Assembly (NCBI GenBank): GCA_002728755.1
Contig: PBVT01000047.1
Location: forward strand, 1-64,000
Source of the DNA: Myxococcales bacterium
Lineage (GTDB): Bacteria; Myxococcota_A; UBA9042; UBA3505
Length of the DNA: 64,000 nucleotides
Direction of reading: 5' to 3'
Shown here: in pieces, positions 1 to 64,000 of the stretch
How the letters are laid out: every line of letters starts with the position of its first letter
Numbering within the stretch: position 1 is the first letter of the stretch
Notes under the pieces: generated by a model
The model's database searches: none
What the model was told of the DNA's origin: nothing
What the model saw: the letters and a program-made list of their open reading frames with translations, nothing else
Program-made: the position numbers and the translations under genes

Positions 1-225
1 ACCTGCTGGTCCCAAGCCGAGACTGGTTCCGCCCAGCCCATTATCCATAAAGGTATTTCGGGTACGAAGTGTGCCTTCGTGAACAACGTAAACAAGGCCT
101 CTCGGAATATGCACATCTGTGGCATCGGTTGCCCCAGTACCAGCCCATGCCTGTGTTCCCAGCCCTGGGAAGCTCAACACCAGGAGCGATAGGCTAAACA
201 GGGTTCGTATGGAAAATATCTTCAC
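1..225 (-). CDS. Secreted protein of unknown function, partial at window edge
   Basis: Only the first 75 codons lie in the window; the gene runs off the left edge. I read it from a GTG at 225, followed by a typical signal peptide: a short basic start (VKIFSIRTLF), a hydrophobic core (SLSLLVLSF) and a small-residue cleavage region ending AWA. The mature start is rich in Gly, Thr and Asp. A TTG at 243 is an alternative start, and an in-frame stop just upstream at 256-258 limits the gene. It is divergent from the cytochrome c maturation genes. The function is not recognisable from this fragment. Confidence 0.6.
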   Translation of the reverse strand, partial: MKIFSIRTLFSLSLLVLSFPGLGTQAWAGTGATDATDVHIPRGLVYVVHEGTLRTRNTFMDNGLGGTSLGLGPAG

Positions 226-369
226 AGACCGTCTCTGTACCAATGCGATTCCGCCCTATAGCAGGAATGTTGAACACGTGCACGTTCCCTTTGAAATCTC
301 AAGGGGAGACACGAGTACTCTTGACGACAGGACACACCGGGTAGTATTCCGCGTGCGGTAATGAAACAA

Positions 370-375
370 TATAAT
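370..375 (+). promoter_or_regulatory. Possible -10 box upstream of ccmE
   Basis: A perfect TATAAT lies about 48 bases before the ccmE start in the divergent region between two genes (226-422). No good -35 box is found at 16-18 bases (ttccgc). A separate ttgacg at 321-326 is followed by only weak -10 matches. The region must hold promoters for both divergent genes, but the exact sites are uncertain. Confidence 0.3.
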
Positions 376-422
376 TATGTGAACTCGTAATTCGGCTCTT
401 GAAGCCCAAGCGAGCCTCTGCC

Positions 423-1175
423 ATGGCCAACGAATCAAAAAACACTACCACTTCAAGCTCCACTGGAGCATCAGCAACGAAACGTAAGGTTCCGATCTTT
501 CCGATCATTATCGCAGCCCTTATCGTTGTTATTGCCAGTCTTATCGTGGGGTTTAGCCTTCGGGGTAGCACCAAGAATCTGGAAGTCTCGGACCTGACTA
601 AGGATGCAGAGAGTTATCTTGGAGAACGAGTTAAGATCCAGGGAACCATCGCCGGTCATTGGACCGAGAAGAACTCACGGGACATATTTATCCAACTGTC
701 TGGCGATACCGGCGAAGAGGTCGTATTCCATTACACCAAGCCGCTACCAGACCCCTACCAGAAGAACCGTATCGCAATCGCGGAAGGGGTTTTCATAGAC
801 GGCATCCGCATTGATCCCAAGAAAGTGCAAGATAGGGAACAGGCAGGAGTACTCCTCGCAAAAATTGTCGGAATACCTGAAGGAGACGCCATAGATCTGG
901 TGTCGAACCCTACAGCTATCACTGCCTACGGGACGTCTGTAACACTATCGAATGAGCGCAAGGTTCCGATCCCAAAGGATGCCTACGAAAAGTTCGAAGC
1001 GTCGGAAGAATTCAAAGCGGCTGACAGCCGACTCGCGGGTATCAGCTATACACGCTTCATAGAAGGACGACGGCTCACGGTTAAATGCCCGTCCAAATAC
1101 GTTCGGGAAGGTGTGAGCCCGAATCAATACGAAGAATATAAGAATAAATACCCAGAACACGTGCCTCAAAGTTAG
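423..1175 (+). CDS. ccmE: CcmE-type heme chaperone, CXXXY variant
   Basis: This is probably the periplasmic heme chaperone that carries heme to CcmF during cytochrome c maturation. A short Ser/Thr-rich cytoplasmic start is followed by one membrane segment (about residues 25-45). A small beta-rich domain resembling the CcmE OB fold follows (SYLGERVKIQGTIAGHW near residues 60-80, later RIAIAEGVF). The usual heme-binding HDXXY motif is absent, but KCPSKY gives Cys222 and Tyr226. That matches the CXXXY form known from the variant System I of some archaea and sulfate reducers. It lies 11 bases before the ccmF-ccmH fusion, which supports the call. I chose ATG 423; an upstream in-frame TTG at 399 is possible. 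At 250 aa it is longer than usual CcmE (about 150 aa), with an extra C-terminal part. Confidence 0.7.
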   Translation: MANESKNTTTSSSTGASATKRKVPIFPIIIAALIVVIASLIVGFSLRGSTKNLEVSDLTKDAESYLGERVKIQGTIAGHWTEKNSRDIFIQLSGDTGEEVVFHYTKPLPDPYQKNRIAIAEGVFIDGIRIDPKKVQDREQAGVLLAKIVGIPEGDAIDLVSNPTAITAYGTSVTLSNERKVPIPKDAYEKFEASEEFKAADSRLAGISYTRFIEGRRLTVKCPSKYVREGVSPNQYEEYKNKYPEHVPQS

Positions 1176-1186
1176 GAAACAACCCC

Positions 1187-4100
1187 ATGCATGTGTTCGG
1201 ACAGGTATTACTTGGCCTAGGTTTCCTAGCCTCATTGGGCTACGCAGGAACCGCTTTTCTCGGCGCACGCTTTCGGCGCCAGAATCTATTGGATGCCTCA
1301 CGGTACGGCCTCTACGCTCTGGCCGGTATGTTCTGGGGGATCTCCCTACTCCTCTCCTACGCCTTTCTCACCCATGATTTTTCGAATACCTATGTAGCTG
1401 CCTACAGCGACCGCGGTATGAGCAACATCTATCTCCTTTCAGCCTTCTGGGGAGGCGAAAAGGGCGCGCTGCTATTATGGGTCACATCATTGACCACCTT
1501 CTCCGCGATTTCGGTTCATACCAACCGGAACAAAGACCCTCGCTGGATTGGAACAACCACAGGTATTTTGCTCCTGTGTATCGCTTTCTTTGAAATGCTG
1601 ATGGTCCTGGAGTCGAACCCCTTCTCCACCTGGCTAACCTACGGAGGACCCGCCGACGGCCAGGGAATGAATCCGGTCCTACAGAATGTGACGATGATGA
1701 TTCATCCTCCCAGCCTGCTGACTGGATATATCTGTTTCACAATTCCCTTCGCCTACGGACTAGCAGCGCTGATCGTCGGCAAGCTCGACACAGAGTGGAT
1801 TCGAGTCACCCGAGTTTGGACGATCATCTCGTGGCTCTTCTTGTCTGTGGGTCTCATCCTGGGTGGGCTCTGGGCCTACCAGGAACAAGGCTGGGGTGGC
1901 TATTGGATGTGGGATCCGGTTGAAAATGCCGGATTGATCCCATGGTTCACTGCCACTGCCTTTCTTCATAGTGTGATGATTCAGGAACGGCGCGGCATGT
2001 TGAAGCGCTGGAACGCGATCCTGCTCTGTCTTACATTCCTGCTCACCATCTTCGGCACATTCCTGACCCGAAGCCAGTTGATCGCATCCATCCATGCCTT
2101 CGCTGATAGCAAACTGCCTTACTATTTCCTGACGTATATGTTCGTCATCGCGGCCGTTAGCTTCCTGGCAATCCGAAAACGATGGGATGCGTTAAAGAGC
2201 GAACACCGCATCGAGTCCTTCTGGTCGCGAGAATCCTTCTTCATTTTGAACAACGTCATGTTGGTCGCCTGCTCGTTCATCGTTATTTATGGGACTCTGT
2301 TCCCGAAGATTAGCGATCACTCGGGATTCCGCAGAATGGTCAACAACACCGTCATTGACGGGTACAATTCGACCATTGGCCAGATTCTGCCAAATATGAG
2401 TCAGCTCACACAGTCCTCGGACCTGGGACAAGACTTCTTCAATGCAGTCATTCCACCAGTGGCTCTATGCCTCTTGTTCCTTTCGGCAGCTGGACCCATT
2501 ATCGCCTGGCGACGAGCAACGATCACCAATTTCCGGAAGAACTTCGTCGGACCCCTCCTCTGGTCCATTCTTCCGACTCTGATCACGGTCGCGTTCTTCA
2601 TAAATCGAACCTACGAACAGCTCACCTTCAAAGGATTGTCGAGCTCAGAAGCCTGGACGGCCCTATGGGCTGGGCACGGTATGCTGGAATTCTATGTCTA
2701 CCTGACGTTCTACCTCTGTTATTTCGTCATCGCCTGCGTGCTGATGGAATACATACGAGCGATCGCAATTCGGCGTCAGAACAGCGGAGGCTCTAGACTC
2801 AAACACGCCTTCATCCTCACCTTTAAAGCGCGGCGACGCTTTGGTGGCTACATCGTACATCTGGGCATGGTCCTTTGTTTCTTCGCTTTCGCGGGAACCG
2901 CGATGAAAGCTTCATTCAAGAACAAGATGTTACATCCTGGTGGTACGGTAACCCTGCATGACTATCGTGCCACGCTTGCACGTATGGACTTCGACTATCA
3001 ATCCGAAGGCAGATATCTCGCAACACGAGCGACAGTCGTCGTGACGCAGCGAAACGAACCGTTCAATCGCCAGATTACTCGAAAGTTCTCCCGCAGCCTG
3101 GAATCGAAAGGTATCGATCGAGCCGTGATTCGCGCCAAGGATGGGTTTGCCAAACTCCAGGTCTACCTCCCTGACCAGAACCTAAAGGATCGATTGTTGG
3201 CCGCCGGCCTGATCAAGACGGAGTTTGATACCAACTTCATTGCATTGGAAAAGGATATTCGACCCGACGCGGAGCCACCGGTATTCGCCATGCGGTACCG
3301 ATATAAGCACGAAAAGGCGCTCGAACTAGCGCGATTACCCGATGGTCGCCCCGCATATATGTTTTATGTTCGCGAGTTAAAAGCCCGAATGGCACAGCTC
3401 GAATCCCTGGGCATTGAAGGCCGAGTGGATATGTCGAACCCGAAAGTACTCCACGTCGACTTCAAATCATTGGAACATATGCAACGGTTCGAGGCTGAGG
3501 TTATGCCCCTCGCCGCGAATCTCCCTGGATCCTATAGCATCCGAGAAGGGCTATCTTCGTACCGTGTTCTGATCGCAGACAATTCGGAAAACATTATCGG
3601 AAAATCGTCGAGCAGCAGCGCCGGAGCAACCCCTGCCAACCCGGAAGGAAATGTCGGGCTTCCTACCTTATTTGCGTCCGCAGAGAAAACTCTGGACGTG
3701 TTGAACCCCAATATTGACTGGGCCACAGGGTTTCGGAAAGAGAACGCTGTTGGTCTGGACCTGGCCAAGAAACTAAAGAAGACCAGCTCGTTCCTCAATC
3801 GACTCGATTACCAGGCACTCATCATACCCGTCGAACGTTTCGGAGCCCCATCCAAAGCTACAGAACAGGCCTGGACCGAACTGAGCCGCTCAATACGACG
3901 CAGCAGCCTTCCCTGGATACGGGTGATTCTTGTGGGTTCTGGGGCCAATGCTGCGCAAACCCTGCTAGGGAACCTGGGCGTGCGAAGTTATGTCGCCGAA
4001 ACGGCACAGGAATTTGAAGCACAATTACGCGCATCGGCCATAAATATAACGCCTGTCGAGATTATACCCAAAGGTATCGGTTCGGTCATGGCCCCCGAAG

Positions 4101-5236
4101 TTCGTGTCTACGAGAAGATTGGCTCCTCGCAGAGCGCGGAGACCATGACAACAGAGATTGCTGTAGAATCGCACCTCCTGTGGGATGTCTACCTCTCCAT
4201 GCGACCATCACCTGACTACCGAGGTCTGAGCATGGATGGGTTCCTGAATCCACTGGTCTCGTTCCTATGGTTGGGTGCAGCCGTCATGGTAATCGGTGCC
4301 ATTATCGCCCTTCTCCCCAACTGGGCCGTCCTGTTCCTATGGCGCAGAAGGCGTAACGATAAGACGACCGGACCTCTGTCCAGCTCTGGGTGGAGCCGAA
4401 TCGGCGTATTACCATGGCTGACTCTATTGGCCATCGGCTTGCTGACGTTCACACATCTGGCATTCGCCAATACACAGACCGACACACCTCCTGCAGCTCC
4501 CGCGACGATCGACGCTCCCAAGTCTCGATTGGAAGTAATATCGGAGCGGATGTTCTGCCCAGACCAGCAAGTAGGCTCCTGGGTAGTGCACCCGGACCGT
4601 ACATTAAACGACTGTCCCACGGCAGAAGGTCGCCGGGTACGAAAGATCGTACAGGGTATCCTTGATGAGAACCGAGCTTGGGATGTGAACACCAACGAAG
4701 GCCGCTTCCTGACGTTTGAGCGACTCATTCAGATCGACCGTTCCACCCCAGGGGGCGGGCAAATCGATACCTTATTACGGGTCCCCCAGGCAAAGTTCAG
4801 TAGCATCTGGAACCAGACGAAATGTTTATGTGGTTGTGCACATATCCTTATGCACTGTGGGGCCGAATGTGGACCCGCTGGTCTTCGATGGCGTCCTCGA
4901 TTTCGTCAGATGTTGACCGCCGGTTACACAACCGACGATGTACGGGCGGATTATGCTAAATACTATGGTTCGACCTCCAGCCAGGCCGTAACCAAGGGGG
5001 AAATCGACAAACATAAGAAGGGAACGGGTCCCCCCATCGTACGTATTATACTGTTTCTAGTTGTCGGCCTGACTGCTGTCGTACTGGTGCTCACGAATGT
5101 CTTTGGATCCTCCTTGGCTAAGAAAAAACCAAGAAAATCCAAGACCTCGTCTCCCGAACACCCCGTCAAAGAAGAGAGTGATGAATCCGAGCTCATCAGC
5201 GAGCTGTTGGATGAGATTGATGATCCCTTGAGCTGA
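1187..5236 (+). CDS. ccmF: CcmF-CcmH fusion, cytochrome c heme lyase
   Basis: This 1349-residue membrane protein should attach heme to apocytochromes c on the outer face of the inner membrane. Residues 1-620 are CcmF: many membrane segments and the tryptophan-rich WWD motif (WGGYWMWDPVENAGLIPW, about residues 236-253). Four conserved histidines are present: His173 (MIHPP), His261, His303 and His558 (VHLGM). An enlarged soluble region of some 450 residues follows, then a membrane segment near 1030. A CcmH/NrfF-like domain carries CLCGC (Cys1213, 1215, 1217) and HCGAECG, as in the CxCxC type of CcmH, and ends in YAKYYG. A final membrane helix and an acidic tail close the chain. CcmF and CcmH are normally separate proteins. 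The last 41 bases overlap a convergent gene. Confidence 0.88.
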   Translation: MHVFGQVLLGLGFLASLGYAGTAFLGARFRRQNLLDASRYGLYALAGMFWGISLLLSYAFLTHDFSNTYVAAYSDRGMSNIYLLSAFWGGEKGALLLWVTSLTTFSAISVHTNRNKDPRWIGTTTGILLLCIAFFEMLMVLESNPFSTWLTYGGPADGQGMNPVLQNVTMMIHPPSLLTGYICFTIPFAYGLAALIVGKLDTEWIRVTRVWTIISWLFLSVGLILGGLWAYQEQGWGGYWMWDPVENAGLIPWFTATAFLHSVMIQERRGMLKRWNAILLCLTFLLTIFGTFLTRSQLIASIHAFADSKLPYYFLTYMFVIAAVSFLAIRKRWDALKSEHRIESFWSRESFFILNNVMLVACSFIVIYGTLFPKISDHSGFRRMVNNTVIDGYNSTIGQILPNMSQLTQSSDLGQDFFNAVIPPVALCLLFLSAAGPIIAWRRATITNFRKNFVGPLLWSILPTLITVAFFINRTYEQLTFKGLSSSEAWTALWAGHGMLEFYVYLTFYLCYFVIACVLMEYIRAIAIRRQNSGGSRLKHAFILTFKARRRFGGYIVHLGMVLCFFAFAGTAMKASFKNKMLHPGGTVTLHDYRATLARMDFDYQSEGRYLATRATVVVTQRNEPFNRQITRKFSRSLESKGIDRAVIRAKDGFAKLQVYLPDQNLKDRLLAAGLIKTEFDTNFIALEKDIRPDAEPPVFAMRYRYKHEKALELARLPDGRPAYMFYVRELKARMAQLESLGIEGRVDMSNPKVLHVDFKSLEHMQRFEAEVMPLAANLPGSYSIREGLSSYRVLIADNSENIIGKSSSSSAGATPANPEGNVGLPTLFASAEKTLDVLNPNIDWATGFRKENAVGLDLAKKLKKTSSFLNRLDYQALIIPVERFGAPSKATEQAWTELSRSIRRSSLPWIRVILVGSGANAAQTLLGNLGVRSYVAETAQEFEAQLRASAINITPVEIIPKGIGSVMAPEVRVYEKIGSSQSAETMTTEIAVESHLLWDVYLSMRPSPDYRGLSMDGFLNPLVSFLWLGAAVMVIGAIIALLPNWAVLFLWRRRRNDKTTGPLSSSGWSRIGVLPWLTLLAIGLLTFTHLAFANTQTDTPPAAPATIDAPKSRLEVISERMFCPDQQVGSWVVHPDRTLNDCPTAEGRRVRKIVQGILDENRAWDVNTNEGRFLTFERLIQIDRSTPGGGQIDTLLRVPQAKFSSIWNQTKCLCGCAHILMHCGAECGPAGLRWRPRFRQMLTAGYTTDDVRADYAKYYGSTSSQAVTKGEIDKHKKGTGPPIVRIILFLVVGLTAVVLVLTNVFGSSLAKKKPRKSKTSSPEHPVKEESDESELISELLDEIDDPLS

Positions 5237-6536
5237 TCTCTCGGCTACGCATGGATAATCCCATGAGTAGTACAATCAAGAAGAGCCCGGGTACCGTTCC
5301 TTCACGCCCCCGGTTGCATCCTCCCGAACTACTCGGAGGCCCCAAAGGATCGGTCCATGGAGGGCGGTCTAGAAGACCTGCTTCACCACCAAAATGATAC
5401 CAGTCCAGTTCACAGGCCAACGATTCCTCGTCTGTCGCCTCGCAGACCTCACCAGGCTCCCCCAATTGATTCATAGAAAAAAGAGGCGTGTCTTCTGGTT
5501 GCATAACATCGAACGGTTCAACCATCCTTGAGACACCTTTCAATCGGCAAACGTAGGTGTAACCTCCTACAGATTGCAGACAGGTCCAATCGACGTCCAC
5601 CCCCTGTTGAACGGAGAGACTATTTGCAGCCTCCTCAATCAGCGCACTCTTACCGTCGGCAATAAGAACAAGACTCGAACCGATTTCGACAGGCCCCATT
5701 AGATTCTCGAAGGTTTCCTCAGACCGAGACCAGGTGAACTCCCCATCCTCCGAAGGATGGGGCTGTATTCGAACGAGTATTCGCCCTTCCATCGTACTTG
5801 CGACCAACCAGATCGTACCGTCGACGGCCAGATGGCGTACGCTTAGATAGTTCCAATCTCCTTCCAGCGGTGATGATAAATGCGACCAATCTTCCGTCGG
5901 CTGCCCTTCACCGGGTAATAGAGCCTTCCAGATTTGTGGCAGAGGTCGTGCACCCGCCACCACCACCAGCCCCGGACTCCCCGACTGAAGAGACAACGTA
6001 TCGGGTGCGAACCCTCCATCATCGGCCGCAGAAGAAAAGGTTGTCTCTATCCGCACGACTCGGTCCAGGCCAAAGCTGATCAACGCACCTTTGGTTTCTT
6101 CTCCACCCAGTACGTAAAAGCGACCGTCCACCCAGCCGACATCGCGGGCGTATCCGAATTCTTCAGGCACTTCAACAGCTTCAAATGTACAGCCTCGATC
6201 ACTCGATGCACGCACAACGCCTCCCCCCAGAGACACTAACTCTATGCCATCCGACGACACCGCAAACTGCGCAGTCTCATACCCATCCCAACGAGACGGG
6301 CACCCATACCGGTACGTTCCATCCTCCTCCCGATGTGCCAGTCCGATATTCATCCGAACAAGATCCGGAAACGCGTTGGGTTCCAGCTGGGTCGAACGGG
6401 CCTCTCCATTGGAATCCAAAAGTATTTCCAGCGGAGCCGGCGCCGCACCATGAGCGAATACGAAGGTCGCCCAAAATAGAGAAAAGACCGTACCCAACAA
6501 TAGCTTCAGGGCTCTTCTCCAAACGAAAGTCCACAA
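5196..6536 (-). CDS. Exported propeller-like protein with MYXO-CTERM-like tail
   Basis: A 446-residue exported protein of unknown function. It starts with a signal peptide (hydrophobic LLLGTVFSLFWATFVF followed by AHG). The body has repeating beta-rich blocks with Trp/Gly turns and SSDRGCTFE-like and DGRFYVLGG-like strings, which resemble BNR/sialidase-type propeller repeats. The C-terminus has a Ser/Gly stretch with a Cys (SSSGGCNRG), then a hydrophobic segment (VPGLFLIVLLMGL), then basic residues. That is the layout of MYXO-CTERM sorting signals, though the tail after the helix is longer than usual. Its start overlaps the end of the upstream copper monooxygenase-like gene by 31 bases, so the two are probably co-translated. 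Its 3' end overlaps the convergent ccmF-ccmH gene. Confidence 0.7.
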   Translation of the reverse strand: MWTFVWRRALKLLLGTVFSLFWATFVFAHGAAPAPLEILLDSNGEARSTQLEPNAFPDLVRMNIGLAHREEDGTYRYGCPSRWDGYETAQFAVSSDGIELVSLGGGVVRASSDRGCTFEAVEVPEEFGYARDVGWVDGRFYVLGGEETKGALISFGLDRVVRIETTFSSAADDGGFAPDTLSLQSGSPGLVVVAGARPLPQIWKALLPGEGQPTEDWSHLSSPLEGDWNYLSVRHLAVDGTIWLVASTMEGRILVRIQPHPSEDGEFTWSRSEETFENLMGPVEIGSSLVLIADGKSALIEEAANSLSVQQGVDVDWTCLQSVGGYTYVCRLKGVSRMVEPFDVMQPEDTPLFSMNQLGEPGEVCEATDEESLACELDWYHFGGEAGLLDRPPWTDPLGPPSSSGGCNRGREGTVPGLFLIVLLMGLSMRSREISSRDHQSHPTAR

Positions 6537-8149
6537 GACTCCAGATCGGAATCGCAGGTGCCATCTACGATATGTGGCCTCATACAGGTATAAAGGGCAT
6601 TGTACTCGTCATTACAAGACGCAAACAGGCACGTCTGTGGGTTATCACAAGCAGCGATACAAGTGCTGACCGCTCCTAATTCCGTGGGGCATATCGGTGC
6701 CGAACACGCCGCCAGTGGCATAGTCACGCATTGCGCGCAATCAATACCCGCGTTGATCGCACAAGCGAGAAAGCAGGTTCCATCCTCGCACCCATGAACA
6801 CAATCTTCGGACCCTGCACAAACGGCAACGGGGTCGTAGTAGGGTAGAGCAACAGCCAGATAGGCCAGGCACATTTCATCTCGGGTACCATCCCCCCAGG
6901 TCACCAGCTTGGGATCTTGCTGCTCCCCATTCACAACGGGTTGGTTTTCTACGCTGTTGTCATAGGTACAGGTTAGACGAACCATATGATCCGCTTCCGT
7001 ATGAATATACGAGTCCTCTGGAAATCCGTACGCCTGTTGCCAGTTGAAATCCCAATCCGGAATATTAATCAGGCATTGGCTCTCGTCTCCATCCAGCAGA
7101 TCAACGCGAATCTCACGCCCAAGGGTGTGCATATGTGGCGTCACAGCGATGATTCGTCCGCCGTCGGGAACCGGGAAGTCCTGGGACTCCGTCCAGCTTG
7201 CTTCATGGGGAGGAATCTCGATGCCTAGATGGGGATACGGAAGAATCTCAACCAGATATTCTGGGGTTGTTCCGCTCGGTAAAGTCCACAACCCCACCTT
7301 CGTACGATCCGGTGGTGGCGTCCCTTCATAGTTCAACACATTATAATGCATCTGCATGACAATGCGGGAGCCCGCTGGAATACGAATCGCCATATCTTCG
7401 GGGAAAACGCGTGGGACTGTACCGGGAACCCAGCCGCCTACCGTCTCACCCGTACCAACGCTAGGCCCTCCGAAACAAGTGTACCCGGGGCCTTCTTCTG
7501 CGGCATCCAATCCTTCCATGCCAGCGATATCATAGTCGGGAACCAGATATAACAGTACATGGTGAACCAGTTCCGATTGGTCTGGGAACACCCAGGAACT
7601 GACCAGATAGGTGTCTTCTTCGAAGGTGTGCGGAAGCGGTAAACATCGATAATCGTCCGGTTTCGTTTCATCCGGAATATAGTCCACTCCAGCATCCAAC
7701 ATCATATCTGGGTCACCAGAAGGTCCTATCGGTCCCATTTCCGGCGGAACATAGTCGTCCGGATTACCCTCGGGCTTACCCGCCGCTATCCATTCCTCTA
7801 ACGCGGCCAGCTCTTCACCAGAAAGGCTTCTATGATCGGCCAACGGATAGCAATCGTCAGCGGGCATCCAGGGGGGCATTCTCCCGGCTATTACACTAGC
7901 ATTCAGCAGCTCAGCCATGTCCCGCACAAGTTCGAAGCTGGTCAACGCGAAGGGGCCAATTCCACCCTCTTGATGACAAGTCGTACAGTTCTTCTCCACG
8001 ATGGTTCGGACCGCTCCATGGTAGGTTGGCCCCGTCGTGACCACATCATTATTTGGCGTGTCAGGAGACGATTTCGTACATGACGTTACCATCAGGAGTG
8101 TCACCAAGAAAGCGAACGCTACCCCTGATATGCAGATTTTGGGATTCAT
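6506..8149 (-). CDS. Lipoprotein with c-type heme motif and copper type II monooxygenase-like domain
   Basis: The ATG at 8149 follows a clear GGAGGG ribosome site and opens a lipoprotein signal with lipobox cysteine Cys24 (VTSC). A c-type heme motif CTTCH (Cys55, Cys58, His59) follows in a short cytochrome-like segment (RMPPWMP is a typical later part). The rest resembles the copper type II ascorbate-dependent monooxygenase family (dopamine/peptidylglycine hydroxylase-like). It has VHHVLLYLV, MQMHYN, PHMHTLGREI and WGDGTRDEMC, which supply plausible copper ligands from His, His-X-His and Met. The last 100 residues are Cys-rich with many CxxxC spacings. The heme site would need the Ccm system encoded nearby. 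The substrate is unknown. It is translationally coupled to the next gene. Confidence 0.82.
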   Translation of the reverse strand: MNPKICISGVAFAFLVTLLMVTSCTKSSPDTPNNDVVTTGPTYHGAVRTIVEKNCTTCHQEGGIGPFALTSFELVRDMAELLNASVIAGRMPPWMPADDCYPLADHRSLSGEELAALEEWIAAGKPEGNPDDYVPPEMGPIGPSGDPDMMLDAGVDYIPDETKPDDYRCLPLPHTFEEDTYLVSSWVFPDQSELVHHVLLYLVPDYDIAGMEGLDAAEEGPGYTCFGGPSVGTGETVGGWVPGTVPRVFPEDMAIRIPAGSRIVMQMHYNVLNYEGTPPPDRTKVGLWTLPSGTTPEYLVEILPYPHLGIEIPPHEASWTESQDFPVPDGGRIIAVTPHMHTLGREIRVDLLDGDESQCLINIPDWDFNWQQAYGFPEDSYIHTEADHMVRLTCTYDNSVENQPVVNGEQQDPKLVTWGDGTRDEMCLAYLAVALPYYDPVAVCAGSEDCVHGCEDGTCFLACAINAGIDCAQCVTMPLAACSAPICPTELGAVSTCIAACDNPQTCLFASCNDEYNALYTCMRPHIVDGTCDSDLESCGLSFGEEP

Positions 8150-8218
8150 GGTGCCCTCCCATTCGATTCGAGGCACCGATTCTAGTCGATTCAAACAACG
8201 AAAACCAGTGAGAGCTGA

Positions 8219-9538
8219 TTAAAGCCGCTCGATTTTTGCAGAGGAGATTCCGGCCAATAGGTTTCTTGCATCAAAAACCGCCTGCGCATGTTCTACAATC
8301 TCGTCGGCTGAAAAGTCGTCATGATCGGTCAAGATCACAACGATATCGGCCTCACTCAGGCAGGCTGCGGACAGAGGAGTCGAATCATACTCCTGTTCTA
8401 CCACCATAAGATTGCTCACATGCGGATCATGGTAGCGAACATTCGCCCCCTGCTCGGACAACTCCAGCATAACATCGACGGCTGGAGACTCCCTTACATC
8501 AGAGACATTCTTTTTATAGGCGACACCAAGTAACAGCACCTTGGCTCCCCGAACAGCGAGCCCCCTATCATTCAACATACCTGCGATTCGTGACACCACA
8601 TACTGCGGCATCGAACGATTAATATCGTCTGCTAAATCGATAAACCGAGCCTGGGCTCCCTGCCCACGCATCTTCCAGGCAAGATATAAGGGATCGACCG
8701 GTATGCAATGCCCGCCGATACCAGGACCAGGATAGAAAGGCATATAGCCAAATGGCTTCGTCGCTGCCGCGTCGGTAACTTCCCAGACGTCGACTCCCAA
8801 CCCCTGGCAAATCAACGCCATCTCGTTCGCAAGGCCGATATTTACAGACCGAAAGGTGTTTTCCATCAGCTTGGTTAATTCAGCCGTAATGGGCCGTCCC
8901 ACCCGAACGACATCTTTGACTATCGTGCCATATAGGCAGGCACATAATTCCGTACACGCCTCTGTTACTCCCCCCACGATCTTAGGGGTATTCGCGATCG
9001 TCCAAACCTCATTCGCCGGATCGACACGTTCCGGACTCGACGCCACGAATACATTCGTTCCAACCTCAAAACCTGCTGTCCCCACCATAGGCACCAGCAA
9101 CTCTTCCGTCGTTCCAGGATAGGACGTGCTCTCCAATACAATGAGTTGTCCATCTCGCAGATTTTCACCGATCTTGTCGATAGCCCCTCGAACAAAGGAC
9201 ATATCCGGATCCCTTGTCTTTCGAAGAGGAGTCGGGACACAAATACTAATTGTGCTGGGTTCGCCTAAACGCTCCATATCCGTTGTGGCACAAAACCGAC
9301 CCGACTCCACCGCGGCCGCAACGGCTGCAGCGTCGATATCGACGACGTAGGACTCTCCGTTCATAAGAGCAGCTACCCGATCCTCGTCGATGTCAAAGCC
9401 CAGAACCGAAAAACCCGCCTCTACAAAATGAAGAGCCAGGGGAAGTCCTACATAACCAAGCCCCATCACGCCTACACAGGCGGACCGATCGGCTAATGCA
9501 GCCTTCAATTTTTCGAAACGGTCATATGTCTGGGTCAT
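8219..9538 (-). CDS. Nucleotide-sugar dehydrogenase (UDP-N-acetyl-hexosamine 6-dehydrogenase type)
   Basis: A 439-residue NAD-dependent enzyme that oxidises the C6 hydroxyl of a UDP-sugar to the uronic acid, supplying precursors for surface polysaccharide. The N-terminal Rossmann motif is GLGYVGLPLALHF with an acidic end (GFDID). The substrate-loop signature PFGYMPFYPGPGIGGHC is followed by IPVDP, and its Cys is the catalytic nucleophile. The C-terminal domain has LGVAYKKNVSDVRESPA. Length and these motifs fit the WbpA/TviB/WecC group better than UDP-glucose dehydrogenase, but the exact sugar cannot be told. No other polysaccharide genes lie nearby. The next gene downstream starts 69 bases later. 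Confidence 0.88.
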   Translation of the reverse strand: MTQTYDRFEKLKAALADRSACVGVMGLGYVGLPLALHFVEAGFSVLGFDIDEDRVAALMNGESYVVDIDAAAVAAAVESGRFCATTDMERLGEPSTISICVPTPLRKTRDPDMSFVRGAIDKIGENLRDGQLIVLESTSYPGTTEELLVPMVGTAGFEVGTNVFVASSPERVDPANEVWTIANTPKIVGGVTEACTELCACLYGTIVKDVVRVGRPITAELTKLMENTFRSVNIGLANEMALICQGLGVDVWEVTDAAATKPFGYMPFYPGPGIGGHCIPVDPLYLAWKMRGQGAQARFIDLADDINRSMPQYVVSRIAGMLNDRGLAVRGAKVLLLGVAYKKNVSDVRESPAVDVMLELSEQGANVRYHDPHVSNLMVVEQEYDSTPLSAACLSEADIVVILTDHDDFSADEIVEHAQAVFDARNLLAGISSAKIERL

Positions 9539-9660
9539 GGATTTACTCAGCTTAGAGTCTCTGCCCTAACAATGTTACGCGACCCATGCAAGGGCACGGC
9601 ACATAGCTTCGATGATTTATGTCGGAATATGTGGGCCTTCCGAATCCAACAGGGGGTAGC

Positions 9661-9700
9661 AAAAAAAGAAATGCCGGGCATCATGGATGCCCGGCATTTC
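9661..9700 (-). terminator. Intrinsic terminator after the Cys-rich lipoprotein gene
   Basis: A perfect 15-bp stem (9668-9682 with 9686-9700) closes a 3-base loop. On the minus strand it is followed at once by seven T residues (9661-9667). It lies 27 bases beyond the stop codon of the lipoprotein gene at 9728 and so separates that transcript from the sugar dehydrogenase gene. Confidence 0.92.
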
Positions 9701-9727
9701 TGATTACAGAGGCCTGAACCGGCGTGA

Positions 9728-12166
9728 TTAGTTGCAGGATGTGGAACAGCCCTGACCCGGAAGGCCAAGAACATCGGTCACATTTCCACATGTACCCGAA
9801 TCACAGGTGCCGGTCTCTGAACAATCAGCAACACAGCGGAAGTTTTCTTGTAGCTGTGTTCCTGTGTTGGAACAGACATAACCAGGCTGACAGTCTGTAT
9901 GTACTTCACAGGGGACGCATGTGCTGTCCGGAGGAAGACATTTGTATACCGAAGCCTCATTGGCCGGGTCTTCGCGAGGAATCTGTACCTGTGCAAGACA
10001 GGCCGTTCCAGGAACAGCGTCACAGCTTGTGGCATCGCTCGGGTCACAGAGACTGCTGCAAACACCGCCAGCGGAGGTGTTTTCACATAACAGACTCGTG
10101 CACTCGTAGTATGCATCACAGGACAGGCCTGGACCCTTTGCAGCTTGAACACCTTCACTATCCAGGTTGCTCATGCAAAGGAATTCTACAACCGCTGGTA
10201 CATCAGGGTTGCTCGCAATCGTCGTGGGTGAACATGCTTCGGACGCAGCGTTACATACGCTCGGATCACCAACACCAGGCGTCGCCGTTGAACAGTCGTT
10301 CAGGGTAGAGGCTGGGTCTTCTGGACGACAGATGGATACGTACAGGTCGTCTTTGATGTCAGCATTTTGATTCGAAGAGAAACGAATCGCTTGGCATACG
10401 CCGCTCGCGTTGGCGGCATCGCCGTTCAACATCTCGACGTCCACAGGACAATCGGCGGTGCTGCTGCATGCTGCGAAACAGCTCGGTACAGCCTGGCCGT
10501 CAGCGCTCTGGTAGAAGTTCAAGCACAAGCTATTCACACACATATTGCCTGTGTCAGCCATACACTTGTCACCGTGGGCACCGGTCATAGCCGCATTCTC
10601 GGAAGAGGTGCAGTAGAACTTGAATTCAGCGCCACCACCCGGAGCTGCTACCTGCGTCGGCGTACAGAACTCACCAGGAACGGTACAGTCAGCATCGCCA
10701 CCACATTCCGTTAGGTCGCCTTCATGCTTGATGGGTTGGCAAACACTCAAAGACATGAATGCATCGCCGACATCACCACTGATGTCGTTTTCGTTCAAGT
10801 CGATGGGGAAAGTCTCCACACCACAAATCTGCTTACCTTCGGCACAGTCCGCATCAGTCGAGCAATGCGTGCTGCACATACCGTTGGTGCACCAGATCGG
10901 GTTTTCACAGACATCGCCAGGAAAGTCGTCGCTGGGATTGAAGTCACAAGCGGCACCAACTGGAACAGCATTGTTGGGCTTACGCAGGCAGATGTGATCC
11001 CAATCGGCCAGCTCGGCAGTTGCTTCACCGTTGTAGAAGGTACGGCAGAAGAAATCCGGGTCGACACAGTCGTTGTTTATATCACAGTTCTTACCAAAGC
11101 AGGTTCCGGCTCGGAGCTCAGGAGGACCAGAGGCGAGAAGGAAGTCCTGCTCGCAGAACCATGGAGAGCAATCCGCGTCTGTGTCACAGGTGACATCACC
11201 ATTATTAGCACAGGTACCTCCGGTACATGCCACACCTTCTGGGAAACAGACGCTGTCATCGGAACCACAGGGAGCTGCACAGCCAATTCCGATGCCGAAG
11301 CAAAGGCCGTCGGCACAGTAGGCGAGGTCGTCATTATAGAATATCGCAGGGTTGTGAGGGTTGCTCTCACAGAATTCAGAGACACCCTTTCCACCGTCAA
11401 TGGCGGTTGCACAATGGAAGCCCTGTACACCAATGAACTGGTGGATCTTGCAGGACTCACCCGTGGGGCAATCCGAAGAAACGGTGCAAGCTTTGAAATC
11501 GGTACCTGGGGTACATTGGGTGAAGTCTTGCTCTCCGGCTTGTGGGTTGGTCAGTCGGACACATTTGTATCCATCACCATAGGGGCCATTCGGATCGGCA
11601 CCAGCACAAAGGCTATCACCATCTTCGATGCCATCGGGCTCCGACGCGCCAGTAATATTGTTTACCGCGTCATCAGCCGCACTCATGGTGCATTGTTTAA
11701 TGCAGACAGGTTCGCCGAAGACGACATTACAGGAGCCTTCCATACATTGTTGGTCAAGGCATTGGAGGTAGGTCAGAAGCGCGTTCTGATCACTGAAGTC
11801 CTCTGGCTCTTTCTCAGCACATTCCGGCGTTATGAAACACTCTTCGCCATAGGCAACGGTACCAACTACGTCTTGTTCACACGTGCCTTGCGCCGTACAT
11901 GTTGCTCCAGGACCACACAGGCCACAGATTCCACCGCAGCCATCTGGACCACACGCTTTTCCATCACATTGGGGTGTACAGACATTGCCATCAGTGCCAC
12001 CATTATCGGTTCCACCATTATCGGTTCCACCATTATCGGTTCCACCATTATCAGATCCACCATCCGTGGAAATCGTGTCCGTCTGTGGTTCGGAATCTCC
12101 ACCACAACCGGGAGCGACAATAAATGTCAGAAATAAAATAGCGAAAATAAAACAACTGCGCTTCAT
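9728..12166 (-). CDS. Large Cys-rich lipoprotein with GGTDN linker
   Basis: An 812-residue surface-type lipoprotein of unknown function. ATG 12166 follows a GGAGG site and is followed by a basic start, a hydrophobic core and a cysteine (VAPGC, Cys21) as the likely lipid anchor. A linker with four or more GGTDN repeats leads to a Cys block with CGPDGCGGICGLCG, a form common in myxobacterial surface proteins. Then come many repeated Cys modules with strings such as CSTDADCAEG, CTVSSDCPTGESC and CGGDADCTVPGEFC. These resemble disulfide-rich Dickkopf/EGF-like modules. It is monocistronic, with its own promoter (12245-12273) and terminator (9661-9700). An adhesive, prey-contact or surface-coat role is possible but not shown. 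Confidence 0.8.
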   Translation of the reverse strand: MKRSCFIFAILFLTFIVAPGCGGDSEPQTDTISTDGGSDNGGTDNGGTDNGGTDNGGTDGNVCTPQCDGKACGPDGCGGICGLCGPGATCTAQGTCEQDVVGTVAYGEECFITPECAEKEPEDFSDQNALLTYLQCLDQQCMEGSCNVVFGEPVCIKQCTMSAADDAVNNITGASEPDGIEDGDSLCAGADPNGPYGDGYKCVRLTNPQAGEQDFTQCTPGTDFKACTVSSDCPTGESCKIHQFIGVQGFHCATAIDGGKGVSEFCESNPHNPAIFYNDDLAYCADGLCFGIGIGCAAPCGSDDSVCFPEGVACTGGTCANNGDVTCDTDADCSPWFCEQDFLLASGPPELRAGTCFGKNCDINNDCVDPDFFCRTFYNGEATAELADWDHICLRKPNNAVPVGAACDFNPSDDFPGDVCENPIWCTNGMCSTHCSTDADCAEGKQICGVETFPIDLNENDISGDVGDAFMSLSVCQPIKHEGDLTECGGDADCTVPGEFCTPTQVAAPGGGAEFKFYCTSSENAAMTGAHGDKCMADTGNMCVNSLCLNFYQSADGQAVPSCFAACSSTADCPVDVEMLNGDAANASGVCQAIRFSSNQNADIKDDLYVSICRPEDPASTLNDCSTATPGVGDPSVCNAASEACSPTTIASNPDVPAVVEFLCMSNLDSEGVQAAKGPGLSCDAYYECTSLLCENTSAGGVCSSLCDPSDATSCDAVPGTACLAQVQIPREDPANEASVYKCLPPDSTCVPCEVHTDCQPGYVCSNTGTQLQENFRCVADCSETGTCDSGTCGNVTDVLGLPGQGCSTSCN
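12000..12059 (-). repeat. Tandem 15-bp repeat, four copies, in the lipoprotein linker
   Basis: The unit ccattatcggttcca is present three times exactly, and a fourth copy differs by two bases. It encodes the GGTDN repeats just after the lipid anchor. Because 15 is a multiple of three, copy-number changes alter linker length without breaking the frame. Confidence 0.93.
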
Positions 12167-12244
12167 TGGAAGTACCTCCAAACGTTGCCTTCTTTGGCAA
12201 TATCCGTTGCACGGGAAAGTTACCCCTCTACTGAGGGAGCGCGC

Positions 12245-12273
12245 ATCGTAGGCACCTGGGACGCCTGTGTCAA
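12245..12273 (-). promoter_or_regulatory. Sigma70-type promoter of the Cys-rich lipoprotein gene
   Basis: On the minus strand a perfect -35 TTGACA (12268-12273) is followed after 17 bases by TACGAT (12245-12250), a 4/6 match to the -10 consensus. It sits about 80 bases before the start codon, downstream of aroE, giving the lipoprotein gene independent transcription. Confidence 0.7.
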
Positions 12274-12319
12274 GCACCAATATTAGATTTCTTCACCGCG
12301 GAGAATGGTATCTAGTCCA

Positions 12320-13171
12320 TCATTTCCGCAGTCGTTTCAGAATGTCCCGCAGACCAACGTTATTTAGGCTGTGTTTCGTCCAGAGTTCCCATGCTTTCAT
12401 GGCCTGTCCGATCAACATGGGTAACCCGTCTGAAACCGGGTTTAGTCCACATTGACGAGCCATCTGCATAAAGGTGGTGCCCGATGCAGATGGGGCATAC
12501 ACCAGGTCTAGAGCGGGAACTCCCGAATGTGGTTCGACCACCGGCCGGAGGAATCCTTCGATCGTTTCCACGTCGCCTTGTTCCAACCCCAAAGACGTAC
12601 AATGAACGATTAAGTCTATCGCCTGGTCCTTCACCGAATCGTTGTAGGGGACAATACGATTCGGATCCAGTGTACATATTTGTTCCAGTCGATCAGAGCT
12701 CCGATTAAAGATAATCGTCCGCCCTACCTTACGCTCAGACAAAACGGAAACAACCGCTCGGGCCGCACCACCGGCCCCAAGCACAAGGATAGAAGCTCCC
12801 TCCAGGTGGTACCCCAGATGGTCCAACATCATCGCAAAGCCTGAAACGTCCGTATTGTATGCAGTGAAGCCACCATCCGTTCGAACCAGGGTATTGGCCG
12901 CTCCAATCACAGCCACCTCGGGCGAAACAGCACTCACGTGGTCGAGGACCTCCCTCTTATAGGGCACGGTAACATTTGCCCCCACCAGTCCGGGCGTCGC
13001 GGATAGTTCCCCGATTGTGTCCTTCAGCGTACCTGGGCTGACATTTCGAAGTGTGTAACGAAACGGTGTGTCAGACTCGTTAGCAAGAATGGCGAAGATA
13101 TCGGGGGAAAGAGAATGTGCAACCGGATGCCCGATGAGAACCGCCGATGGTTGGACTCCCGCCTCTCCCAT
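12320..13171 (-). CDS. aroE: Shikimate dehydrogenase
   Basis: A 283-residue NADP-dependent enzyme that reduces 3-dehydroshikimate to shikimate in aromatic amino acid synthesis. The substrate site is seen in GHPVAHSLSP (serines binding the carboxylate) and NVTVPYKREV with the catalytic Lys. NTDVSGF carries the conserved Asn/Asp. The cofactor motif is VLGAGGAARAVV, followed by NRSSDR, whose Asn-Arg favours NADP. The C-terminal part has DLVYAPSAS and the late GLPMLIGQAMKAWELW. ATG 13171 overlaps the ribF stop (TGATG) and has a GGAAGGAG site, so the two are translationally coupled. Length is normal for the family. Confidence 0.95.
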   Translation of the reverse strand: MGEAGVQPSAVLIGHPVAHSLSPDIFAILANESDTPFRYTLRNVSPGTLKDTIGELSATPGLVGANVTVPYKREVLDHVSAVSPEVAVIGAANTLVRTDGGFTAYNTDVSGFAMMLDHLGYHLEGASILVLGAGGAARAVVSVLSERKVGRTIIFNRSSDRLEQICTLDPNRIVPYNDSVKDQAIDLIVHCTSLGLEQGDVETIEGFLRPVVEPHSGVPALDLVYAPSASGTTFMQMARQCGLNPVSDGLPMLIGQAMKAWELWTKHSLNNVGLRDILKRLRK

Positions 13172-14121
13172 CACACTTCCGCTCCTTCCAACACCGTACG
13201 GGCCGCAGATATATCCATCTGAATTTGAGCAACTAACGCATCAACGCCATCAAAGCGTTTCTCATCCCGAAGTTTTTTTACAAACTCCAGTCGAACAACC
13301 TGCCCATACAGATCTGGATGTTCTCCATCCAATAGATGAACCTCTAATACCGGTGCTGACGTGGCCGGAGTTTCGAACGTAGGTTTAAGTCCTAGATTCG
13401 CCACTCCCCGCAACATTCGTAATGGATTCGACTCCGATTGAACCATCACAGCGTATACGCCGAGAGCCGGTATCACTTGTGATCGATAGTCGATATTCGC
13501 AGTCGGCACACCGATTGTCTTACCGCGGCCGTCTCCGTGTACTACCGTACCGTAGACGTCATAATGGCGCCCCATCCAATGACAGACACGGTCTACTTCA
13601 CCATCTCGCAGCAACCGCCGTAAACCCGACGAGGAGATCTTGTCCCCACCGTCAAGCACTGGATCCATCTGTATTACATCAAAGCCAGACTTCTCCCCGC
13701 AGCCTCGCAAGAACTCTGTGTCACCAGCCCGATCTTTTCCGAAACGTGTGTCCGGACCTGCAACAAAGGTAACCGGATTGAGGGGCCCCAGGACATAGGT
13801 CTCCAAGAATTCATCCGGGGACAAGCTCGCAAGCTCCTCTGTAAATTCGATAACGACCACATGATCGATACCTGCATTCTCAAGCTGTGTCGCTCGTCGC
13901 GGGATCGGAACCAGAGTAGGAATCTTTTGCTCCGGACGTAGAACATTTGCAGGGTGCGGATCAAAGGTGAGAACCACGGACGGACAGCCATGGGCGTCTG
14001 CACACTCGATAACCTTCTTAACCAAGGCCTGGTGACCAAGATGAAAACCGTCGAAATTTCCCAATGTAACCACCGACGCGGCTAGTTCCACTGGACTGAC
14101 ATAGGGCGGGCTCTGGTGCAT
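13171..14121 (-). CDS. ribF: Bifunctional riboflavin kinase/FAD synthetase
   Basis: A 316-residue enzyme converting riboflavin to FMN and then FAD. The N-terminal adenylyltransferase domain has TLGNFDGFHLGHQAL (nucleotidyl-transferase HxGH) and LTFDPHPANVLRP, then AGPDTRFGKDRAGD and an SSSGLRRLLRDGEV-like stretch. The C-terminal kinase domain has GRHYDVYGTVVHGDGRGKTIGVPTANI, shown here as separate pieces YGTVVHGDGRGKTIG and PTANI, and ends with VRLEFVKKLRDEKRF. I chose ATG 14121. A TTG at 14166 would extend it but lies inside the T-tract of the upstream terminator. No strong ribosome site is seen. It is coupled to aroE. Confidence 0.94.
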   Translation of the reverse strand: MHQSPPYVSPVELAASVVTLGNFDGFHLGHQALVKKVIECADAHGCPSVVLTFDPHPANVLRPEQKIPTLVPIPRRATQLENAGIDHVVVIEFTEELASLSPDEFLETYVLGPLNPVTFVAGPDTRFGKDRAGDTEFLRGCGEKSGFDVIQMDPVLDGGDKISSSGLRRLLRDGEVDRVCHWMGRHYDVYGTVVHGDGRGKTIGVPTANIDYRSQVIPALGVYAVMVQSESNPLRMLRGVANLGLKPTFETPATSAPVLEVHLLDGEHPDLYGQVVRLEFVKKLRDEKRFDGVDALVAQIQMDISAARTVLEGAEV

Positions 14122-14163
14122 CGTGGGAGATCTACCGGATGAAGTGTGGGAGTGGGCCTGAAC

Positions 14164-14198
14164 CAAAAAAACAGCGACCCCCCCATTTGGTGGGGTCG
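14164..14198 (-). terminator. Intrinsic terminator after the tRNA pair and ribosomal operon
   Basis: On the minus strand a 7-bp GC-rich stem (14192-14198 with 14175-14181) with an about 10-base loop is followed by CTG and then seven T residues near 14164-14170. It lies just beyond tRNA-Glu, so it probably ends the long ribosomal transcript or the tRNA transcript before ribF. Confidence 0.85.
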
Positions 14199-14205
14199 AA
14201 AAGGG

Positions 14206-14277
14206 TACCCCGTACGGGATTCGAACCCGTGATACCGGCGTGAGAGGCCGGCGTCCTAACCGCTAGACCAACGGGGC
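14206..14277 (-). tRNA. tRNA-Glu (anticodon CUC)
   Basis: A full cloverleaf can be drawn: acceptor GCCCCGT with ACGGGGT, a D arm in GTCTAGCGGTTAGGAC, an anticodon stem CCGGC/GCCGG around the loop CTCTCAC, and a T arm with GGTTCGAATCC. The anticodon CUC reads GAG. The 3' CCA is not encoded. Confidence 0.93.
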
Positions 14278-14289
14278 ACAAACAAAGGG

Positions 14290-14360
14290 TTCGGGGACAA
14301 GGATTCGAACCTTGACTAGCGGCACCAGAAACCGCCGTCCTGCCATTAGACGATCCCCGA
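14290..14360 (-). tRNA. tRNA-Gln (anticodon CUG)
   Basis: The acceptor stem TCGGGGA pairs with TCCCCGA. The D arm is GTCTAATGGCAGGAC. The anticodon loop TTCTGGT gives anticodon CUG, which reads CAG. The T arm is CAAGGTTCGAATCCTTG. CCA is not encoded. It lies 39 bases after rplQ and 12 bases before tRNA-Glu on the same strand, so it may ride on the ribosomal transcript. Confidence 0.93.
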
Positions 14361-14398
14361 ATCGTGTTGCCGTAGGTAGCCAAAACCACCGAACACTG

Positions 14399-14839
14399 TC
14401 AAGACGCCTCTTCACTGGCAGTTTCACCAGCAGTACGATCACTCCATTCGATAATCGAAAGAGGAGCACCATCTCCATGGCGATGACCAACCTTCAGCAC
14501 GCGGGTATAACCGCCTGCACGGTCCGCAAAACGAGGACCAAGGTTATCAAATAGCTTAGCGAGGGCGTCCTTGGACGTACGCGTCAACACTGTTCCTTTC
14601 GACGTCTGAATCTTCACCGTCTGGTTGAACAACATCGTTTGCGCACGGCGCCGAGCGTGGAGGTCTCCTCGTTTTGCCAGGGTAACCAACCGATCGGCGA
14701 GTCGTTTCAACGCTTTGGCTTTCGCATCTGTCGTCGTAATCCGCTCGTCAAGGACAAGAGATGTCAGAAGATTCCGAAACATTGCTCGTCGATGTGCTGT
14801 CGAACGACTTAATTTCTTTCCGGCTTTGCGGTGACGCAT
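14399..14839 (-). CDS. rplQ: Ribosomal protein L17
   Basis: The last protein gene of the ribosomal super-operon, a 146-residue 50S protein near the exit tunnel. It starts with the invariant [17 protein letters not shown], followed by [15 protein letters not shown] and [22 protein letters not shown] 14839 has a GGAGAA site. It follows rpoA by 27 bases. The C-terminus is extended by an acidic/Ser-Thr tail relative to the shortest homologues. Confidence 0.97.
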
Positions 14840-14866
14840 GATTACTTCTCCGTCTGGTTTCTATGC

Positions 14867-15856
14867 TCAGTCAAAGTCCGGAGCATCGGCTGGGTCAAAC
14901 CCATCGATTTCCATGTTGAGCGTAAGATTCATGCTGGCCAGAATCTCTTTGATCTCTTTAAGGGACTTCCGACCAAAATTCTTTGTCTGTAGTAGATCGT
15001 CTTCCGTTTTCTGCACTAACTCGCCGATATGCCGAATATTGGCATTCTTAAGACAGTTCGCACTACGTACGCTCAGCTCAAGATCATCAACGAGACGGTA
15101 CAGGTCTTCACTCAGTTGTGGCTCTTCCGGACCAGACTCTTCTTCCTTGATCTCGGCCAGATACTCCTGGTCTCCGGTGAATACCCGGAATTGATCGCGG
15201 AGAATGGCGGCTGCAAAGCCAACAGCATCTTCACCTGTGAGGGAGCCGTTGGTCCAGATCTCTAGAACGAGCTTATCATAATCGGTTCGCTGGCCTACAC
15301 GAGCCGGAGCGATACGATAGTTGACTCGACGAATCGGGCTGTAAATGGAATCTACTGCAATATAGTTAGCAGGATCATCGTCGGTCTTATTTTCTTCGGC
15401 CAGAGCATAGCCAACGCCGGTACCTGTGGTCAGTCGCATTGTAAGCTGGCCGCCCTCATTTACCGTAGCAATATAATGATCTGGATTCAGAACAGTAACC
15501 GTGCCTGGTACCTGAATGTCACCGGCCGTTACGCGTGCTGGTCCAGCGATATCAATAAGAAGCTCCTGTGGCTCCCATACGTCGGTTCCAATCTGGATTC
15601 CCTTCACGTTCAAGATCATAGAAGCAACATCTTCCACGATATTGGGCAGAGCGCTGAACTCATGCAAAGCACCTTCAATATTAATCCCTTTGATGGCTGC
15701 ACCAGGAATGGACGAAAGCATCACACGGCGCAGAGCATTACCGAGGGTCGTTCCGTAACCACGCTCCAACGGTTCAACAGAAACCTTTGCATAGTTGTTG
15801 GTCGCCTCGACTTTCAATTCACGGGGACGAATAAAGTTACTCATATTGGTCAACAT
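14867..15856 (-). CDS. rpoA: RNA polymerase alpha subunit
   Basis: The 329-residue alpha subunit that nucleates RNA polymerase assembly and contacts promoters. The N-terminal domain has [20 protein letters not shown], the dimerisation signature. The C-terminal domain has [20 protein letters not shown] and [14 protein letters not shown], the DNA and activator contact helix-hairpin-helix. I chose ATG 15856 because a GGAGG site lies 9-10 bases before it; ATG 15844 is also possible. It follows rpsK, whereas rpsD usually sits between them. Confidence 0.97.
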
Positions 15857-15969
15857 GCCTGAGATCCTCCTGGTAACTGAACTCAACGTCAGTACCGGCT
15901 ACTTTCTGCATTAAATGCTTATTGCGGCTTTGTAGGCCGTAAATACTTCAATACCTACCAAAAATATTC

Positions 15970-16359
15970 TTATACGCGACGCTTCTTACGCGGACGACAA
16001 CCGTTATGGGGAATGCCGGTGACGTCACGAATCACGGTAATCTTCAACCCCGCAGCAGAGAGGGCTCGGATCGCGGCTTCTCGGCCACTTCCAGGTCCTT
16101 TAACCTGCACGACGATGGTCTTCATACCATGATCCATAGCTGCCTTGGCAGCATCTTGACCAGCCAGCTGGGCGGCAAAGGGTGTGCTTTTGCGAGAACC
16201 CTTGAATCCGACCTTGCCTGCACTGGCCCATGAGACCGTGTTTCCCATCATGTCCGTAATCGTAATCAACGTATTGTTGAAGGTAGATCGAACGTGTGCG
16301 ATTCCATTCGGAATATTCTTCTTTATCTTCTTTTTGCCTGAACGGCGTGGACCAGCCAT
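15970..16359 (-). CDS. rpsK: Ribosomal protein S11
   Basis: A 129-residue 30S platform protein. Conserved strings are [49 protein letters not shown] and the C-terminal [18 protein letters not shown]. It lies 13 bases after rpsM. A 113-base AT-rich gap without a gene separates it from rpoA, the place normally held by rpsD. Confidence 0.98.
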
Positions 16360-16372
16360 AGCTTAGTTCCTC

Positions 16373-16753
16373 TCATTTACCCGGTGTTTTCTTTCCCTTG
16401 ACGGCCGTTCGTCTCGGTCCCTTACGAGTACGCGCATTCGTATGAGTACGCTGTCCTCGAACAGGCAATCCGCGACGATGACGAAGGCCGCGATAGCAAC
16501 CTAGATCCATCAAGCGTTTGATATTGGACGTAACTTCACGGCGGAGATCACCTTCAATGGTGTATTCCGCGTTGATGACATTACGAATCCGAATGGTCTC
16601 ATCTTCATTCAACTCACTAATCTTTTTCCAAGGGTCCACTTGGGCCTTCTCAGAAATAACCAGCGCTGTGTTTTGACCAATCCCATAGATGCGTGTCAAC
16701 GCAATCACTACAGCTTTGGTAGCTGGAAGATCAATACCTGCTATACGTGCCAT
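16373..16753 (-). CDS. rpsM: Ribosomal protein S13
   Basis: A 126-residue 30S head protein that contacts the P-site tRNA through its basic tail. It has [39 protein letters not shown] and [16 protein letters not shown] followed by a Lys-rich tail. It follows rpmJ by 24 bases. Confidence 0.98.
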
Positions 16754-16777
16754 CGTTCTTACCTTCTTCTCTTATGT

Positions 16778-16891
16778 TCAGCCTTGGCGCTGGTTGTGGC
16801 GTGCGTTTTCGCAAATTACGCGAATCACGCCACGGCGCTTGATGACCTTACATTTGTCACAGATTTTCTTTACGGAAGCTCGGACCTTCAT
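16778..16891 (-). CDS. rpmJ: Ribosomal protein L36
   Basis: A 37-codon gene translating as [20 protein letters not shown] followed by [17 protein letters not shown]. The zinc-binding set Cys-X2-Cys ... Cys ... His is complete, so this is the zinc form. It lies directly between secY and rpsM. The genes often found here in other bacteria (adk, map, infA) are missing. Confidence 0.97.
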
Positions 16892-16907
16892 TGGATCCTC
16901 CTACTCT

Positions 16908-18239
16908 CTATTGCCCACGACGACCGCGGGTTTTCACACGACCACCAACCAGTCCATCATAGGAACGGTTGATAAGCTGTGCTTCGATTTGTTGAGCCGT
17001 ATCAAGCGCCACACCAACAACGATGAGAAGCGCGGTTCCTCCGAAGTAGAAGGGAACATTGAACTCGGCTTGCATATAGGTTGGGAGAACACAAACGGCA
17101 GACACATAGACTGCCCCACCGAAAGTAATTCGACCAAGGACTCGATCAATATACTCAACGGTTTTCTTTCCCGGTCGGACACCAGGAATGAATCCACCGA
17201 CACGCTTGATATTCTCTGCCACATCGACGGACTTGAACGTAACCGCCGTATAGAAGTAGCAGAAGAAGATAATCATCGCGACGTAGATAACATTATAGAG
17301 GTTCGCACCCGGGATAAGTGCGTTCTGGACTTTGATTGCGATCTCGTTACCGGGGAAGAACGTAGTGAGAATCCCTGGAAACATAAGAATGGACGAAGCG
17401 AAAATTGGCGGGATAACGCCAGCCATATTGACCTTGAGAGGCAATGTGCTGGTGCGTCCACCGTATACTTTTCGCCCTACGACCTTCTTCGCATAGTGAA
17501 CTGGTATCCTACGATGTGCCCGTTCAAAGAAGACGATCGTCGCACAAACAGCGTAGACAATGGCGAGAAGGATGATGACTGTCGTAGCCTTCATCTCACC
17601 ACCACCGAGTACGGACTGCTCAAAGGTCTGGTAGATCGCGCTAGGTAGACCAGCAACGATACCTGCAAAGATCAGAAGACTGATACCATTTCCGATGCCA
17701 TGCTCCGTAATCTGTTCACCCATCCACATCAGGAACATTGCGCCACCAGTCAGGGACACCACGGTCACAAATGTAAATAGCATGGCATTATCGAACACTA
17801 CGATTCCTGTCGTGCCCTGTGCCGCATTCATTGACCGCAGATATACGCTGACTCCAAGGCCCTGGACCAACGAGATGGCCACGGTCGCATACCGGGTATA
17901 TTGGTTGATCTTCTGGCGCCCTGTCTCACCCTCTTTCTGGAGTGCCTCAATATGAGGAATAACAACCCCAAGAAGCTGGAAGATAATCGATGCCGAGATA
18001 TAAGGCATGATACCAAGAGCAAAGATGGACAACTGTTCAATGGCACCACCACTGAACATGTTGAACAGCCCAAGGAAACCCTGTCCTTGATCTTGCATAA
18101 AGTTCTGCATGATCGAACGGTCTACACCTGGGATCGCGATAAACACACCGATCCGATACACACCCAGCAACGCTATGGTGTACAGGATCCGTTTCTTGAG
18201 CTCGGGGATCTTCCCGAGTGTGTCTACTCCATTAGCCAC
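16908..18239 (-). CDS. secY: Preprotein translocase subunit SecY
   Basis: The 443-residue core channel of the Sec translocon in the inner membrane, with about ten hydrophobic segments. Typical strings are [15 protein letters not shown], the plug region [20 protein letters not shown] ([13 protein letters not shown] follows), and [11 protein letters not shown] in the cytoplasmic loop that binds SecA or ribosomes. [13 protein letters not shown] follows later. It starts with GTG at 18239, overlapping the end of rplO by 8 bases, with a GAGGTG site. Confidence 0.97.
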
Positions 18240-18678
18240 TGATCACCTCAACGTTTCCACCAGCTGCCTCAATCTTGGCCGCTGCACTTTTGGACGCCTT
18301 ATGTACTCGAAGGGTCAGCTTCTTGTCGATCTCACCAGACCCCAACAACTTGATCTTACGGCCACGTCGTACCAAACCGGCGGCAAGCAGTTCTTCTGGT
18401 CCGATCTCCGAACCTGCATCAAACCGCTGGATTTGAAACAAATTCACGATATCAAACTCCACACGAAATGGATTCTTGAAGCCATGTTTTGGAAGACGGC
18501 GGTACAGGGGCATCTGGCCACCTTCAAATCCAATCGGAACACCGCCACCAGACCGGGAATTCTGCCCATTGTGGCCTCGCCCAGAGGTTTTACCGTTCCC
18601 ACTTCCTGGTCCACGACCAACTCGATTCCGAGTCCGGGTTGAACCTTCACTGGGTTTCAGATTGCTCAATTCGCTCAT
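18232..18678 (-). CDS. rplO: Ribosomal protein L15
   Basis: A 148-residue 50S protein. It starts with [20 protein letters not shown] and continues with the Gly-rich [19 protein letters not shown], then [18 protein letters not shown]. The end has [20 protein letters not shown] and GGNVEVI. It overlaps secY by 8 bases and follows rpmD by 19 bases. Confidence 0.97.
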
Positions 18679-18697
18679 CGTTCAATCTCCTTGGCAC

Positions 18698-18889
18698 TCA
18701 CGCCGCGTCCACGCGGACCAGATGCGTCACTGTACGCACCATTCCACGAATCATTTCTGAATCGTTGTGTTCGCGACTCGCGCCAATCTTATGAAGCCCC
18801 AAAGCCTGGAGCGTCTTGCATTGTTTCGGCTTACGCCCATGGGGGCTGCCTACCAATGTGATCTTTATCTTTGCGTCTTTCTTGGCCAT
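18698..18889 (-). CDS. rpmD: Ribosomal protein L30
   Basis: A 63-residue 50S protein, the normal bacterial length. It has KIKITLVGSPHGRKPKQCKT, LQALGLHKIGASREHND and IRGMVRTVTHLVRV. It sits in the standard rpsE-rpmD-rplO order, 5 bases after rpsE. Confidence 0.96.
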   Translation of the reverse strand: MAKKDAKIKITLVGSPHGRKPKQCKTLQALGLHKIGASREHNDSEMIRGMVRTVTHLVRVDAA

Positions 18890-18894
18890 GATTT

Positions 18895-19422
18895 TTACTC
18901 CAAACCGAGGACACGAGCCGAGGATATTCCCCGCCGTGACGCAGCCTCATCAGCAGTAATAAGTCGGGAAAGCCCCTCGAACGTCGCACGTACAACATTG
19001 TGTGGGTTTCGCGAATTGATGATCTTGGTCAATACATTCTTGTAACCCGCCACCTCGAGGATGGGACGAACTGCGCCACCGGCGATAACACCGGTACCGG
19101 GAGCAGCTGGCTTCAAGACCACACTGGCCGCACCAAATTTACCAATGATGGTATGCGGCAATGTTCCATTACGGAGAGGGACCTGCACCATATCACGACG
19201 TGCTCGCTCAGAAGCTTTCCGGATCGCCTCCGGAACTTCGTTTGCCTTGCCATGACCCCATCCAACTTTTCCGGCACCGTCACCAACAACTACAAGTGCT
19301 GTAAAGGAGAACCGACGTCCACCTTTAACAACCTTGGCCACGCGGCCAATGTTGATTACGCGATCCGCATACTCGTCGGTAGCGGCCCGGCCTCTTTGTT
19401 CGGTATTTCGCTTCATTGTCAC
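18895..19422 (-). CDS. rpsE: Ribosomal protein S5
   Basis: A 175-residue 30S protein affecting decoding accuracy. It has [40 protein letters not shown], the strand [20 protein letters not shown] and [16 protein letters not shown]. The start may be GTG 19422, with a GGGAG site 7 bases upstream, or ATG 19416; the GTG has the better spacing. Confidence 0.97.
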
Positions 19423-19461
19423 AGTTCGTCTCCCTGATCCATTCCGTAGTTAAGCCGTCGA

Positions 19462-19842
19462 TTAAAATTCGAGGCCAGCTTCGCGCGCGCCATCGGCCAA
19501 CGCCTTTACTCGTCCGTGATAAAGAAAACCATTACGGTCGAATACGACCTTCTTGATTCCCTTCTCTTTACATCGTTCCGCGATGAGTTTCCCCACGGCT
19601 GTTGCCAAATCAGACTTGGAGGTTGTCTCCAAACCGTCACGGGCCACAGCTTCACGACTTGAAGCCGTTACCAACGTCTCCGCCGTCTCTCCGGCCCGGT
19701 TATCATTGATCAGCTGAGCATAGATATGCTGATTGGACCGAAAAACCGACAGTCGGGGCTTTTCTGACGTACCAAGTACATTCTTGCGAACATGCTTCTG
19801 ACGTCGGATTCGTGCGCTATATCTTCGATTCTTGGTAGCCAC
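19462..19842 (-). CDS. rplR: Ribosomal protein L18
   Basis: A 126-residue 50S protein that binds 5S rRNA. It has [33 protein letters not shown] and the C-terminal [20 protein letters not shown] with EAGLEF. It starts with GTG behind a strong AAGGAGG site. Confidence 0.97.
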
Positions 19843-19857
19843 AACGGCCTCCTTTAC

Positions 19858-20391
19858 TTAGCCGGCAGTTTTACCAACTTTGATACGTACATACTCATCT
19901 TCATATCGAATCCCTTTACCCTTATATGGTTCCGGGGGACGGACACGGCGCACCTGGGCAGCAAATTCACCCAATGCTTGCTTGTCGTTGCTCTCGAGAG
20001 AGATGAGAGTGTTCTTGTCTACCTTTGCAGAAATCCCCTCTGGTACCTTCATCTCTACTGGATGGGAGTACCCTACGTTGAGGGTCAAGGTGTTTCCACT
20101 TGCGGCAGCTCGGTAACCGGTACCGATAATCGTCAGGTTCTTCTTGAAACCTTCCGATACACCGACGACCATATTATTCAAAAGAGCGCGTGCCAAACCG
20201 TGGAACGCACGACCTTTTCCATCATCGGTCGTGGGCTTTACGATGACTCTGGATTCTTCCTGTTCAAAGGAAACCGCCCGGAAGTCACGAGACAATACAC
20301 CTCGGGGACCCTTTACGCTAACCGAGACGCCATCGATCGTAAGGTCGACGCCACTTGGGATTTCTACTGGTTTATTTCCGATACGTGACAC
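19858..20391 (-). CDS. rplF: Ribosomal protein L6
   Basis: A 177-residue 50S protein near the factor-binding site. It has MSRIGNKPVEIPSGV, VKGPRGVLSRDF, GTGYRAAASGNTLTLNVGYS and the C-terminal signature PPEPYKGKGIRYEDEYVR. The start is GTG 20391. It follows rpsH by 26 bases. Confidence 0.97.
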   Translation of the reverse strand: MSRIGNKPVEIPSGVDLTIDGVSVSVKGPRGVLSRDFRAVSFEQEESRVIVKPTTDDGKGRAFHGLARALLNNMVVGVSEGFKKNLTIIGTGYRAAASGNTLTLNVGYSHPVEMKVPEGISAKVDKNTLISLESNDKQALGEFAAQVRRVRPPEPYKGKGIRYEDEYVRIKVGKTAG

Positions 20392-20417
20392 GGTTCTTCT
20401 CCTTCACCTGGTCGAGA

Positions 20418-20822
20418 TCACCAGACCTCGCAAATGACTTCGCCGCCTACATTCGCTGCGCGGGCTGATTTGCCTGTCATCACTCCCTGAGGAGTCGACA
20501 TGACGGCAATACCCATGCCGTTGTAGACACGTGGAATAGCTTTGGCACCACAATATACGCGACGCCCTGGCTTACTGACTCGTCGAAGACCGGTGATCGT
20601 TCCATTCTGGAGATCACGATACTTCAGGTCTAGATGTAACACTTTTCCCTTTTCGCCATCGAGAAGGAAATAATCCGTGATATACCCCTCGTCTTTCAGA
20701 ATTTCGGCGATACGATGCTTCACCTTATTGGTGGGCATTTCTACGCTGTCTTTCCGAACCAGAAGAGCATTCCGGATGCGGGTAAGCATATCTGCAATTG
20801 GGTCTGTTGATGGTATCGACAT
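20418..20822 (-). CDS. rpsH: Ribosomal protein S8
   Basis: A 134-residue 30S protein that binds helix 21 of 16S rRNA; in E. coli the homologue represses the spc operon. It has DPIADMLTRIRNALLVRKDS, EILKDEGYI, GLRRVSKPGRRVYCGAK and GIAVMSTPQGVMTGKSARA with GGEVICEVW at the end. Confidence 0.97.
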   Translation of the reverse strand: MSIPSTDPIADMLTRIRNALLVRKDSVEMPTNKVKHRIAEILKDEGYITDYFLLDGEKGKVLHLDLKYRDLQNGTITGLRRVSKPGRRVYCGAKAIPRVYNGMGIAVMSTPQGVMTGKSARAANVGGEVICEVW

Positions 20823-20839
20823 AATTTACTCCTCAGAAC

Positions 20840-21025
20840 TCACCAGGAGGCTTTTGTGACGCCCGGAATCTTGCCCTCAAGGGCCAGAGTCCGGAAACAA
20901 ATCCGGCAAATGCCGAACTTTCTGTAGACCGAATGGGCACGACCGCATTGAAGACACCGTTTAACCCGGCGTACTTCAAATTTCGGATCGCGTTTCAACG
21001 CCTCCATTTGTGCTTTCCTAGCCAC
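20840..21025 (-). CDS. rpsN: Ribosomal protein S14, zinc form
   Basis: A 61-residue S14 of the short zinc-binding type. Two CxxC pairs are present: CLQCGR and CRICFR, separated by [10 protein letters not shown]. It starts with GTG at 21025 and lies in the usual place between rplE and rpsH. No zinc-independent copy is seen in the window. Confidence 0.97.
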
Positions 21026-21042
21026 GATAACCTCCTAAATCC

Positions 21043-21585
21043 TCAATGCTTTCGGAAGGGAAAGCCAAGCAGCTCAAGCAGTGCTCGACTCTCTTCGTCC
21101 GTATTTGCTGTTGTATTGATGCAGATATTCAGACCCTTCACTTTCTCGACTGTGTCGTAATCGACCTCCGGAAAGATGAGTTGTTCTTTAACACCAAGGG
21201 TGTAGTTTCCTCGGCCATCAAAGGCCTTGGGCGAACATCCACGGAAATCTCGTACACGCGGTAGCGCGATGTTGATTAGACGATCGAGAAACTCGAAGGC
21301 GCGATCCCGACGTAATGTTACGGATACGCCGATAGGCATACCTTCACGCAACTTGAACGTAGCGACCGATTTACGAGCTCGCTGAATAACGGGCTTCTGA
21401 CCGGCGATAGCGGTTAGCTGAATAACACCCGCTTCTATAAGCTTTGGGTTCTGAATCGCTTCACCCAGTCCCATGTTCAAGACTACTTTCTTGATCTTGG
21501 GTACCTGCATTTTGTTCCGATATTGGAACTTCCCGATCAGAGTGGGAACAACTTCGCTGGTATATTTTGTATATAAAGTGGTCAT
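21043..21585 (-). CDS. rplE: Ribosomal protein L5
   Basis: A 180-residue 50S protein contacting 5S rRNA and P-site tRNA. It has [59 protein letters not shown] and [18 protein letters not shown]. It follows rplX with a 54-base spacer that shows nothing recognisable. Confidence 0.97.
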
Positions 21586-21639
21586 GTGATGACTCCTCGA
21601 CCCCGGTTTCCGTACGGGTGCCTCGCCAAAAAAACTTTT

Positions 21640-22002
21640 CTATAGATTTTGGTCTGTTTTCTTCAGAAAACGCACTCGTTTGGTTTTTCCTGCTTCATTG
21701 GCTTCTCGGCGAACACCAACACGACTAGCCGTGCCGTCTCCACCGACCACCATAAGGTTGGACAATGCGATAGGAATCTCTTTCTTGACGATTCCACCCC
21801 GTGGGTCTTTTTCGCTCGGCTTACTGTGCTTACTTACTTCGTTCACACCTTGAACCAGTGCACGTGCCTTGCCAGGGAATACACGAAGTACCTCTCCCTG
21901 CTTACCACGGTCCTTACCGCTGATTACTACAACCGTATCGCCTTTTCTAATCTTCGGCTTCCGTACCGGTTGTGTTCTTACTTTTGCTTTGCTCTTCGCC
22001 AT
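21640..22002 (-). CDS. rplX: Ribosomal protein L24
   Basis: A 120-residue 50S assembly-initiator protein. It has IRKGDTVVVISGKDRGKQGE and VLRVFPGKARALVQGVNEVS, then KHSKPSEKDPRGGIVKKE and a C-terminal RVGVRREANEAGKTKRVRF. It is a little longer than E. coli L24. Nine bases separate it from rplN. Confidence 0.97.
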   Translation of the reverse strand: MAKSKAKVRTQPVRKPKIRKGDTVVVISGKDRGKQGEVLRVFPGKARALVQGVNEVSKHSKPSEKDPRGGIVKKEIPIALSNLMVVGGDGTASRVGVRREANEAGKTKRVRFLKKTDQNL

Positions 22003-22011
22003 TTCGAACTC

Positions 22012-22380
22012 CTAGAGAACTTCCGGTGCGAGAGACACAATCTTCATGAACTGTAGAGCTCTCAACTCACGGGCCACTGGACCGAAAATACGGGTACCAA
22101 TTGGCTCTTTGTCAGTCGTGATAAGAACAGCAGCGTTCTCATCAAATTTGATATAGCTTCCGTCCGCACGACCAACTTCTTTCTTGGTACGAACAATAAC
22201 GGCTCGCATTACATCGCCCTTTTTCACTTTGGCGCGAGGCATCGCTTCCTTAACACTGACGACGATCACATCACCAAGTGTGGCATAGCGACGTTTGGAT
22301 CCGCCCAGGACCTTGATACACTGAAGGCGCTTGGCCCCTGAGTTATCGGCCGCGGCGAGTACTGTCTGCATTTGAATCAT
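22012..22380 (-). CDS. rplN: Ribosomal protein L14
   Basis: A 122-residue 50S protein at the subunit interface. It starts with [20 protein letters not shown] and continues [20 protein letters not shown], then [20 protein letters not shown] and [20 protein letters not shown]. Length is exactly typical. Confidence 0.98.
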
Positions 22381-22414
22381 TGATGCCTCCGTTCAGGATC
22401 TAGTGGTTACCTGT

Positions 22415-22678
22415 TCAGACCTGAACAAACTTGCGAATCGTTTTGATGACACGCCATGTCTTATGACGAGACAGCGGACGTGACTCCTGGATCATGACGA
22501 GATCTCCGACCTGGCCGGTGTTCTCTTCGTCGTGAGCCATATACTTCTTCTGACGTGTAATGATCTTGCGGTAACGGGGGTGTTTCACCTGTCGTTCGAC
22601 CTGAATCACAACGGTCTTGTCAGCCTTGTTCGACACGATTGTACCAATCAATTGTTTCTTTTGACGTGCGTCGGACAT
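22415..22678 (-). CDS. rpsQ: Ribosomal protein S17
   Basis: An 87-residue 30S protein. It has [40 protein letters not shown] and the late [20 protein letters not shown]. It follows rpmC by 2 bases. Confidence 0.97.
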
Positions 22679-22680
22679 GA

Positions 22681-22908
22681 TTATTGCTCCTCACCGGCTG
22701 CGGTCGTCTCCGTCGCCGCCTGCTCGGCACGACGTTTCTTCTCTGTTAGAATGCGAGCCACATCCTTGCGAAGTCGTCGGGGACGGCTGGTATCTGCCAA
22801 CTCACCCATCGTCTTCGAGATGCGGGCCTCAAATAAGGCCTGTCTCGCGTTCAGCTCTGCACCAGCGAGCTGTTGATCGTTCATGGCTCTGATTTCGTCG
22901 AGCTTCAT
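22681..22908 (-). CDS. rpmC: Ribosomal protein L29
   Basis: A 75-residue 50S protein at the tunnel exit. It has the two-helix pattern with [32 protein letters not shown] and [12 protein letters not shown]. Its start overlaps the rplP stop by 4 bases, so they are translationally coupled. A short Ala/Thr/Glu tail is added at the C-terminus. Confidence 0.95.
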
Positions 22909-23324
22909 AGACTTATCTCCCCTTTCTTCAGGAAACGCGTCTTAAATGGAATCTTGTGCGCAGCCAGACGGAATGCTTCGCGCGCGTCCTCTTCCGGAAC
23001 ACCGTCAATCTCATACATGACCGTTCCGGGTTTAATTTTGGCCATCCAGTATTCTACCGGTGCCTTACCTTTACCTTGACGAGTCTCAAGCGGTTTCTTC
23101 GTCATGGGATGATGAGGAAACACTCGAATCCAAATCTTACCACCACGTTTTACATGTCGCGTCATCGCAACACGAGCGGCCTCGATCTGACGGGACGTAA
23201 GAAAGCCTGGCACAATAGCCTGCAACCCAAAGCTTCCGAAGGAGACCTCTCCACCGCGCCAAGCTGTACCGCGATTCCGGCCTCGCTGCTGCTTCCGCCA
23301 TCGTGTTCTATTGGGTGCTAACAT
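22905..23324 (-). CDS. rplP: Ribosomal protein L16
   Basis: A 139-residue 50S protein organising the A site. It has [60 protein letters not shown] and [19 protein letters not shown]. Length is typical. Confidence 0.98.
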
Positions 23325-23358
23325 AACTTATCTCCAAGTTCGCCAATTGCCGTCCGAA

Positions 23359-24027
23359 TCAGGACGAACGCTGTCTCGTTTTCTGTGGTTCTTCCTGCTC
23401 TTGCGCCAGGATATCGCCACGGTATAACCAACATTTCACGCCAATAACGCCGTATGTCGTACGCGCCAGCGCAAAACCATAATCTACATCAGCTCGTAGG
23501 GTATGAAGCGGCACACGACCCTTGCGGTACCACTCCCGGCGTCCCATTTCGGCACCACCAAGACGGCCAGAGCACTGTACTCGAACGCCCTTTGCGCCGA
23601 ATTTCAAAGACGTAAGAACTGATTTCTTCATTGCGCGACGGAAAGCAACACGACGTTCAATCTGAACGGCGATACCTTCGGCCACTAATTTCGCGTCGAG
23701 CTCCGGACGACGGATTTCGACTACATCGAGAAATACCTTGCAACCAGTCAATGCGGTTACCAAGGCCTTAATGCCTTCGGCCTCAACACCCTTCTTACCA
23801 ATGACAAGACCTGGACGCGCCGTGTGAATTCGAATCTTCACGATGGTCGTCTGACGCTCGATCTCGACGGTACTGATGCTCGCATGACTAAGCCGCTTCT
23901 CGATCAGCTTACGGATCTTGATATCCTCATGGAGTTTTTGCTGGGTATTCTTCTCGTCGAACCACCGCGATAACCACGGTCGGATATATCCGAGACGAAA
24001 TCCGTATGGATGTACTTTCTGACCCAC
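23359..24027 (-). CDS. rpsC: Ribosomal protein S3
   Basis: A 222-residue 30S protein at the mRNA entry site. It starts [20 protein letters not shown], has the KH-domain [20 protein letters not shown], and the C-terminal domain with [38 protein letters not shown] and [16 protein letters not shown]. It starts with GTG at 24027. Confidence 0.98.
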
Positions 24028-24043
24028 AACAGCCTCCTAAGCC

Positions 24044-24415
24044 TTACTGATCCGCAAGCACCAGGCCGATTTCGACATGGCTGCTTAAACGTTTGATTGG
24101 AGTTGCACGACCGTGCGCACGTGGACGCCACTTACGCATGAAGGGAGGACCCTGGTCGACAGTTACAGTTTGGAGCCACAGGGTGGCTTCCGAAATATTC
24201 GGGTTGGACTGCTTCGCATTGGCCACCGCCGAGCGGAGGACCTTGAGCAGAACACCAGCACCACGATTCGGCATAAGCATCAGTGTGCTTTGCGCGTCGA
24301 GAACAGGCTTATTACGAATCAAATCCGCAATGGCTCGTACTCTACGGGGACCGATCTTCGCGTAACGTAAACGCGCAGTGGACACATAGTCATTCGCTTT
24401 TTTATTCAAACTCAT
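24044..24415 (-). CDS. rplV: Ribosomal protein L22
   Basis: A 50S protein lining the exit tunnel. It has RYAKIGPRRVRAIADLIRNK, LLKVLRSAVANAKQSNPNIS and the tunnel-loop end FMRKWRPRAHGRATPIKRLS. I chose ATG 24415, which has AAGGAG at 9 bases; ATG 24421 is only 3 bases from the same site. It follows rpsS closely. Confidence 0.95.
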   Translation of the reverse strand: MSLNKKANDYVSTARLRYAKIGPRRVRAIADLIRNKPVLDAQSTLMLMPNRGAGVLLKVLRSAVANAKQSNPNISEATLWLQTVTVDQGPPFMRKWRPRAHGRATPIKRLSSHVEIGLVLADQ

Positions 24416-24429
24416 AACCATTCACTCCT

Positions 24430-24708
24430 TCACCGCACCTTGCCTTTGCGGTCACCGGCATGCCCTGAGAAAACGCGCGTGGGCGCGAACTCGCCTAGTT
24501 TATGGCCAACCATATTCTCGTTTACGAAAACAGGAATGAACTTCTTTCCGTTATGAACGGCGAACCGCATTCCTACCATCTGCGGTAGAATCGTAGAACG
24601 GCGAGACCATGTTTTAATGATCTTTTTGCTTCCGCCCTCTATCGCAGCGTCAACTTTCTTCGTAAGGTGCTGGTCCACAAACGGACCTTTTTTAATTGAC
24701 CGTGGCAC
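24430..24708 (-). CDS. rpsS: Ribosomal protein S19
   Basis: A 92-residue 30S head protein. It has [59 protein letters not shown] and [20 protein letters not shown]. It starts with GTG. Confidence 0.98.
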
Positions 24709-24720
24709 GGGGTTCCCTCA

Positions 24721-25548
24721 TCACTTCTGGTTACGTCGTTTCACAATGTACTGGTCGCTCTTCGGATTCTTGCGAGTCTTCCGTCCCTTCGTGGGCTTAC
24801 CCCAGGGACTGACCGGATGACGACCACCACTGGTTCGGCCTTCACCACCACCATGTGGATGATCGACGGGATTCATTACAACACCGCGGACGGTGGGTCG
24901 TATGCCCAACCAACGCGAACGGCCCGCCTTACCAATGTGGATGCGGTCGTGCTGGACATTTCCGACAACACCAATGGTGGCTCGGCACCGGACCGGTACC
25001 TTCCGAAGCTCGCCAGAAGGTAAACGCAGCAGTGCGTGCGCGCCTTCTTTCGCTACCAACTGGGCCGAAGTCCCTGCGGAACGAACAAGCTGACCACCCT
25101 TGCCGGGCTTCATCTCAATATTATGGACTACCGTACCGAGAGGCATAGAGCTCATCGGCATAGCGTTACCAACCTGAATGTCTGCCTTGAGGGCGCTGAT
25201 CACCGTCTGACCAACCTCTAAGCCATCCGGCGCGAGGATGTATCGTTTTTCGCCATCAGCATAGTAAAGCAAGGCGATTCGAGCCGAACGATTGGGATCA
25301 TATTCGACTGCCGCTACGCGTGCGGGCACACCATACTTATTTCGCTTGAAATCAATGACGCGATACCGGCGCTTATGACCGCCACCCTTGTGGCGACACG
25401 TAATGCGACCATTATTATTTCTTCCACCAGTCTGCTTAAGCGGAGCCAGAAGCTTTGCTTCCGGACGTGACTTCGTTACTTCAGCGAAGTCGGACCCCGT
25501 CATATTCCGTCGGCCTGGGGAAGTTGGTTTATATTTTTTGATACCCAT
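24721..25548 (-). CDS. rplB: Ribosomal protein L2
   Basis: A 275-residue core 50S protein close to the peptidyl-transferase centre. It has [60 protein letters not shown] and the C-terminal [20 protein letters not shown] with the conserved His. Length is typical. Confidence 0.98.
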
Positions 25549-25551
25549 CGT

Positions 25552-25839
25552 TTAGCTCACGTTCAAGGATTCAATCTCTTGACCTTCACCGATGCGAACA
25601 ACGGCCTTCTTCCAATTGGGCCGTTTACCAACGCGTCGTCCAAAGCGCTTTTTCTTTCCACGCACGATGCTCGTTGTCACGTGCTCGACGTGTACACCGA
25701 AGATCTGTTGGACGGCTTCGCGAATATCACTCTTTGTCGCGGCCATGGCCACTTCAAATGCGTATTGTCGTTGCTGAAGTCCGATCTGGGTCTTCTCGGT
25801 TTGGAGAGGCCTGCGGATTATGGCGTATAGATCTTTCAT
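25552..25839 (-). CDS. rplW: Ribosomal protein L23
   Basis: A 95-residue 50S exit-port protein that docks trigger factor and SRP. It has YAIIRRPLQTEKT, YAFEVAMAATKSDIREAVQQ, IFGVHVEHVTTSIVRGKKKR and RRVGKRPNWKKAVVRI. It overlaps the end of rplD by 4 bases. Confidence 0.97.
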   Translation of the reverse strand: MKDLYAIIRRPLQTEKTQIGLQQRQYAFEVAMAATKSDIREAVQQIFGVHVEHVTTSIVRGKKKRFGRRVGKRPNWKKAVVRIGEGQEIESLNVS

Positions 25840-26459
25840 TGGCCCAAACGTTTCTCTGCTTCTTCCACGGCTGCGGCGGAAATGATTACTGCTTCATGTC
25901 GAAGAACGTCATAAACATTGAGTCCATCTACCTGTAAGAAGCTGCTCTTTGGCAGATTCCGAGACGAACGACTCAGTTGTTCATTAGGCCCGTCGATAAG
26001 GAGCGCGCCATTTACCCCAAAACCGTTGATAATTTCAAGTACGTTTTTCGTTCGGTATTCTTTCATCTCCAAATTGTCGACTACAAATACCTTGCTTTCC
26101 GCTGTACGGTGAGACAATGCGCCGATAAGCGCGGCCTTCCGAACCTTTTTCGGAACCGTGTAACCCCAGTCCTTTTGTTGGGGACCGTGAACTACACCAC
26201 CACCCCGTAAAAGTGGGGATTTACGAGCCGAGCCTCGACGGGCGCGACCAGTTCCTTTTTGGCGAAACGGCTTTTGGCGACTACCAGCGACGTCCGAACG
26301 ACCCTTCACGGTCGCGGTGCCGGCGCGGCGTTTAGCTAATTGCCACCGAACAACTTCATGAAAGAGATGAGGCTTAACCTCGGCGCCAAAAACAGCGTCC
26401 GAAAGGTTTGTCTTCCCAACCTCTTTACCCTTAGAATTATATAGTGTTACTTCTGGCAT
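25836..26459 (-). CDS. rplD: Ribosomal protein L4
   Basis: A 207-residue 50S protein; in E. coli the homologue also represses the S10 operon. It has [20 protein letters not shown], the tunnel loop [20 protein letters not shown], and [20 protein letters not shown]. It starts 9 bases after rpsJ, its ribosome site merging with the rpsJ stop (TGAGGTGG), so no rplC lies between them as in the usual order. Confidence 0.97.
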
Positions 26460-26468
26460 CGTTCCACC

Positions 26469-26780
26469 TCAAGCCTTGATCTCTACGTCCACGCCGGCAG
26501 CCAGATCGAGACTCATCAGGGAGTCCAAGGTCTGTGCGGTTGGTTCAACAATGTCGATAAGGCGCTTATGCGTGCGCACCTCAAATTGCTCGCGACTCTT
26601 CTTGTTAACGTGTGGTCCCTTGAGTACCGTGTAACGACTGATCGCCGTGGGAAGCGGCACTGGACCGACAATCTGGGCACCGGTAGTGCGAACCGTATCA
26701 ATAATATCCGAGATCGACTGGTCCAGGAGCTTATGATCATACGCCTTAAGACGGATTCTGATTCTAGACACTGCTGACAT
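26469..26780 (-). CDS. rpsJ: Ribosomal protein S10
   Basis: A 103-residue 30S protein that is also the NusE antitermination factor. It has [40 protein letters not shown] and [20 protein letters not shown]. It lies 29 bases after fusA; no tuf gene intervenes. Confidence 0.98.
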
Positions 26781-26809
26781 TATAAACCTCTTTTTCCCTT
26801 GCCGAGTGG

Positions 26810-28891
26810 TTATTCCGAACCACGTTTATCCAATATCTTCTCAGCGACCGTGGCCGGTACCTCATCATAGTGGTCGAATTGCATCGTATACGTCGCTCGC
26901 CCCTGCGTAGCCGACCGTAAATCCGTTGCATAACCAAATAGATTCGCGAGAGGAACCGTCGCGCGGACGATCTGTAGGTTGTCTCGGCTCTCTATCCCCG
27001 AAACCTTGCCTCTCCGTCCGTTCAGATCGCCCATCACATCGCCGATGTACTCCTCCGGAGAGACGATCTCCAGGCTCATCATAGGCTCCAACAAGTACAA
27101 GCCAGCTCTTCTGGCCGCCTCACGGAAGCCCATCGCACCAGCTACTCGGAAGGCGATCTCGGAAGAGTCCACATCGTGATACGATCCATCGACTAGCTCG
27201 ACGGTAACATCAACGACCGGATATCCGGCCAGGACACCAGTGGACATCGCGCCCTTGATACCAGTCTCAACCGCCGGGATGTATTCGCGTGGAATGACAC
27301 CACCCGTGATCTGGTTATCGAACACAAAACCTTCACCGGGTTTGCCGGGCACAAGGTTCATGACAACATGCCCGTATTGACCACGACCACCAGTCTGCTT
27401 TTGATGTTTGTAATTCGTCGAGGTTGTTTTCCGGATTGTCTCTCGATAGGCAACCTGCGGACGACCTACCCGGGCTCCAACCTTGAATTCACGAAGGAGA
27501 CGGGAACATACGATGTCCAGATGAAGCTCGCCCATTCCTGATAGAACGGTCTGGGCTGTCTCCTCATTATAGGCGATCTTCAGAGAAGGATCTTCCAGAT
27601 GAAGACGCCCTAATGCGTGCGAAAGTTTCTCATTATCCGCCTTGGTCTCAGGCTCAATCGCAACGGAGATAACCGGCTCCGGAAATTCCATCGACTCCAG
27701 GGCTACTGGTCTCTTGGGACAAGAGATAGATTCACCGGTAACCGTATTCTTCAGCCCGACAACAGCGACGATATCGCCCGCAAATGCTTCTTTCAGCTCT
27801 TCGCGTTTATTCGCGTGCATGCGCATTAAGCGGCCAACACGCTCCTTCCGATTACGACGTACATTCAGAACAGAATCGCCCGTCCGAAGAACACCGGAAT
27901 AGATTCGCAGGAAAGAGAGCTGCCCGACGAATGTGTCATTCATGATCTTGAACACGAGCGCCGAAAGAGGCTCGTTATCGTCACTTGGGCATTCTACTTC
28001 CGACTTATTATATGGGTTTTCACCCTTGATCGCGGGAAGATCCAGTGGTGAGGGTAGGAACTCTATTACAGCATCCAGCAATCCCTGGACGCCCTTATTC
28101 TTAAACGCAGATCCGCATAATACGGGCGTAAGCTTCATAGAGTGTGCACCCTCTTTGAGCGCACTGGTGACCATCTCAGCGGAGATATCTTCATCACCGA
28201 GATAAGCCTCCATCAACTCATCATCAAATTCGGCCAATCCTTCGAGCATGGTCTGGCGAGCAAGATTTGCCTCGTCTTCTAGCTCGGCAGGAATTTCAAC
28301 GATCTCGAACTCCGCACCCAGGGTCTCATCGTTGAAGACATGGGCCTTCATGGTGATGAGATCGATATAGCCTTTGTATTCGGCCTCAGCCCCATAAGGA
28401 ATCTGAATCGGGACCGGATTGGAAGAGAGACGCTTTCGCATCATCTCAAGTACTCGACTGAAGTCGGCTCCGATGCGATCCATCTTATTTACGAACGCGA
28501 TACGGGGTACACCATAGCGGTCGGCCTGACGCCATACCGTCTCGGATTGTGGCTCTACACCACCCACGGCACAAAATACCGCTACGGCTCCATCCAGAAC
28601 GCGAAGACTACGCTCGACTTCTACTGTGAAGTCCACATGTCCGGGCGTATCGATGATATTGATTTGATGATCGTTCCATTCACAGGTGGTCGCAGCCGAC
28701 GTGATCGTAATTCCACGCTCCTGCTCCTGCTCCATCCAGTCCATGGTTGCGGTCCCTTCATGGACCTCACCTATGCGATGAGCTCGTCCTGTATAATATA
28801 GAACTCGTTCGGTCGTTGTCGTTTTGCCAGCATCAATATGGGCCATGATGCCGATATTACGAACGCGAGGTATTGGGAAACTACGTGCCAC
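26810..28891 (-). CDS. fusA: Elongation factor G
   Basis: The 693-residue translocase GTPase. GTG 28891 gives [20 protein letters not shown] with a GGAG site 6 bases upstream; earlier in-frame codons to 28948 would add an atypical leader. GTPase motifs are [12 protein letters not shown] (P-loop), RGITI (switch), DTPGHVDF and NKMD. Domain IV-V strings such as [15 protein letters not shown] and [20 protein letters not shown] are present, ending in a normal C-terminus. A 125-base spacer to rpsG carries no gene. Confidence 0.97.
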
Positions 28892-29016
28892 AAAGATCTC
28901 CAGTCCACAGAACGAATCTGCTTGCACTTTTAAAGGGAAGACACCCACCCGTTTGAACTGGACGGGCTTCCATATGTAACGGAGACCTCTGGCCAGTTAA
29001 TCAAAGAGTGAGACGA

Positions 29017-29487
29017 TTACCAACGATAGTGTGCAAATGCTTTATTCGCCTCCGCCATACGGTGTACATCATCTCTCTTCTTTACCGCCGAACCACGTAG
29101 GTTCGCCGCGTCCAGAAGCTCTGCCGCCAAACGCTCCGCCATGGAGCGGCCACTACGACCGCGCGCAAAGCCTACAAGCCAACGGATGGCCAGTGAAACC
29201 TGCCGAGCGGGGCGAACCTCAATTGGTACCTGGTATGTCGAACCACCGACACGCCGGGATTTTACTTCTACCTGTGGTCGGACGTTTTCAACTGCCTTCT
29301 TGAACAGTTCCAATCCATCTTGGCGCGCGCGGGTTTCCATCAGACCAATCGCGTCATACAGGACGTTCTCGGCCGTAGATTTCTTTCCACCAATCATAAG
29401 CATATGAACAAACTGTGTAACCAGCGCATCCTTATACTTAGGATCGGGAAGAACTTTCCGCTTAGGTACCTCTCTACGTCTCGGCAT
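29017..29487 (-). CDS. rpsG: Ribosomal protein S7
   Basis: A 156-residue 30S head protein and assembly initiator. ATG 29487 has AGGAG 7 bases upstream and gives [20 protein letters not shown]. Other strings are [40 protein letters not shown] and [14 protein letters not shown]. Upstream in-frame codons overlap rpsL and are not needed. Confidence 0.98.
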
Positions 29488-29512
29488 CTTCTTGCTCCTA
29501 CACCAATCCGAC

Positions 29513-29881
29513 TCAGGATTTCTTCGCGCCGTATTTAGAACGGCTACGCTTGCGACCATCGACGCCTGATGCATCAAGATGACCACGAACGATATGATAA
29601 CGAACGCCCGGAATGTCCTTTACACGACCACCACGAATCAACACGAGCGAATGCTCCTGTAGATTGTGCCCTTCACCCGGGATATAGGCGGTTACCTCAA
29701 TCCCATTGGTTAAACGAACACGCGCGATCTTACGCAAAGCCGAGTTCGGCTTCTTGGGTGTAGTCGTATACACACGAACACACACACCGCGCTTCTGGGG
29801 ACATGATTGCAACGCAGGGGATGTCGACTTCGACTTCATGCGTTTTCGTCCTTTTCGGACTAGCTGGTTAATCGTTGGCAC
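29513..29881 (-). CDS. rpsL: Ribosomal protein S12
   Basis: The 122-residue decoding-site protein and first gene of the super-operon. It has [40 protein letters not shown] and [20 protein letters not shown]. The lysines at the usual streptomycin-resistance sites (TPKKPNSA and RVKDLPG-like) are wild type. It starts with GTG 29881 behind a GAGG site, about 110 bases from the predicted transcription start. Confidence 0.98.
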
Positions 29882-29998
29882 TTGGTACCTCGAAATCTCA
29901 AGAACAATACGGAAAAAATCTCAAAAGCCTCACTAACGTGTCGTGTAAAGCGTCATTGAACGCACGCACACGAAACAGCGCTTTTGCGAGGGTGCGGG

Positions 29999-30026
29999 AT
30001 TATAGGCAGGGGCCTTTCATTGTCAA
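29999..30026 (-). promoter_or_regulatory. Consensus sigma70 promoter of the ribosomal super-operon
   Basis: On the minus strand a perfect TTGACA (30021-30026) and a perfect TATAAT (29999-30004) are separated by 16 bases. The bases after the -10 box are GC-rich (cccgcaccc), as in promoters under stringent control by ppGpp. Transcription would start near 29991, leaving a leader of about 110 bases before rpsL. This is the strongest promoter-like sequence in the window and could serve all genes down to rplQ or the tRNAs. Confidence 0.92.
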
Positions 30027-30170
30027 GCGACAATTCCAGTACGCCAAGCCATTGCAAGGGATCGCGGTGATGCGAACTGCGATCCAGCTTTGAGGGAATC
30101 GGGGCTGACCTGTGCGATCACGGCACCAGGATCCTCCAAAGATCGGGGTGGTCCAAAAAAAACGGAAGGT

Positions 30171-31958
30171 TTACTTCAACCGCTTTCGAAGCCCCATCAA
30201 GGCAACCAAAAATAGAAAAGCGCTGACTCCAGCAGAGGAAATAAGCACCTGGCTCCAGACGTCGTCGGCGCTCGCTCTTGAGATACTGGTGGCGATCGCG
30301 AGCCCTGCGGTCAAGATACCATACCCCAAAACTTTCGCAGACATTCCTATGATACCTATGAACTCCCGCGATTCGGCGATTCGAACACGGGTTCGACCAC
30401 TCGCTGTTTGCTTCAAAACCTTACGGAGTTCCATTGGTAGACCGACGGCCTGAATCAACCAGTCCCTTCCCGCCTCTACCATGAACGAGGACCAATCCCG
30501 CTCTTCACCTAGGACAAACGCCTCCGCATACGGTCCCACAATCGCGACAGGCTCAAGCTTTGGATCAAGAACCGTGCAGATTCCCGTCAGCAAGATAATC
30601 GTTCGTTCTAAAAGCACCCATTCGCGCGGGACCTTGAACATCTCACCGAGCTCGCGGAGCCCAAGGTGCATATGCCTGAGATCGGCCATTATCTCTCGAC
30701 CCGTCTCGGGCTTCAGACGAATATTATCGAGTTTTAACGCCTCCAGGCGAACGTGATCAGCCACCTTGTCCTGAAAATACCGGATCACCTCTTCAAAACG
30801 TTCTTCCCTCGCATTCGGGGCAACAAAGCCCATCTTCCGTAGCGCACCAAATACGGCATCGACGTCTTGATTCAGAGCTCCTCGGAGATATTCCACCATC
30901 CCCTCGCGCATCTTCGAGCTAAGTCCACAGACCGCGCCAAAGTCGATTAGAGCAATGCGCCCATCTGGCATGACCAATATATTACCCGGGTGTGGATCGG
31001 CATGGTATCGGCCATGGTGGAAGATCTGTTTACAGTAGGCATGCAGTAGATTCTCTGCAATCTGGTGTCGGTCCAGGCCGAGTGCATCCAACTGCGTCAC
31101 ATTTGTAATCTTTACGCCATCCATCCAGGTAGAGGTGAGCACTCGACGCGTGGAATGAGACCAGACGACCTCTGGAAACACCATAACCGGATCATCCGCG
31201 AAATTCCCTGCGACCTCGGTAAGGTTTTCTGCTTCATGCCAGAAGTTCAACTCCTCGCTGATGATACCCTTCATCTCCCGGTGTACGTTGTATAGTCCCT
31301 GCTGTGGGAAGAAAAAACCAACGATACGAATCATTCGATGGAGAATCTTAAGATCCCGCGTAACCAGGCCTTCTACGCCCCGGTACTGAACCTTCACTGC
31401 TACCTTCCGGCCATCTGCCAGGCGAGCCAGATGAACCTGGCCAAGGCTTGCAGCCGCCACAGCATGTGGACGAATTTCTACGAAGTGATTGTCAACCGGC
31501 CCACCGAGTTCCGCCTCCAATACCGTACGCATCTCCTTGAAACTGCGGGGCGGAACCCTGTCCTGGAGCCCTTCCAATTCCGTTCGAAACTCTTCGGGTA
31601 GAAAGTTCGCAAGAACGCTGACCATCTGGCCAATCTTTATGAACAGACCTCGCAGATCTTCGATCAGTCGACGTAATCGTATGGCACTGCGGATATGCAG
31701 AGCCGCCAACTTCGCACGATGCCGTTCCGGCGCCATAAATGGACTACGAAATCGAAGCCAGACATAGGACCAGACCATTCGCCATGTGACCCAATATGCA
31801 TATATCGATCGAAGTAAGATTACGTTTCGGACGAGGCGTCTCTTTATAGAATCCTGTTGATCCAGAACATCATCAAAATCTGTCACGTTGGCATCAAGCA
31901 ACGAAACAACGTTGGACTCGTCCTCCACCATGGGATCAGGCGTAGAGGGCATCGTCAT
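30171..31958 (-). CDS. UbiB/ABC1 (AarF) family kinase-like protein
   Basis: A 595-residue member of the atypical kinase/ATPase family linked to ubiquinone and other isoprenoid lipids. It shows the family motifs KIGQ (108-111, in GLFIKIGQMVS), the Ala-rich loop AAASLGQVH, the VAIK-like Lys in KVAVKVQYRG, the catalytic-loop HADPHPGNILV and the metal-binding DFG in IALIDFGAV. Two hydrophobic segments near the C-terminus anchor it in the inner membrane. ATG 31958 overlaps the previous stop (ATGA) and has AGGAAGAG upstream; ATG 31952 is close by. It is coupled to the lysine-rich-tail gene. No ubiquinone genes are nearby, so the lipid it serves is unknown. Confidence 0.9.
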   Translation of the reverse strand: MTMPSTPDPMVEDESNVVSLLDANVTDFDDVLDQQDSIKRRLVRNVILLRSIYAYWVTWRMVWSYVWLRFRSPFMAPERHRAKLAALHIRSAIRLRRLIEDLRGLFIKIGQMVSVLANFLPEEFRTELEGLQDRVPPRSFKEMRTVLEAELGGPVDNHFVEIRPHAVAAASLGQVHLARLADGRKVAVKVQYRGVEGLVTRDLKILHRMIRIVGFFFPQQGLYNVHREMKGIISEELNFWHEAENLTEVAGNFADDPVMVFPEVVWSHSTRRVLTSTWMDGVKITNVTQLDALGLDRHQIAENLLHAYCKQIFHHGRYHADPHPGNILVMPDGRIALIDFGAVCGLSSKMREGMVEYLRGALNQDVDAVFGALRKMGFVAPNAREERFEEVIRYFQDKVADHVRLEALKLDNIRLKPETGREIMADLRHMHLGLRELGEMFKVPREWVLLERTIILLTGICTVLDPKLEPVAIVGPYAEAFVLGEERDWSSFMVEAGRDWLIQAVGLPMELRKVLKQTASGRTRVRIAESREFIGIIGMSAKVLGYGILTAGLAIATSISRASADDVWSQVLISSAGVSAFLFLVALMGLRKRLK

Positions 31959-32644
31959 TCGCTCTTCCTGGTCTTCTTACGCGGCGCGGCGGTCTTCTTG
32001 CGGGGAGCGGTCGTCTTTTTTCGTGTGGTAGCGGTCTTCTTGCGAGGAGCGGCGGCCTTCTTGCGAGGAGTCGTCTTTTTCGCCTTTGTAGAGGCTTTCC
32101 GCTTGGATGCCTTTCGCTTCGGCTCCACTTTCTTCGGCTCCTCTTTCGCGACCGCTTCTTGCGCGACTGAAGCTTGCTCGGGCGCCATGGCCTGGGCTTT
32201 GCCGTCCTCGTCGATCACATGGACTCCGACCTTCGCTTTCACCTCCGGCTTCACCAATCGCTTGTCATTGGGGATGAAGCGAACCTCTGCTCGCACCTCC
32301 AAACTAAGGCTTGTCAGAATCTTCTGCAGTTCCTTCCCGAGATCAACATGTTGAAGAAAGTCATTGAGCTGCCGTCCGATGACTGCGACCACTTCATCTT
32401 TCACACCATCAATGGTTCGAACCGCGTAACTCATCGCATCCTTCGGTACGAGGTTCGCAACGATCGCTTTGACGGTTTCCTCACTGATCATGTTCTGAAT
32501 GACTGTACGCATACGCTCTTCACCACTACCAACACTCCGAACCTTATTGGAGACCGTTCGCCAGATTCGGTCGGTTAGATCTCCGGTCTCGGTTTTCTTT
32601 CCACCCACGGTTCCCGCGGATGTCTGTTCTTCTTCGGTGGTCAT
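31955..32644 (-). CDS. Protein with lysine-rich histone-like C-terminal tail
   Basis: A 229-residue protein not recognised by name. Residues 1-130 are mainly helical, with VGSGEERMRTVIQNMISEET, VKDEVVAVIGRQLNDFLQHV and LGKELQKILTSLSLEVRAEV. After a short acidic hinge, the last 75 residues are Lys/Ala/Pro/Thr-rich repeats (AAPRKKTA-type units), like bacterial histone H1-like tails. The layout recalls PhaF-type phasins, which join a granule-binding helix to a DNA-binding tail, but this is only an analogy. ATG 32644 has GGAG at 9 bases. It is translated together with the UbiB-like gene. Confidence 0.6.
   Translation of the reverse strand: MTTEEEQTSAGTVGGKKTETGDLTDRIWRTVSNKVRSVGSGEERMRTVIQNMISEETVKAIVANLVPKDAMSYAVRTIDGVKDEVVAVIGRQLNDFLQHVDLGKELQKILTSLSLEVRAEVRFIPNDKRLVKPEVKAKVGVHVIDEDGKAQAMAPEQASVAQEAVAKEEPKKVEPKRKASKRKASTKAKKTTPRKKAAAPRKKTATTRKKTTAPRKKTAAPRKKTRKSE
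31970..32075 (-). repeat. Degenerate repeats encoding PRKKT(A/T)A units
   Basis: Variants of a motif encoding APRKKTA recur about five times at the end of the lysine-rich protein gene (for example cttcttgcg or cttttttcg followed by ggagcggtc). The copies are imperfect in DNA but regular in protein. Confidence 0.7.
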
Positions 32645-32664
32645 CAGTTCATTCTCCAATTCGA

Positions 32665-32694
32665 ACGATAGAAACAGGGAAACTCGCCTGTCAA
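32665..32694 (-). promoter_or_regulatory. Sigma70-type promoter for the lysine-rich/UbiB-like pair
   Basis: On the minus strand TTGACA (32689-32694) is followed after 18 bases by TATCGT (32665-32670). It lies about 20 bases before the start codon of the lysine-rich protein, so the leader would be short. Confidence 0.55.
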
Positions 32695-33031
32695 TGGTTC
32701 TACCATCATTCGTTCCCCGGAGACCAACAAATCTGATCATGGGTATTTATGCGCCGAATTCGTAGTTCAAAACGGTTATAATCAAACGCTCTCTGGTGTC
32801 CGAACCGCTCCTACCAAAAGCGATATATACAATTTTAATTGATCCTCTATACCCAATTCTGGTTCCACCAATCGCGGGCTCCATCGAAAGACATTACAAC
32901 TATCTGGTAGGGGTCATCCAACGGCCAGACACAAGCCCAGCAGCGTAATCAACGGCCTTGAAAGAGGTTTGACCAAACGGATGCTTTCCCCGGAAGGGGA
33001 CCCGTAACTACAGCGAATATCGAACTGTAAA

Positions 33032-33061
33032 TTGACGGCGAGCTTTCAAGATCGCTAGCAT
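33032..33061 (+). promoter_or_regulatory. Possible sigma70-type promoter of the caspase-like lipoprotein gene
   Basis: TTGACG (33032-33037) is followed after 18 bases by TAGCAT (33056-33061). The start codon is about 50 bases downstream. Confidence 0.5.
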
Positions 33062-33110
33062 GCTTGCGCAAGATAATTTGTATATGGCCCGGGTTGAGAG
33101 AGAAACATCG

Positions 33111-35732
33111 ATGAACAAATTTGCTTTACACATTGCGTACACATTTCTGATCTGTCTTCTAGTCTGGGGGTGCGGATCATCCGCCTCGGATGCAAACACA
33201 GATTCTGGTGGTGGCGGTGACGTGAATCTCGAAACGGATTCCTCTCCGACTCCTGATGCTGATCAGGATACCAACACGGATACCGCTGGAACGGATGTCT
33301 CCGACACCCAGGGGACAGATTCCTCTACAAATACCGACACCATTGGTAACCCCGACCAATCAACTTCGACGGATTCGGATAGTTCCACAACGGACACAGG
33401 GCAAGGCACCTTTGGTGAGGAACCGGAGTTCACCGACCTATTCATCCAGATCATTGGTCCGACCGGAAAAGATAGCGGTACAAATATCTCGGGGCTTATG
33501 CCTCTAAGCGGAATCCTGTTTGGAGAAGCAACATCCATCACATGGACAGCTTCGGATGGTGCGACCGGTCAGATTACACCCGGTCGATTCTGGAATTCGG
33601 GTCCCATCCAGCTCGCTCCAGGAGACAATACGATCACAGTGACGGCCCTCAGCGCAGATGGGCAAGAAGCCTCGGATGAGGTGGTCATCACTTACAACCC
33701 TGGCTTCCAGTTCGGTGACTACCTTGAGGTACAACCACCACAGCTCTTCACCAATAAGACAACGGATATGCGCGCATCCATCGCGATGGGAAGCTACGGC
33801 ACCTATGATGCAAGTACAGTCAAACTTCATCGAGTCGACGCGAGCGGAGTTATCATCGAAACCATCGCAACGATGAAAGATGATGGCCAGGTCGCAACAA
33901 CCTGTGATGAAATTGAAGGTGATGGTGTCTTCTCTACTTGCATGAGTCGTAACCCGAGCCAACCAGAGACATTACACTTCCGAGTTACCGTAGAGGTTCC
34001 GCTGGACCTCAGCGTGTATGACGCCTATTCACCCGTCACCGATATCGAGGCGATCTCGCCTGTCTCACCCGGCATCTGCCAATCCGTTGTACAGCTGACA
34101 ACCTCGGCCCGTAATACCTACGAGGACCGCATCGCGGATGGACAGAGCCACGAAGATGCCCAGGCCGCCGCACTGTCTGTCTTCACCAACTTTGGTGAAG
34201 TAACTCACGCTGGCGTCAGCCCTGATGGTTATGGCCTATGGATGCGGCATCAGACCGGTCTTCTGGGAGTCGTTGGACTTGCTCCAGAAGGATATCGAAG
34301 TGGTGACACTGGGACCGTAGACGGAGGTCTTACAAATCTGAGTAACCAACGTTCACTCCTCAGCCGTCATTCGATGGTGTTCGCTCCCTACCGAGAAGAC
34401 CTGGGTACCATGGATGAATCCATTGAAATCAAGTCTTCTCTCGAAGACGTGGAATGCCCACCGTTCAGCGTCCAGGAGTATGTAAACGCAGACGCACAGT
34501 TATCCAAACTTCGTTCCATATATGAGTTCGGTGTCATAGCATTCGCGACCCATGGAGAGGTGATGTTCGACGGGATAGAGCCCGGCGTTGCAGACGCCTA
34601 TGGATGGGAGAATGAAGGAGCACAAGAGGTCCTATGGACCGGTGAAGAAATCAACTGCAATAATCTGTCGCCAAACACTCCTGTCTGTGAGTCCGAGAAC
34701 GATTGCGCTACGGGATCCGCCTGTATCGCAGTGAAGGTCACTGCTGGAAATATTGAGGGACGGTGTGTCGATCTCCGACATGGCGACCTGCTCAACGGAC
34801 GAATTGCCTTGAGTCCGGATCGATACGCAGTACTACCTTCGTTCTTCTCGCATTACGCACATCGTGACTACCCGGAAAGCCTCATTTATATGGGCGCGTG
34901 TCGAACCATCATGAACGGTACCCTTGCCGCCGCCTTCTTTGCCAATGGGGCCGTCAGTATCGCAGGCTTCTCCGACTATGTGACCGAGTCTTTTGTGAAA
35001 GAGCAGGGAACCTATCTATTCGAGCAGCTGCTCCTGAAAAATGAAGATACTGGCCAAGGTATCAACCTGACTGGAGACGTATTGCCGGGTTCTATTGAAG
35101 ATCCAGAAACTGGTGGAAAGTTCTGGTTGTTCGGAGCACAGAACCTGTCCATCATGAACGCCGACCTGGTGAATCCATCCTGGGAAAATGGTGGAATTGC
35201 TGGTTGGGACCAAGATGGGGATGGCCGTGTCATCTCACAACTCGGATGCTATGCGCCGGTACAGGGCAAATATATGGGCCTTCTGAGTACTGGTTTAGGC
35301 TTTACCAAGCAGACCGGTGAACTATCGCAACGGTTTTGTATACCCAAAGACAAGACCGAATTGCGTGTCCGCTGGCGTTTCATGTCCGAAGAATTCCCTG
35401 ACTTCTGTGGCAGTATTTTCCAGGATGAGTTCCGAGCCACCCTCGAGAGTGACCTGGGTGAAATGGATGTGGTCAACGTATGGGTCGACTCCCTTTGTCA
35501 GCCGTCCTTATGCCCGTTCACCGAAGCCTGCGGGATTCATTATGTCGGGTTGGACCAGGCCTGTGTCGCTTTTGATCAAGGCGATGTATGGACGACTCCC
35601 TGGCGAGAAGCTGTTGTCGACGTGACCCCATTTGCCGGTCAAGGCCCAACAACCTTGAGGCTGTTTGCTTCGGATCAGGGGGACTCCATTTACGATACGG
35701 TGATTCTGGTCGATGACATCCGCTTCAAATAG
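33111..35732 (+). CDS. Lipoprotein with caspase-like (clan CD) His-Cys signature
   Basis: An 873-residue lipoprotein. ATG 33111 starts a signal with lipobox cysteine Cys21 (LVWGC), followed by about 90 residues of Asp/Thr/Ser-rich linker. An Ig-like beta domain follows (GDNTITVTALSADGQEASDE). The central part has VIAFATHGE (His481) and, about 115 residues later, LIYMGACRT (Cys597), followed by FFANGAVSIAGFSDYV. That strand-His-Gly, strand-Cys, Gly-Ala order is the pattern of CHAT/gingipain/caspase-like cysteine peptidases, with a Cys-rich insertion between the two. The end resembles beta-sandwich choice-of-anchor domains (GDSIYDTVILVDDIRF). The stop overlaps the next gene by 20 bases. Peptidase activity is inferred, not shown. 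Confidence 0.65.
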   Translation: MNKFALHIAYTFLICLLVWGCGSSASDANTDSGGGGDVNLETDSSPTPDADQDTNTDTAGTDVSDTQGTDSSTNTDTIGNPDQSTSTDSDSSTTDTGQGTFGEEPEFTDLFIQIIGPTGKDSGTNISGLMPLSGILFGEATSITWTASDGATGQITPGRFWNSGPIQLAPGDNTITVTALSADGQEASDEVVITYNPGFQFGDYLEVQPPQLFTNKTTDMRASIAMGSYGTYDASTVKLHRVDASGVIIETIATMKDDGQVATTCDEIEGDGVFSTCMSRNPSQPETLHFRVTVEVPLDLSVYDAYSPVTDIEAISPVSPGICQSVVQLTTSARNTYEDRIADGQSHEDAQAAALSVFTNFGEVTHAGVSPDGYGLWMRHQTGLLGVVGLAPEGYRSGDTGTVDGGLTNLSNQRSLLSRHSMVFAPYREDLGTMDESIEIKSSLEDVECPPFSVQEYVNADAQLSKLRSIYEFGVIAFATHGEVMFDGIEPGVADAYGWENEGAQEVLWTGEEINCNNLSPNTPVCESENDCATGSACIAVKVTAGNIEGRCVDLRHGDLLNGRIALSPDRYAVLPSFFSHYAHRDYPESLIYMGACRTIMNGTLAAAFFANGAVSIAGFSDYVTESFVKEQGTYLFEQLLLKNEDTGQGINLTGDVLPGSIEDPETGGKFWLFGAQNLSIMNADLVNPSWENGGIAGWDQDGDGRVISQLGCYAPVQGKYMGLLSTGLGFTKQTGELSQRFCIPKDKTELRVRWRFMSEEFPDFCGSIFQDEFRATLESDLGEMDVVNVWVDSLCQPSLCPFTEACGIHYVGLDQACVAFDQGDVWTTPWREAVVDVTPFAGQGPTTLRLFASDQGDSIYDTVILVDDIRFK

Positions 35733-36831
35733 ATCTGCTATACAACATATGTTCCATGGAGTGCTCGTAGGTCTCCTGTTCCTAAGCACAGCTGCATTGA
35801 GTCCTAATGCGTATGCCGGCTCCTCGCTTCGAACCATGGCCATCCGCAATCTACCGCCCGGCGGTGCTGGATTCGGCTTCGGGCTTCGACTATCCGGCTC
35901 ACCTATGGAGGCGATCACAAAGCAAGCGATCGCAGACGCCAAAGAACAGAACCCGCAGGCTGAACCGGTCTTCGACGTTCTCAAGCAGGTAGATCCAGCA
36001 CCACTGGAACAGATGAATATGAACCAGATTCAGGCGGAGCTTCTGGCTATTCCTGGCCTGACCTCGGAACAAAAAGAAGCGATCTCCGAGCTCCCCCTGA
36101 ACGAGCAGACCAAACAACAGGTCCTCTCCGTACTAGAGATCCTCCAGGACAAAGAAGAGAGCTTCGCCTTCGCTGCCTCTCCCTATGCACAGATACGGTT
36201 CTCTGGCGGCATGTTAACAGCTGCCGTCCCCTTTGCTGCGTTCTATCTTTCCGAAGACACAGCCTACTCGATGGGCAATATCAACCTGGATCTTCGCTTC
36301 GCGCATTCCACTCCGGGACCTGCGTCAGTGGGACTTGGCTACGGCATTCATCTGTACGCACCAACGGGAACCGAACGTGCGAATTCCATAGCCCTCAATA
36401 ACGTTCTGGATGGCCCAGCCTATCTGCACGAATATCTGACGCCGGCTGTGTATATGTTACTGGCAGCAGACATGACGATTCTGAGTTTGATCGCTCACGG
36501 TGAAATCGTACCGATGTTTGCAGTACGAGGATCTCCGGCCCAGGATCTGATGATCTACGGCCGCTATGGTTTTGGGGTTGGCCTTAATCTCGCGCTTCTT
36601 AAAGCGCAGGTCGAAATCGCTGGAACGAGTAGCCTTAAGAACGCACAAGCCTTTGAGACGATGGTCTTATTAGCTAGTCTAGGCTTCGATTTGGCGATCC
36701 TTCGAACGCAGATCGGAGTTCAACTACCACTCAGCCCCATCGACTCCACGTCAGCCGGCGCCCTGCCTAGCGCCGACTTCAGCAGCGCACCCGATTATAC
36801 CGTGGTGCTGAACATGGAGTTTGGGTTTTAA
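35713..36831 (+). CDS. Predicted outer membrane beta-barrel protein
   Basis: A 372-residue exported protein not recognised by family. A signal peptide (VLVGLLFLSTAALSPNAYAG) is followed by a helical, Gln/Glu-rich region to about residue 150, with QIQAELLAIPGLTSEQKEA and NEQTKQQVLSVLEILQDKEE. The remaining part alternates polar and hydrophobic residues as in barrel strands (VGLGYGIHLYAPTG, IYGRYGFGVGLNLA) and ends in MEFGF with a C-terminal Phe, typical for outer membrane proteins. It begins inside the end of the caspase-like lipoprotein gene and may act with it. ATG 35749 is another possible start. Confidence 0.6.
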   Translation: MTSASNRSAIQHMFHGVLVGLLFLSTAALSPNAYAGSSLRTMAIRNLPPGGAGFGFGLRLSGSPMEAITKQAIADAKEQNPQAEPVFDVLKQVDPAPLEQMNMNQIQAELLAIPGLTSEQKEAISELPLNEQTKQQVLSVLEILQDKEESFAFAASPYAQIRFSGGMLTAAVPFAAFYLSEDTAYSMGNINLDLRFAHSTPGPASVGLGYGIHLYAPTGTERANSIALNNVLDGPAYLHEYLTPAVYMLLAADMTILSLIAHGEIVPMFAVRGSPAQDLMIYGRYGFGVGLNLALLKAQVEIAGTSSLKNAQAFETMVLLASLGFDLAILRTQIGVQLPLSPIDSTSAGALPSADFSSAPDYTVVLNMEFGF

Positions 36832-36845
36832 GCCTGATACCCGAT

Positions 36846-37799
36846 TCAGTTGTTTGGTACGGGTAGGATAGTCGCATAATTATCGACCAACCATGCGCAA
36901 TCGGCATTCTCTGGTAGACGAACCATCGTAAAGAAGCTCTTGCTTGGATCGGGGTCCACAACTGCCGTTGGGTTCAACTGCTTCAAAAGCCCCGGATTCG
37001 ACGCCAACACCACTTGTTCCGTCACAACAGTAAGAGTGCCGTTAATGGTATCCGGGTCCACAGGTTTTCCGGAAAGCTCCGTCGTATCACGCTGGACAAT
37101 GTACAGGTCTCCCTCTGGAAAGCCCTCCAATCGAACCGTCATGCCAGGATTACCGTCGCCATCCTGATCGAAAACCCTTGGATCATCGGCCGACGTCGGC
37201 AGCTCCTCCGTTTCGGGATCGGTCAACCCCGTAAGCCCAGAGAGAGCAATATGCTTATCGGCAATATAGTCAAAGGAGCCCGATACGTCCGGCGTATACG
37301 TCCCAGTACGAGTGTAGGTGTCCAGAGCATTCACATAGGCTTCCGGAATTACCGTTTTAGCCGGAACCAGAGGGCCCGACTCATTCAAGACCTCGCAGAC
37401 TTCATGGGAAATAACCAGATCCGTCCCATTCTGTTCATGATTCACAAGGTGGTAGGTAAAGACCCGTATTGACATGGGCTGCGTACCAGGAAGACTTGCG
37501 ATCAGTGCCGTGACCTGGAGTTGCCCCCAGAGACCGGCGATCTGGCTTAGAGGAGAAGCCGTATCGGTCGTTTGTACATCTTCCATCGGGGTCGAGGTGT
37601 CCGACGTCTGCACATCTTCTTCGGGCGTAACGTCCTCCGACACCTGGACATCCTCCGGTTCCTGGACATCCTCTTCGCTTGTGTCCGTTCCAATATCTTC
37701 AACACTCAAGTCCGCGGTATTCGTCGTATCCGCGACGGTATCGCCATTTCCACAAGCGGCGATGACACACACAAAGAAAAACAAAAACCCTATTCTCAT
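36846..37799 (-). CDS. Lipoprotein with acidic EDVQ-repeat linker
   Basis: A 317-residue lipoprotein of unknown function. I chose ATG 37799 because GGAG lies 9 bases upstream; in-frame ATGs at 37808 and 37814 also exist. The signal peptide ends in IAAC (Cys16). A linker rich in Asp, Glu, Val and Thr repeats EDVQ-like units. The folded part has IAGLWGQLQVTALIASLPGT, strands typical of a small beta domain and FDQDGDGNPGMTVRLEG. It follows the FadL-like gene by about 20 bases, so the two probably form an operon. Confidence 0.7.
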   Translation of the reverse strand: MRIGFLFFFVCVIAACGNGDTVADTTNTADLSVEDIGTDTSEEDVQEPEDVQVSEDVTPEEDVQTSDTSTPMEDVQTTDTASPLSQIAGLWGQLQVTALIASLPGTQPMSIRVFTYHLVNHEQNGTDLVISHEVCEVLNESGPLVPAKTVIPEAYVNALDTYTRTGTYTPDVSGSFDYIADKHIALSGLTGLTDPETEELPTSADDPRVFDQDGDGNPGMTVRLEGFPEGDLYIVQRDTTELSGKPVDPDTINGTLTVVTEQVVLASNPGLLKQLNPTAVVDPDPSKSFFTMVRLPENADCAWLVDNYATILPVPNN

Positions 37800-37820
37800 A
37801 ATTCGCATCTCCATTTTGCT

Positions 37821-39344
37821 CTAATACCACATGGACAGGCTCAGGCCTCCGCCAAATACCCAACCATTGCTTGTATATCCCGGGTACCCCGGATTGTTGG
37901 TTTGTAAACCCAGACCATCCTCCACTGCTTCCGTTGGATTGGTCGCATTAAGAACGGTTACGCCATTCTCTGGATCATGGTCTGGAAATTCATCGGTTAT
38001 CTTTGAATCCACCTTTGTCACGCTGCGTTCAAGAAGGTGGTGGACCTGGACTTGAAGCCCTACCGACACAGGGACTCCTACCCAGGAGGAACGGTATTCT
38101 ATCCCTCCGCCGAATCGAATACGATCATTGTCGACATAATTATCAGCGCCATCCTGTGTTAGGACAGGGCTTGGAATATACCCAATACTGACGCCACTCA
38201 AGATGGTCGGACTATGGTATTGGATCAATACAGTGCCAGATACTGTGTCTCGCCAATTATCGGGTGCCGATGTTGCGGGTGGGTTACCCGGCTCATTATG
38301 GCGGTTACGGTATTGCGACCACTGAGCATATAATCCCTCTACTCCGATCACCATGCCTGTACCGGTTCCTTTTGTCTGGTCCCAGGCAAACCCGGCTCCG
38401 ATCCGCTGGGGCTCATACCCATAGGTAAATTGATACTCCTGGTGGATGGCGTCCTGACCCGAAGGGTAGGGGTAATTCCACAACCGTAACTCGTTCGAAC
38501 CTTTCAACGGGTTCTGCGTAGCAGCATGCCATGTCAGCCCCACGCGAGTCTGCGGTGTGGGTGTCGCCGCAATACCAAGATAGGGGGTCACACCATTCTC
38601 AACCGAAATATCGGAATTGAGTAGAACATGACTCTGATCCAATCCATCCGGAACATAGATGGGTGTCGCAGCACGTGTATGCATCTCTACGGATGCCCCT
38701 ACGCCAACATTAAGCCAGGGTAGAACCCTTGCCCCCAACCCAAAGCACACACTCGTGATGACAAGTCGATCTCCAAAGAGCTCGTGGTGTAACTGGTTGG
38801 AAAAATATTGTTCTCGTTCATCCGTATAGAACGCCCTCTGTTGCTGGACACTTGTCGCAGGCAATAAAGCATAAATTCCCAATGCAAAACGCGAATCCAT
38901 GAATTTACGGACCAATCCCAGACTCAAATACGGATGTACTTCCTGGTCTGGCGAATCATCTCTGGGTATCAACTCAGCCGTCGCTAGAGCGGGAACTTCC
39001 ATTGGCACCTGGGTACCATTATCCAAAACCAGGATCCGGTAGATGCTATCTGCGACGTCCGTCTCCGAAGGCTTGGATGGTCGCGTGATATTCAGATTCG
39101 TTCCGATCGTCATAAAACCCAGATCGAGTGAACGGTCCGCATCCACCAACAACGCCGGATTAAAATAGGTCACAGCACTATTCGAACCAATGGTTCGGCT
39201 GCCGAAAAAACCATGTCCTGTTGGGGCCCCCAAAATCTCCAACACACTCGAAGCCCTCGCTTCCAAAGGAAGAAGAATTACCAACGCCAGGACAGCTACT
39301 CCGAGCGATCTACGCACGGCAAAAACCGGCTTATTCTTCCTCAT
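37821..39344 (-). CDS. FadL/OmpP1-type outer membrane protein
   Basis: A 507-residue outer membrane protein, probably a barrel for uptake of hydrophobic compounds. ATG 39344 has AAGGA at 9 bases, better than GTG 39350. A signal peptide (VAVLALVILLPLEARAS) is followed by SVLEILGAPTGHGFFGSRTI and the family-type TYFNPALL near the N-terminus. Later strings such as ARVLPWLNVGVGASVEM, TPQTRVGLTWHA and a Gly-rich barrel end (WVFGGGLSLSMWY) fit FadL/TodX/OmpP1 members. The substrate is unknown. It is followed by a small lipoprotein gene. Confidence 0.75.
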   Translation of the reverse strand: MRKNKPVFAVRRSLGVAVLALVILLPLEARASSVLEILGAPTGHGFFGSRTIGSNSAVTYFNPALLVDADRSLDLGFMTIGTNLNITRPSKPSETDVADSIYRILVLDNGTQVPMEVPALATAELIPRDDSPDQEVHPYLSLGLVRKFMDSRFALGIYALLPATSVQQQRAFYTDEREQYFSNQLHHELFGDRLVITSVCFGLGARVLPWLNVGVGASVEMHTRAATPIYVPDGLDQSHVLLNSDISVENGVTPYLGIAATPTPQTRVGLTWHAATQNPLKGSNELRLWNYPYPSGQDAIHQEYQFTYGYEPQRIGAGFAWDQTKGTGTGMVIGVEGLYAQWSQYRNRHNEPGNPPATSAPDNWRDTVSGTVLIQYHSPTILSGVSIGYIPSPVLTQDGADNYVDNDRIRFGGGIEYRSSWVGVPVSVGLQVQVHHLLERSVTKVDSKITDEFPDHDPENGVTVLNATNPTEAVEDGLGLQTNNPGYPGYTSNGWVFGGGLSLSMWY

Positions 39345-39415
39345 GAACACTCATCCTTTGCTGGAACGTGATCGGACGCTGGCATCGCTGCTTGGAGACT
39401 CCATACCACCATATT

Positions 39416-41476
39416 CTACTTACGACCTTTCTTTCTTTTTCTAGGCCTTCGTACCTGTGGGGCGACAGAACCTACTGCACCAGGCTGTAGTCCTAAGGCC
39501 GCCTCTTCTAACCGATTCAGCTCGTCTCGTAAACGGGCAGCATGTTCAAAGTCTAAATCATGGGCTGCTTGCCACATCTCATCCCGTAATTCACTACATC
39601 GAACCTTCACTGCTGCGTTATCATTTACGTCCAGACCGGACACCGTCTCCGAGCTCTCTGTAAACCGATCGCCCATGTCCCGCACAGCTTTGACAATCGA
39701 TGTCGGTACAACACCCTCGGCCACGTTCCGCTCATGCTGCAACACACGTCTCCGCTCTGTCTCCTCAAGAGCTATACTCATAGATCCAGTGATCCTGTCC
39801 GCATACATGATGACTTCTCCACCAACGTTGCGGGACGCACGTCCAATGGTTTGAATCAGCGAGCGAACACTTCGTAAGAAGCCCTCTTTATCGGCATCCA
39901 AGATCGCCACAAGAGACACTTCTGGAATATCGAGGCCTTCTCGTAGAAGATTGATCCCTACCAGGACATCGAACTCGGCGTTGCGAAGCCCACGGATGAT
40001 CTCCATCCGTTCTAATGTGTCGATGTCACTATGCATATATCGAACACGGACTCCCAGCTCATGGTAGTACTCGGTCAGATGCTCGGCTAACCGCTTGGTC
40101 AAGGTCGTGACCAAAACCCTCTCATTGCGTTTCACACGTTCACGGATCTCATGAAGAAGATCATCGACCTGGTTTGCCACCGGCCGAACCGTCACGGTTG
40201 GATCCAATAATCCCGTGGGGCGAACAATCTGCTGAACAACCTCTCCTCCTGTCCGCTCAAGCTCATAGTCTCCGGGAGTCGCGCTCACATAGGCGACCTG
40301 GTTAATCCGCTCGACGAACTCTTCAAACATAAGAGGGCGGTTATCCAGAGCTGATGGCAACCGGAAGCCATGCTCTACCAACGTTTCCTTTCGCGACCGA
40401 TCACCTCTCCACATCGCTCCCACCTGCGGGACCGTCACATGGCTCTCATCGATAAACATCACATAATCGTCAGGAAAATAATCTAACAACGTCGGAGGGG
40501 CGTCGCCTTGCTTACGTCCAGTAAGATGTCGACTGTAGTTTTCGATACCTTTGCAATGTCCAGTCTGCTCGATCATCTCCAGATCGAACATCGTTCTCTG
40601 CTCCAATCGCTGTGCCTCCAAGAGTCTACCTGCGCCTCGAAACGCCTGTAACTGCTCCCGCAGTTCCTCTCGTACCGACTTAATTGCCCGCTCTCTATGT
40701 TCTTCGAAGGTCACATAATGACTCGCCGGGAAGATGGCCACTTTATCGCATTCCGTGGTGACCGAGCCCGTAAGAGGATCAAAGTTTGCGATCCGATCAA
40801 TCTCATCCCCGAACCACTCGATTCGAATTGCGTCGACATCTTGTGAGGCTGGGACGATCTCGAGGACATCGCCACGCACCCGAAACATGCCTCGATACAG
40901 ATCATAGTCGTTTCGTTCGTATTGGATTTCTACAAGCCTACGAATGATCTCGTCGCGATCAACGGCCTGTCCCTTTTCCAGTTGCACCAGAAGCCCATAA
41001 TAAGCCTCGGCACTACCAATACCGTAGATACATGAGACACTGGCTACAATGATTACATCACGCCGTGTCAGCAGAGATTGCGTCGCCGCATGGCGCATAC
41101 GATCAATCGTGTCATTGATCATTGCGTCCTTTTCAATGAATGTATCCGTCACCGGCACATAGGCTTCGGGCTGATAATAATCATAATACGAGACGAAATA
41201 CTCCACAGCATTCTCGGGAAATAGCTCACGGAATTCCTGGTATAGCTGCGCTGCGAGGGTTTTGTTGGGCGCCAGAATCAACGCTGGCCGATCCAACTCG
41301 GCAATTACATGCGCCATCGTGAACGTCTTTCCACTTCCGGTTACACCGAGAAGAACCTGCTCATCCGACGCCTCCTGCTCTGATTCCTGCGGCTCGAATC
41401 TCCGAACAAGTGTACGGATTGCGCCGGGCTGATCCCCTTTGGGGATATAGTCCGTTTGCATTTGGAATATCGACAT
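39416..41476 (-). CDS. uvrB: Excinuclease ABC subunit B
   Basis: The 686-residue damage-recognition helicase of nucleotide excision repair. It starts with [20 protein letters not shown], then the Walker [17 protein letters not shown], the beta-hairpin region [27 protein letters not shown] (Walker B), and helicase motifs V-VI ([18 protein letters not shown] and [19 protein letters not shown]). The C-terminal UVR motif [20 protein letters not shown] binds UvrC/UvrA. The C-terminus ends in a short basic run ([11 protein letters not shown]). It is divergent from the ATPase operon. Confidence 0.97.
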
Positions 41477-41603
41477 TCGTTACCTGAAAATACGCTTAAT
41501 TTTCTGCATTCATCGCGCCTAGAAAACATCTTTATTTAAAATATCAAAACGCAAATAGAAACACCGAAGACAACAATTCCTACGGACGCGATCCATTAGG
41601 GCC

Positions 41604-41632
41604 TTGACACCTATAGTTTAGCCATGCTAGCC
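41604..41632 (+). promoter_or_regulatory. Possible promoter of the ATP synthase operon
   Basis: A perfect TTGACA at 41604-41609 lies about 110 bases before atpF'. The -10 region at 17-18 bases (ctagcc) is weak, and a nearer TATAGT at 41612 is badly spaced. The 244-base divergent gap to uvrB must hold the operon promoter, but this site is tentative. Confidence 0.35.
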
Positions 41633-41720
41633 GGGGTGCCCCATTTGAGTAGCCCCCGTCGGATCCATGCTCATAATATCTGAATTCAGCCAAGTACAGA
41701 GTAAACTCTTAGTCGCCGGA

Positions 41721-42140
41721 ATGGTTGACGTGGACAAGACTATCTTTGTCCAACTCGCAATTTTCCTGGCGCTGATCGTTATATTGAAGCTCGTTTTATT
41801 CGATCCTTTTCTCAAGCTCGAAGACACGCGTGAGGAAGCAACCAGCGGTGCTCGGAAAACGGCTGCAAAGGTTCGAGAGCAATGCGAATCTATGGAGCAG
41901 GACATTGATCAGAAGATCAATGACGCTCGGATGCAGGGAACGCAACTGCGAGAGGAACTCAAAGCCGAAGGGCGGAAGATTGCCGATAAGCAGGTAGAGG
42001 ATACCCGTACGAAGATCGACGAGAGTATGGAAGCAGAGCTGTTGGAGCTGAAAGCAGCCGAATCTGGTGCTCGCGCTGTACTGTCCACAGAGGCCCGGCG
42101 ACTCGCAGATCTAGCCGCCGACCGGATCCTGCAGGGGTAA
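41721..42140 (+). CDS. atpF': F-type ATP synthase subunit b'
   Basis: A peripheral-stalk subunit of the F-ATPase. One N-terminal membrane helix (IFVQLAIFLALIVILKLVLF) is followed by DPFLKLEDTREEAT and a long charged coiled coil to the C-terminus. ATG 41721 gives the usual length (about 139 aa); ATG 41667 would add an atypical leader. Together with the next gene it forms a b'/b heterodimer. Confidence 0.88.
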   Translation: MVDVDKTIFVQLAIFLALIVILKLVLFDPFLKLEDTREEATSGARKTAAKVREQCESMEQDIDQKINDARMQGTQLREELKAEGRKIADKQVEDTRTKIDESMEAELLELKAAESGARAVLSTEARRLADLAADRILQG

Positions 42141-42142
42141 TT

Positions 42143-42709
42143 ATGCGACTTTTCCTCTTCATAATACTGGGAATACTGACGCCGAACCTTGCCTATGCTG
42201 CTGGCGCCTCTTTTGACGCCACAACGTTCTGGGCATTTGTGACGAACTTCGTTCTGCTCTTTGGTACCGTGATATTCCTCACCCGCAAAGGTATCCAGGG
42301 CTTTTTCGTAAAGCGAAGCGAAAGTGTCGGCAAAGAACTCGAAGAAGCTCGTGCTGTGCATCAAGAGGCACAGAACCTTCTCAAACAATATGAGTCTCGT
42401 ATTAGCGACCTGGATGCGGAGAGCAAAGAAATACTTGCCCAATTCCATGCCGATGGTGAAAGCGAGAAACAACGTATTGTCGAAGAAGCGCAACGAGAAG
42501 CGGCGCGAATTGAGAAGGAAGCAAAGTTCCGGATTCAGCAAGAAGCCAAGAATGCTCGCGAACGGCTTTTGAAAGAAGTGGTTCCCATCGCATTGGAACA
42601 AGCCGAAGAAGCTATTAAGAGTCGACTGGACGACCCTACCCGCGATCGATTGATTGCAGAAGGAGTCGAACAGTTGAAGCAGATTAAACCGGAACAGGTC
42701 ATCCAATAA
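42143..42709 (+). CDS. atpF: F-type ATP synthase subunit b, with signal-like N-terminus
   Basis: The second stalk subunit (188 aa). It starts with a signal peptide-like segment (FLFIILGILTPNLAYA), then a membrane helix (FWAFVTNFVLLFGTVIFLTR) and KGIQGFFVKRSESVGKELEE, the usual start of the b-subunit coiled coil. The extra N-terminal segment is seen in some deltaproteobacterial b subunits. It starts 2 bases after atpF'. Confidence 0.92.
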   Translation: MRLFLFIILGILTPNLAYAAGASFDATTFWAFVTNFVLLFGTVIFLTRKGIQGFFVKRSESVGKELEEARAVHQEAQNLLKQYESRISDLDAESKEILAQFHADGESEKQRIVEEAQREAARIEKEAKFRIQQEAKNARERLLKEVVPIALEQAEEAIKSRLDDPTRDRLIAEGVEQLKQIKPEQVIQ

Positions 42710-42730
42710 CCACGGTCAAAGGATCCCGTC

Positions 42731-43279
42731 GTGCAACATCGCCGAATCGCAAAACGTTACGCTCGCTCGCTATTCCTGGCTGGGAAAAAGTCCAACCTGA
42801 CGGATTCCTTTGGACAAGAGTTGGCGCTGTTTGGAACGGTCGTACGAGAGACTGAGGGTCTGGTTGAGTTTCTGAGCAATCCCACCCAGTCCCTGGAACG
42901 GAAATCGGAACTCCTTGCATCGATAACGAAACAGAACCCGGTGAGCGATGACTTCCAACGCTTTCTGGATCTACTGGTCTCGAATGAACGGGCACAGCTG
43001 CTGCCACAAATCCACGACGCGTTCCAAGAGCTTTTGAATCAGGAACGTAAAGCGCTTAAGGGCACCGTTGGATCGGCGACACCGCTCTCAAGTAAACAAC
43101 TGCAGGACATTACTGCAGCTCTCGAGTCGAGCACAGGCTACTCTGTGGAGCTCGAGAACTACGTAAACGAAGACTTTATTGCGGGCTTCCGTGTAGAGGT
43201 AGGCGATGTTGTCTTGGACAACACGGTGGCAGGTCAACTTGGCCAGCTTACAGAAAACCTCTTGAAGGCGTCCCTGTAG
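42731..43279 (+). CDS. atpH: F-type ATP synthase subunit delta
   Basis: A 182-residue subunit joining the stalk to F1. It has RRIAKRYARSLFLAG at the start, VEFLSNPTQSLERKSELLAS in the N-terminal helical domain and the C-terminal GFRVEVGDVVLDNTVAGQLG. It starts with GTG 42731. Confidence 0.95.
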   Translation: MQHRRIAKRYARSLFLAGKKSNLTDSFGQELALFGTVVRETEGLVEFLSNPTQSLERKSELLASITKQNPVSDDFQRFLDLLVSNERAQLLPQIHDAFQELLNQERKALKGTVGSATPLSSKQLQDITAALESSTGYSVELENYVNEDFIAGFRVEVGDVVLDNTVAGQLGQLTENLLKASL

Positions 43280-43336
43280 CGCTCAGGCACTACAAAACAA
43301 CCCCAACGAAGACTGACAACATCGAGGTTGTAGCAA

Positions 43337-44881
43337 ATGGAACTCAAGATTGGTGAAATCACAAGCGTTCTCGAATCGCAGATCAGCGCCTATAATCGCG
43401 AGATCGACGTAGAAGAAACCGGCACAGTAATTATGGCTGGTGACGGTATTGCTCGTGTCCATGGACTGAAGAAAGCCCAGGCCGGTGAGCTCGTAGAGCT
43501 TCCCCATGACGTAAAAGGCGTTGTGTTGAACCTCGAAGAGGATAATGTCGGTCTCGCCTTATTCGGTGAGGTCGAAAAAATCTCCGAAGGCTCCACCGTA
43601 AAGCGTTCCGGTCGAATCCTGGATGTTCCGGTTGGTAAGGCTCTCCTCGGTCGTGTCGTCAATTCGCTTGGCGAGCCATTGGATGGCAAGGGCCCCATCG
43701 AGACGGACGAGCGCCGGCTTGTGGAAATCAAAGCCCCCGGTATCGTAAGTCGAAAGAGCGTACATGAACCTCTTCAGACCGGTTTGAAAGCCATCGATGC
43801 ACTGGTACCCATCGGCCGCGGTCAGCGTGAGCTCATCATTGGTGACCGTCAAACAGGAAAGACGGCTGTCGCCATTGACACCATCATTAATCAGAAAGGT
43901 GGCTTCGACGCTGGCGACCCTGTCTATTGCATCTACGTAGCAGTTGGCCAGAAGCAGTCTACTGTGGCGCAGGTCGTGTCGACTCTCGAACAGCACGGCG
44001 CCATGGAATACACAACGGTAGTCGCTGCTACCGCATCGGAAGCGGCACCGATTCAGTTCTTTGCACCGTATAGCGGTTGCACCATGGGTGAATATTTCCG
44101 GGACAACGGAATGCACGCCCTGATCATTTACGATGATCTCAGTAAGCAGGCCGTTGCCTATCGTCAGCTGTCTCTACTTCTTCGTCGTCCTCCTGGCCGT
44201 GAAGCCTTCCCTGGTGATGTCTTCTATCTTCATAGTCGACTTCTGGAACGCGCCGCCAAGTTGAGTGACGATTGTGGCGGTGGCTCTTTGACCGCCCTAC
44301 CCATCATCGAGACCCAAGCTGGCGATGTATCGGCGTATATCCCCACAAACGTGATCTCGATTACGGATGGTCAGATCTTCCTCGAAACAGACCTCTTCTT
44401 CAAAGGTATCCGACCCGCAATCAACGTGGGTCTGTCCGTAAGTCGTGTAGGTGGTAGTGCCCAAACGAAGTTGGTGAAGAAGATCGCTGGTACGGCCCGT
44501 CTTGAGCTCGCCCAATATCGTGAATTGGAAGCGTTCGCTCAGTTTGCCTCCGATCTCGACCCCGCGACCCGTAAGCAACTTGAGGGTGGTGCTCGGCTGA
44601 CAGAGGTTCTCAAGCAGGACCAATATACGCCGCTCCCCTTTGAGAAGCAGGCCCTTATCCTATGGGCAGCGACAGCTCCGGAAGAGTTTTTGATGAAATA
44701 CACCTCTAGCGACCTCGGACGCTATGAGAAAGAGCTGTATGAATTCGTCGAGAGTCGTCACGCCGACCTGCTGAAGCAGATGCGTGAGGAAGGAGCCTTC
44801 ACCGATCCGATCAAAGAAAAGATGACCGCTGTATTGACCGAGTTCGCCGGCATTTTCCAAGCCGACGAACAAGCCGCGTAA
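43337..44881 (+). CDS. atpA: F-type ATP synthase subunit alpha
   Basis: A 514-residue F1 subunit that binds nucleotide without catalysis. The P-loop GDRQTGKT is at residues 169-176. Other marks are [27 protein letters not shown] and the family signature [14 protein letters not shown]. It follows atpH in the standard order. Confidence 0.98.
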
Positions 44882-44901
44882 TACGCTGACGGAGCTGGCG
44901 A

Positions 44902-47225
<2,324 letters not shown>

Positions 47226-47251
47226 AGTAGACTATCTGTGGAGACCAGCCG

Positions 47252-47665
47252 ATGAAAGCCAAAGGGTTACATCTCACAATCAATACCCCCCACGGTCTAA
47301 AGTTTGACGGTGATGTGGACGCAGTGCGTCTGATCACTGGCCTGGGACAGATTGAAGTGCGGCCAGATCATGAACCAATGATCATGACATTGGATATTGG
47401 TGCAGCCAATCTCATATCCTCGGATAGTCAGCAAAACATGGCTCTGAATCTAGGCTATGTGGAGATCCTGGATAACCGGGTAGAGATCGTGTCCGAGTCG
47501 GCTGAAGCCAGTGGCGACATCGACGTAGAGCGAGCGCAGCGCTCCAAAGCTCGTGCTGAGGAGCAACTCGCGGAACTCGATCCAAGCACCGATATTGAAC
47601 GGTACAAGCAGGTAGAAAACAGAATCCACCGTGCCAACGTTCGCATCGCTGTAGCTGCAAACTAG
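47252..47665 (+). CDS. atpC: F-type ATP synthase subunit epsilon
   Basis: A 137-residue rotor subunit. It has LTINTPHGLKFDGDVDAVRL, the beta-sandwich GQIEVRPDHEPMIMTLDIGA and NLGYVEILDNRVEIVSESAE, then the two C-terminal helices. It ends the operon and is 4 bases from a convergent gene. No terminator is seen. Confidence 0.95.
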   Translation: MKAKGLHLTINTPHGLKFDGDVDAVRLITGLGQIEVRPDHEPMIMTLDIGAANLISSDSQQNMALNLGYVEILDNRVEIVSESAEASGDIDVERAQRSKARAEEQLAELDPSTDIERYKQVENRIHRANVRIAVAAN

Positions 47666-47669
47666 GTCT

Positions 47670-48908
47670 TCAATCCGCCAGAGTGGGACCGCCCCGCCAA
47701 CCAAAGCGTGCGTCTGCCGTGCGCCCAAGCTCGTTTTTGCAGATGAGCCCCGCGACGATTCCGACGATGAGGCCACCAAGGTGGCACCAATGGTCGACAA
47801 GACTACTGTCGTCCATGAAGAGCTCCGTCGCATTAATCAATGTGTTCAATACGAGAAAGGCCCCTCCCAATAAGGTTCCCGTTGTATAGCGCATGGGTAT
47901 GCGGCCATACCGCGACGCGAACCAGAGCCCCAGAAATAGAGACATACCCGCAATACCCGCCACAGAACCACTGGCACCAATGGTGAAAAGCTCTTCATGT
48001 CCGGTCACATTCTTGTAGGCAATACTGGCTAGTGCTCCCCCGACCGTACAGGCCACATAAACGGCGAGAAAACGAACGGGCCCTAATATTCGTTCCAGGA
48101 TGTGCCCAACAAGGAGCAAGCTCAACATATTGTAGAGGATATGCTGCACTCCCCCATGTAGAAATCCATAGGTGAGCCAGGTTCTAAGGGAGGCCCAGGT
48201 AAACTCCAGATGACCATCCACTCCATATGTCTTTGCTCTAGTGAACCGCTCATCGTTGGGCAGCTCTTGCCAAAAATAAAAAACAGCCACGCAAATGGAG
48301 ATAATCGTAACCACCGTCCACGGAAAGGATGTTCGAAACATGGCTCGGAACGCCCGGGCCAGGGACCGCTCCGCGCGTACGGCAGCTTGTACTTCCCGTA
48401 GAGCCGTGACCTCCGCCAGAAGATCGAGACGATCCACCCAGCGAGATGTTCGAGACGGGCTTCCAAGATGCTTCAACAGTCGGCGGCGAGACATCTGCAT
48501 TAGCCGCCAGAAATATCGTCGCAGTTCACGAATTTGCTGCGACGTCAGCCCTAGCGCATCGAGTCTTTCACGGGCGATTGTTCGTAACTTTTCTGGAAGT
48601 TGCTGGTTCTGGGCCGCCAACCATAACGATGGAGGCGATGCGGACTGTCGAAGATATTCTTCGATGTCAGCAGACTGAACACCGCCCAGCCGTTGATGCC
48701 AGGCAAGTCGTGATGGGTACGGTAAACCATTCCAAACCGCCCAGGCTACAGTGGGGCCATGTAGACGTGTTAGAATACGTGTTTGTCCAACTAGCGTTGG
48801 TCCTTTCAGCTGCTCTTTGGCCGCTCTTTCACTGCTACACCGAGGACAAAGCCCCGTTCGCGGGTCAAGTTCATCTCCACAAACGAGACATGTACCTTTC
48901 GGGGGCAT
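47670..48908 (-). CDS. Rhomboid family intramembrane serine protease with N-terminal zinc ribbon
   Basis: A 412-residue membrane protease. ATG 48908 has GAGG at 5 bases. Residues 7-24 form a zinc ribbon (CLVCGDELDPRTGLCPRC; Cys7, 10, 21, 24). A cytoplasmic helical region follows. The C-terminal half has six or so membrane segments with the L1 strand TYGFLHGGVQHILYNMLSLL, the GASGSVAG site (Ser313) and HWCHLGG (His376), which form the catalytic dyad. The zinc ribbon and long soluble N-terminal part are unusual additions. It may regulate a membrane-anchored substrate; none can be named. Confidence 0.92.
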   Translation of the reverse strand: MPPKGTCLVCGDELDPRTGLCPRCSSERAAKEQLKGPTLVGQTRILTRLHGPTVAWAVWNGLPYPSRLAWHQRLGGVQSADIEEYLRQSASPPSLWLAAQNQQLPEKLRTIARERLDALGLTSQQIRELRRYFWRLMQMSRRRLLKHLGSPSRTSRWVDRLDLLAEVTALREVQAAVRAERSLARAFRAMFRTSFPWTVVTIISICVAVFYFWQELPNDERFTRAKTYGVDGHLEFTWASLRTWLTYGFLHGGVQHILYNMLSLLLVGHILERILGPVRFLAVYVACTVGGALASIAYKNVTGHEELFTIGASGSVAGIAGMSLFLGLWFASRYGRIPMRYTTGTLLGGAFLVLNTLINATELFMDDSSLVDHWCHLGGLIVGIVAGLICKNELGRTADARFGWRGGPTLAD

Positions 48909-49012
48909 TCCAACCTCGGTGGATAACCGACACGGCTTCAATCAAAGCTGAATATAGTCTTGGCTGGAACCCGACGCAACTGGTCGTGCCCATCCCTTTA
49001 TAAACGGGCCGG

Positions 49013-49041
49013 TTTACAGTTTTCGCAACGTGCCTTAAATT
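49013..49041 (+). promoter_or_regulatory. Possible sigma70-type promoter of nadE
   Basis: TTTACA (49013-49018) and TAAATT (49036-49041) are separated by 17 bases, about 30 bases before the nadE start codon. Both boxes are imperfect. Confidence 0.4.
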
Positions 49042-49071
49042 CAGGGCAGTTCCCCATTTGGACGACTCGTC

Positions 49072-50724
49072 ATGCGATTCGCATTATGCCAGATCAATCC
49101 CACCGTAGGGGCCGTCGAAGAAAATCTTCGTAAGATTGAAGATGTGATGGCCCAAGTCGATGCCCAAGCCGACGTCCTGGTCTTCCCGGAGTTGGCTGTG
49201 CCGGGCTACCCACCCACAGATGCGGTCTTTCATGAGGACTTCCGCTCTCGGTGTCGTTCGGCTAACGAAAAACTCATCCAATATACCAAGACCAGAGATA
49301 TCACCCTGGTCTTTGGCACCATGGTGGAAGCGGATACCGGACGTTCTGCACGTTGGGCTAACGGTGCCATCGTCGCGCAAGGTGGTAACGTCATTGGAAC
49401 CGCGAGAAAAACGCTACTACCGACCTATGCCGTCTACGATGAAGCCCGCTTCTTCGAACCGGGACAGGGACCTGCATGTGTTGTTGACCTCGGTTCGATA
49501 CGTCTTGGTATAGCGATCTGTGAGGACTTCTGGGTCGTGCACGACCCGACCGATTTTCGTTCCTATGAACGAGATCCCGGTGTCGAACTGAAGGAACACG
49601 GAGCAAACCTTCTACTCAACCTATCGGCCTCCCCCTGGCATCGGGGAAAGGTCCAGGAACGCGATGATGTTGTGGCCAGTGTTGCACGACGAACCGGGCT
49701 ACCAATCCTGTATTGCAATCTGGTTGGCGGCAACGACGATCTGATCTTTGACGGACGCTCTCTGGCTTGGGATTCCAATGGAAAACAAATCACCCGAGCA
49801 AAACCATATCAAGAAGACATCCTATTCCTTAGCGCAGCCGAGGATGGCACCGTCGCTCCTTCTTTCGAAAACCTTCCACCAGATATTGAGGATGATTCCA
49901 GCCGAGATGGTGTAGAGGCCCTCACATTAGGTCTTCGGGACTTCTGCAAAAAATGTGGGGTTGAATCCGTATTGATTGGGTTATCGGGCGGAATCGATTC
50001 CGCTGTGACCGCTTCACTGGCCACCTATGCTCTAGGCGCGGACAAGGTCATGGGCGTCACGATGCCAAGCGCTATCAGTTCGAACGAAACCCAGGGAGAT
50101 GCGGCAGCTATGGCAGAGCGCCTGGGGATTCAATTTGAAACCATCCCCATCGCACAGCTGGTACAAACCTATACGCAGGTTATCGAGACATCGACCGGCA
50201 CACCTCTACAAGGACTGGCCCTGGAAAACCTTCAAGCTCGAATCCGAGGGGTCCTGCTCATGGCACTCTCCAACCGACACGGCTCCCTTGTGCTGGCAAC
50301 AGGCAATAAGTCCGAACTGGCTACTGGATATTGCACCCTATACGGAGACATGGTCGGCGGGCTCGCAGTACTCGGCGACCTCCTCAAAGAAGAAGTATAT
50401 GCCGCAGGTCGAGCCCTCGACGAAAGATTCGGGCAACAGATGATCCCGGAATCCGTATATGAACGTCCGCCAACTGCAGAACTTAGCCCCGACCAGCTCG
50501 ACTCCGACTCGCTCCCCCCTTACGATGCCCTAGACGCATTCGTACACAACTACATCGTACATGAGCAGTCCGCCGTATCCGCCGCCCCACCAGGACTGGA
50601 TGGTCACAAATGGGGCAAACTTGTGGAGCGTATGGACTTCAAAAGGTACCAGGCCCCACCCATTCTCCGGGTTTCCGCTCGGGCCTTTGGGCGAGGCCGA
50701 CAAACCATGATTGCCAAACATTGA
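49072..50724 (+). CDS. nadE: Glutamine-dependent NAD+ synthetase
   Basis: A 550-residue enzyme that amidates nicotinate adenine dinucleotide to NAD+. The N-terminal nitrilase-type glutaminase has the triad Glu40 (FPELAVPGYPPTD), Lys113 (TARKTLLPTY) and Cys150 (AICEDFW). The C-terminal synthetase has the ATP-binding SGGIDS at 305-310, LVLATGNKSELATGYCTLYG and PPTAELSPDQLDSDSLPPY. Length is typical for the two-domain form. The glutamate dehydrogenase gene follows 86 bases later. Confidence 0.97.
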   Translation: MRFALCQINPTVGAVEENLRKIEDVMAQVDAQADVLVFPELAVPGYPPTDAVFHEDFRSRCRSANEKLIQYTKTRDITLVFGTMVEADTGRSARWANGAIVAQGGNVIGTARKTLLPTYAVYDEARFFEPGQGPACVVDLGSIRLGIAICEDFWVVHDPTDFRSYERDPGVELKEHGANLLLNLSASPWHRGKVQERDDVVASVARRTGLPILYCNLVGGNDDLIFDGRSLAWDSNGKQITRAKPYQEDILFLSAAEDGTVAPSFENLPPDIEDDSSRDGVEALTLGLRDFCKKCGVESVLIGLSGGIDSAVTASLATYALGADKVMGVTMPSAISSNETQGDAAAMAERLGIQFETIPIAQLVQTYTQVIETSTGTPLQGLALENLQARIRGVLLMALSNRHGSLVLATGNKSELATGYCTLYGDMVGGLAVLGDLLKEEVYAAGRALDERFGQQMIPESVYERPPTAELSPDQLDSDSLPPYDALDAFVHNYIVHEQSAVSAAPPGLDGHKWGKLVERMDFKRYQAPPILRVSARAFGRGRQTMIAKH

Positions 50725-50810
50725 TCCAACGGCCTCAACAGACTCGCAAAAAGAGGCCAATTACTGGTATAGAAGCATCGGCTGATTAATTGGGCATAAA
50801 GAGGCCAGGG

Positions 50811-53800
50811 ATGACCTTCAAGAGTACAACGCGGAAGCAGATATATGAGACCACTGTACAAGGTATTGAGCCGCGTACAGCTGGTAGCAGTACGGTCGCA
50901 GAGCAATTTGTGAAAACGCTCGTGACCTCTCTGAGCGAATTAAAATTATCGCAACTCCCGCGCCCCGTGATTCAGGTGATGGCAAACCATGGACTGGCAA
51001 CCCTGAACGCCCCCCTGGATGGTGACATTGGGGTGCAGGCCATCGACGACGAAATCGCTATGGGCGACCAAAACACACCCATAACCTTCGTCCAAACCTG
51101 GATGCCAGACCAACCGTTCATTTTCGACACTGTTCTTCTCAGCCTGAAGGAATGTGGGCACAACCCGATCCATTCGGTAAATACCGTTCTCTCCGTGAAG
51201 CGTTCGAAAACAGGAAAGATTACAACGATCCAACCTGGCAGAAAGACTCCTGAGAATCGCTGGTCACTGGTTCAGATCGTCTTGACTCATCTCGATGAAG
51301 CCGCTGCGAAGATCCTGAAGAAGAGTCTGCAGAAAAGCCTGGCGCGCGCTCATGCGATGGTCCGGGATTTCGAACTAATGCGTTCTGAGTCCACGGATGT
51401 ATTCGACGAGCTCAAAGATCGTGCTTCCTCATCGGCCAAACCAAACGGGCTCTCCGAAGCCGTAGAATTCGGAACATGGCTACAAAAACATAACTTTGTG
51501 ATGATGGGACTTCGCAGGTTCCGGGCTAAAAGAGGAAAGAAGAACACCTGGTCTAAAGCCTGTACCCGAACGCTTGGGGTCGCCTGTCTCGATGCAACGG
51601 AGGGCGAGCTTCCACCCGATGTAGATACTCTGCTGCAGGATATCCTAAAGAAAAAACGGCTACCTGTAGATGTTCGGAAAACGGGACGAGTCTCCGATGT
51701 GCACCGCGGAGGGCTCGTTGATCAGGTCCTGGTCGCGATACCTGAAGATGAAGATACGTTTCAGCTTCTTCTCGTATGGGGGTTGTTTACCCTGGGCGCC
51801 GTACGACAACCAGGCGGAGAAATTCCTATTCTCCGGGACCGACTCGACAAGATCATGAGGAAAGACGGTCTTATCGAAGCGACCCACAAGTACAAGGCGA
51901 CCGTAAACGCGTTCAATACCCTGCCGGTCGAGTTTCTTTTTGAAGCAGGAACAAAACGTATTCGCCAGGTCATCCAATCGATTCTCGACTCCGTAGAAGA
52001 ATCACAACCCCACGTCGATGTGACTATCGCTAGTCATGGACAAAGCCTATACGCATTCGCCGTTGTCCCGAGTGAACATTTCTCGGAGCGTCTGCAACCG
52101 CGTATCCAACGAAGACTGCAGGAGCTGACAGGTGCGACGTATTGCGACTTCCGGACCGTTCGAACCCGGTTCAACAACTCCGTTGTCCATTTCTACCTGA
52201 ATCGCGACACTCCTCTCCAATGCCAAGATGAGAAAGTGTTGGAACAACACGTGCTCCGCTCCATCCAACCTTGGGGACTACAGCTCAAAGAAATTCTTTC
52301 CCAGAACTACCCCAAGAACGAAGCGGAGTCCCTGTACTACCGATATATGCCGGCCTTTTCGATCAACTACAAAAGAGAGGTTACGCCTCCACAGATTCTT
52401 GTAGATATCGCTGAGATCGAGAACGTTATCCAAAAGGGACGTTTGGGTTTTTCTCTGTTCAAAACTGACGACGACACAGACTGTATTCGCCTGCGGATCT
52501 ACCAATACGAGAACCTTGCGCTCTCAAAGCTTTTGCCCGTACTCAGCCAATTCGGCTTCAACATTCTTGATGAGGCGATGGAATCGGTTCAGCTACGAAA
52601 CGGCTCCAAGATAGCGATCGATACATTTCGGATTCAGGTCGACGGAGACCCCGACAATCTATTGGCTCGTTCGGACGCAATTATTGATTCTGTCCGCGCC
52701 GCGTATGAAGGCGATTGTGGAGTCGACAAACTTCTCATCCTGGCGATTCAAACAGAACTATCGTGGCGTCAAGTCGACTTCCTCCGCGCGGCCATTCGCT
52801 ATCTTCGACAGGCCGGGGGGATCACATCGATGGCTATCGCACGTAAAATCCTCGTGCGGCACCCAGAATTTGCCACCAAATTGATTCATCTCTTTCAGAA
52901 CCGCTTCCAGCCGGATGAAAAGCTCACAGAAAGCAAACGGAAAAGCCGGATCCAAAAGAGTGAGCGTGACATTCGCACCTATTTCTCGTCGGTTGCCACC
53001 TTTGAGGAAGATAAAGTGCTACGAGCCCTGTATCTACTTACAGCTCGCGGTATAGCTCGTACCAACTTCTATCTCCCCCATCGCTTAGAGAACCATCTGA
53101 TCAGTTTCAAAGTCTGCCACGATCATATTGATTGGCTTCCTGATCCTCGCCCCCGATACGAGGTCTTCGTTCACCACTCAACAATGGAAGGTGTACATAT
53201 GCGGTCGGGACCCATCGCACGAGGCGGATTACGCCATAGTGATCGGTTAGAGGATTATCGAACCGAAGTCCTGGGCCTGATGCTGACGCAGAACATCAAG
53301 AACGGCATCATCGTTCCGTCCGGTGCGAAGGGTGGGTTTATTCTTAAAGAGCTCGACTACGTCGTCGAACCGGGGTTGAAGGCTACGGGGCAGGTCCAGG
53401 AGAAATCCAAGGCCGAGGCTGGTTACGATCGATTCATCGAGGGCCTACTCGACATTACCGACAATCAAAACAAGAAAGGCATTATCCGCCCTACAGAGCT
53501 CTTATGCTACGACTCCGACGACCCCTATTTTGTCGTAGCCGCCGATAAGGGAACGGCCCGCTACTCAGACCGGGCCAATGGAATCTGTAATTCCTACGAC
53601 TTCTGGTTGGATGACGCCTTCGCTTCCGGCGGATCTGCGGGCTATGACCATAAGGGAATGGGAATTACTGCGAAGGGAGCATGGGAGTGCGTAAAGCGTC
53701 ACTTTTTCGAGTTGGGCAGCAACCCGGAAACCGATCCGATTACAACGATCGGAATCGGCGATATGAGTGGTGACGTCTTCGGTAACGGTATGCTTCTCAG

Positions 53801-55703
53801 TCGCAGTATGAAGGTGGTTGGGGCGTTCAATCATAAGCATATCTTCCTCGATCCCTCGCCCGATCCTGAGACCTCCTTTCTGGAGCGGAAACGGTTGTTT
53901 GAACTCCCTCGTTCACAGTGGACGGACTATAATTCGGATCTATTGAGCGCTGGTGGTGGTGTCTATAGCCGAGATGCACGTGAAATCGCACTCAGTCGAC
54001 AAGCCCGAAAGCTATTAGATATCGACGCGGAGAAATTATCGGGCTCCGAATTAATTCGAGCCCTTCTGAAAATGCCGGCTGATCTTCTCTGGAATGGCGG
54101 TGTCGGCACCTATGTAAAAGCATCTAGCGAACGCAACGCAGATGTCCGAGACAAGGACAATGACGCGGTTCGCATCGACGCAGACGAGCTTCAGGTTAAG
54201 GTTGTGGGTGAAGGAGGCAACCTCGGTATCACCCAGAAAGCCCGTATTGAATTTTCACTACGTGGTGGTCGAATCAATACCGACGCCATTGATAATTCCG
54301 GAGGTGTCGACTGCTCCGATCATGAAGTCAATATGAAGATCTTATTCGGGGAAGCTCTTCGTCAGAAAAAGCTGACACGTCCGAACCGCGATAAGATCAT
54401 GCGAAAACTCGAAGACGACGTCTCTGAGTTGGTCTTACAGAACAACCGAGATCAGGCATTAATGTTGAGTCTCGAAGAAATGCGAGCGCAACGTGCACCG
54501 TTTTCTTTCTTACGAACCCAACAATTCCTCAACCGAACCGGTGTTCTGGATGAGGATCTGCATGAGCTACCAACCGAGAAGGAGATCGCGCGACGCCGTG
54601 CAGAAGGCCTTAGCCTGTACACGCGGCCAGAGCTTTCCATTCTTTGTGCCCATAGCAAGATCCATCTCCAACAATCTCTCCTGAAATCGAATCGGGTGAA
54701 CCCGTTTGGAGAAGAACTTGTTCAGGCCTACTTCCCCGATGCGCTGGATAAGAAATTTGGTGGTCTGTACGAAAAGCACCCCCTCTATCCAGCCATTGCT
54801 GCGTTAGGCCAAACGCAGGTGCTTGTAAATCATGGAGGGAGCTCCCTAGTCGCGCGCCTTATGGTGGAGACGGATTGCTCCGCGACGAACGCCACCATGG
54901 CCATGTGGGTTCTCAAAGATTTAATGGGAATGGACCCTGTCATGCAGGGCTTCGATTCAATCCAAAGTTCGAAAGGCTCGACAGACACCTCCGCCGAATA
55001 CTCCAACCGTATCTCTACGATGGATGGACTGCGTGAAGGAGCCGTTTGGCTTCTTCGCCAACGACCAGGTCCCGCAATGCGACGACTGGTACGGCATCGA
55101 GACGGCTTCGGGAAACGTTTTCTAGAGTTCCGAGCTCTCGTGGACGAGCATTTGCCAAATCCATTTAAGAAACAAAGAAACCAACATAAACGTACCCTTG
55201 TACGACTGGGACTTTCCGAGGAAGACGCAAAGACCGCATCGCTCATCCCCTTTACATCGGTAGTCGTATCGCTCTCTGAGTTAGCGAAGAAAACGCGCTC
55301 CGCCCTCCCACCGGAAGAATTGACGCAGATCTACTTTCAGGTAGCGAAACATACACGCCTTGTGCAGCTATATTTCCAGCTTGCCAGTCAATACCGAGAG
55401 GACCCCTGGGATGAACGAGCACTGCGTACCATCAAGCTCCATCTCCTCGGTTTCCAGCAACAGATCACGAGGAACCTTGTGGATTATTACATAGCACGAG
55501 GCCGTAAGGATGATCTGGATGAGCTGGCCGAAGAAGCTCTCATCCGAAAACTGCGTATGCCTGAGCTGGTGAACCAGGTTGACAGTGCATTGCAGTCATC
55601 CGAAGGACTCGGACAATTGATGGTTTTCAGTGAGGCCTACAAAATTCGGGGGCAATCCCTGAAGGCCATGGTCGATGCGGCCAAAACAAAACCAAAGAAA
55701 TAG
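50811..55703 (+). CDS. NAD-specific glutamate dehydrogenase, large (180 kDa) class
   Basis: A 1630-residue enzyme that oxidatively deaminates glutamate to 2-oxoglutarate. ATG 50811 follows GAGG at 6 bases; an upstream TTG at 50790 is less likely. The N-terminal half carries ACT-like regulatory regions and RRFRAKRGK-like stretches. The catalytic domain has MRSGPIARGGLRHSDRLEDY, RTEVLGLMLTQNIKNGIIVP, SGAKGGFIL (catalytic Lys region), then the NAD fold GIGDMSGDVFGNGMLLSRSM and LLWNGGVGTYVKAS. The size and motifs match the L-GDH180 type of Streptomyces and proteobacteria, which is allosteric and works mainly in catabolism. It ends one base before the convergent radical SAM gene. Confidence 0.95.
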   Translation: MTFKSTTRKQIYETTVQGIEPRTAGSSTVAEQFVKTLVTSLSELKLSQLPRPVIQVMANHGLATLNAPLDGDIGVQAIDDEIAMGDQNTPITFVQTWMPDQPFIFDTVLLSLKECGHNPIHSVNTVLSVKRSKTGKITTIQPGRKTPENRWSLVQIVLTHLDEAAAKILKKSLQKSLARAHAMVRDFELMRSESTDVFDELKDRASSSAKPNGLSEAVEFGTWLQKHNFVMMGLRRFRAKRGKKNTWSKACTRTLGVACLDATEGELPPDVDTLLQDILKKKRLPVDVRKTGRVSDVHRGGLVDQVLVAIPEDEDTFQLLLVWGLFTLGAVRQPGGEIPILRDRLDKIMRKDGLIEATHKYKATVNAFNTLPVEFLFEAGTKRIRQVIQSILDSVEESQPHVDVTIASHGQSLYAFAVVPSEHFSERLQPRIQRRLQELTGATYCDFRTVRTRFNNSVVHFYLNRDTPLQCQDEKVLEQHVLRSIQPWGLQLKEILSQNYPKNEAESLYYRYMPAFSINYKREVTPPQILVDIAEIENVIQKGRLGFSLFKTDDDTDCIRLRIYQYENLALSKLLPVLSQFGFNILDEAMESVQLRNGSKIAIDTFRIQVDGDPDNLLARSDAIIDSVRAAYEGDCGVDKLLILAIQTELSWRQVDFLRAAIRYLRQAGGITSMAIARKILVRHPEFATKLIHLFQNRFQPDEKLTESKRKSRIQKSERDIRTYFSSVATFEEDKVLRALYLLTARGIARTNFYLPHRLENHLISFKVCHDHIDWLPDPRPRYEVFVHHSTMEGVHMRSGPIARGGLRHSDRLEDYRTEVLGLMLTQNIKNGIIVPSGAKGGFILKELDYVVEPGLKATGQVQEKSKAEAGYDRFIEGLLDITDNQNKKGIIRPTELLCYDSDDPYFVVAADKGTARYSDRANGICNSYDFWLDDAFASGGSAGYDHKGMGITAKGAWECVKRHFFELGSNPETDPITTIGIGDMSGDVFGNGMLLSRSMKVVGAFNHKHIFLDPSPDPETSFLERKRLFELPRSQWTDYNSDLLSAGGGVYSRDAREIALSRQARKLLDIDAEKLSGSELIRALLKMPADLLWNGGVGTYVKASSERNADVRDKDNDAVRIDADELQVKVVGEGGNLGITQKARIEFSLRGGRINTDAIDNSGGVDCSDHEVNMKILFGEALRQKKLTRPNRDKIMRKLEDDVSELVLQNNRDQALMLSLEEMRAQRAPFSFLRTQQFLNRTGVLDEDLHELPTEKEIARRRAEGLSLYTRPELSILCAHSKIHLQQSLLKSNRVNPFGEELVQAYFPDALDKKFGGLYEKHPLYPAIAALGQTQVLVNHGGSSLVARLMVETDCSATNATMAMWVLKDLMGMDPVMQGFDSIQSSKGSTDTSAEYSNRISTMDGLREGAVWLLRQRPGPAMRRLVRHRDGFGKRFLEFRALVDEHLPNPFKKQRNQHKRTLVRLGLSEEDAKTASLIPFTSVVVSLSELAKKTRSALPPEELTQIYFQVAKHTRLVQLYFQLASQYREDPWDERALRTIKLHLLGFQQQITRNLVDYYIARGRKDDLDELAEEALIRKLRMPELVNQVDSALQSSEGLGQLMVFSEAYKIRGQSLKAMVDAAKTKPKK

Positions 55704-55704
55704 C

Positions 55705-56625
55705 TCAATCGAACGGTACGAATTCGGCTGTTCCATACAATTCCTGGTACGCAGCCCAGGTGGTTGGACAGACCGATACCTGACTGCACTGCTGGCATGG
55801 TTCTGGTTTCGGTCGAGACGTCTCTCTATGACTCTCCATCGACGTCTCTAAACGATGTACATCGGCTACTCGATGCCGACCGAAATTTTCAGAGACATCC
55901 GAACCTGCCTGCTCTTCGTCTCGGAGATGACATAATGGGACCGCCTCCGTGCCACTCGAAAGCCCCAGTTTCTCCGCCTCACGTATCGCCCGCCGAATCC
56001 AGGGACTCGCCTCCTCCAGTCGTACTAGCGGTGCCGTATTCCAACCTATCGGGGTCGCGACTGGACGAGAAAAATTGAACTGTACTCTAGGTGCTCCGAC
56101 ATTCGCGGCACGCCGTACAATCTGAGGTAATACCATATAATTTCGTTTCAAAACCGGGATCGTCAACATGTACGAGCACCGAGCTCTACTCAGATTTTTC
56201 AGACCGGCCACGACTTCACGAAACGCTCCAGGCGTCCCGTCGATGATGTCATGCAGCCCTGCCACATGTCCGAATAAGGAGACCTCGAAAAAATCAATAC
56301 CCGCGGCCAAGGCGGTGCGAAGATAGGCACCACGGGCCAAAGCACGCCCATTGGTCTGGACCTGAATAAACTCATAGCCGATTTCACGCGCGTGACGGAC
56401 CAAGGGTAAAAAGTCCTCTCGAAGCGTGACTTCACCACGCATGAACACTAATTCCGTACAGCCTGTCTCTCTCCCCTGCTTCATCTCGGCGAGAGCATCT
56501 CGTGCGCTCTTCTCACCGTGATGCGCAATATCGGCGATCGTGCAATGGGCGCATGCGCTATTACAGGTGGTTGTGAGTCGCAGCATCAAGCGCCCACCAG
56601 TGCTCTGGGCATTCTCAAGCGCCAT
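55705..56625 (-). CDS. Radical SAM enzyme (306 aa)
   Basis: A radical SAM protein with the cluster motif CNSACAHC (Cys21, 25, 28). A GGE-like SAM site (FMRGEVTLREDFLPLVRHAR) and QTNGRALA follow, as in peptide- and small-molecule-modifying members. Near the C-terminus CQQCSQVSVCPTTW gives three cysteines for a possible auxiliary cluster. The middle has LTIPVLKRNYMVLPQIVRRA. ATG 56625 has a strong GGAGG site lying in the end of the upstream fusion gene; the two overlap by 11 bases and are co-translated. The substrate is unknown. It is the last gene of the cluster. Confidence 0.9.
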   Translation of the reverse strand: MALENAQSTGGRLMLRLTTTCNSACAHCTIADIAHHGEKSARDALAEMKQGRETGCTELVFMRGEVTLREDFLPLVRHAREIGYEFIQVQTNGRALARGAYLRTALAAGIDFFEVSLFGHVAGLHDIIDGTPGAFREVVAGLKNLSRARCSYMLTIPVLKRNYMVLPQIVRRAANVGAPRVQFNFSRPVATPIGWNTAPLVRLEEASPWIRRAIREAEKLGLSSGTEAVPLCHLRDEEQAGSDVSENFGRHRVADVHRLETSMESHRETSRPKPEPCQQCSQVSVCPTTWAAYQELYGTAEFVPFD

Positions 56626-59600
56626 CCCCAGCCTCCTCGCGCCGACGCTCCGCTGCGATCTGGGCCGATAGCTCTCTTCGATCTACCAGATAATCTTCAA
56701 TCGCCAGATAATCTGCCCCCAACTGCAGGAAGGAGCTTATGGCATCTTCCGGACTCTCTACTATGGGCTCAAATGCCGTGTTGAACGACGTGTTGACCAC
56801 CATCGGGACCTTCGTCAGGGCCTCAAAATGTTCAATCATTCGGTAATAGCGGGGATTGACTTCCTTTTCGACAGACTGGGGTCGACTTGTGCCATCACTA
56901 TGCACCACTACCGGTATCTCTTCCTGCTTGTCCGAACGAACGGGAAGGGTAAACAACATGAACGGTGTCGTGAAAGGAGTCTCAAAATAGTCCGCTTCAC
57001 GGCCGGAAAGAATGGAAGGTCCTAGAGGTCTCCACCACTGGCGACGCTTAATAAGGTTCAGTCGATCTTTGAGTTCTCGTCGCCGAGGATCCGCTAATAT
57101 ACTTCTCGCCCCGAGAGCCCTTGGTCCAAATTCCATGCGTCCCTGGAACCAGCAGACCACCTTGCCATTCGCCAATAGCTCGGCTACCTCGCTTTCAAGA
57201 TCCGAACTCTTTCGCGCCTTGAGTCCGAACCGTTCCAACGTCTCGGATACCTGCTCATTGGTATATGACGGCCCCCAATAGGCATGATTCATATGCGTAC
57301 GAGGCATCTCTCCGGTGATCACTCGATGCGCCTCAAGGGCCGCTCCCAGTGCTGTGCCAGCGTCATGGGCCGCTGGTTGTACGTAGATCTCGTCTAATCC
57401 GAAATGAAGTCGTATCCGCTGATTCAAACTGCAGTTCAGGGCGACACCGCCGGCCAAACACATCGTGCGTGGCTTTCGCCCTTTCAACCCCCCTTCAATC
57501 AACGAGATAACCGTCTCTTCGAGGGCATCCTGTGTGCTTGCGGCGAGGGAAATATGCTCGTCGAGAAGAGGACCATCCCGGTGACGAGATAAATGGCCGA
57601 AAGCCTTATCCACGCCTTGCCAATGAATATTGTAGTCCTCGTGATCTCGAGCAGAGAGATAGGGCTTCATGTCCATGGAACCATCTCCCAGAGAGGCGAG
57701 TCCCATCGTGGAGCCCTGACCATAGTGACCGAAGCCGAGGATCAGAGTCACGGTCTCATATACACCACCAATCGTTGTGTCTCGTTGGGCCAGAATATCA
57801 AACGTTCGAACAAGACCGTCCTCGGTCGGTTCAAAGAACGCAGCCGTCTCTCGTTCACCTCGACCATCAACAGTGAAGACATAGGCATCTTCCAATCCAC
57901 TCACATGATACGCCGAAGCCGCATGCGCCAGATGGTGAGGAATGTAAATGAAGCGCCCTGACTGAACCGTCTTCGGGGGTTTCCGTGGATCATTCAAGGA
58001 ATAGGTCTCGATAAAACGACCGGGCACCCCATTCACAGCGATGTGGTCCACATCCTCAAGTTTGATACCCGCTTCCTCTAGAACATATCCGATGGATTCC
58101 CAGGGAAATGGCAGTTCAATTGGCAGGGTTGGATCCGAGACGACCGTCTCTCCTCGACGACCTGGAGGGGCCCAACCATATTGCTTCTTACGACGAAACC
58201 GCTCCTCCTGCACCGCAGCAATGAGCTCCCCATCACGAAGGAGAACAGCACCATGGTGCTGCTGTGTGGTCATAGCTACGCCGAGAATAATAGGTTTCGT
58301 ATTGGCTTCCCGAGGGTTCTGCCATGCCGGAGGGCGGGTCTCATTTGCGACGTCCTTTACCTCACGGCCGAGCATGGCCAACCAATCCAAACCTTTCGAC
58401 GCGATAACCTCAGGTTCCCAGGCCTGATCGAGAAAACCGGCCGGAGACAAGGCCATCTCCGGGCAGTGCTCAACACAGGCATAACAGCGAATACAACGTG
58501 CATCATCGATGATGGGAACCGGTCGGTCTGCAATCTCGTCACGCTGTTCAATAGTAATGCAATGCGTTGGGCAAACCCCCATACAACTCGCATGTCCATT
58601 GCACCGGTCCGGTTCCAAAGCAATCTTCTTGGAGCTGCTCGGCAATGGTTCCGAGGCCCGCACGGGTGTAGGACGTCGATGAACAGCTCGGGCTAGACCA
58701 AGAAGCCGAATACTCTCTACTTCTGATCCCACCACATCATTGTCTGCAGCACTCTGCAGGGCCGGCATCGTCTCCATGGAAGCGCCGGTGACCTCGATAC
58801 CAACCCGATCGATCGCCACAGAGAACGAACTAGCCATCAGCAGGTCGTATTGCCCTCCGTCAACAATCGACAATCGAACGTCCAGAATAGAGCGAAGATC
58901 GAAGACACTGCCATCGTCGGAGCGGACCAACCAATGCTCCATTCCCATCGACTGCTCGTGGGTGCGTAATAGCCCATTGAGCCACACTGACGGGCTATCG
59001 GGTGGTACCAGGGTGATGCCTAGTCGCACCCGCTCTTGACCTGTCTCATTGAGAACGACATCCGACGTGATCCCCTGCTGTCTCGTCTCCGGTTGCCAAA
59101 GAGATCCGAATTCTCCCAAGAGGGTCTGTCGTTGCTTTTCAGGCATCAGATTCAAGTATCCTGCCGTGCAAGCGTCAGCCCCGGTCTCCATCAACCTCGT
59201 AAGAGGAAAGATCGCATCAAACCAGCCCGCATCTTTCGGGGTCAGTGTGGGATCCGATTCCTGGTTCCAGGAGATGGAGTGGAGGGTTCCGCCCGCACGC
59301 TCACAACATGCCTGTAATTCCTTGAGCTTCTCCCTGTGTTCTTCCTTGTCCGGGTCGTACGCAACCGCCAAGCCGACATAATGGCTCAAGTCCGAACAGA
59401 TACCCATTAACGCCTCAACGACTTCAAAGCGTGGCTCATCTGGACCCAAACGAAGGGTTAATAGGGTACGAAGTGTCACTTCACGTCGATGGGAACAATC
59501 GATACTTGCCCCCGATTTACGTGTCATCGTCTGCAAGCAGGCCTGACGCCAGGGAGCTACCGCAGATGCGTGTTCACCACAGACCTGAACGGGCTCTTCA

Positions 59601-60757
59601 TCGCGTAGAGAGCACGGAGTCAAAAAACCATCGGCGGATATAAACATCCAGCCACTTCCGCCTGGGCACCCTCCCGGCCCTTCTACCGGATCGAAGGAGA
59701 GGTCCGAACAATCAGGCATCTCGTCTACCCGAGAACATGTCGGCCCTTTTTCCTCAAATCCAAGGTCGTACGTCTTCGCAACCGCTTGCCAGGACGAGTC
59801 TCCCGTGGGTGCCAGTCGAATACCCGACACACCAGACTCCACCAAAAGCCTCAGCTTCTCGGCATCAGGCGGTGGGTCATTGCCCACTAGCCAGACCTCT
59901 AACCCAACCCGTTTTGCGAAGGAGATAAGGCCGGGCAGATCACGGCGCGATCCAAAGTCCGTCCCGGTGAGGACAAGACGTGGTGCGCGTAAATCACGTA
60001 GGGACTGAATAAGCTGATACCCCTGCGCCGTACTCAATTCGTTCGGGTGGCGCGCCGTGCCATCGGCATCTCGGCCCTGCGTAATCTCCCAGACGACCTC
60101 TCGGGGCGTAAAGTCCGGCACATCCAGAATAAAGCGCGATAGGCTTCCCAGACCATCGCCGACCAATTCCAACGCCCGTCGTAGTTCCTCCACACCACCA
60201 CCCGCGGACACAAGAGAAACCTCTGCAGGACGGCCTTTGCCAATTCCATCTACGGGGTGCATTCCACGCAAAGACGAATCCGACTCGGGCGAAATTAATG
60301 CTGTTCGCGGCTCTTCTACCAAACCACTGTCGGGCCGGATCTCTACCCCTACTCCCCGCTGCTCACAGACGTGTAGGGCAGCCTTCAGCCAGGGGGTGAG
60401 TTCAGCATCCGTAGGCACAGGCACACCGCCAGCCTTCCAGAAACTGATACCTGCGACTGAATCAAATCGATCATCTACAAAGCGAATAAGGTCCGGCAAT
60501 TCCCGATAGGTTGCCAACGTGATGGGGTGCTCCAAAACCACAGAGCATCCTTTCGAGAGCAGGTCTTCAATGGATGAAGCGACGGCTTCAAACTGACCAT
60601 AGGCATAGGTGGCTGCTTCAAAAAGCTCACCGACATGGGATGGGAACAATATATGAACATCGCCCTTTTGCGAGGCTGCCTGCGCAAAAAGGGCTGGCCA
60701 CGAATCCGGATCGCGAAAGTCACTAATCGTCTGTTTGGTTTCGTGTACCGTGGTCAT
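56615..60757 (-). CDS. Fusion: cluster-less radical-SAM/SPASM-like region, 2x[4Fe-4S] ferredoxin, NodU/CmcH carbamoyltransferase
   Basis: A 1380-residue protein with an unusual architecture. Near residue 221 VVWEITQGRDADGTARHPNE, then LSTAQGYQLIQSL and LVLTGTDFGSRRDLPGLISF, follows the sequence grammar of radical SAM domains but has no CxxxCxxC. A Cys set with ISADGFLTPCSLRDE (about 370-430) is SPASM-like. Residues 719-765 are a bacterial-type ferredoxin (CNGHASCMGVCPTHC and CIRCYACVEHCP). From about 825 a carbamoyltransferase of the NodU/CmcH/TobZ family has QEERFRRKKQYG, HHLAHAASAYHVSG, MEFGPRALGARSILADPR and VVNTSFN. ATG 60757 is preferred over GTG 60775. It lies between two radical SAM genes. 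Confidence 0.85.
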   Translation of the reverse strand: MTTVHETKQTISDFRDPDSWPALFAQAASQKGDVHILFPSHVGELFEAATYAYGQFEAVASSIEDLLSKGCSVVLEHPITLATYRELPDLIRFVDDRFDSVAGISFWKAGGVPVPTDAELTPWLKAALHVCEQRGVGVEIRPDSGLVEEPRTALISPESDSSLRGMHPVDGIGKGRPAEVSLVSAGGGVEELRRALELVGDGLGSLSRFILDVPDFTPREVVWEITQGRDADGTARHPNELSTAQGYQLIQSLRDLRAPRLVLTGTDFGSRRDLPGLISFAKRVGLEVWLVGNDPPPDAEKLRLLVESGVSGIRLAPTGDSSWQAVAKTYDLGFEEKGPTCSRVDEMPDCSDLSFDPVEGPGGCPGGSGWMFISADGFLTPCSLRDEEPVQVCGEHASAVAPWRQACLQTMTRKSGASIDCSHRREVTLRTLLTLRLGPDEPRFEVVEALMGICSDLSHYVGLAVAYDPDKEEHREKLKELQACCERAGGTLHSISWNQESDPTLTPKDAGWFDAIFPLTRLMETGADACTAGYLNLMPEKQRQTLLGEFGSLWQPETRQQGITSDVVLNETGQERVRLGITLVPPDSPSVWLNGLLRTHEQSMGMEHWLVRSDDGSVFDLRSILDVRLSIVDGGQYDLLMASSFSVAIDRVGIEVTGASMETMPALQSAADNDVVGSEVESIRLLGLARAVHRRPTPVRASEPLPSSSKKIALEPDRCNGHASCMGVCPTHCITIEQRDEIADRPVPIIDDARCIRCYACVEHCPEMALSPAGFLDQAWEPEVIASKGLDWLAMLGREVKDVANETRPPAWQNPREANTKPIILGVAMTTQQHHGAVLLRDGELIAAVQEERFRRKKQYGWAPPGRRGETVVSDPTLPIELPFPWESIGYVLEEAGIKLEDVDHIAVNGVPGRFIETYSLNDPRKPPKTVQSGRFIYIPHHLAHAASAYHVSGLEDAYVFTVDGRGERETAAFFEPTEDGLVRTFDILAQRDTTIGGVYETVTLILGFGHYGQGSTMGLASLGDGSMDMKPYLSARDHEDYNIHWQGVDKAFGHLSRHRDGPLLDEHISLAASTQDALEETVISLIEGGLKGRKPRTMCLAGGVALNCSLNQRIRLHFGLDEIYVQPAAHDAGTALGAALEAHRVITGEMPRTHMNHAYWGPSYTNEQVSETLERFGLKARKSSDLESEVAELLANGKVVCWFQGRMEFGPRALGARSILADPRRRELKDRLNLIKRRQWWRPLGPSILSGREADYFETPFTTPFMLFTLPVRSDKQEEIPVVVHSDGTSRPQSVEKEVNPRYYRMIEHFEALTKVPMVVNTSFNTAFEPIVESPEDAISSFLQLGADYLAIEDYLVDRRELSAQIAAERRREEAGDGA

Positions 60758-60823
60758 TGGCGTAGTCGACTCCACAGCCCACTACGAGCCATTCGTGCGA
60801 TAATCGAAAAGAACTCGTGGAGT

Positions 60824-62437
60824 TCAGGCCGTTGCACGCTGCTGGCCACGAAGTGCCGCTGCGACGGAATGCATCATACTTCGACGTGAATCCTTATCAA
60901 AGTCTTCCGGGAAATCCCAGGAGACCTCAATTCGGTCCTTTTCATTTCGGTTCAGATGCACCGACGCGCGCATACCATCGGCACTTTCCAGATAGGCGGA
61001 CGCACCGTTTGTGTCGAGATTCGGATGGGCGCCAACAACCTTCCAGCCCGGAACAGCATCATTCGACATGAGCCGTTTTAACCGTCGCTGAATGGATGGC
61101 GTCACCATTGTATCGGCCCCGAATACGGTCCGACGTTTACGAATACGATCGGAAGACACCGGCGTACGAGCCATACCTGGACACGATTGCGACAAGGCAT
61201 CGAAAAACTCTCCGGCGATTGTGTTTGCGATATGGTCTGGCACGTTCGCCGATTCAATCCGCATACAGAACTCGGTATGTTCTCCGTCACCCCCTCCCGG
61301 CATATTCGGTGGGACTAACACGACCCGGATTTCCTGGTCGTCTCCGGAACGTAACCTGCATACGACGCGGCGCATACGTTCATCTTCCTCTCGCTCCCGA
61401 AAGCTCCAACCAGAAGGTAAGGTCTCTCCGAGGGCATCAAGGTGCGGTTTGATTCGCATAACAAAGAGTCGGTAATCCGTGTCCAGCTCCCGCACCTTGG
61501 TCATCGAAACGGGTCGGAAGATATCCACGCCTCGCCGACGCGCGTAGAGATCAAAGAAGCCACTACATTGCGACTCAAAAGAGCAGGAGTTGCAGCTATC
61601 CAGCTTCAACTTATCTGTACTCTTATCCTGGTACTTGTCCCACGGATCGGACAGTTCGGAGTCTCCATCGACGGCCACTGTAAAGGTAAGATTACCTTCG
61701 TGATGGATTTTGTGCCCCCACTCGGGAACCACGCAATATGGGAGGTTCCCAATATTTACGTCGAAGTCCGGGGATATCGTATCGAAGTCCGTAAGCATGG
61801 TTCGCAGAACACGACCAAGATCTTCGTAATCCGGCATGATCCCATCGAGATAATCCTCACTCCGATCTCCCGAATCACGTGGTCGAACCATATCGAGATG
61901 GACCTGCCAGATATCATATTTTCGTACCAACTCCGGCAGATGCACCAAAGAACGGTAATTCTCTTCGACCACACACATATTCACGCTGAGTTTTTGACCC
62001 ATTCGGCTGAGCGTCTCAAGACCCGTAACGATTTTCTGGAACGCACCTTTCTTCTTGGTGGTGAAATCATGGGTCTCTTCATCGCCACCCTGAAGGCTTA
62101 TACGCCAGGCAATATTGTCGCCAAGGGCCATGACCTTACGGAGCCACTTCTCGTTCCAGAGACGAACCCCATTGGTGAATATTACGACCTCTTCAAACTC
62201 ACAGGACACGGCGTGCTCAAGGAGCTCCATAAAGCTATGGTGAATCGTAGGCTCCCCTCCTAGAAAGGTGAACTTGGGTATTCCCATCGCCTTGGCGCGA
62301 TCGATTTCCGAGCGGATCAATTCGGTATCGACCGGCTTTGCCAATCGAAGTTCAGTCATCTGGCCGCTTACACAAAAAACACAACGGTTATTGCATACAT
62401 GACCAAGCTGGATTTCAAATCTCTGATCTGGTTCCAC
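60824..62437 (-). CDS. Radical SAM enzyme with C-terminal extension (537 aa)
   Basis: A radical SAM protein with the motif CNNRCVFC (Cys15, 19, 22) and the SAM-binding FLGGEPTIHHSFMELLEHA. Other conserved-looking strings are VIFTNGVRLW, ISLQGGDEETHD and NIGNLPYCVVPEWGHKIHHE. About residue 285 CNSCSFESQC, then SGFFDLYARRRG, provides cysteines for an auxiliary cluster. From about 330 on is a charged region of unknown fold (SGWSFREREEDERMRRVVC to the end). It starts with GTG 62437, without a strong ribosome site, and is followed after 66 bases by the fusion gene. The substrate is unknown. Confidence 0.9.
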   Translation of the reverse strand: MEPDQRFEIQLGHVCNNRCVFCVSGQMTELRLAKPVDTELIRSEIDRAKAMGIPKFTFLGGEPTIHHSFMELLEHAVSCEFEEVVIFTNGVRLWNEKWLRKVMALGDNIAWRISLQGGDEETHDFTTKKKGAFQKIVTGLETLSRMGQKLSVNMCVVEENYRSLVHLPELVRKYDIWQVHLDMVRPRDSGDRSEDYLDGIMPDYEDLGRVLRTMLTDFDTISPDFDVNIGNLPYCVVPEWGHKIHHEGNLTFTVAVDGDSELSDPWDKYQDKSTDKLKLDSCNSCSFESQCSGFFDLYARRRGVDIFRPVSMTKVRELDTDYRLFVMRIKPHLDALGETLPSGWSFREREEDERMRRVVCRLRSGDDQEIRVVLVPPNMPGGGDGEHTEFCMRIESANVPDHIANTIAGEFFDALSQSCPGMARTPVSSDRIRKRRTVFGADTMVTPSIQRRLKRLMSNDAVPGWKVVGAHPNLDTNGASAYLESADGMRASVHLNRNEKDRIEVSWDFPEDFDKDSRRSMMHSVAAALRGQQRATA

Positions 62438-62482
62438 GCAACCACTCTACGGAAAATCGTTACTCTACACCCCATATGGTCA

Positions 62483-62494
62483 CTTGTTCACAAG
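62483..62494. promoter_or_regulatory. Palindrome in the gap before the radical SAM operon
   Basis: CTTGTTCACAAG is a nearly perfect 12-base dyad (5-base arms) in the 114-base gap between the TonB-dependent receptor and the radical SAM gene. A TTGACG on the minus strand lies next to it. It could be an operator, but no regulator is known nearby. Confidence 0.25.
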
Positions 62495-62551
62495 CCTGCG
62501 TCAAGACCAGAGCACCATTTAAACACGTTCACAGGGGCTATTCGTGCGCAT

Positions 62552-64000
62552 TTAGAAACGGGCCTGTACCGTGATTTTCAGGTTTAAACCTGCCATATCG
62601 TACCCAGAACCATGATCACGGGCTGTCTGGTCCAGCAGGTTTTCAACCCCAAGGAACAAATCCATCGAAGGCGATAAGGCCACACCTCCGTGCACATCAA
62701 GCAACATATAGCCCGGTGTCCCCTGGCAATCCTCCTGAAGGAGTCCACTACTCGGTTCCGTCTGGCAAATCCGAGCGTCTTTCTTATCGCTCGAATGAAG
62801 CCGATCTTGCCGCAACGCCCAACGCACACGCCCTGAAATCCAAGCGTTTCTCCGTTCTGACGCAAAGCGTATGCCCGCCGTCCCAAATACGGGTGGGATA
62901 CGGCGAGCTGGCTGGGTAAAACCATCCCCATTCGACACATCCCCCTGTATCCACGTGGCATTTCCGAATAGACCCAGGGGACCGCTGGAATACTCCACCG
63001 AACCTTCGACACCGTACATTTCACCCGACCGGGCGTTGGTTCTTTGTACTACGGGCTTGCCATCCACCTCGGATAGGCCTCCGAACAGTGCAGGACTCTC
63101 GTCGATGAGATCATCCAGTCGCGTCCAAAAACCACTGACTCCTACTTCAAGGTTTGACTCCCGTACGCGCGCACCCAACTCCACGGTGTCACCTTTTTCC
63201 GGACGAAGATCGGCATTTGGCACTTCAAATTTGCTCCCCGTATCCCCCAGGACCGTCGATTCCTGGAGATTCGGTGCGCGAAAGCCCTGAACGAAATTGG
63301 CGTACAGGGTATGACTTCCCGGATTGAGGAGCTGCACTCCACCACTTGCTACCAAACCACCGTGACGATAATCCACGTCACCTATCTCCGGAACGCCGGG
63401 TGCGTGCGCGGCGAAATAGGAATACCGCACGCCGCCATTGAGCTGTAAAAGACCGATAGAGGAACCGAGATCAACGAGACCAACTGTGCCGTTAAGAAAT
63501 GCTCCTGCGGTCAGAAAGGTAGAGTCGTCGGAAAAATTACCACGGCTGGCGGGAGAATAGACAAAGTCCGGCGGACCTGCAGTGTCCTGCTCCGAGCCGA
63601 TCATTTCCCAATAAGCCTCCGCTCCACTCACAAGCCGTAGCCGCCTGCCCAATCGGAAATTCTGCGTTGTATATGCACCCAGGACATCAACAACATCGAG
63701 AAAGCGTTTTTTCTTTGTAAGGCCAGTAGGATCCAGATCTAGACATCCCTCCTTATTTAATACCTGTCCGGTCAAAGTCCGCTGGCACTTATACCGTTCA
63801 AAACCGTCATAAAGCCTATGATGGGAAATGGCCGTATCAACCGACCGTAGTATGCCCTTCGCCGTCCACCGCAGATGCGCATAGCTCAGTAGATCGGTTG
63901 TATCGTACCGACGAAGATCACCTTTTCCCAACTGATCGGCTCGCCCCGCGTTCATTAGTGCCCTACCGAAATGCGCCAACCGCAGGTTAAGGTTCTGGCT
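62552..64000 (-). CDS. TonB-dependent outer membrane receptor, C-terminal part
   Basis: The last 482 residues of a TonB-dependent receptor; the plug domain and start lie beyond the right edge. The frame is open to base 64000. The barrel pattern is clear: LYANFVQGFRAPNLQESTVL is a family hallmark, followed by RPEKGDTVELGARVRESNLE and GEMYGVEGSVEYSSG. The end YDMAGLNLKITVQARF has the C-terminal Phe needed for outer membrane insertion. It likely imports a metal complex, vitamin or similar ligand. It is upstream of and on the same strand as the radical SAM cluster, 114 bases apart, so it may serve that pathway. Confidence 0.92.
   Translation of the reverse strand, partial: SQNLNLRLAHFGRALMNAGRADQLGKGDLRRYDTTDLLSYAHLRWTAKGILRSVDTAISHHRLYDGFERYKCQRTLTGQVLNKEGCLDLDPTGLTKKKRFLDVVDVLGAYTTQNFRLGRRLRLVSGAEAYWEMIGSEQDTAGPPDFVYSPASRGNFSDDSTFLTAGAFLNGTVGLVDLGSSIGLLQLNGGVRYSYFAAHAPGVPEIGDVDYRHGGLVASGGVQLLNPGSHTLYANFVQGFRAPNLQESTVLGDTGSKFEVPNADLRPEKGDTVELGARVRESNLEVGVSGFWTRLDDLIDESPALFGGLSEVDGKPVVQRTNARSGEMYGVEGSVEYSSGPLGLFGNATWIQGDVSNGDGFTQPARRIPPVFGTAGIRFASERRNAWISGRVRWALRQDRLHSSDKKDARICQTEPSSGLLQEDCQGTPGYMLLDVHGGVALSPSMDLFLGVENLLDQTARDHGSGYDMAGLNLKITVQARF

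Follow-up and report, generated by a model that had tools for sequence, protein, structure and literature searches.

A class III carbamoyltransferase subfamily paired with, and often fused to, a radical SAM enzyme and a ferredoxin domain in Myxococcota

Analysis of a 64,000-nucleotide stretch of myxobacterial DNA (here, the window) identified a cluster of three genes, designated A, B, and C, whose invariant core is a distinct carbamoyltransferase subfamily (that of B) together with the radical SAM enzyme C, A being optional. Among 379 genomes sampled from the phylum Myxococcota, all 11 orthologues of C detected at E ≤ 3.4e-62 lay beside a B-type carbamoyltransferase or were fused to one. Because this carbamoyltransferase is always paired, and often fused, with one radical SAM enzyme and an iron-sulfur carrier, the two reaction types, radical chemistry and carbamoylation, are probably the work of one dedicated machine. 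Our preferred reading, for which we would claim slightly less than an even chance, is that the carbamoyltransferase of B and C form a single conserved module, fed by the ferredoxin, with both activities directed at one small polar substrate.

A, B, and C were called as three intact minus-strand open reading frames (ORFs) within window positions 55705 to 62437 (Table 1). ORF calling, Pfam, and motifs confirmed the initial annotation of two intact radical SAM genes flanking a fusion gene. A is separated from B by 66 bases as counted from the ATG of B, or by 48 from its GTG, and B and C overlap by 11 bases; the base composition of the region resembles that of the remainder of the window. The concern that the fusion might be a frame-error artifact of one genome was dispelled by its relatives in other genomes: the carbamoyltransferase of B is 60% identical to a relative elsewhere and A, B, and C recur as a group in cultured myxobacteria, which argues against both chance and a frame artifact. 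Immediately 3′ of the A stop codon, a hairpin, GAACTCCACGAGTTC, followed by TTTTC (window 60811-60825, minus strand), could set A apart from B, such matches being at chance level in the scan; promoter and terminator scans likewise gave matches no better than chance.

Table 1. Features of the A-B-C cluster and of a gene adjoining related clusters (window coordinates unless a locus is named)
Feature	Position	Strand	Description and basis
A, radical SAM protein	60824..62437	(-)	537 aa; ORF list, Pfam, whole-length identity to relatives
B, fusion protein	56615..60775	(-)	1386 aa from GTG; 1380 aa from ATG at 60757; ORF list, Pfam
B ~50-145, putative remnant of second half of C-type radical SAM barrel	60341..60628	(-)	hhalign prob 86%, P 5.6e-6
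B 235-317, radical SAM half-barrel without CxxxCxxC	59825..60073	(-)	TIGR04053 1.8e-7, AhbD 2e-5, PqqE 2e-4
B 370-427, cysteine rich, apparently decayed SPASM-like	59495..59668	(-)	Cysteines 370, 388, 399, 413, 427; sequence reading
B 619-693, tentatively like C-terminal part of DUF362 (PF04015)	58697..58921	(-)	hhalign prob 88%, P 3.3e-6, 75 columns
B 718-777, ferredoxin domain	58445..58624	(-)	Pfam, alignment, sequence
B 825-1371, class III (TobZ/GdmN/NovN-type) carbamoyltransferase, Kae1-like + YrdC-like	56663..58303	(-)	Pfam; TobZ 8.3e-80; iron ligands
C, radical SAM protein	55705..56625	(-)	306 aa; ORF list, Pfam, alignment
AlkA-like DNA glycosylase gene	L088:3022-3918; L082:5466-6359; also L081		Adjoins B end

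A and C both belong to the radical SAM superfamily, each combining a PF04055 (Radical_SAM) match above the cut-off (4.7e-24 and 85.9 bits for A; 5.7e-14 and 53.1 bits for C) with a CxxxCxxC motif. In A the motif is CNNRCVFC (residues 15 to 22), accompanied by four more cysteines in an auxiliary-cluster pattern (235, 282, 285, and 291) and by a C-terminal extension (approximately residues 345 to 537). In C it is CNSACAHC (residues 21 to 28, within CxxxCxHCT at 21 to 29), and the auxiliary-cluster cysteines are 232, 277, 280, and 286; core and auxiliary cysteines are kept in 15 of 15 aligned sequences, and the signature is CxxxCxHCTxxD plus C..C.....CP..W. The top match of C, by sequence and by fold, is BlsE, a sugar-nucleoside decarboxylase. 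SkfB, a maturase of ribosomally synthesized peptides (RiPPs), is among the second-best matches, so that a peptide substrate is also conceivable.

The target of the radical SAM enzymes might indeed be a peptide of ribosomal origin or a folded protein, with the carbamoyltransferase acting on a side chain much as HypF acts on a HypE cysteine, an alternative we regard as unlikely. In its favor, A and C score highest in NCBIfam against HxsC4 and HxsC, the closest solved relatives include SkfB, and 5.3 kb past the window end there is a related radical SAM array that includes a Tat-exported protein of 174 aa. All named-family scores, however, fall far short of the curated cut-offs (97 to 100 bits against 500 for HxsC4; 61 to 87 against 268 for HxsC), and no precursor peptide of a His-Xaa-Ser system was found nearby. 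Moreover, C starts straight at the barrel, which leaves no space for a leader-binding domain, the fused loci have no partner protein in common, and a search for a small ORF or precursor peptide conserved across the 11 clusters returned only Arg-rich chance matches.

B conforms to its initial description as a pseudo-radical-SAM/ferredoxin/carbamoyltransferase fusion, barrel remnants, Fer4-type domains (best 1.6e-7), Carbam_trans_N (9.8e-36), and Carbam_trans_C (4.2e-65) all being found. No CxxxCxxC occurs in residues 1 to 700, where all that is left of radical SAM domains is barrel remnants. That at residues ~50 to 145 is present also in the B relative of genome G244 (contig C642), and residues 235 to 317 match other radical SAM families over their first half; aligning residues 180 to 440 directly to the C family was uninformative. 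The cysteine-rich segment that follows looks like a decayed SPASM domain from its residue pattern, with no profile match. The likeness to DUF362 is tentative because Pfam gave no match above the cut-off in the middle of B and hhalign backed the last 75 columns only. An AlphaFold model of residues 1 to 830 reached a pLDDT of 46. In the ferredoxin domain, the second cluster motif (CIRCYACVEHC) is complete and the first (CNGHASCMGVC) carries a His replacing one Cys, so that the B protein of the window falls short of two complete CxxCxxCxxxC motifs; the six aligned single-chain forms have both in complete form, and the first has only three cysteines in the Plesiocystis and Enhygromyxa proteins. 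A decayed adenylation domain considered for the N terminus of the latter proteins was dropped, Pfam, NCBIfam, and PDB giving no support.

The initial assignment of the C terminus of B to the NodU/CmcH/TobZ type also held. Carbam_trans_N and Carbam_trans_C lie on one chain, the mark of class III, and TobZ is the closest solved relative. Iron ligands of class III carbamoyltransferases have been reported for GdmN (PMC9633730); all are kept in B (H947, H951, D970, and D1138), and the His, His, Asp, Asp set of the Kae1-like domain is retained in 13 of 13 aligned subfamily members. The carbamoyltransferase is complete and looks active. Against the NodU family (NF041651), B scored 149 bits, well below the curated cut-off of 1000. 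B-type carbamoyltransferases form one clade in the tree (support 95/98), apart from the ordinary ones; across 52 genomes of the taxonomic class, close relatives of the B domain match at E ≤ 8e-129 with 45 to 60% identity, and ordinary carbamoyltransferases start at 5e-89. In GdmN, H27 in loop 1 is the general base and its Asn mutant is inactive (PMC9633730). The aligned position is Q, M, L, E, or A in all 13 members, with H or N two residues further on in a longer loop, and loop 1 of the subfamily may be re-registered relative to GdmN. With the general-base His off the aligned position, transfer to an alcohol is not assured and the acceptor may be something else; we treat the difference as a caution rather than a finding because many ordinary carbamoyltransferases of the class, too, carry Asn there. 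B terminates soon after the YrdC-like domain and the subfamily lacks the GdmN dimerization domain; carbamoyltransferases without that domain usually have polar acceptors (PMC9633730).

The pairing of this carbamoyltransferase with C takes two forms. C adjoins or lies near the carbamoyltransferase gene in five genomes (that of the window, G000; G244; Plesiocystis; and two Enhygromyxa) and is fused to it in six (G009, G031, G067, G114, G176, and G181), the G176 fusion being interrupted by a contig end and deduced from a common open frame. A ferredoxin was seen in five of the six single-chain fusions, the sixth ending at a contig end, and in G114, G031, and G181 the order on the single chain is ferredoxin-carbamoyltransferase-C. 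Of 11 fusion proteins aligned, 10 have the ferredoxin domain N terminal to the carbamoyltransferase. In G244, a 1001-aa B relative overlaps C by 1 base and has no ferredoxin although C is adjacent. A twelfth case, again a single-chain fusion, came from metagenome KLAP139. The next-best C matches, in G003 (2e-54) and G148 (6e-49), were not linked, and in G148 the B-type carbamoyltransferase has no radical SAM neighbor. The Plesiocystis, Enhygromyxa, and KLAP139 loci were found by a genome scan with the C-family alignment, which is incomplete since its patterns miss CDxxC members and which constitutes all coverage outside Myxococcota; a single-sequence scan of genome contigs with B gave no match.

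Radical SAM candidates number in the dozens in class genomes, alongside several carbamoyltransferases, so chance rearrangement of two abundant enzyme kinds, with no joint pathway, has to be considered, the more so as A occurs by itself elsewhere. The linkage largely refutes this and makes it highly improbable: one C group is tied to one carbamoyltransferase clade in 11 of 11 cases, fused or split according to lineage, and the groupings in the C and carbamoyltransferase trees broadly match. The module is accessory and patchy, as follows from C being present in 11 of the 379 phylum genomes and in 3 of the 29 genomes of the Plesiocystis family, all of one genus. A mobile origin was considered and rejected, given that no plasmid or phage record matched over 80% of the fused protein, no viral contig encoded C, and composition was normal.

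All three genes occur together in the genome of the window, Plesiocystis pacifica SIR-1, and Enhygromyxa salina SWB005 and SWB007, four genomes that span two separate lineages and differ in gene order, B being divergent from C and A in Plesiocystis and Enhygromyxa. The A proteins of these genera are 45 to 46% identical to that of the window over the full length. With four complete clusters, the constant link between carbamoyltransferase and C, and the six fusions, the proposal of a conserved system stands. The neighborhood comparison suggested at the outset bore out the company of C, which in all 11 cases is with the carbamoyltransferase, but not that of A, which is often alone and does not belong to the core. 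Relatives of A (≤1e-71) are present in roughly half the genomes of the class and, in the loci read, are solitary and away from the carbamoyltransferase; G114 has no A match at 1e-20, and identity to A is only ~24% for the A-like gene adjoining the G031 fusion. The TonB receptor upstream, whose conservation was also suggested as a check, found no counterpart at the related loci.

As to how the module might work, we infer that electrons from a low-potential donor would enter the ferredoxin domain of B, which in related genomes is on the same chain as C, and would be passed to the [4Fe-4S] cluster of C (and to that of A, in genomes that have it) for SAM cleavage to the 5′-deoxyadenosyl radical. 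C, with its auxiliary cluster, would then remodel a small polar substrate. The YrdC-like domain would convert carbamoyl phosphate and ATP to carbamoyl-adenylate, and the iron-containing Kae1-like domain would place the carbamoyl group on that same substrate, either ahead of the radical reaction or following it. Where all three genes occur, A could provide a second radical step, and the decayed N-terminal radical SAM pieces of B may serve as scaffold or docking surface. A small polar substrate is favored by the BlsE-like barrel and by the missing GdmN dimerization domain. Consistent with the former, in a model of the 1086-aa G114 chain (pLDDT 76; TobZ fold, Foldseek E 2.4e-44) the radical SAM barrel is closest to BlsE, followed by SkfB, tetraether synthase, MoaA, and DesII. 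Against a joint action on a small molecule, no substrate genes flank the module; the missing ferredoxin in G244, the three-cysteine first cluster in Plesiocystis and Enhygromyxa, and the G148 carbamoyltransferase lacking a radical SAM neighbor also count against the proposal. The scaffold-building secondary-metabolite pathway envisaged in the initial annotation is not borne out either, as the flanks lack such genes and the fused module is one gene among unrelated neighbors.

Other targets would fit parts of these data. The module might combine a radical step with carbamoylation on a base or nucleoside, whether in tRNA, in DNA, or as a free nucleotide. In line with this, the BlsE substrate is a nucleoside, 5-hydroxymethylcytosine in DNA is carbamoylated by an enzyme with the same Pfam families (PMC8670742), and in Plesiocystis and both Enhygromyxa an AlkA-like DNA glycosylase gene (NF007641, 1.7e-7) directly adjoins the B end (Table 1). 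Such a role is distinctly unlikely: the glycosylase is confined to that genus, other loci show no nucleotide-metabolism genes, and the patchy distribution is unlike that of a core tRNA modification. We consider it quite improbable that the carbamoyl, radical, and iron-sulfur parts build a metal ligand or an unusual cofactor by analogy with HypF/HypE. HypF, a class II carbamoyltransferase, follows a similar carbamoyl-AMP route (PMC9633730) in a comparable iron-sulfur context, and the carbamoyltransferase here is joined to a ferredoxin and perhaps to a DUF362 part; the nearest relative by sequence and fold is nonetheless class III TobZ, not HypF, and no metalloenzyme is co-located. Equally doubtful is a variant in which the radical SAM domain, with the ferredoxin as in-chain donor, acts on the carbamoyl group or a carbamoylated intermediate to give, for example, a carbon-bound carboxamide or nitrile-type group; if true, this chemistry would be new to carbamoyltransferases.

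Class III carbamoyltransferases have so far been tied to secondary metabolites and, in phages, to modified DNA bases; the module would give them a further tailoring machine. With TobZ, GdmN, NovN, VtdB, and NodU, its enzyme has in common the TobZ fold, the Kae1-like then YrdC-like order, the four iron ligands, and the GPRALG and NTSFN motifs. It differs from them as a separate clade fused to a ferredoxin, with a radical SAM enzyme fused or adjacent, with a different loop 1 in which the general-base His is off the aligned position, and with no GdmN dimerization domain. C, for its part, shares the CxxxCxxC barrel and C-terminal auxiliary-cluster cysteines with the Twitch/SPASM enzymes BlsE, SkfB, MoaA, and HxsC/HxsC4, but scores well under all curated family cut-offs and has its own signature and a constant carbamoyltransferase partner. 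The phage 5-hydroxymethylcytosine enzyme (MetaGPA, PMC8670742), of the same families and with a role outside secondary metabolism, is partnered by thymidylate-synthase-type hydroxymethylases, not by a radical SAM enzyme. A search of the open-access literature found no description of a radical SAM-carbamoyltransferase module, in agreement with the initial impression of a novel layout. The parts are known enzyme kinds; what appears to be undescribed is how they are combined, most notably in a single ferredoxin-carbamoyltransferase-radical SAM chain. Such a chain would be a self-contained radical/carbamoylation enzyme, and its natural occurrence makes the question testable with one expressed protein, the three-gene version being available in the cultured myxobacteria P. 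pacifica SIR-1 and E. salina.

Several further loci combine related parts. Solitary A-like radical SAM genes lie directly 3′ of a gene for a ~152-aa protein (L129, L131, and L132), an arrangement conserved in one family of the class. In G244, a gene on contig C588 (L135:1478-3331) adjoins that of a full-length A relative (33% identity) and specifies a protein of 617 aa with two radical SAM motifs, both intact; contig C699 carries a second paralogous operon (L036:1835-6232) comprising a same-clade carbamoyltransferase, a 355-aa radical SAM protein, and a protein of 553+ aa that joins a decayed radical SAM unit to an intact one. A sugar-type region on contig C23 of the window's genome (L044 and L045) holds three carbamoyltransferases of the ordinary kind, and a SPASM radical SAM gene overlaps one of them; nearby is a divergent nitrogenase-like set (a NifH/CfbC-like protein of 275 aa and Oxidored_nitro proteins of 468 and 751 aa) that scores far below the cut-offs of all named families. 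On the same contig as the window, the array beyond its end (L043:15265-19780) consists of the Tat-signal 174-aa gene and then three tandem radical SAM genes (403, 577, and 305 aa) on the other strand. Of 52 class genomes, 42 have the 577-aa protein and 25 the Tat protein, marking a class-wide radical SAM array with a possible exported substrate.

Follow-up and report, generated by a model that had tools for sequence, protein, structure and literature searches.

Two radical SAM half-barrels without cluster cysteines in a ferredoxin-carbamoyltransferase fusion protein of a Myxococcales bacterium

The window analyzed here is the stretch of 64,000 nucleotides at the start of contig PBVT01000047.1 from a Myxococcales bacterium (GCA_002728755.1). 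The source assembly contains 133 contigs and is 93% complete with 4.7% contamination. The window encodes a fusion protein, P0001, flanked by two intact radical SAM (rSAM) genes. P0001 contains, in order, two rSAM half-barrels, a linker domain, a ferredoxin, and a carbamoyltransferase. The features are as follows.

56615..60775, minus strand: P0001, fusion protein of 1386 amino acids with a GTG start
60320..60739, minus strand: P0001 residues 13-152, C-terminal half of an HxsC/HxsC4-like rSAM barrel (alpha3, beta4-beta7/8)
59750..60109, minus strand: P0001 residues 223-342, N-terminal half of a TIGR04053-like rSAM barrel (beta1-beta4)
60053..60079, minus strand: P0001 residues 233-241 (QGRDADGTA), what is left of the cluster loop, by alignment
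59954..59965, minus strand: P0001 residues 271-274, GTDF instead of GGDP/GGEP, by alignment
59495..59686, minus strand: P0001 residues 364-427, SPASM-like remnant with C370 and C388 retained, by alignment, with low model confidence
58631..59443, minus strand: P0001 residues 445-715, region without a Pfam match
58445..58624, minus strand: P0001 residues 718-777, two-cluster ferredoxin, by Pfam Fer4 families
56657..58300, minus strand: P0001 residues 826-1373, predicted NodU/TobZ-type O-carbamoyltransferase (PF02543 and PF16861)
60824..62437, minus strand: P0002, intact rSAM protein (CNNRCVFC, GGEP) of 537 amino acids, directly upstream of P0001
55705..56625, minus strand: P0003, intact rSAM protein (CNSACAHC) of 306 amino acids, whose start overlaps the end of P0001
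62552..64000, minus strand: TonB-dependent-receptor-like gene upstream of P0002, identified by reading, about 763 amino acids in total and running past the window

Pfam matches to P0001 fall in its C-terminal half only and comprise 4Fe-4S motifs and carbamoyltransferase domains. The carbamoyltransferase part matches TobZ (E = 5e-81) with intact HHLAH and VDGxGE motifs. It has the Carbam_trans_N and Carbam_trans_C domains and the HHxxH motif of the NodU/TobZ family, and by these domains and motifs P0001 is a predicted member of that family. The ferredoxin scores above the cut-off of several Fer4 families. It contains the two cluster-binding cysteine motifs of a dicluster ferredoxin, CX5CX3CP and CX2CX2CX3CP. 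The first of these (window 58562-58606) is CX5CX3CP, not CX2CX2CX3CP, and is perhaps a 3Fe-4S type site; the Enhygromyxa protein has the same form. The end of residues 445-715 (..GL..RRPT..) resembles the conserved domain that precedes the ferredoxin in relatives (hhalign, 41%, E = 2.8e-4, 51 columns). The region had no match to its Nannocystaceae counterpart. In P0002, the C-terminal 210 residues (window 60824-61462) have no Pfam match, and their only detectable relative is in the Enhygromyxa P0002.

A preliminary description had placed a dead rSAM domain at about residues 192-492 of P0001, and the profile matches put one there. Residues 1-460 match TIGR04053 (E = 9.9e-9) and AhbD (E = 1.3e-6) in NCBIfam. 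Residues 235-322 align to the TIGR04053, AhbD, and PqqE profiles from just past the cysteine motif. An hhalign comparison with 8 canonical TIGR04053-like proteins gave 98.2% and E = 5.9e-14 at 34% identity over 103 columns. The TIGR04053 score of 34.9 bits is below the curated cut-off of 395 bits.

The three cluster cysteines are absent, as had been described. Relatives read WE(V/I)TQ-A-C-DLACxHCRA at the cluster loop, and P0001 reads WEITQ-G-R-D followed by ADG, with 7 residues missing in between. The first cysteine is replaced by Arg235, and the second and third are lost within the gap. The SAM motifs are also altered: GGDP is GTDF, a substitution that had likewise been noticed, and SPSGTP is GNDPPP. 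Both CX3CX2C and GG(D/E)P are intact in 29/29 related frames (27 distinct). P0001 thus has neither of the two marks of a catalytic rSAM enzyme, the CX3CX2C motif and the GGE/GGD motif after beta2.

The remaining SPASM-like cysteines had been read as retained, which holds in part. Of the SPASM motif, P0001 keeps the opening C-x(9-15)-G-x4-C element, to which C370 and C388 correspond, but the later CX2CX5CX3C and the last cysteine are gone. P0001 still shares the SPASM-like GPxG..F.S.DG..P stretch with the TIGR04053 family. About 37 residues separate beta4 from the start of this stretch in P0001, compared with about 134 in relatives. Because about 100 residues (beta5-beta8) are missing after beta4, residues 223-427 are a half-barrel with a SPASM remnant and not an entire dead barrel. 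It is very improbable that this part is still an active rSAM enzyme that takes its cluster from elsewhere or has a degenerate cofactor-binding site. The adjoining ferredoxin and the leftover C347, C356, C370, C388, C399, C413, and C427 are consistent with such activity, but the cluster loop is deleted, both SAM motifs are changed, and beta5-beta8 are missing.

A frameshift was ruled out as the reason for the missing cysteines, since the other reading frames contain no hidden cysteine motif. The frame is open and its codon-position GC is gene-like through the dead part. An assembly or sequencing artifact in the metagenome bin is hardly to be expected. The fragmented, slightly contaminated assembly and the lack of a second copy of the domain would allow one; against it, the P0001 frame stays open over 1386 codons, it lies on a 296-kb contig, and no other frame supplies the motif.

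The region ahead of this domain has a different parentage. In related genomes, intact HxsC-like rSAM enzymes match residues 42-152 with their second half (BLASTP, E = 4e-12; also phmmer). Residues 38-142 align with the second barrel half of HxsC/HxsC4-like enzymes (hhalign, 95.9%, E = 5e-9). The first barrel half, with the cluster and GGE motifs, is absent, and the approximately 40 residues before the match are too few to hold it. From these sequence features, neither half should be able to bind SAM or a [4Fe-4S] cluster as rSAM enzymes usually do. The earlier view of a single dead rSAM fold is therefore correct as to the fold but not as to the number: there are two half-barrels of different parentage, and residues 13-152 had been overlooked. 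The HxsC-like half is also found in another family. The orthologue at locus L052 keeps this first half-barrel at 28% identity, likewise without the cluster half.

Further HxsC-like genes occur nearby. A second cluster with three of them lies 6-10 kb past the window (L015:9893-13780; G000:C37 69893-73780). Two of the three have adjacent counterparts at locus L023. The middle gene has a C-terminal extension that ends in rSAM-like auxiliary cysteines.

The TIGR04053-like half was seen in one genome only, and its own genome holds no second copy of the domain. No relative was retrieved when contigs were scanned with just the N-terminal 492 residues. In a search for the domain across 377 genomes of the phylum, all hits apart from the L052 orthologue were canonical rSAM enzymes. 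No orthologue with an active domain at this place was found, which fits the preliminary description: L052 lacks the domain, and the other relatives of the domain are canonical.

Residues 1-460 were modeled with AlphaFold2 in two runs whose alignment rows covered either the one half or the other, because joint alignments of both half-barrels misplaced rows. The half without alignment rows was still modeled as a half-barrel in each run, at lower confidence. The HxsC-like half has a pLDDT of 81-97 over most of its length. With alignment rows, the TIGR04053-like half has a pLDDT of 88-97 for residues 251-320. Both half-barrels matched halves of rSAM structures when compared with the PDB using VIA-align, and the predicted fold is thus that of an rSAM half-barrel and not an unrelated one. 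Residues 10-148 superpose on SkfB 180-322 (Z 12.9, 2.8 A), and the HxsC-like half also matches DesII (Z 12.9) and RlmN (Z 12.4). Residues 220-344 superpose on PqqE 13-163 (Z 11.2, 2.3 A, 116 aligned), a match that comes from the run in which this half had no alignment rows. Corresponding regions score lower in the alternate model (DesII, Z 8.2 for residues 13-149). Residues 150-223 and most of 344-460 are unordered, with a pLDDT below 50, and the halves are not packed together confidently (pTM 0.42-0.43).

The two halves could pair in swapped order, with beta4-beta8 ahead of beta1-beta4, and create a new binding site within a hybrid barrel. Together they provide about 8-9 strands at complementary barrel positions. 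We consider this pairing improbable. Whole-barrel alignments have an rmsd of 17-20 A, which means that the models do not close into a barrel. In addition, beta4 is present twice, and the L052 orthologue has a single half. It is equally improbable that such a swapped-order, noncatalytic barrel would carry the substrate or dock the partners in a new biosynthetic machine made of rSAM enzymes, ferredoxin, and carbamoyltransferase, with cluster loss as a recurrent evolutionary step.

A scan with the carbamoyltransferase part retrieved a distinct subfamily at 44-60% identity, after which identity falls to below 40%. Its hosts are Myxococcota (Enhygromyxa, Plesiocystis, and metagenome bins) and Elusimicrobia. 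L052 is the nearest member, with a carbamoyltransferase that is 60% identical, and it contains neither the TIGR04053-like part nor the ferredoxin. Other members have differing N-termini, usually another domain followed by the ferredoxin and the carbamoyltransferase. At the Nannocystaceae loci L056, L057, and L059, the N-terminus differs again. It has no Pfam match and by reading resembles a degenerate adenylate-forming enzyme.

The neighboring rSAM enzymes go with this subfamily. In Enhygromyxa, too, P0002 and P0003 accompany the carbamoyltransferase. At about 10 loci, the carbamoyltransferase continues at its C-terminus into a P0003-type rSAM, and 16/16 subfamily genomes checked contain an rSAM of this type. 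The copresence and fusions argue for a physical or pathway link, and with the gene linkage they suggest one pathway or assembly.

Genomes with this subfamily, including Elusimicrobia, are often rich in rSAM genes and contain NifH-like paralogues as well. NifH-like genes accompany the subfamily in 7/12 genomes, against 42/377 over the phylum (p = 7e-5). Within the class, the counts are 4/6 and 28/52, so the co-occurrence is not specific there. The paralogues are found in the genome of P0001, on a different contig, and in 3/4 Elusimicrobia genomes checked. The copy in the P0001 genome (L025; G000:C23 20749-25248) has two neighbors that are NifDK-like by reading. That contig also bears three further NodU-type carbamoyltransferases.

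Cluster loss was also found elsewhere in the system. CX3CX2C is gone from two P0003-type domains of carbamoyltransferase fusions, both of which keep their C-terminal cysteines.

L062:1774-2688: P0003-type domain of an Elusimicrobia locus, with the three cysteines replaced by Asp, Pro, and Ala
L177:10517-11377 (G230:C200): P0003-type domain without the cluster cysteines, in the genome that contains the Plesiocystis locus L059 as well

These two losses are independent. An rSAM domain that lacks the cysteines but is apparently whole is encoded in the L052 genome (L017:4574-5443; G021:C699; hhalign, 94%, E = 1.4e-7). An active rSAM domain follows it in tandem, and a carbamoyltransferase and a further rSAM lie beside the pair. 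The repeated loss favors a use for the dead fold.

The N-terminus of P0001 is assembled from pieces of two rSAM enzymes, one HxsC-like (residues 13-152) and one TIGR04053-like (residues 223-427). Among several candidate roles, including the earlier suggestion of recognizing the substrate of the neighboring rSAM enzymes, scaffolding or docking is more likely, judging from the genetic linkage, the fusions, and the recurrence of cluster loss. Our tentative proposal is that the dead halves are a noncatalytic docking or substrate-presenting module of an rSAM-ferredoxin-carbamoyltransferase assembly. They may dock the active partners P0002 and P0003 or present the substrate, and the ferredoxin may donate electrons to these partners. 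The carbamoyltransferase may act on the same product, so that one molecule would receive both radical chemistry and carbamoylation. The homology and folds of the half-barrels, the loss of the cysteine and GGE motifs against canonical relatives, the gene-like frame, the retention in L052, the linkage and fusions of P0003, and the recurrent cluster loss point to such a module. The presence of the TIGR04053-like half in one genome, an L052 orthologue that does without it, the unordered linkers, and the lack of confident packing between the halves in the models speak against it. Any use is better supported for the first half-barrel, which is common to two families.

The strongest rival is that P0001 carries an evolutionary relic, in which a gene fusion left two rSAM pieces in frame as tolerated linkers under little selection. 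It ranks so because the TIGR04053-like half is known from one genome only. The halves have different parentage and one has a large internal deletion, the N-terminal region varies across the subfamily, and the second half is missing from the nearest orthologue, all of which a relic would account for. We find this origin possible but doubtful, as the first half-barrel persists between families with a high-confidence fold, the frame and codon pattern are intact, and the system contains further dead rSAM domains.

The literature seldom treats dead rSAM domains; in P0001 they belong to a defined enzyme subfamily of Myxococcota and Elusimicrobia that seems not to have been studied before. Independent, repeated loss of the cluster in one assembly would make it possible to test the idea that rSAM pseudoenzymes act as scaffolds. 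Two naturally paired half-barrels would also bear on the recombination of (beta/alpha)8 barrels.

P0001 resembles several known systems in part. Its residues 223-326 are similar in sequence to the TIGR04053 family (radical SAM/SPASM; relatives of the heme b synthase AhbD), but it lacks the cluster cysteines, has GTDF for GGDP, and is missing half of the barrel. It has only the second barrel half of HxsC/HxsC4-like enzymes. By the features tested, it belongs to neither parent rSAM family. TIGR04347 (NCBIfam pseudo_SAM_Halo) is a named pseudo-rSAM/SPASM family with a full-length profile of 390 positions, so P0001 is not the first case of a dead rSAM domain. P0001 matches it at E = 3e-4 and 20 bits, below the curated cut-off of 525 bits. 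We know of no carbamoyltransferase fusion in TIGR04347. The C-terminal 550 residues share both domains and the catalytic-type motifs with TobZ, NodU, and GdmN. To our knowledge, the known members of that group contain no rSAM remnants or ferredoxin. Novel nitrogenase-paralogue and multi-rSAM clusters of Elusimicrobia were reportedly described by Meheust et al. in 2020. These may be the wider setting of P0001, although, unlike in those clusters, the NifH-like gene of its own genome lies on a different contig. A search for papers on rSAM pseudoenzymes found no specific one in the literature covered. In diphthamide synthesis, Dph1 and Dph2 are a paralogue pair in which a noncatalyzing radical-SAM-type subunit supports the other (PMC8153317). 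The halves of P0001 may work in a similar way, but Dph2 retains a cluster that aids reduction. As far as our search reached, two half-barrels on a carbamoyltransferase are a new composite, though of a known kind.
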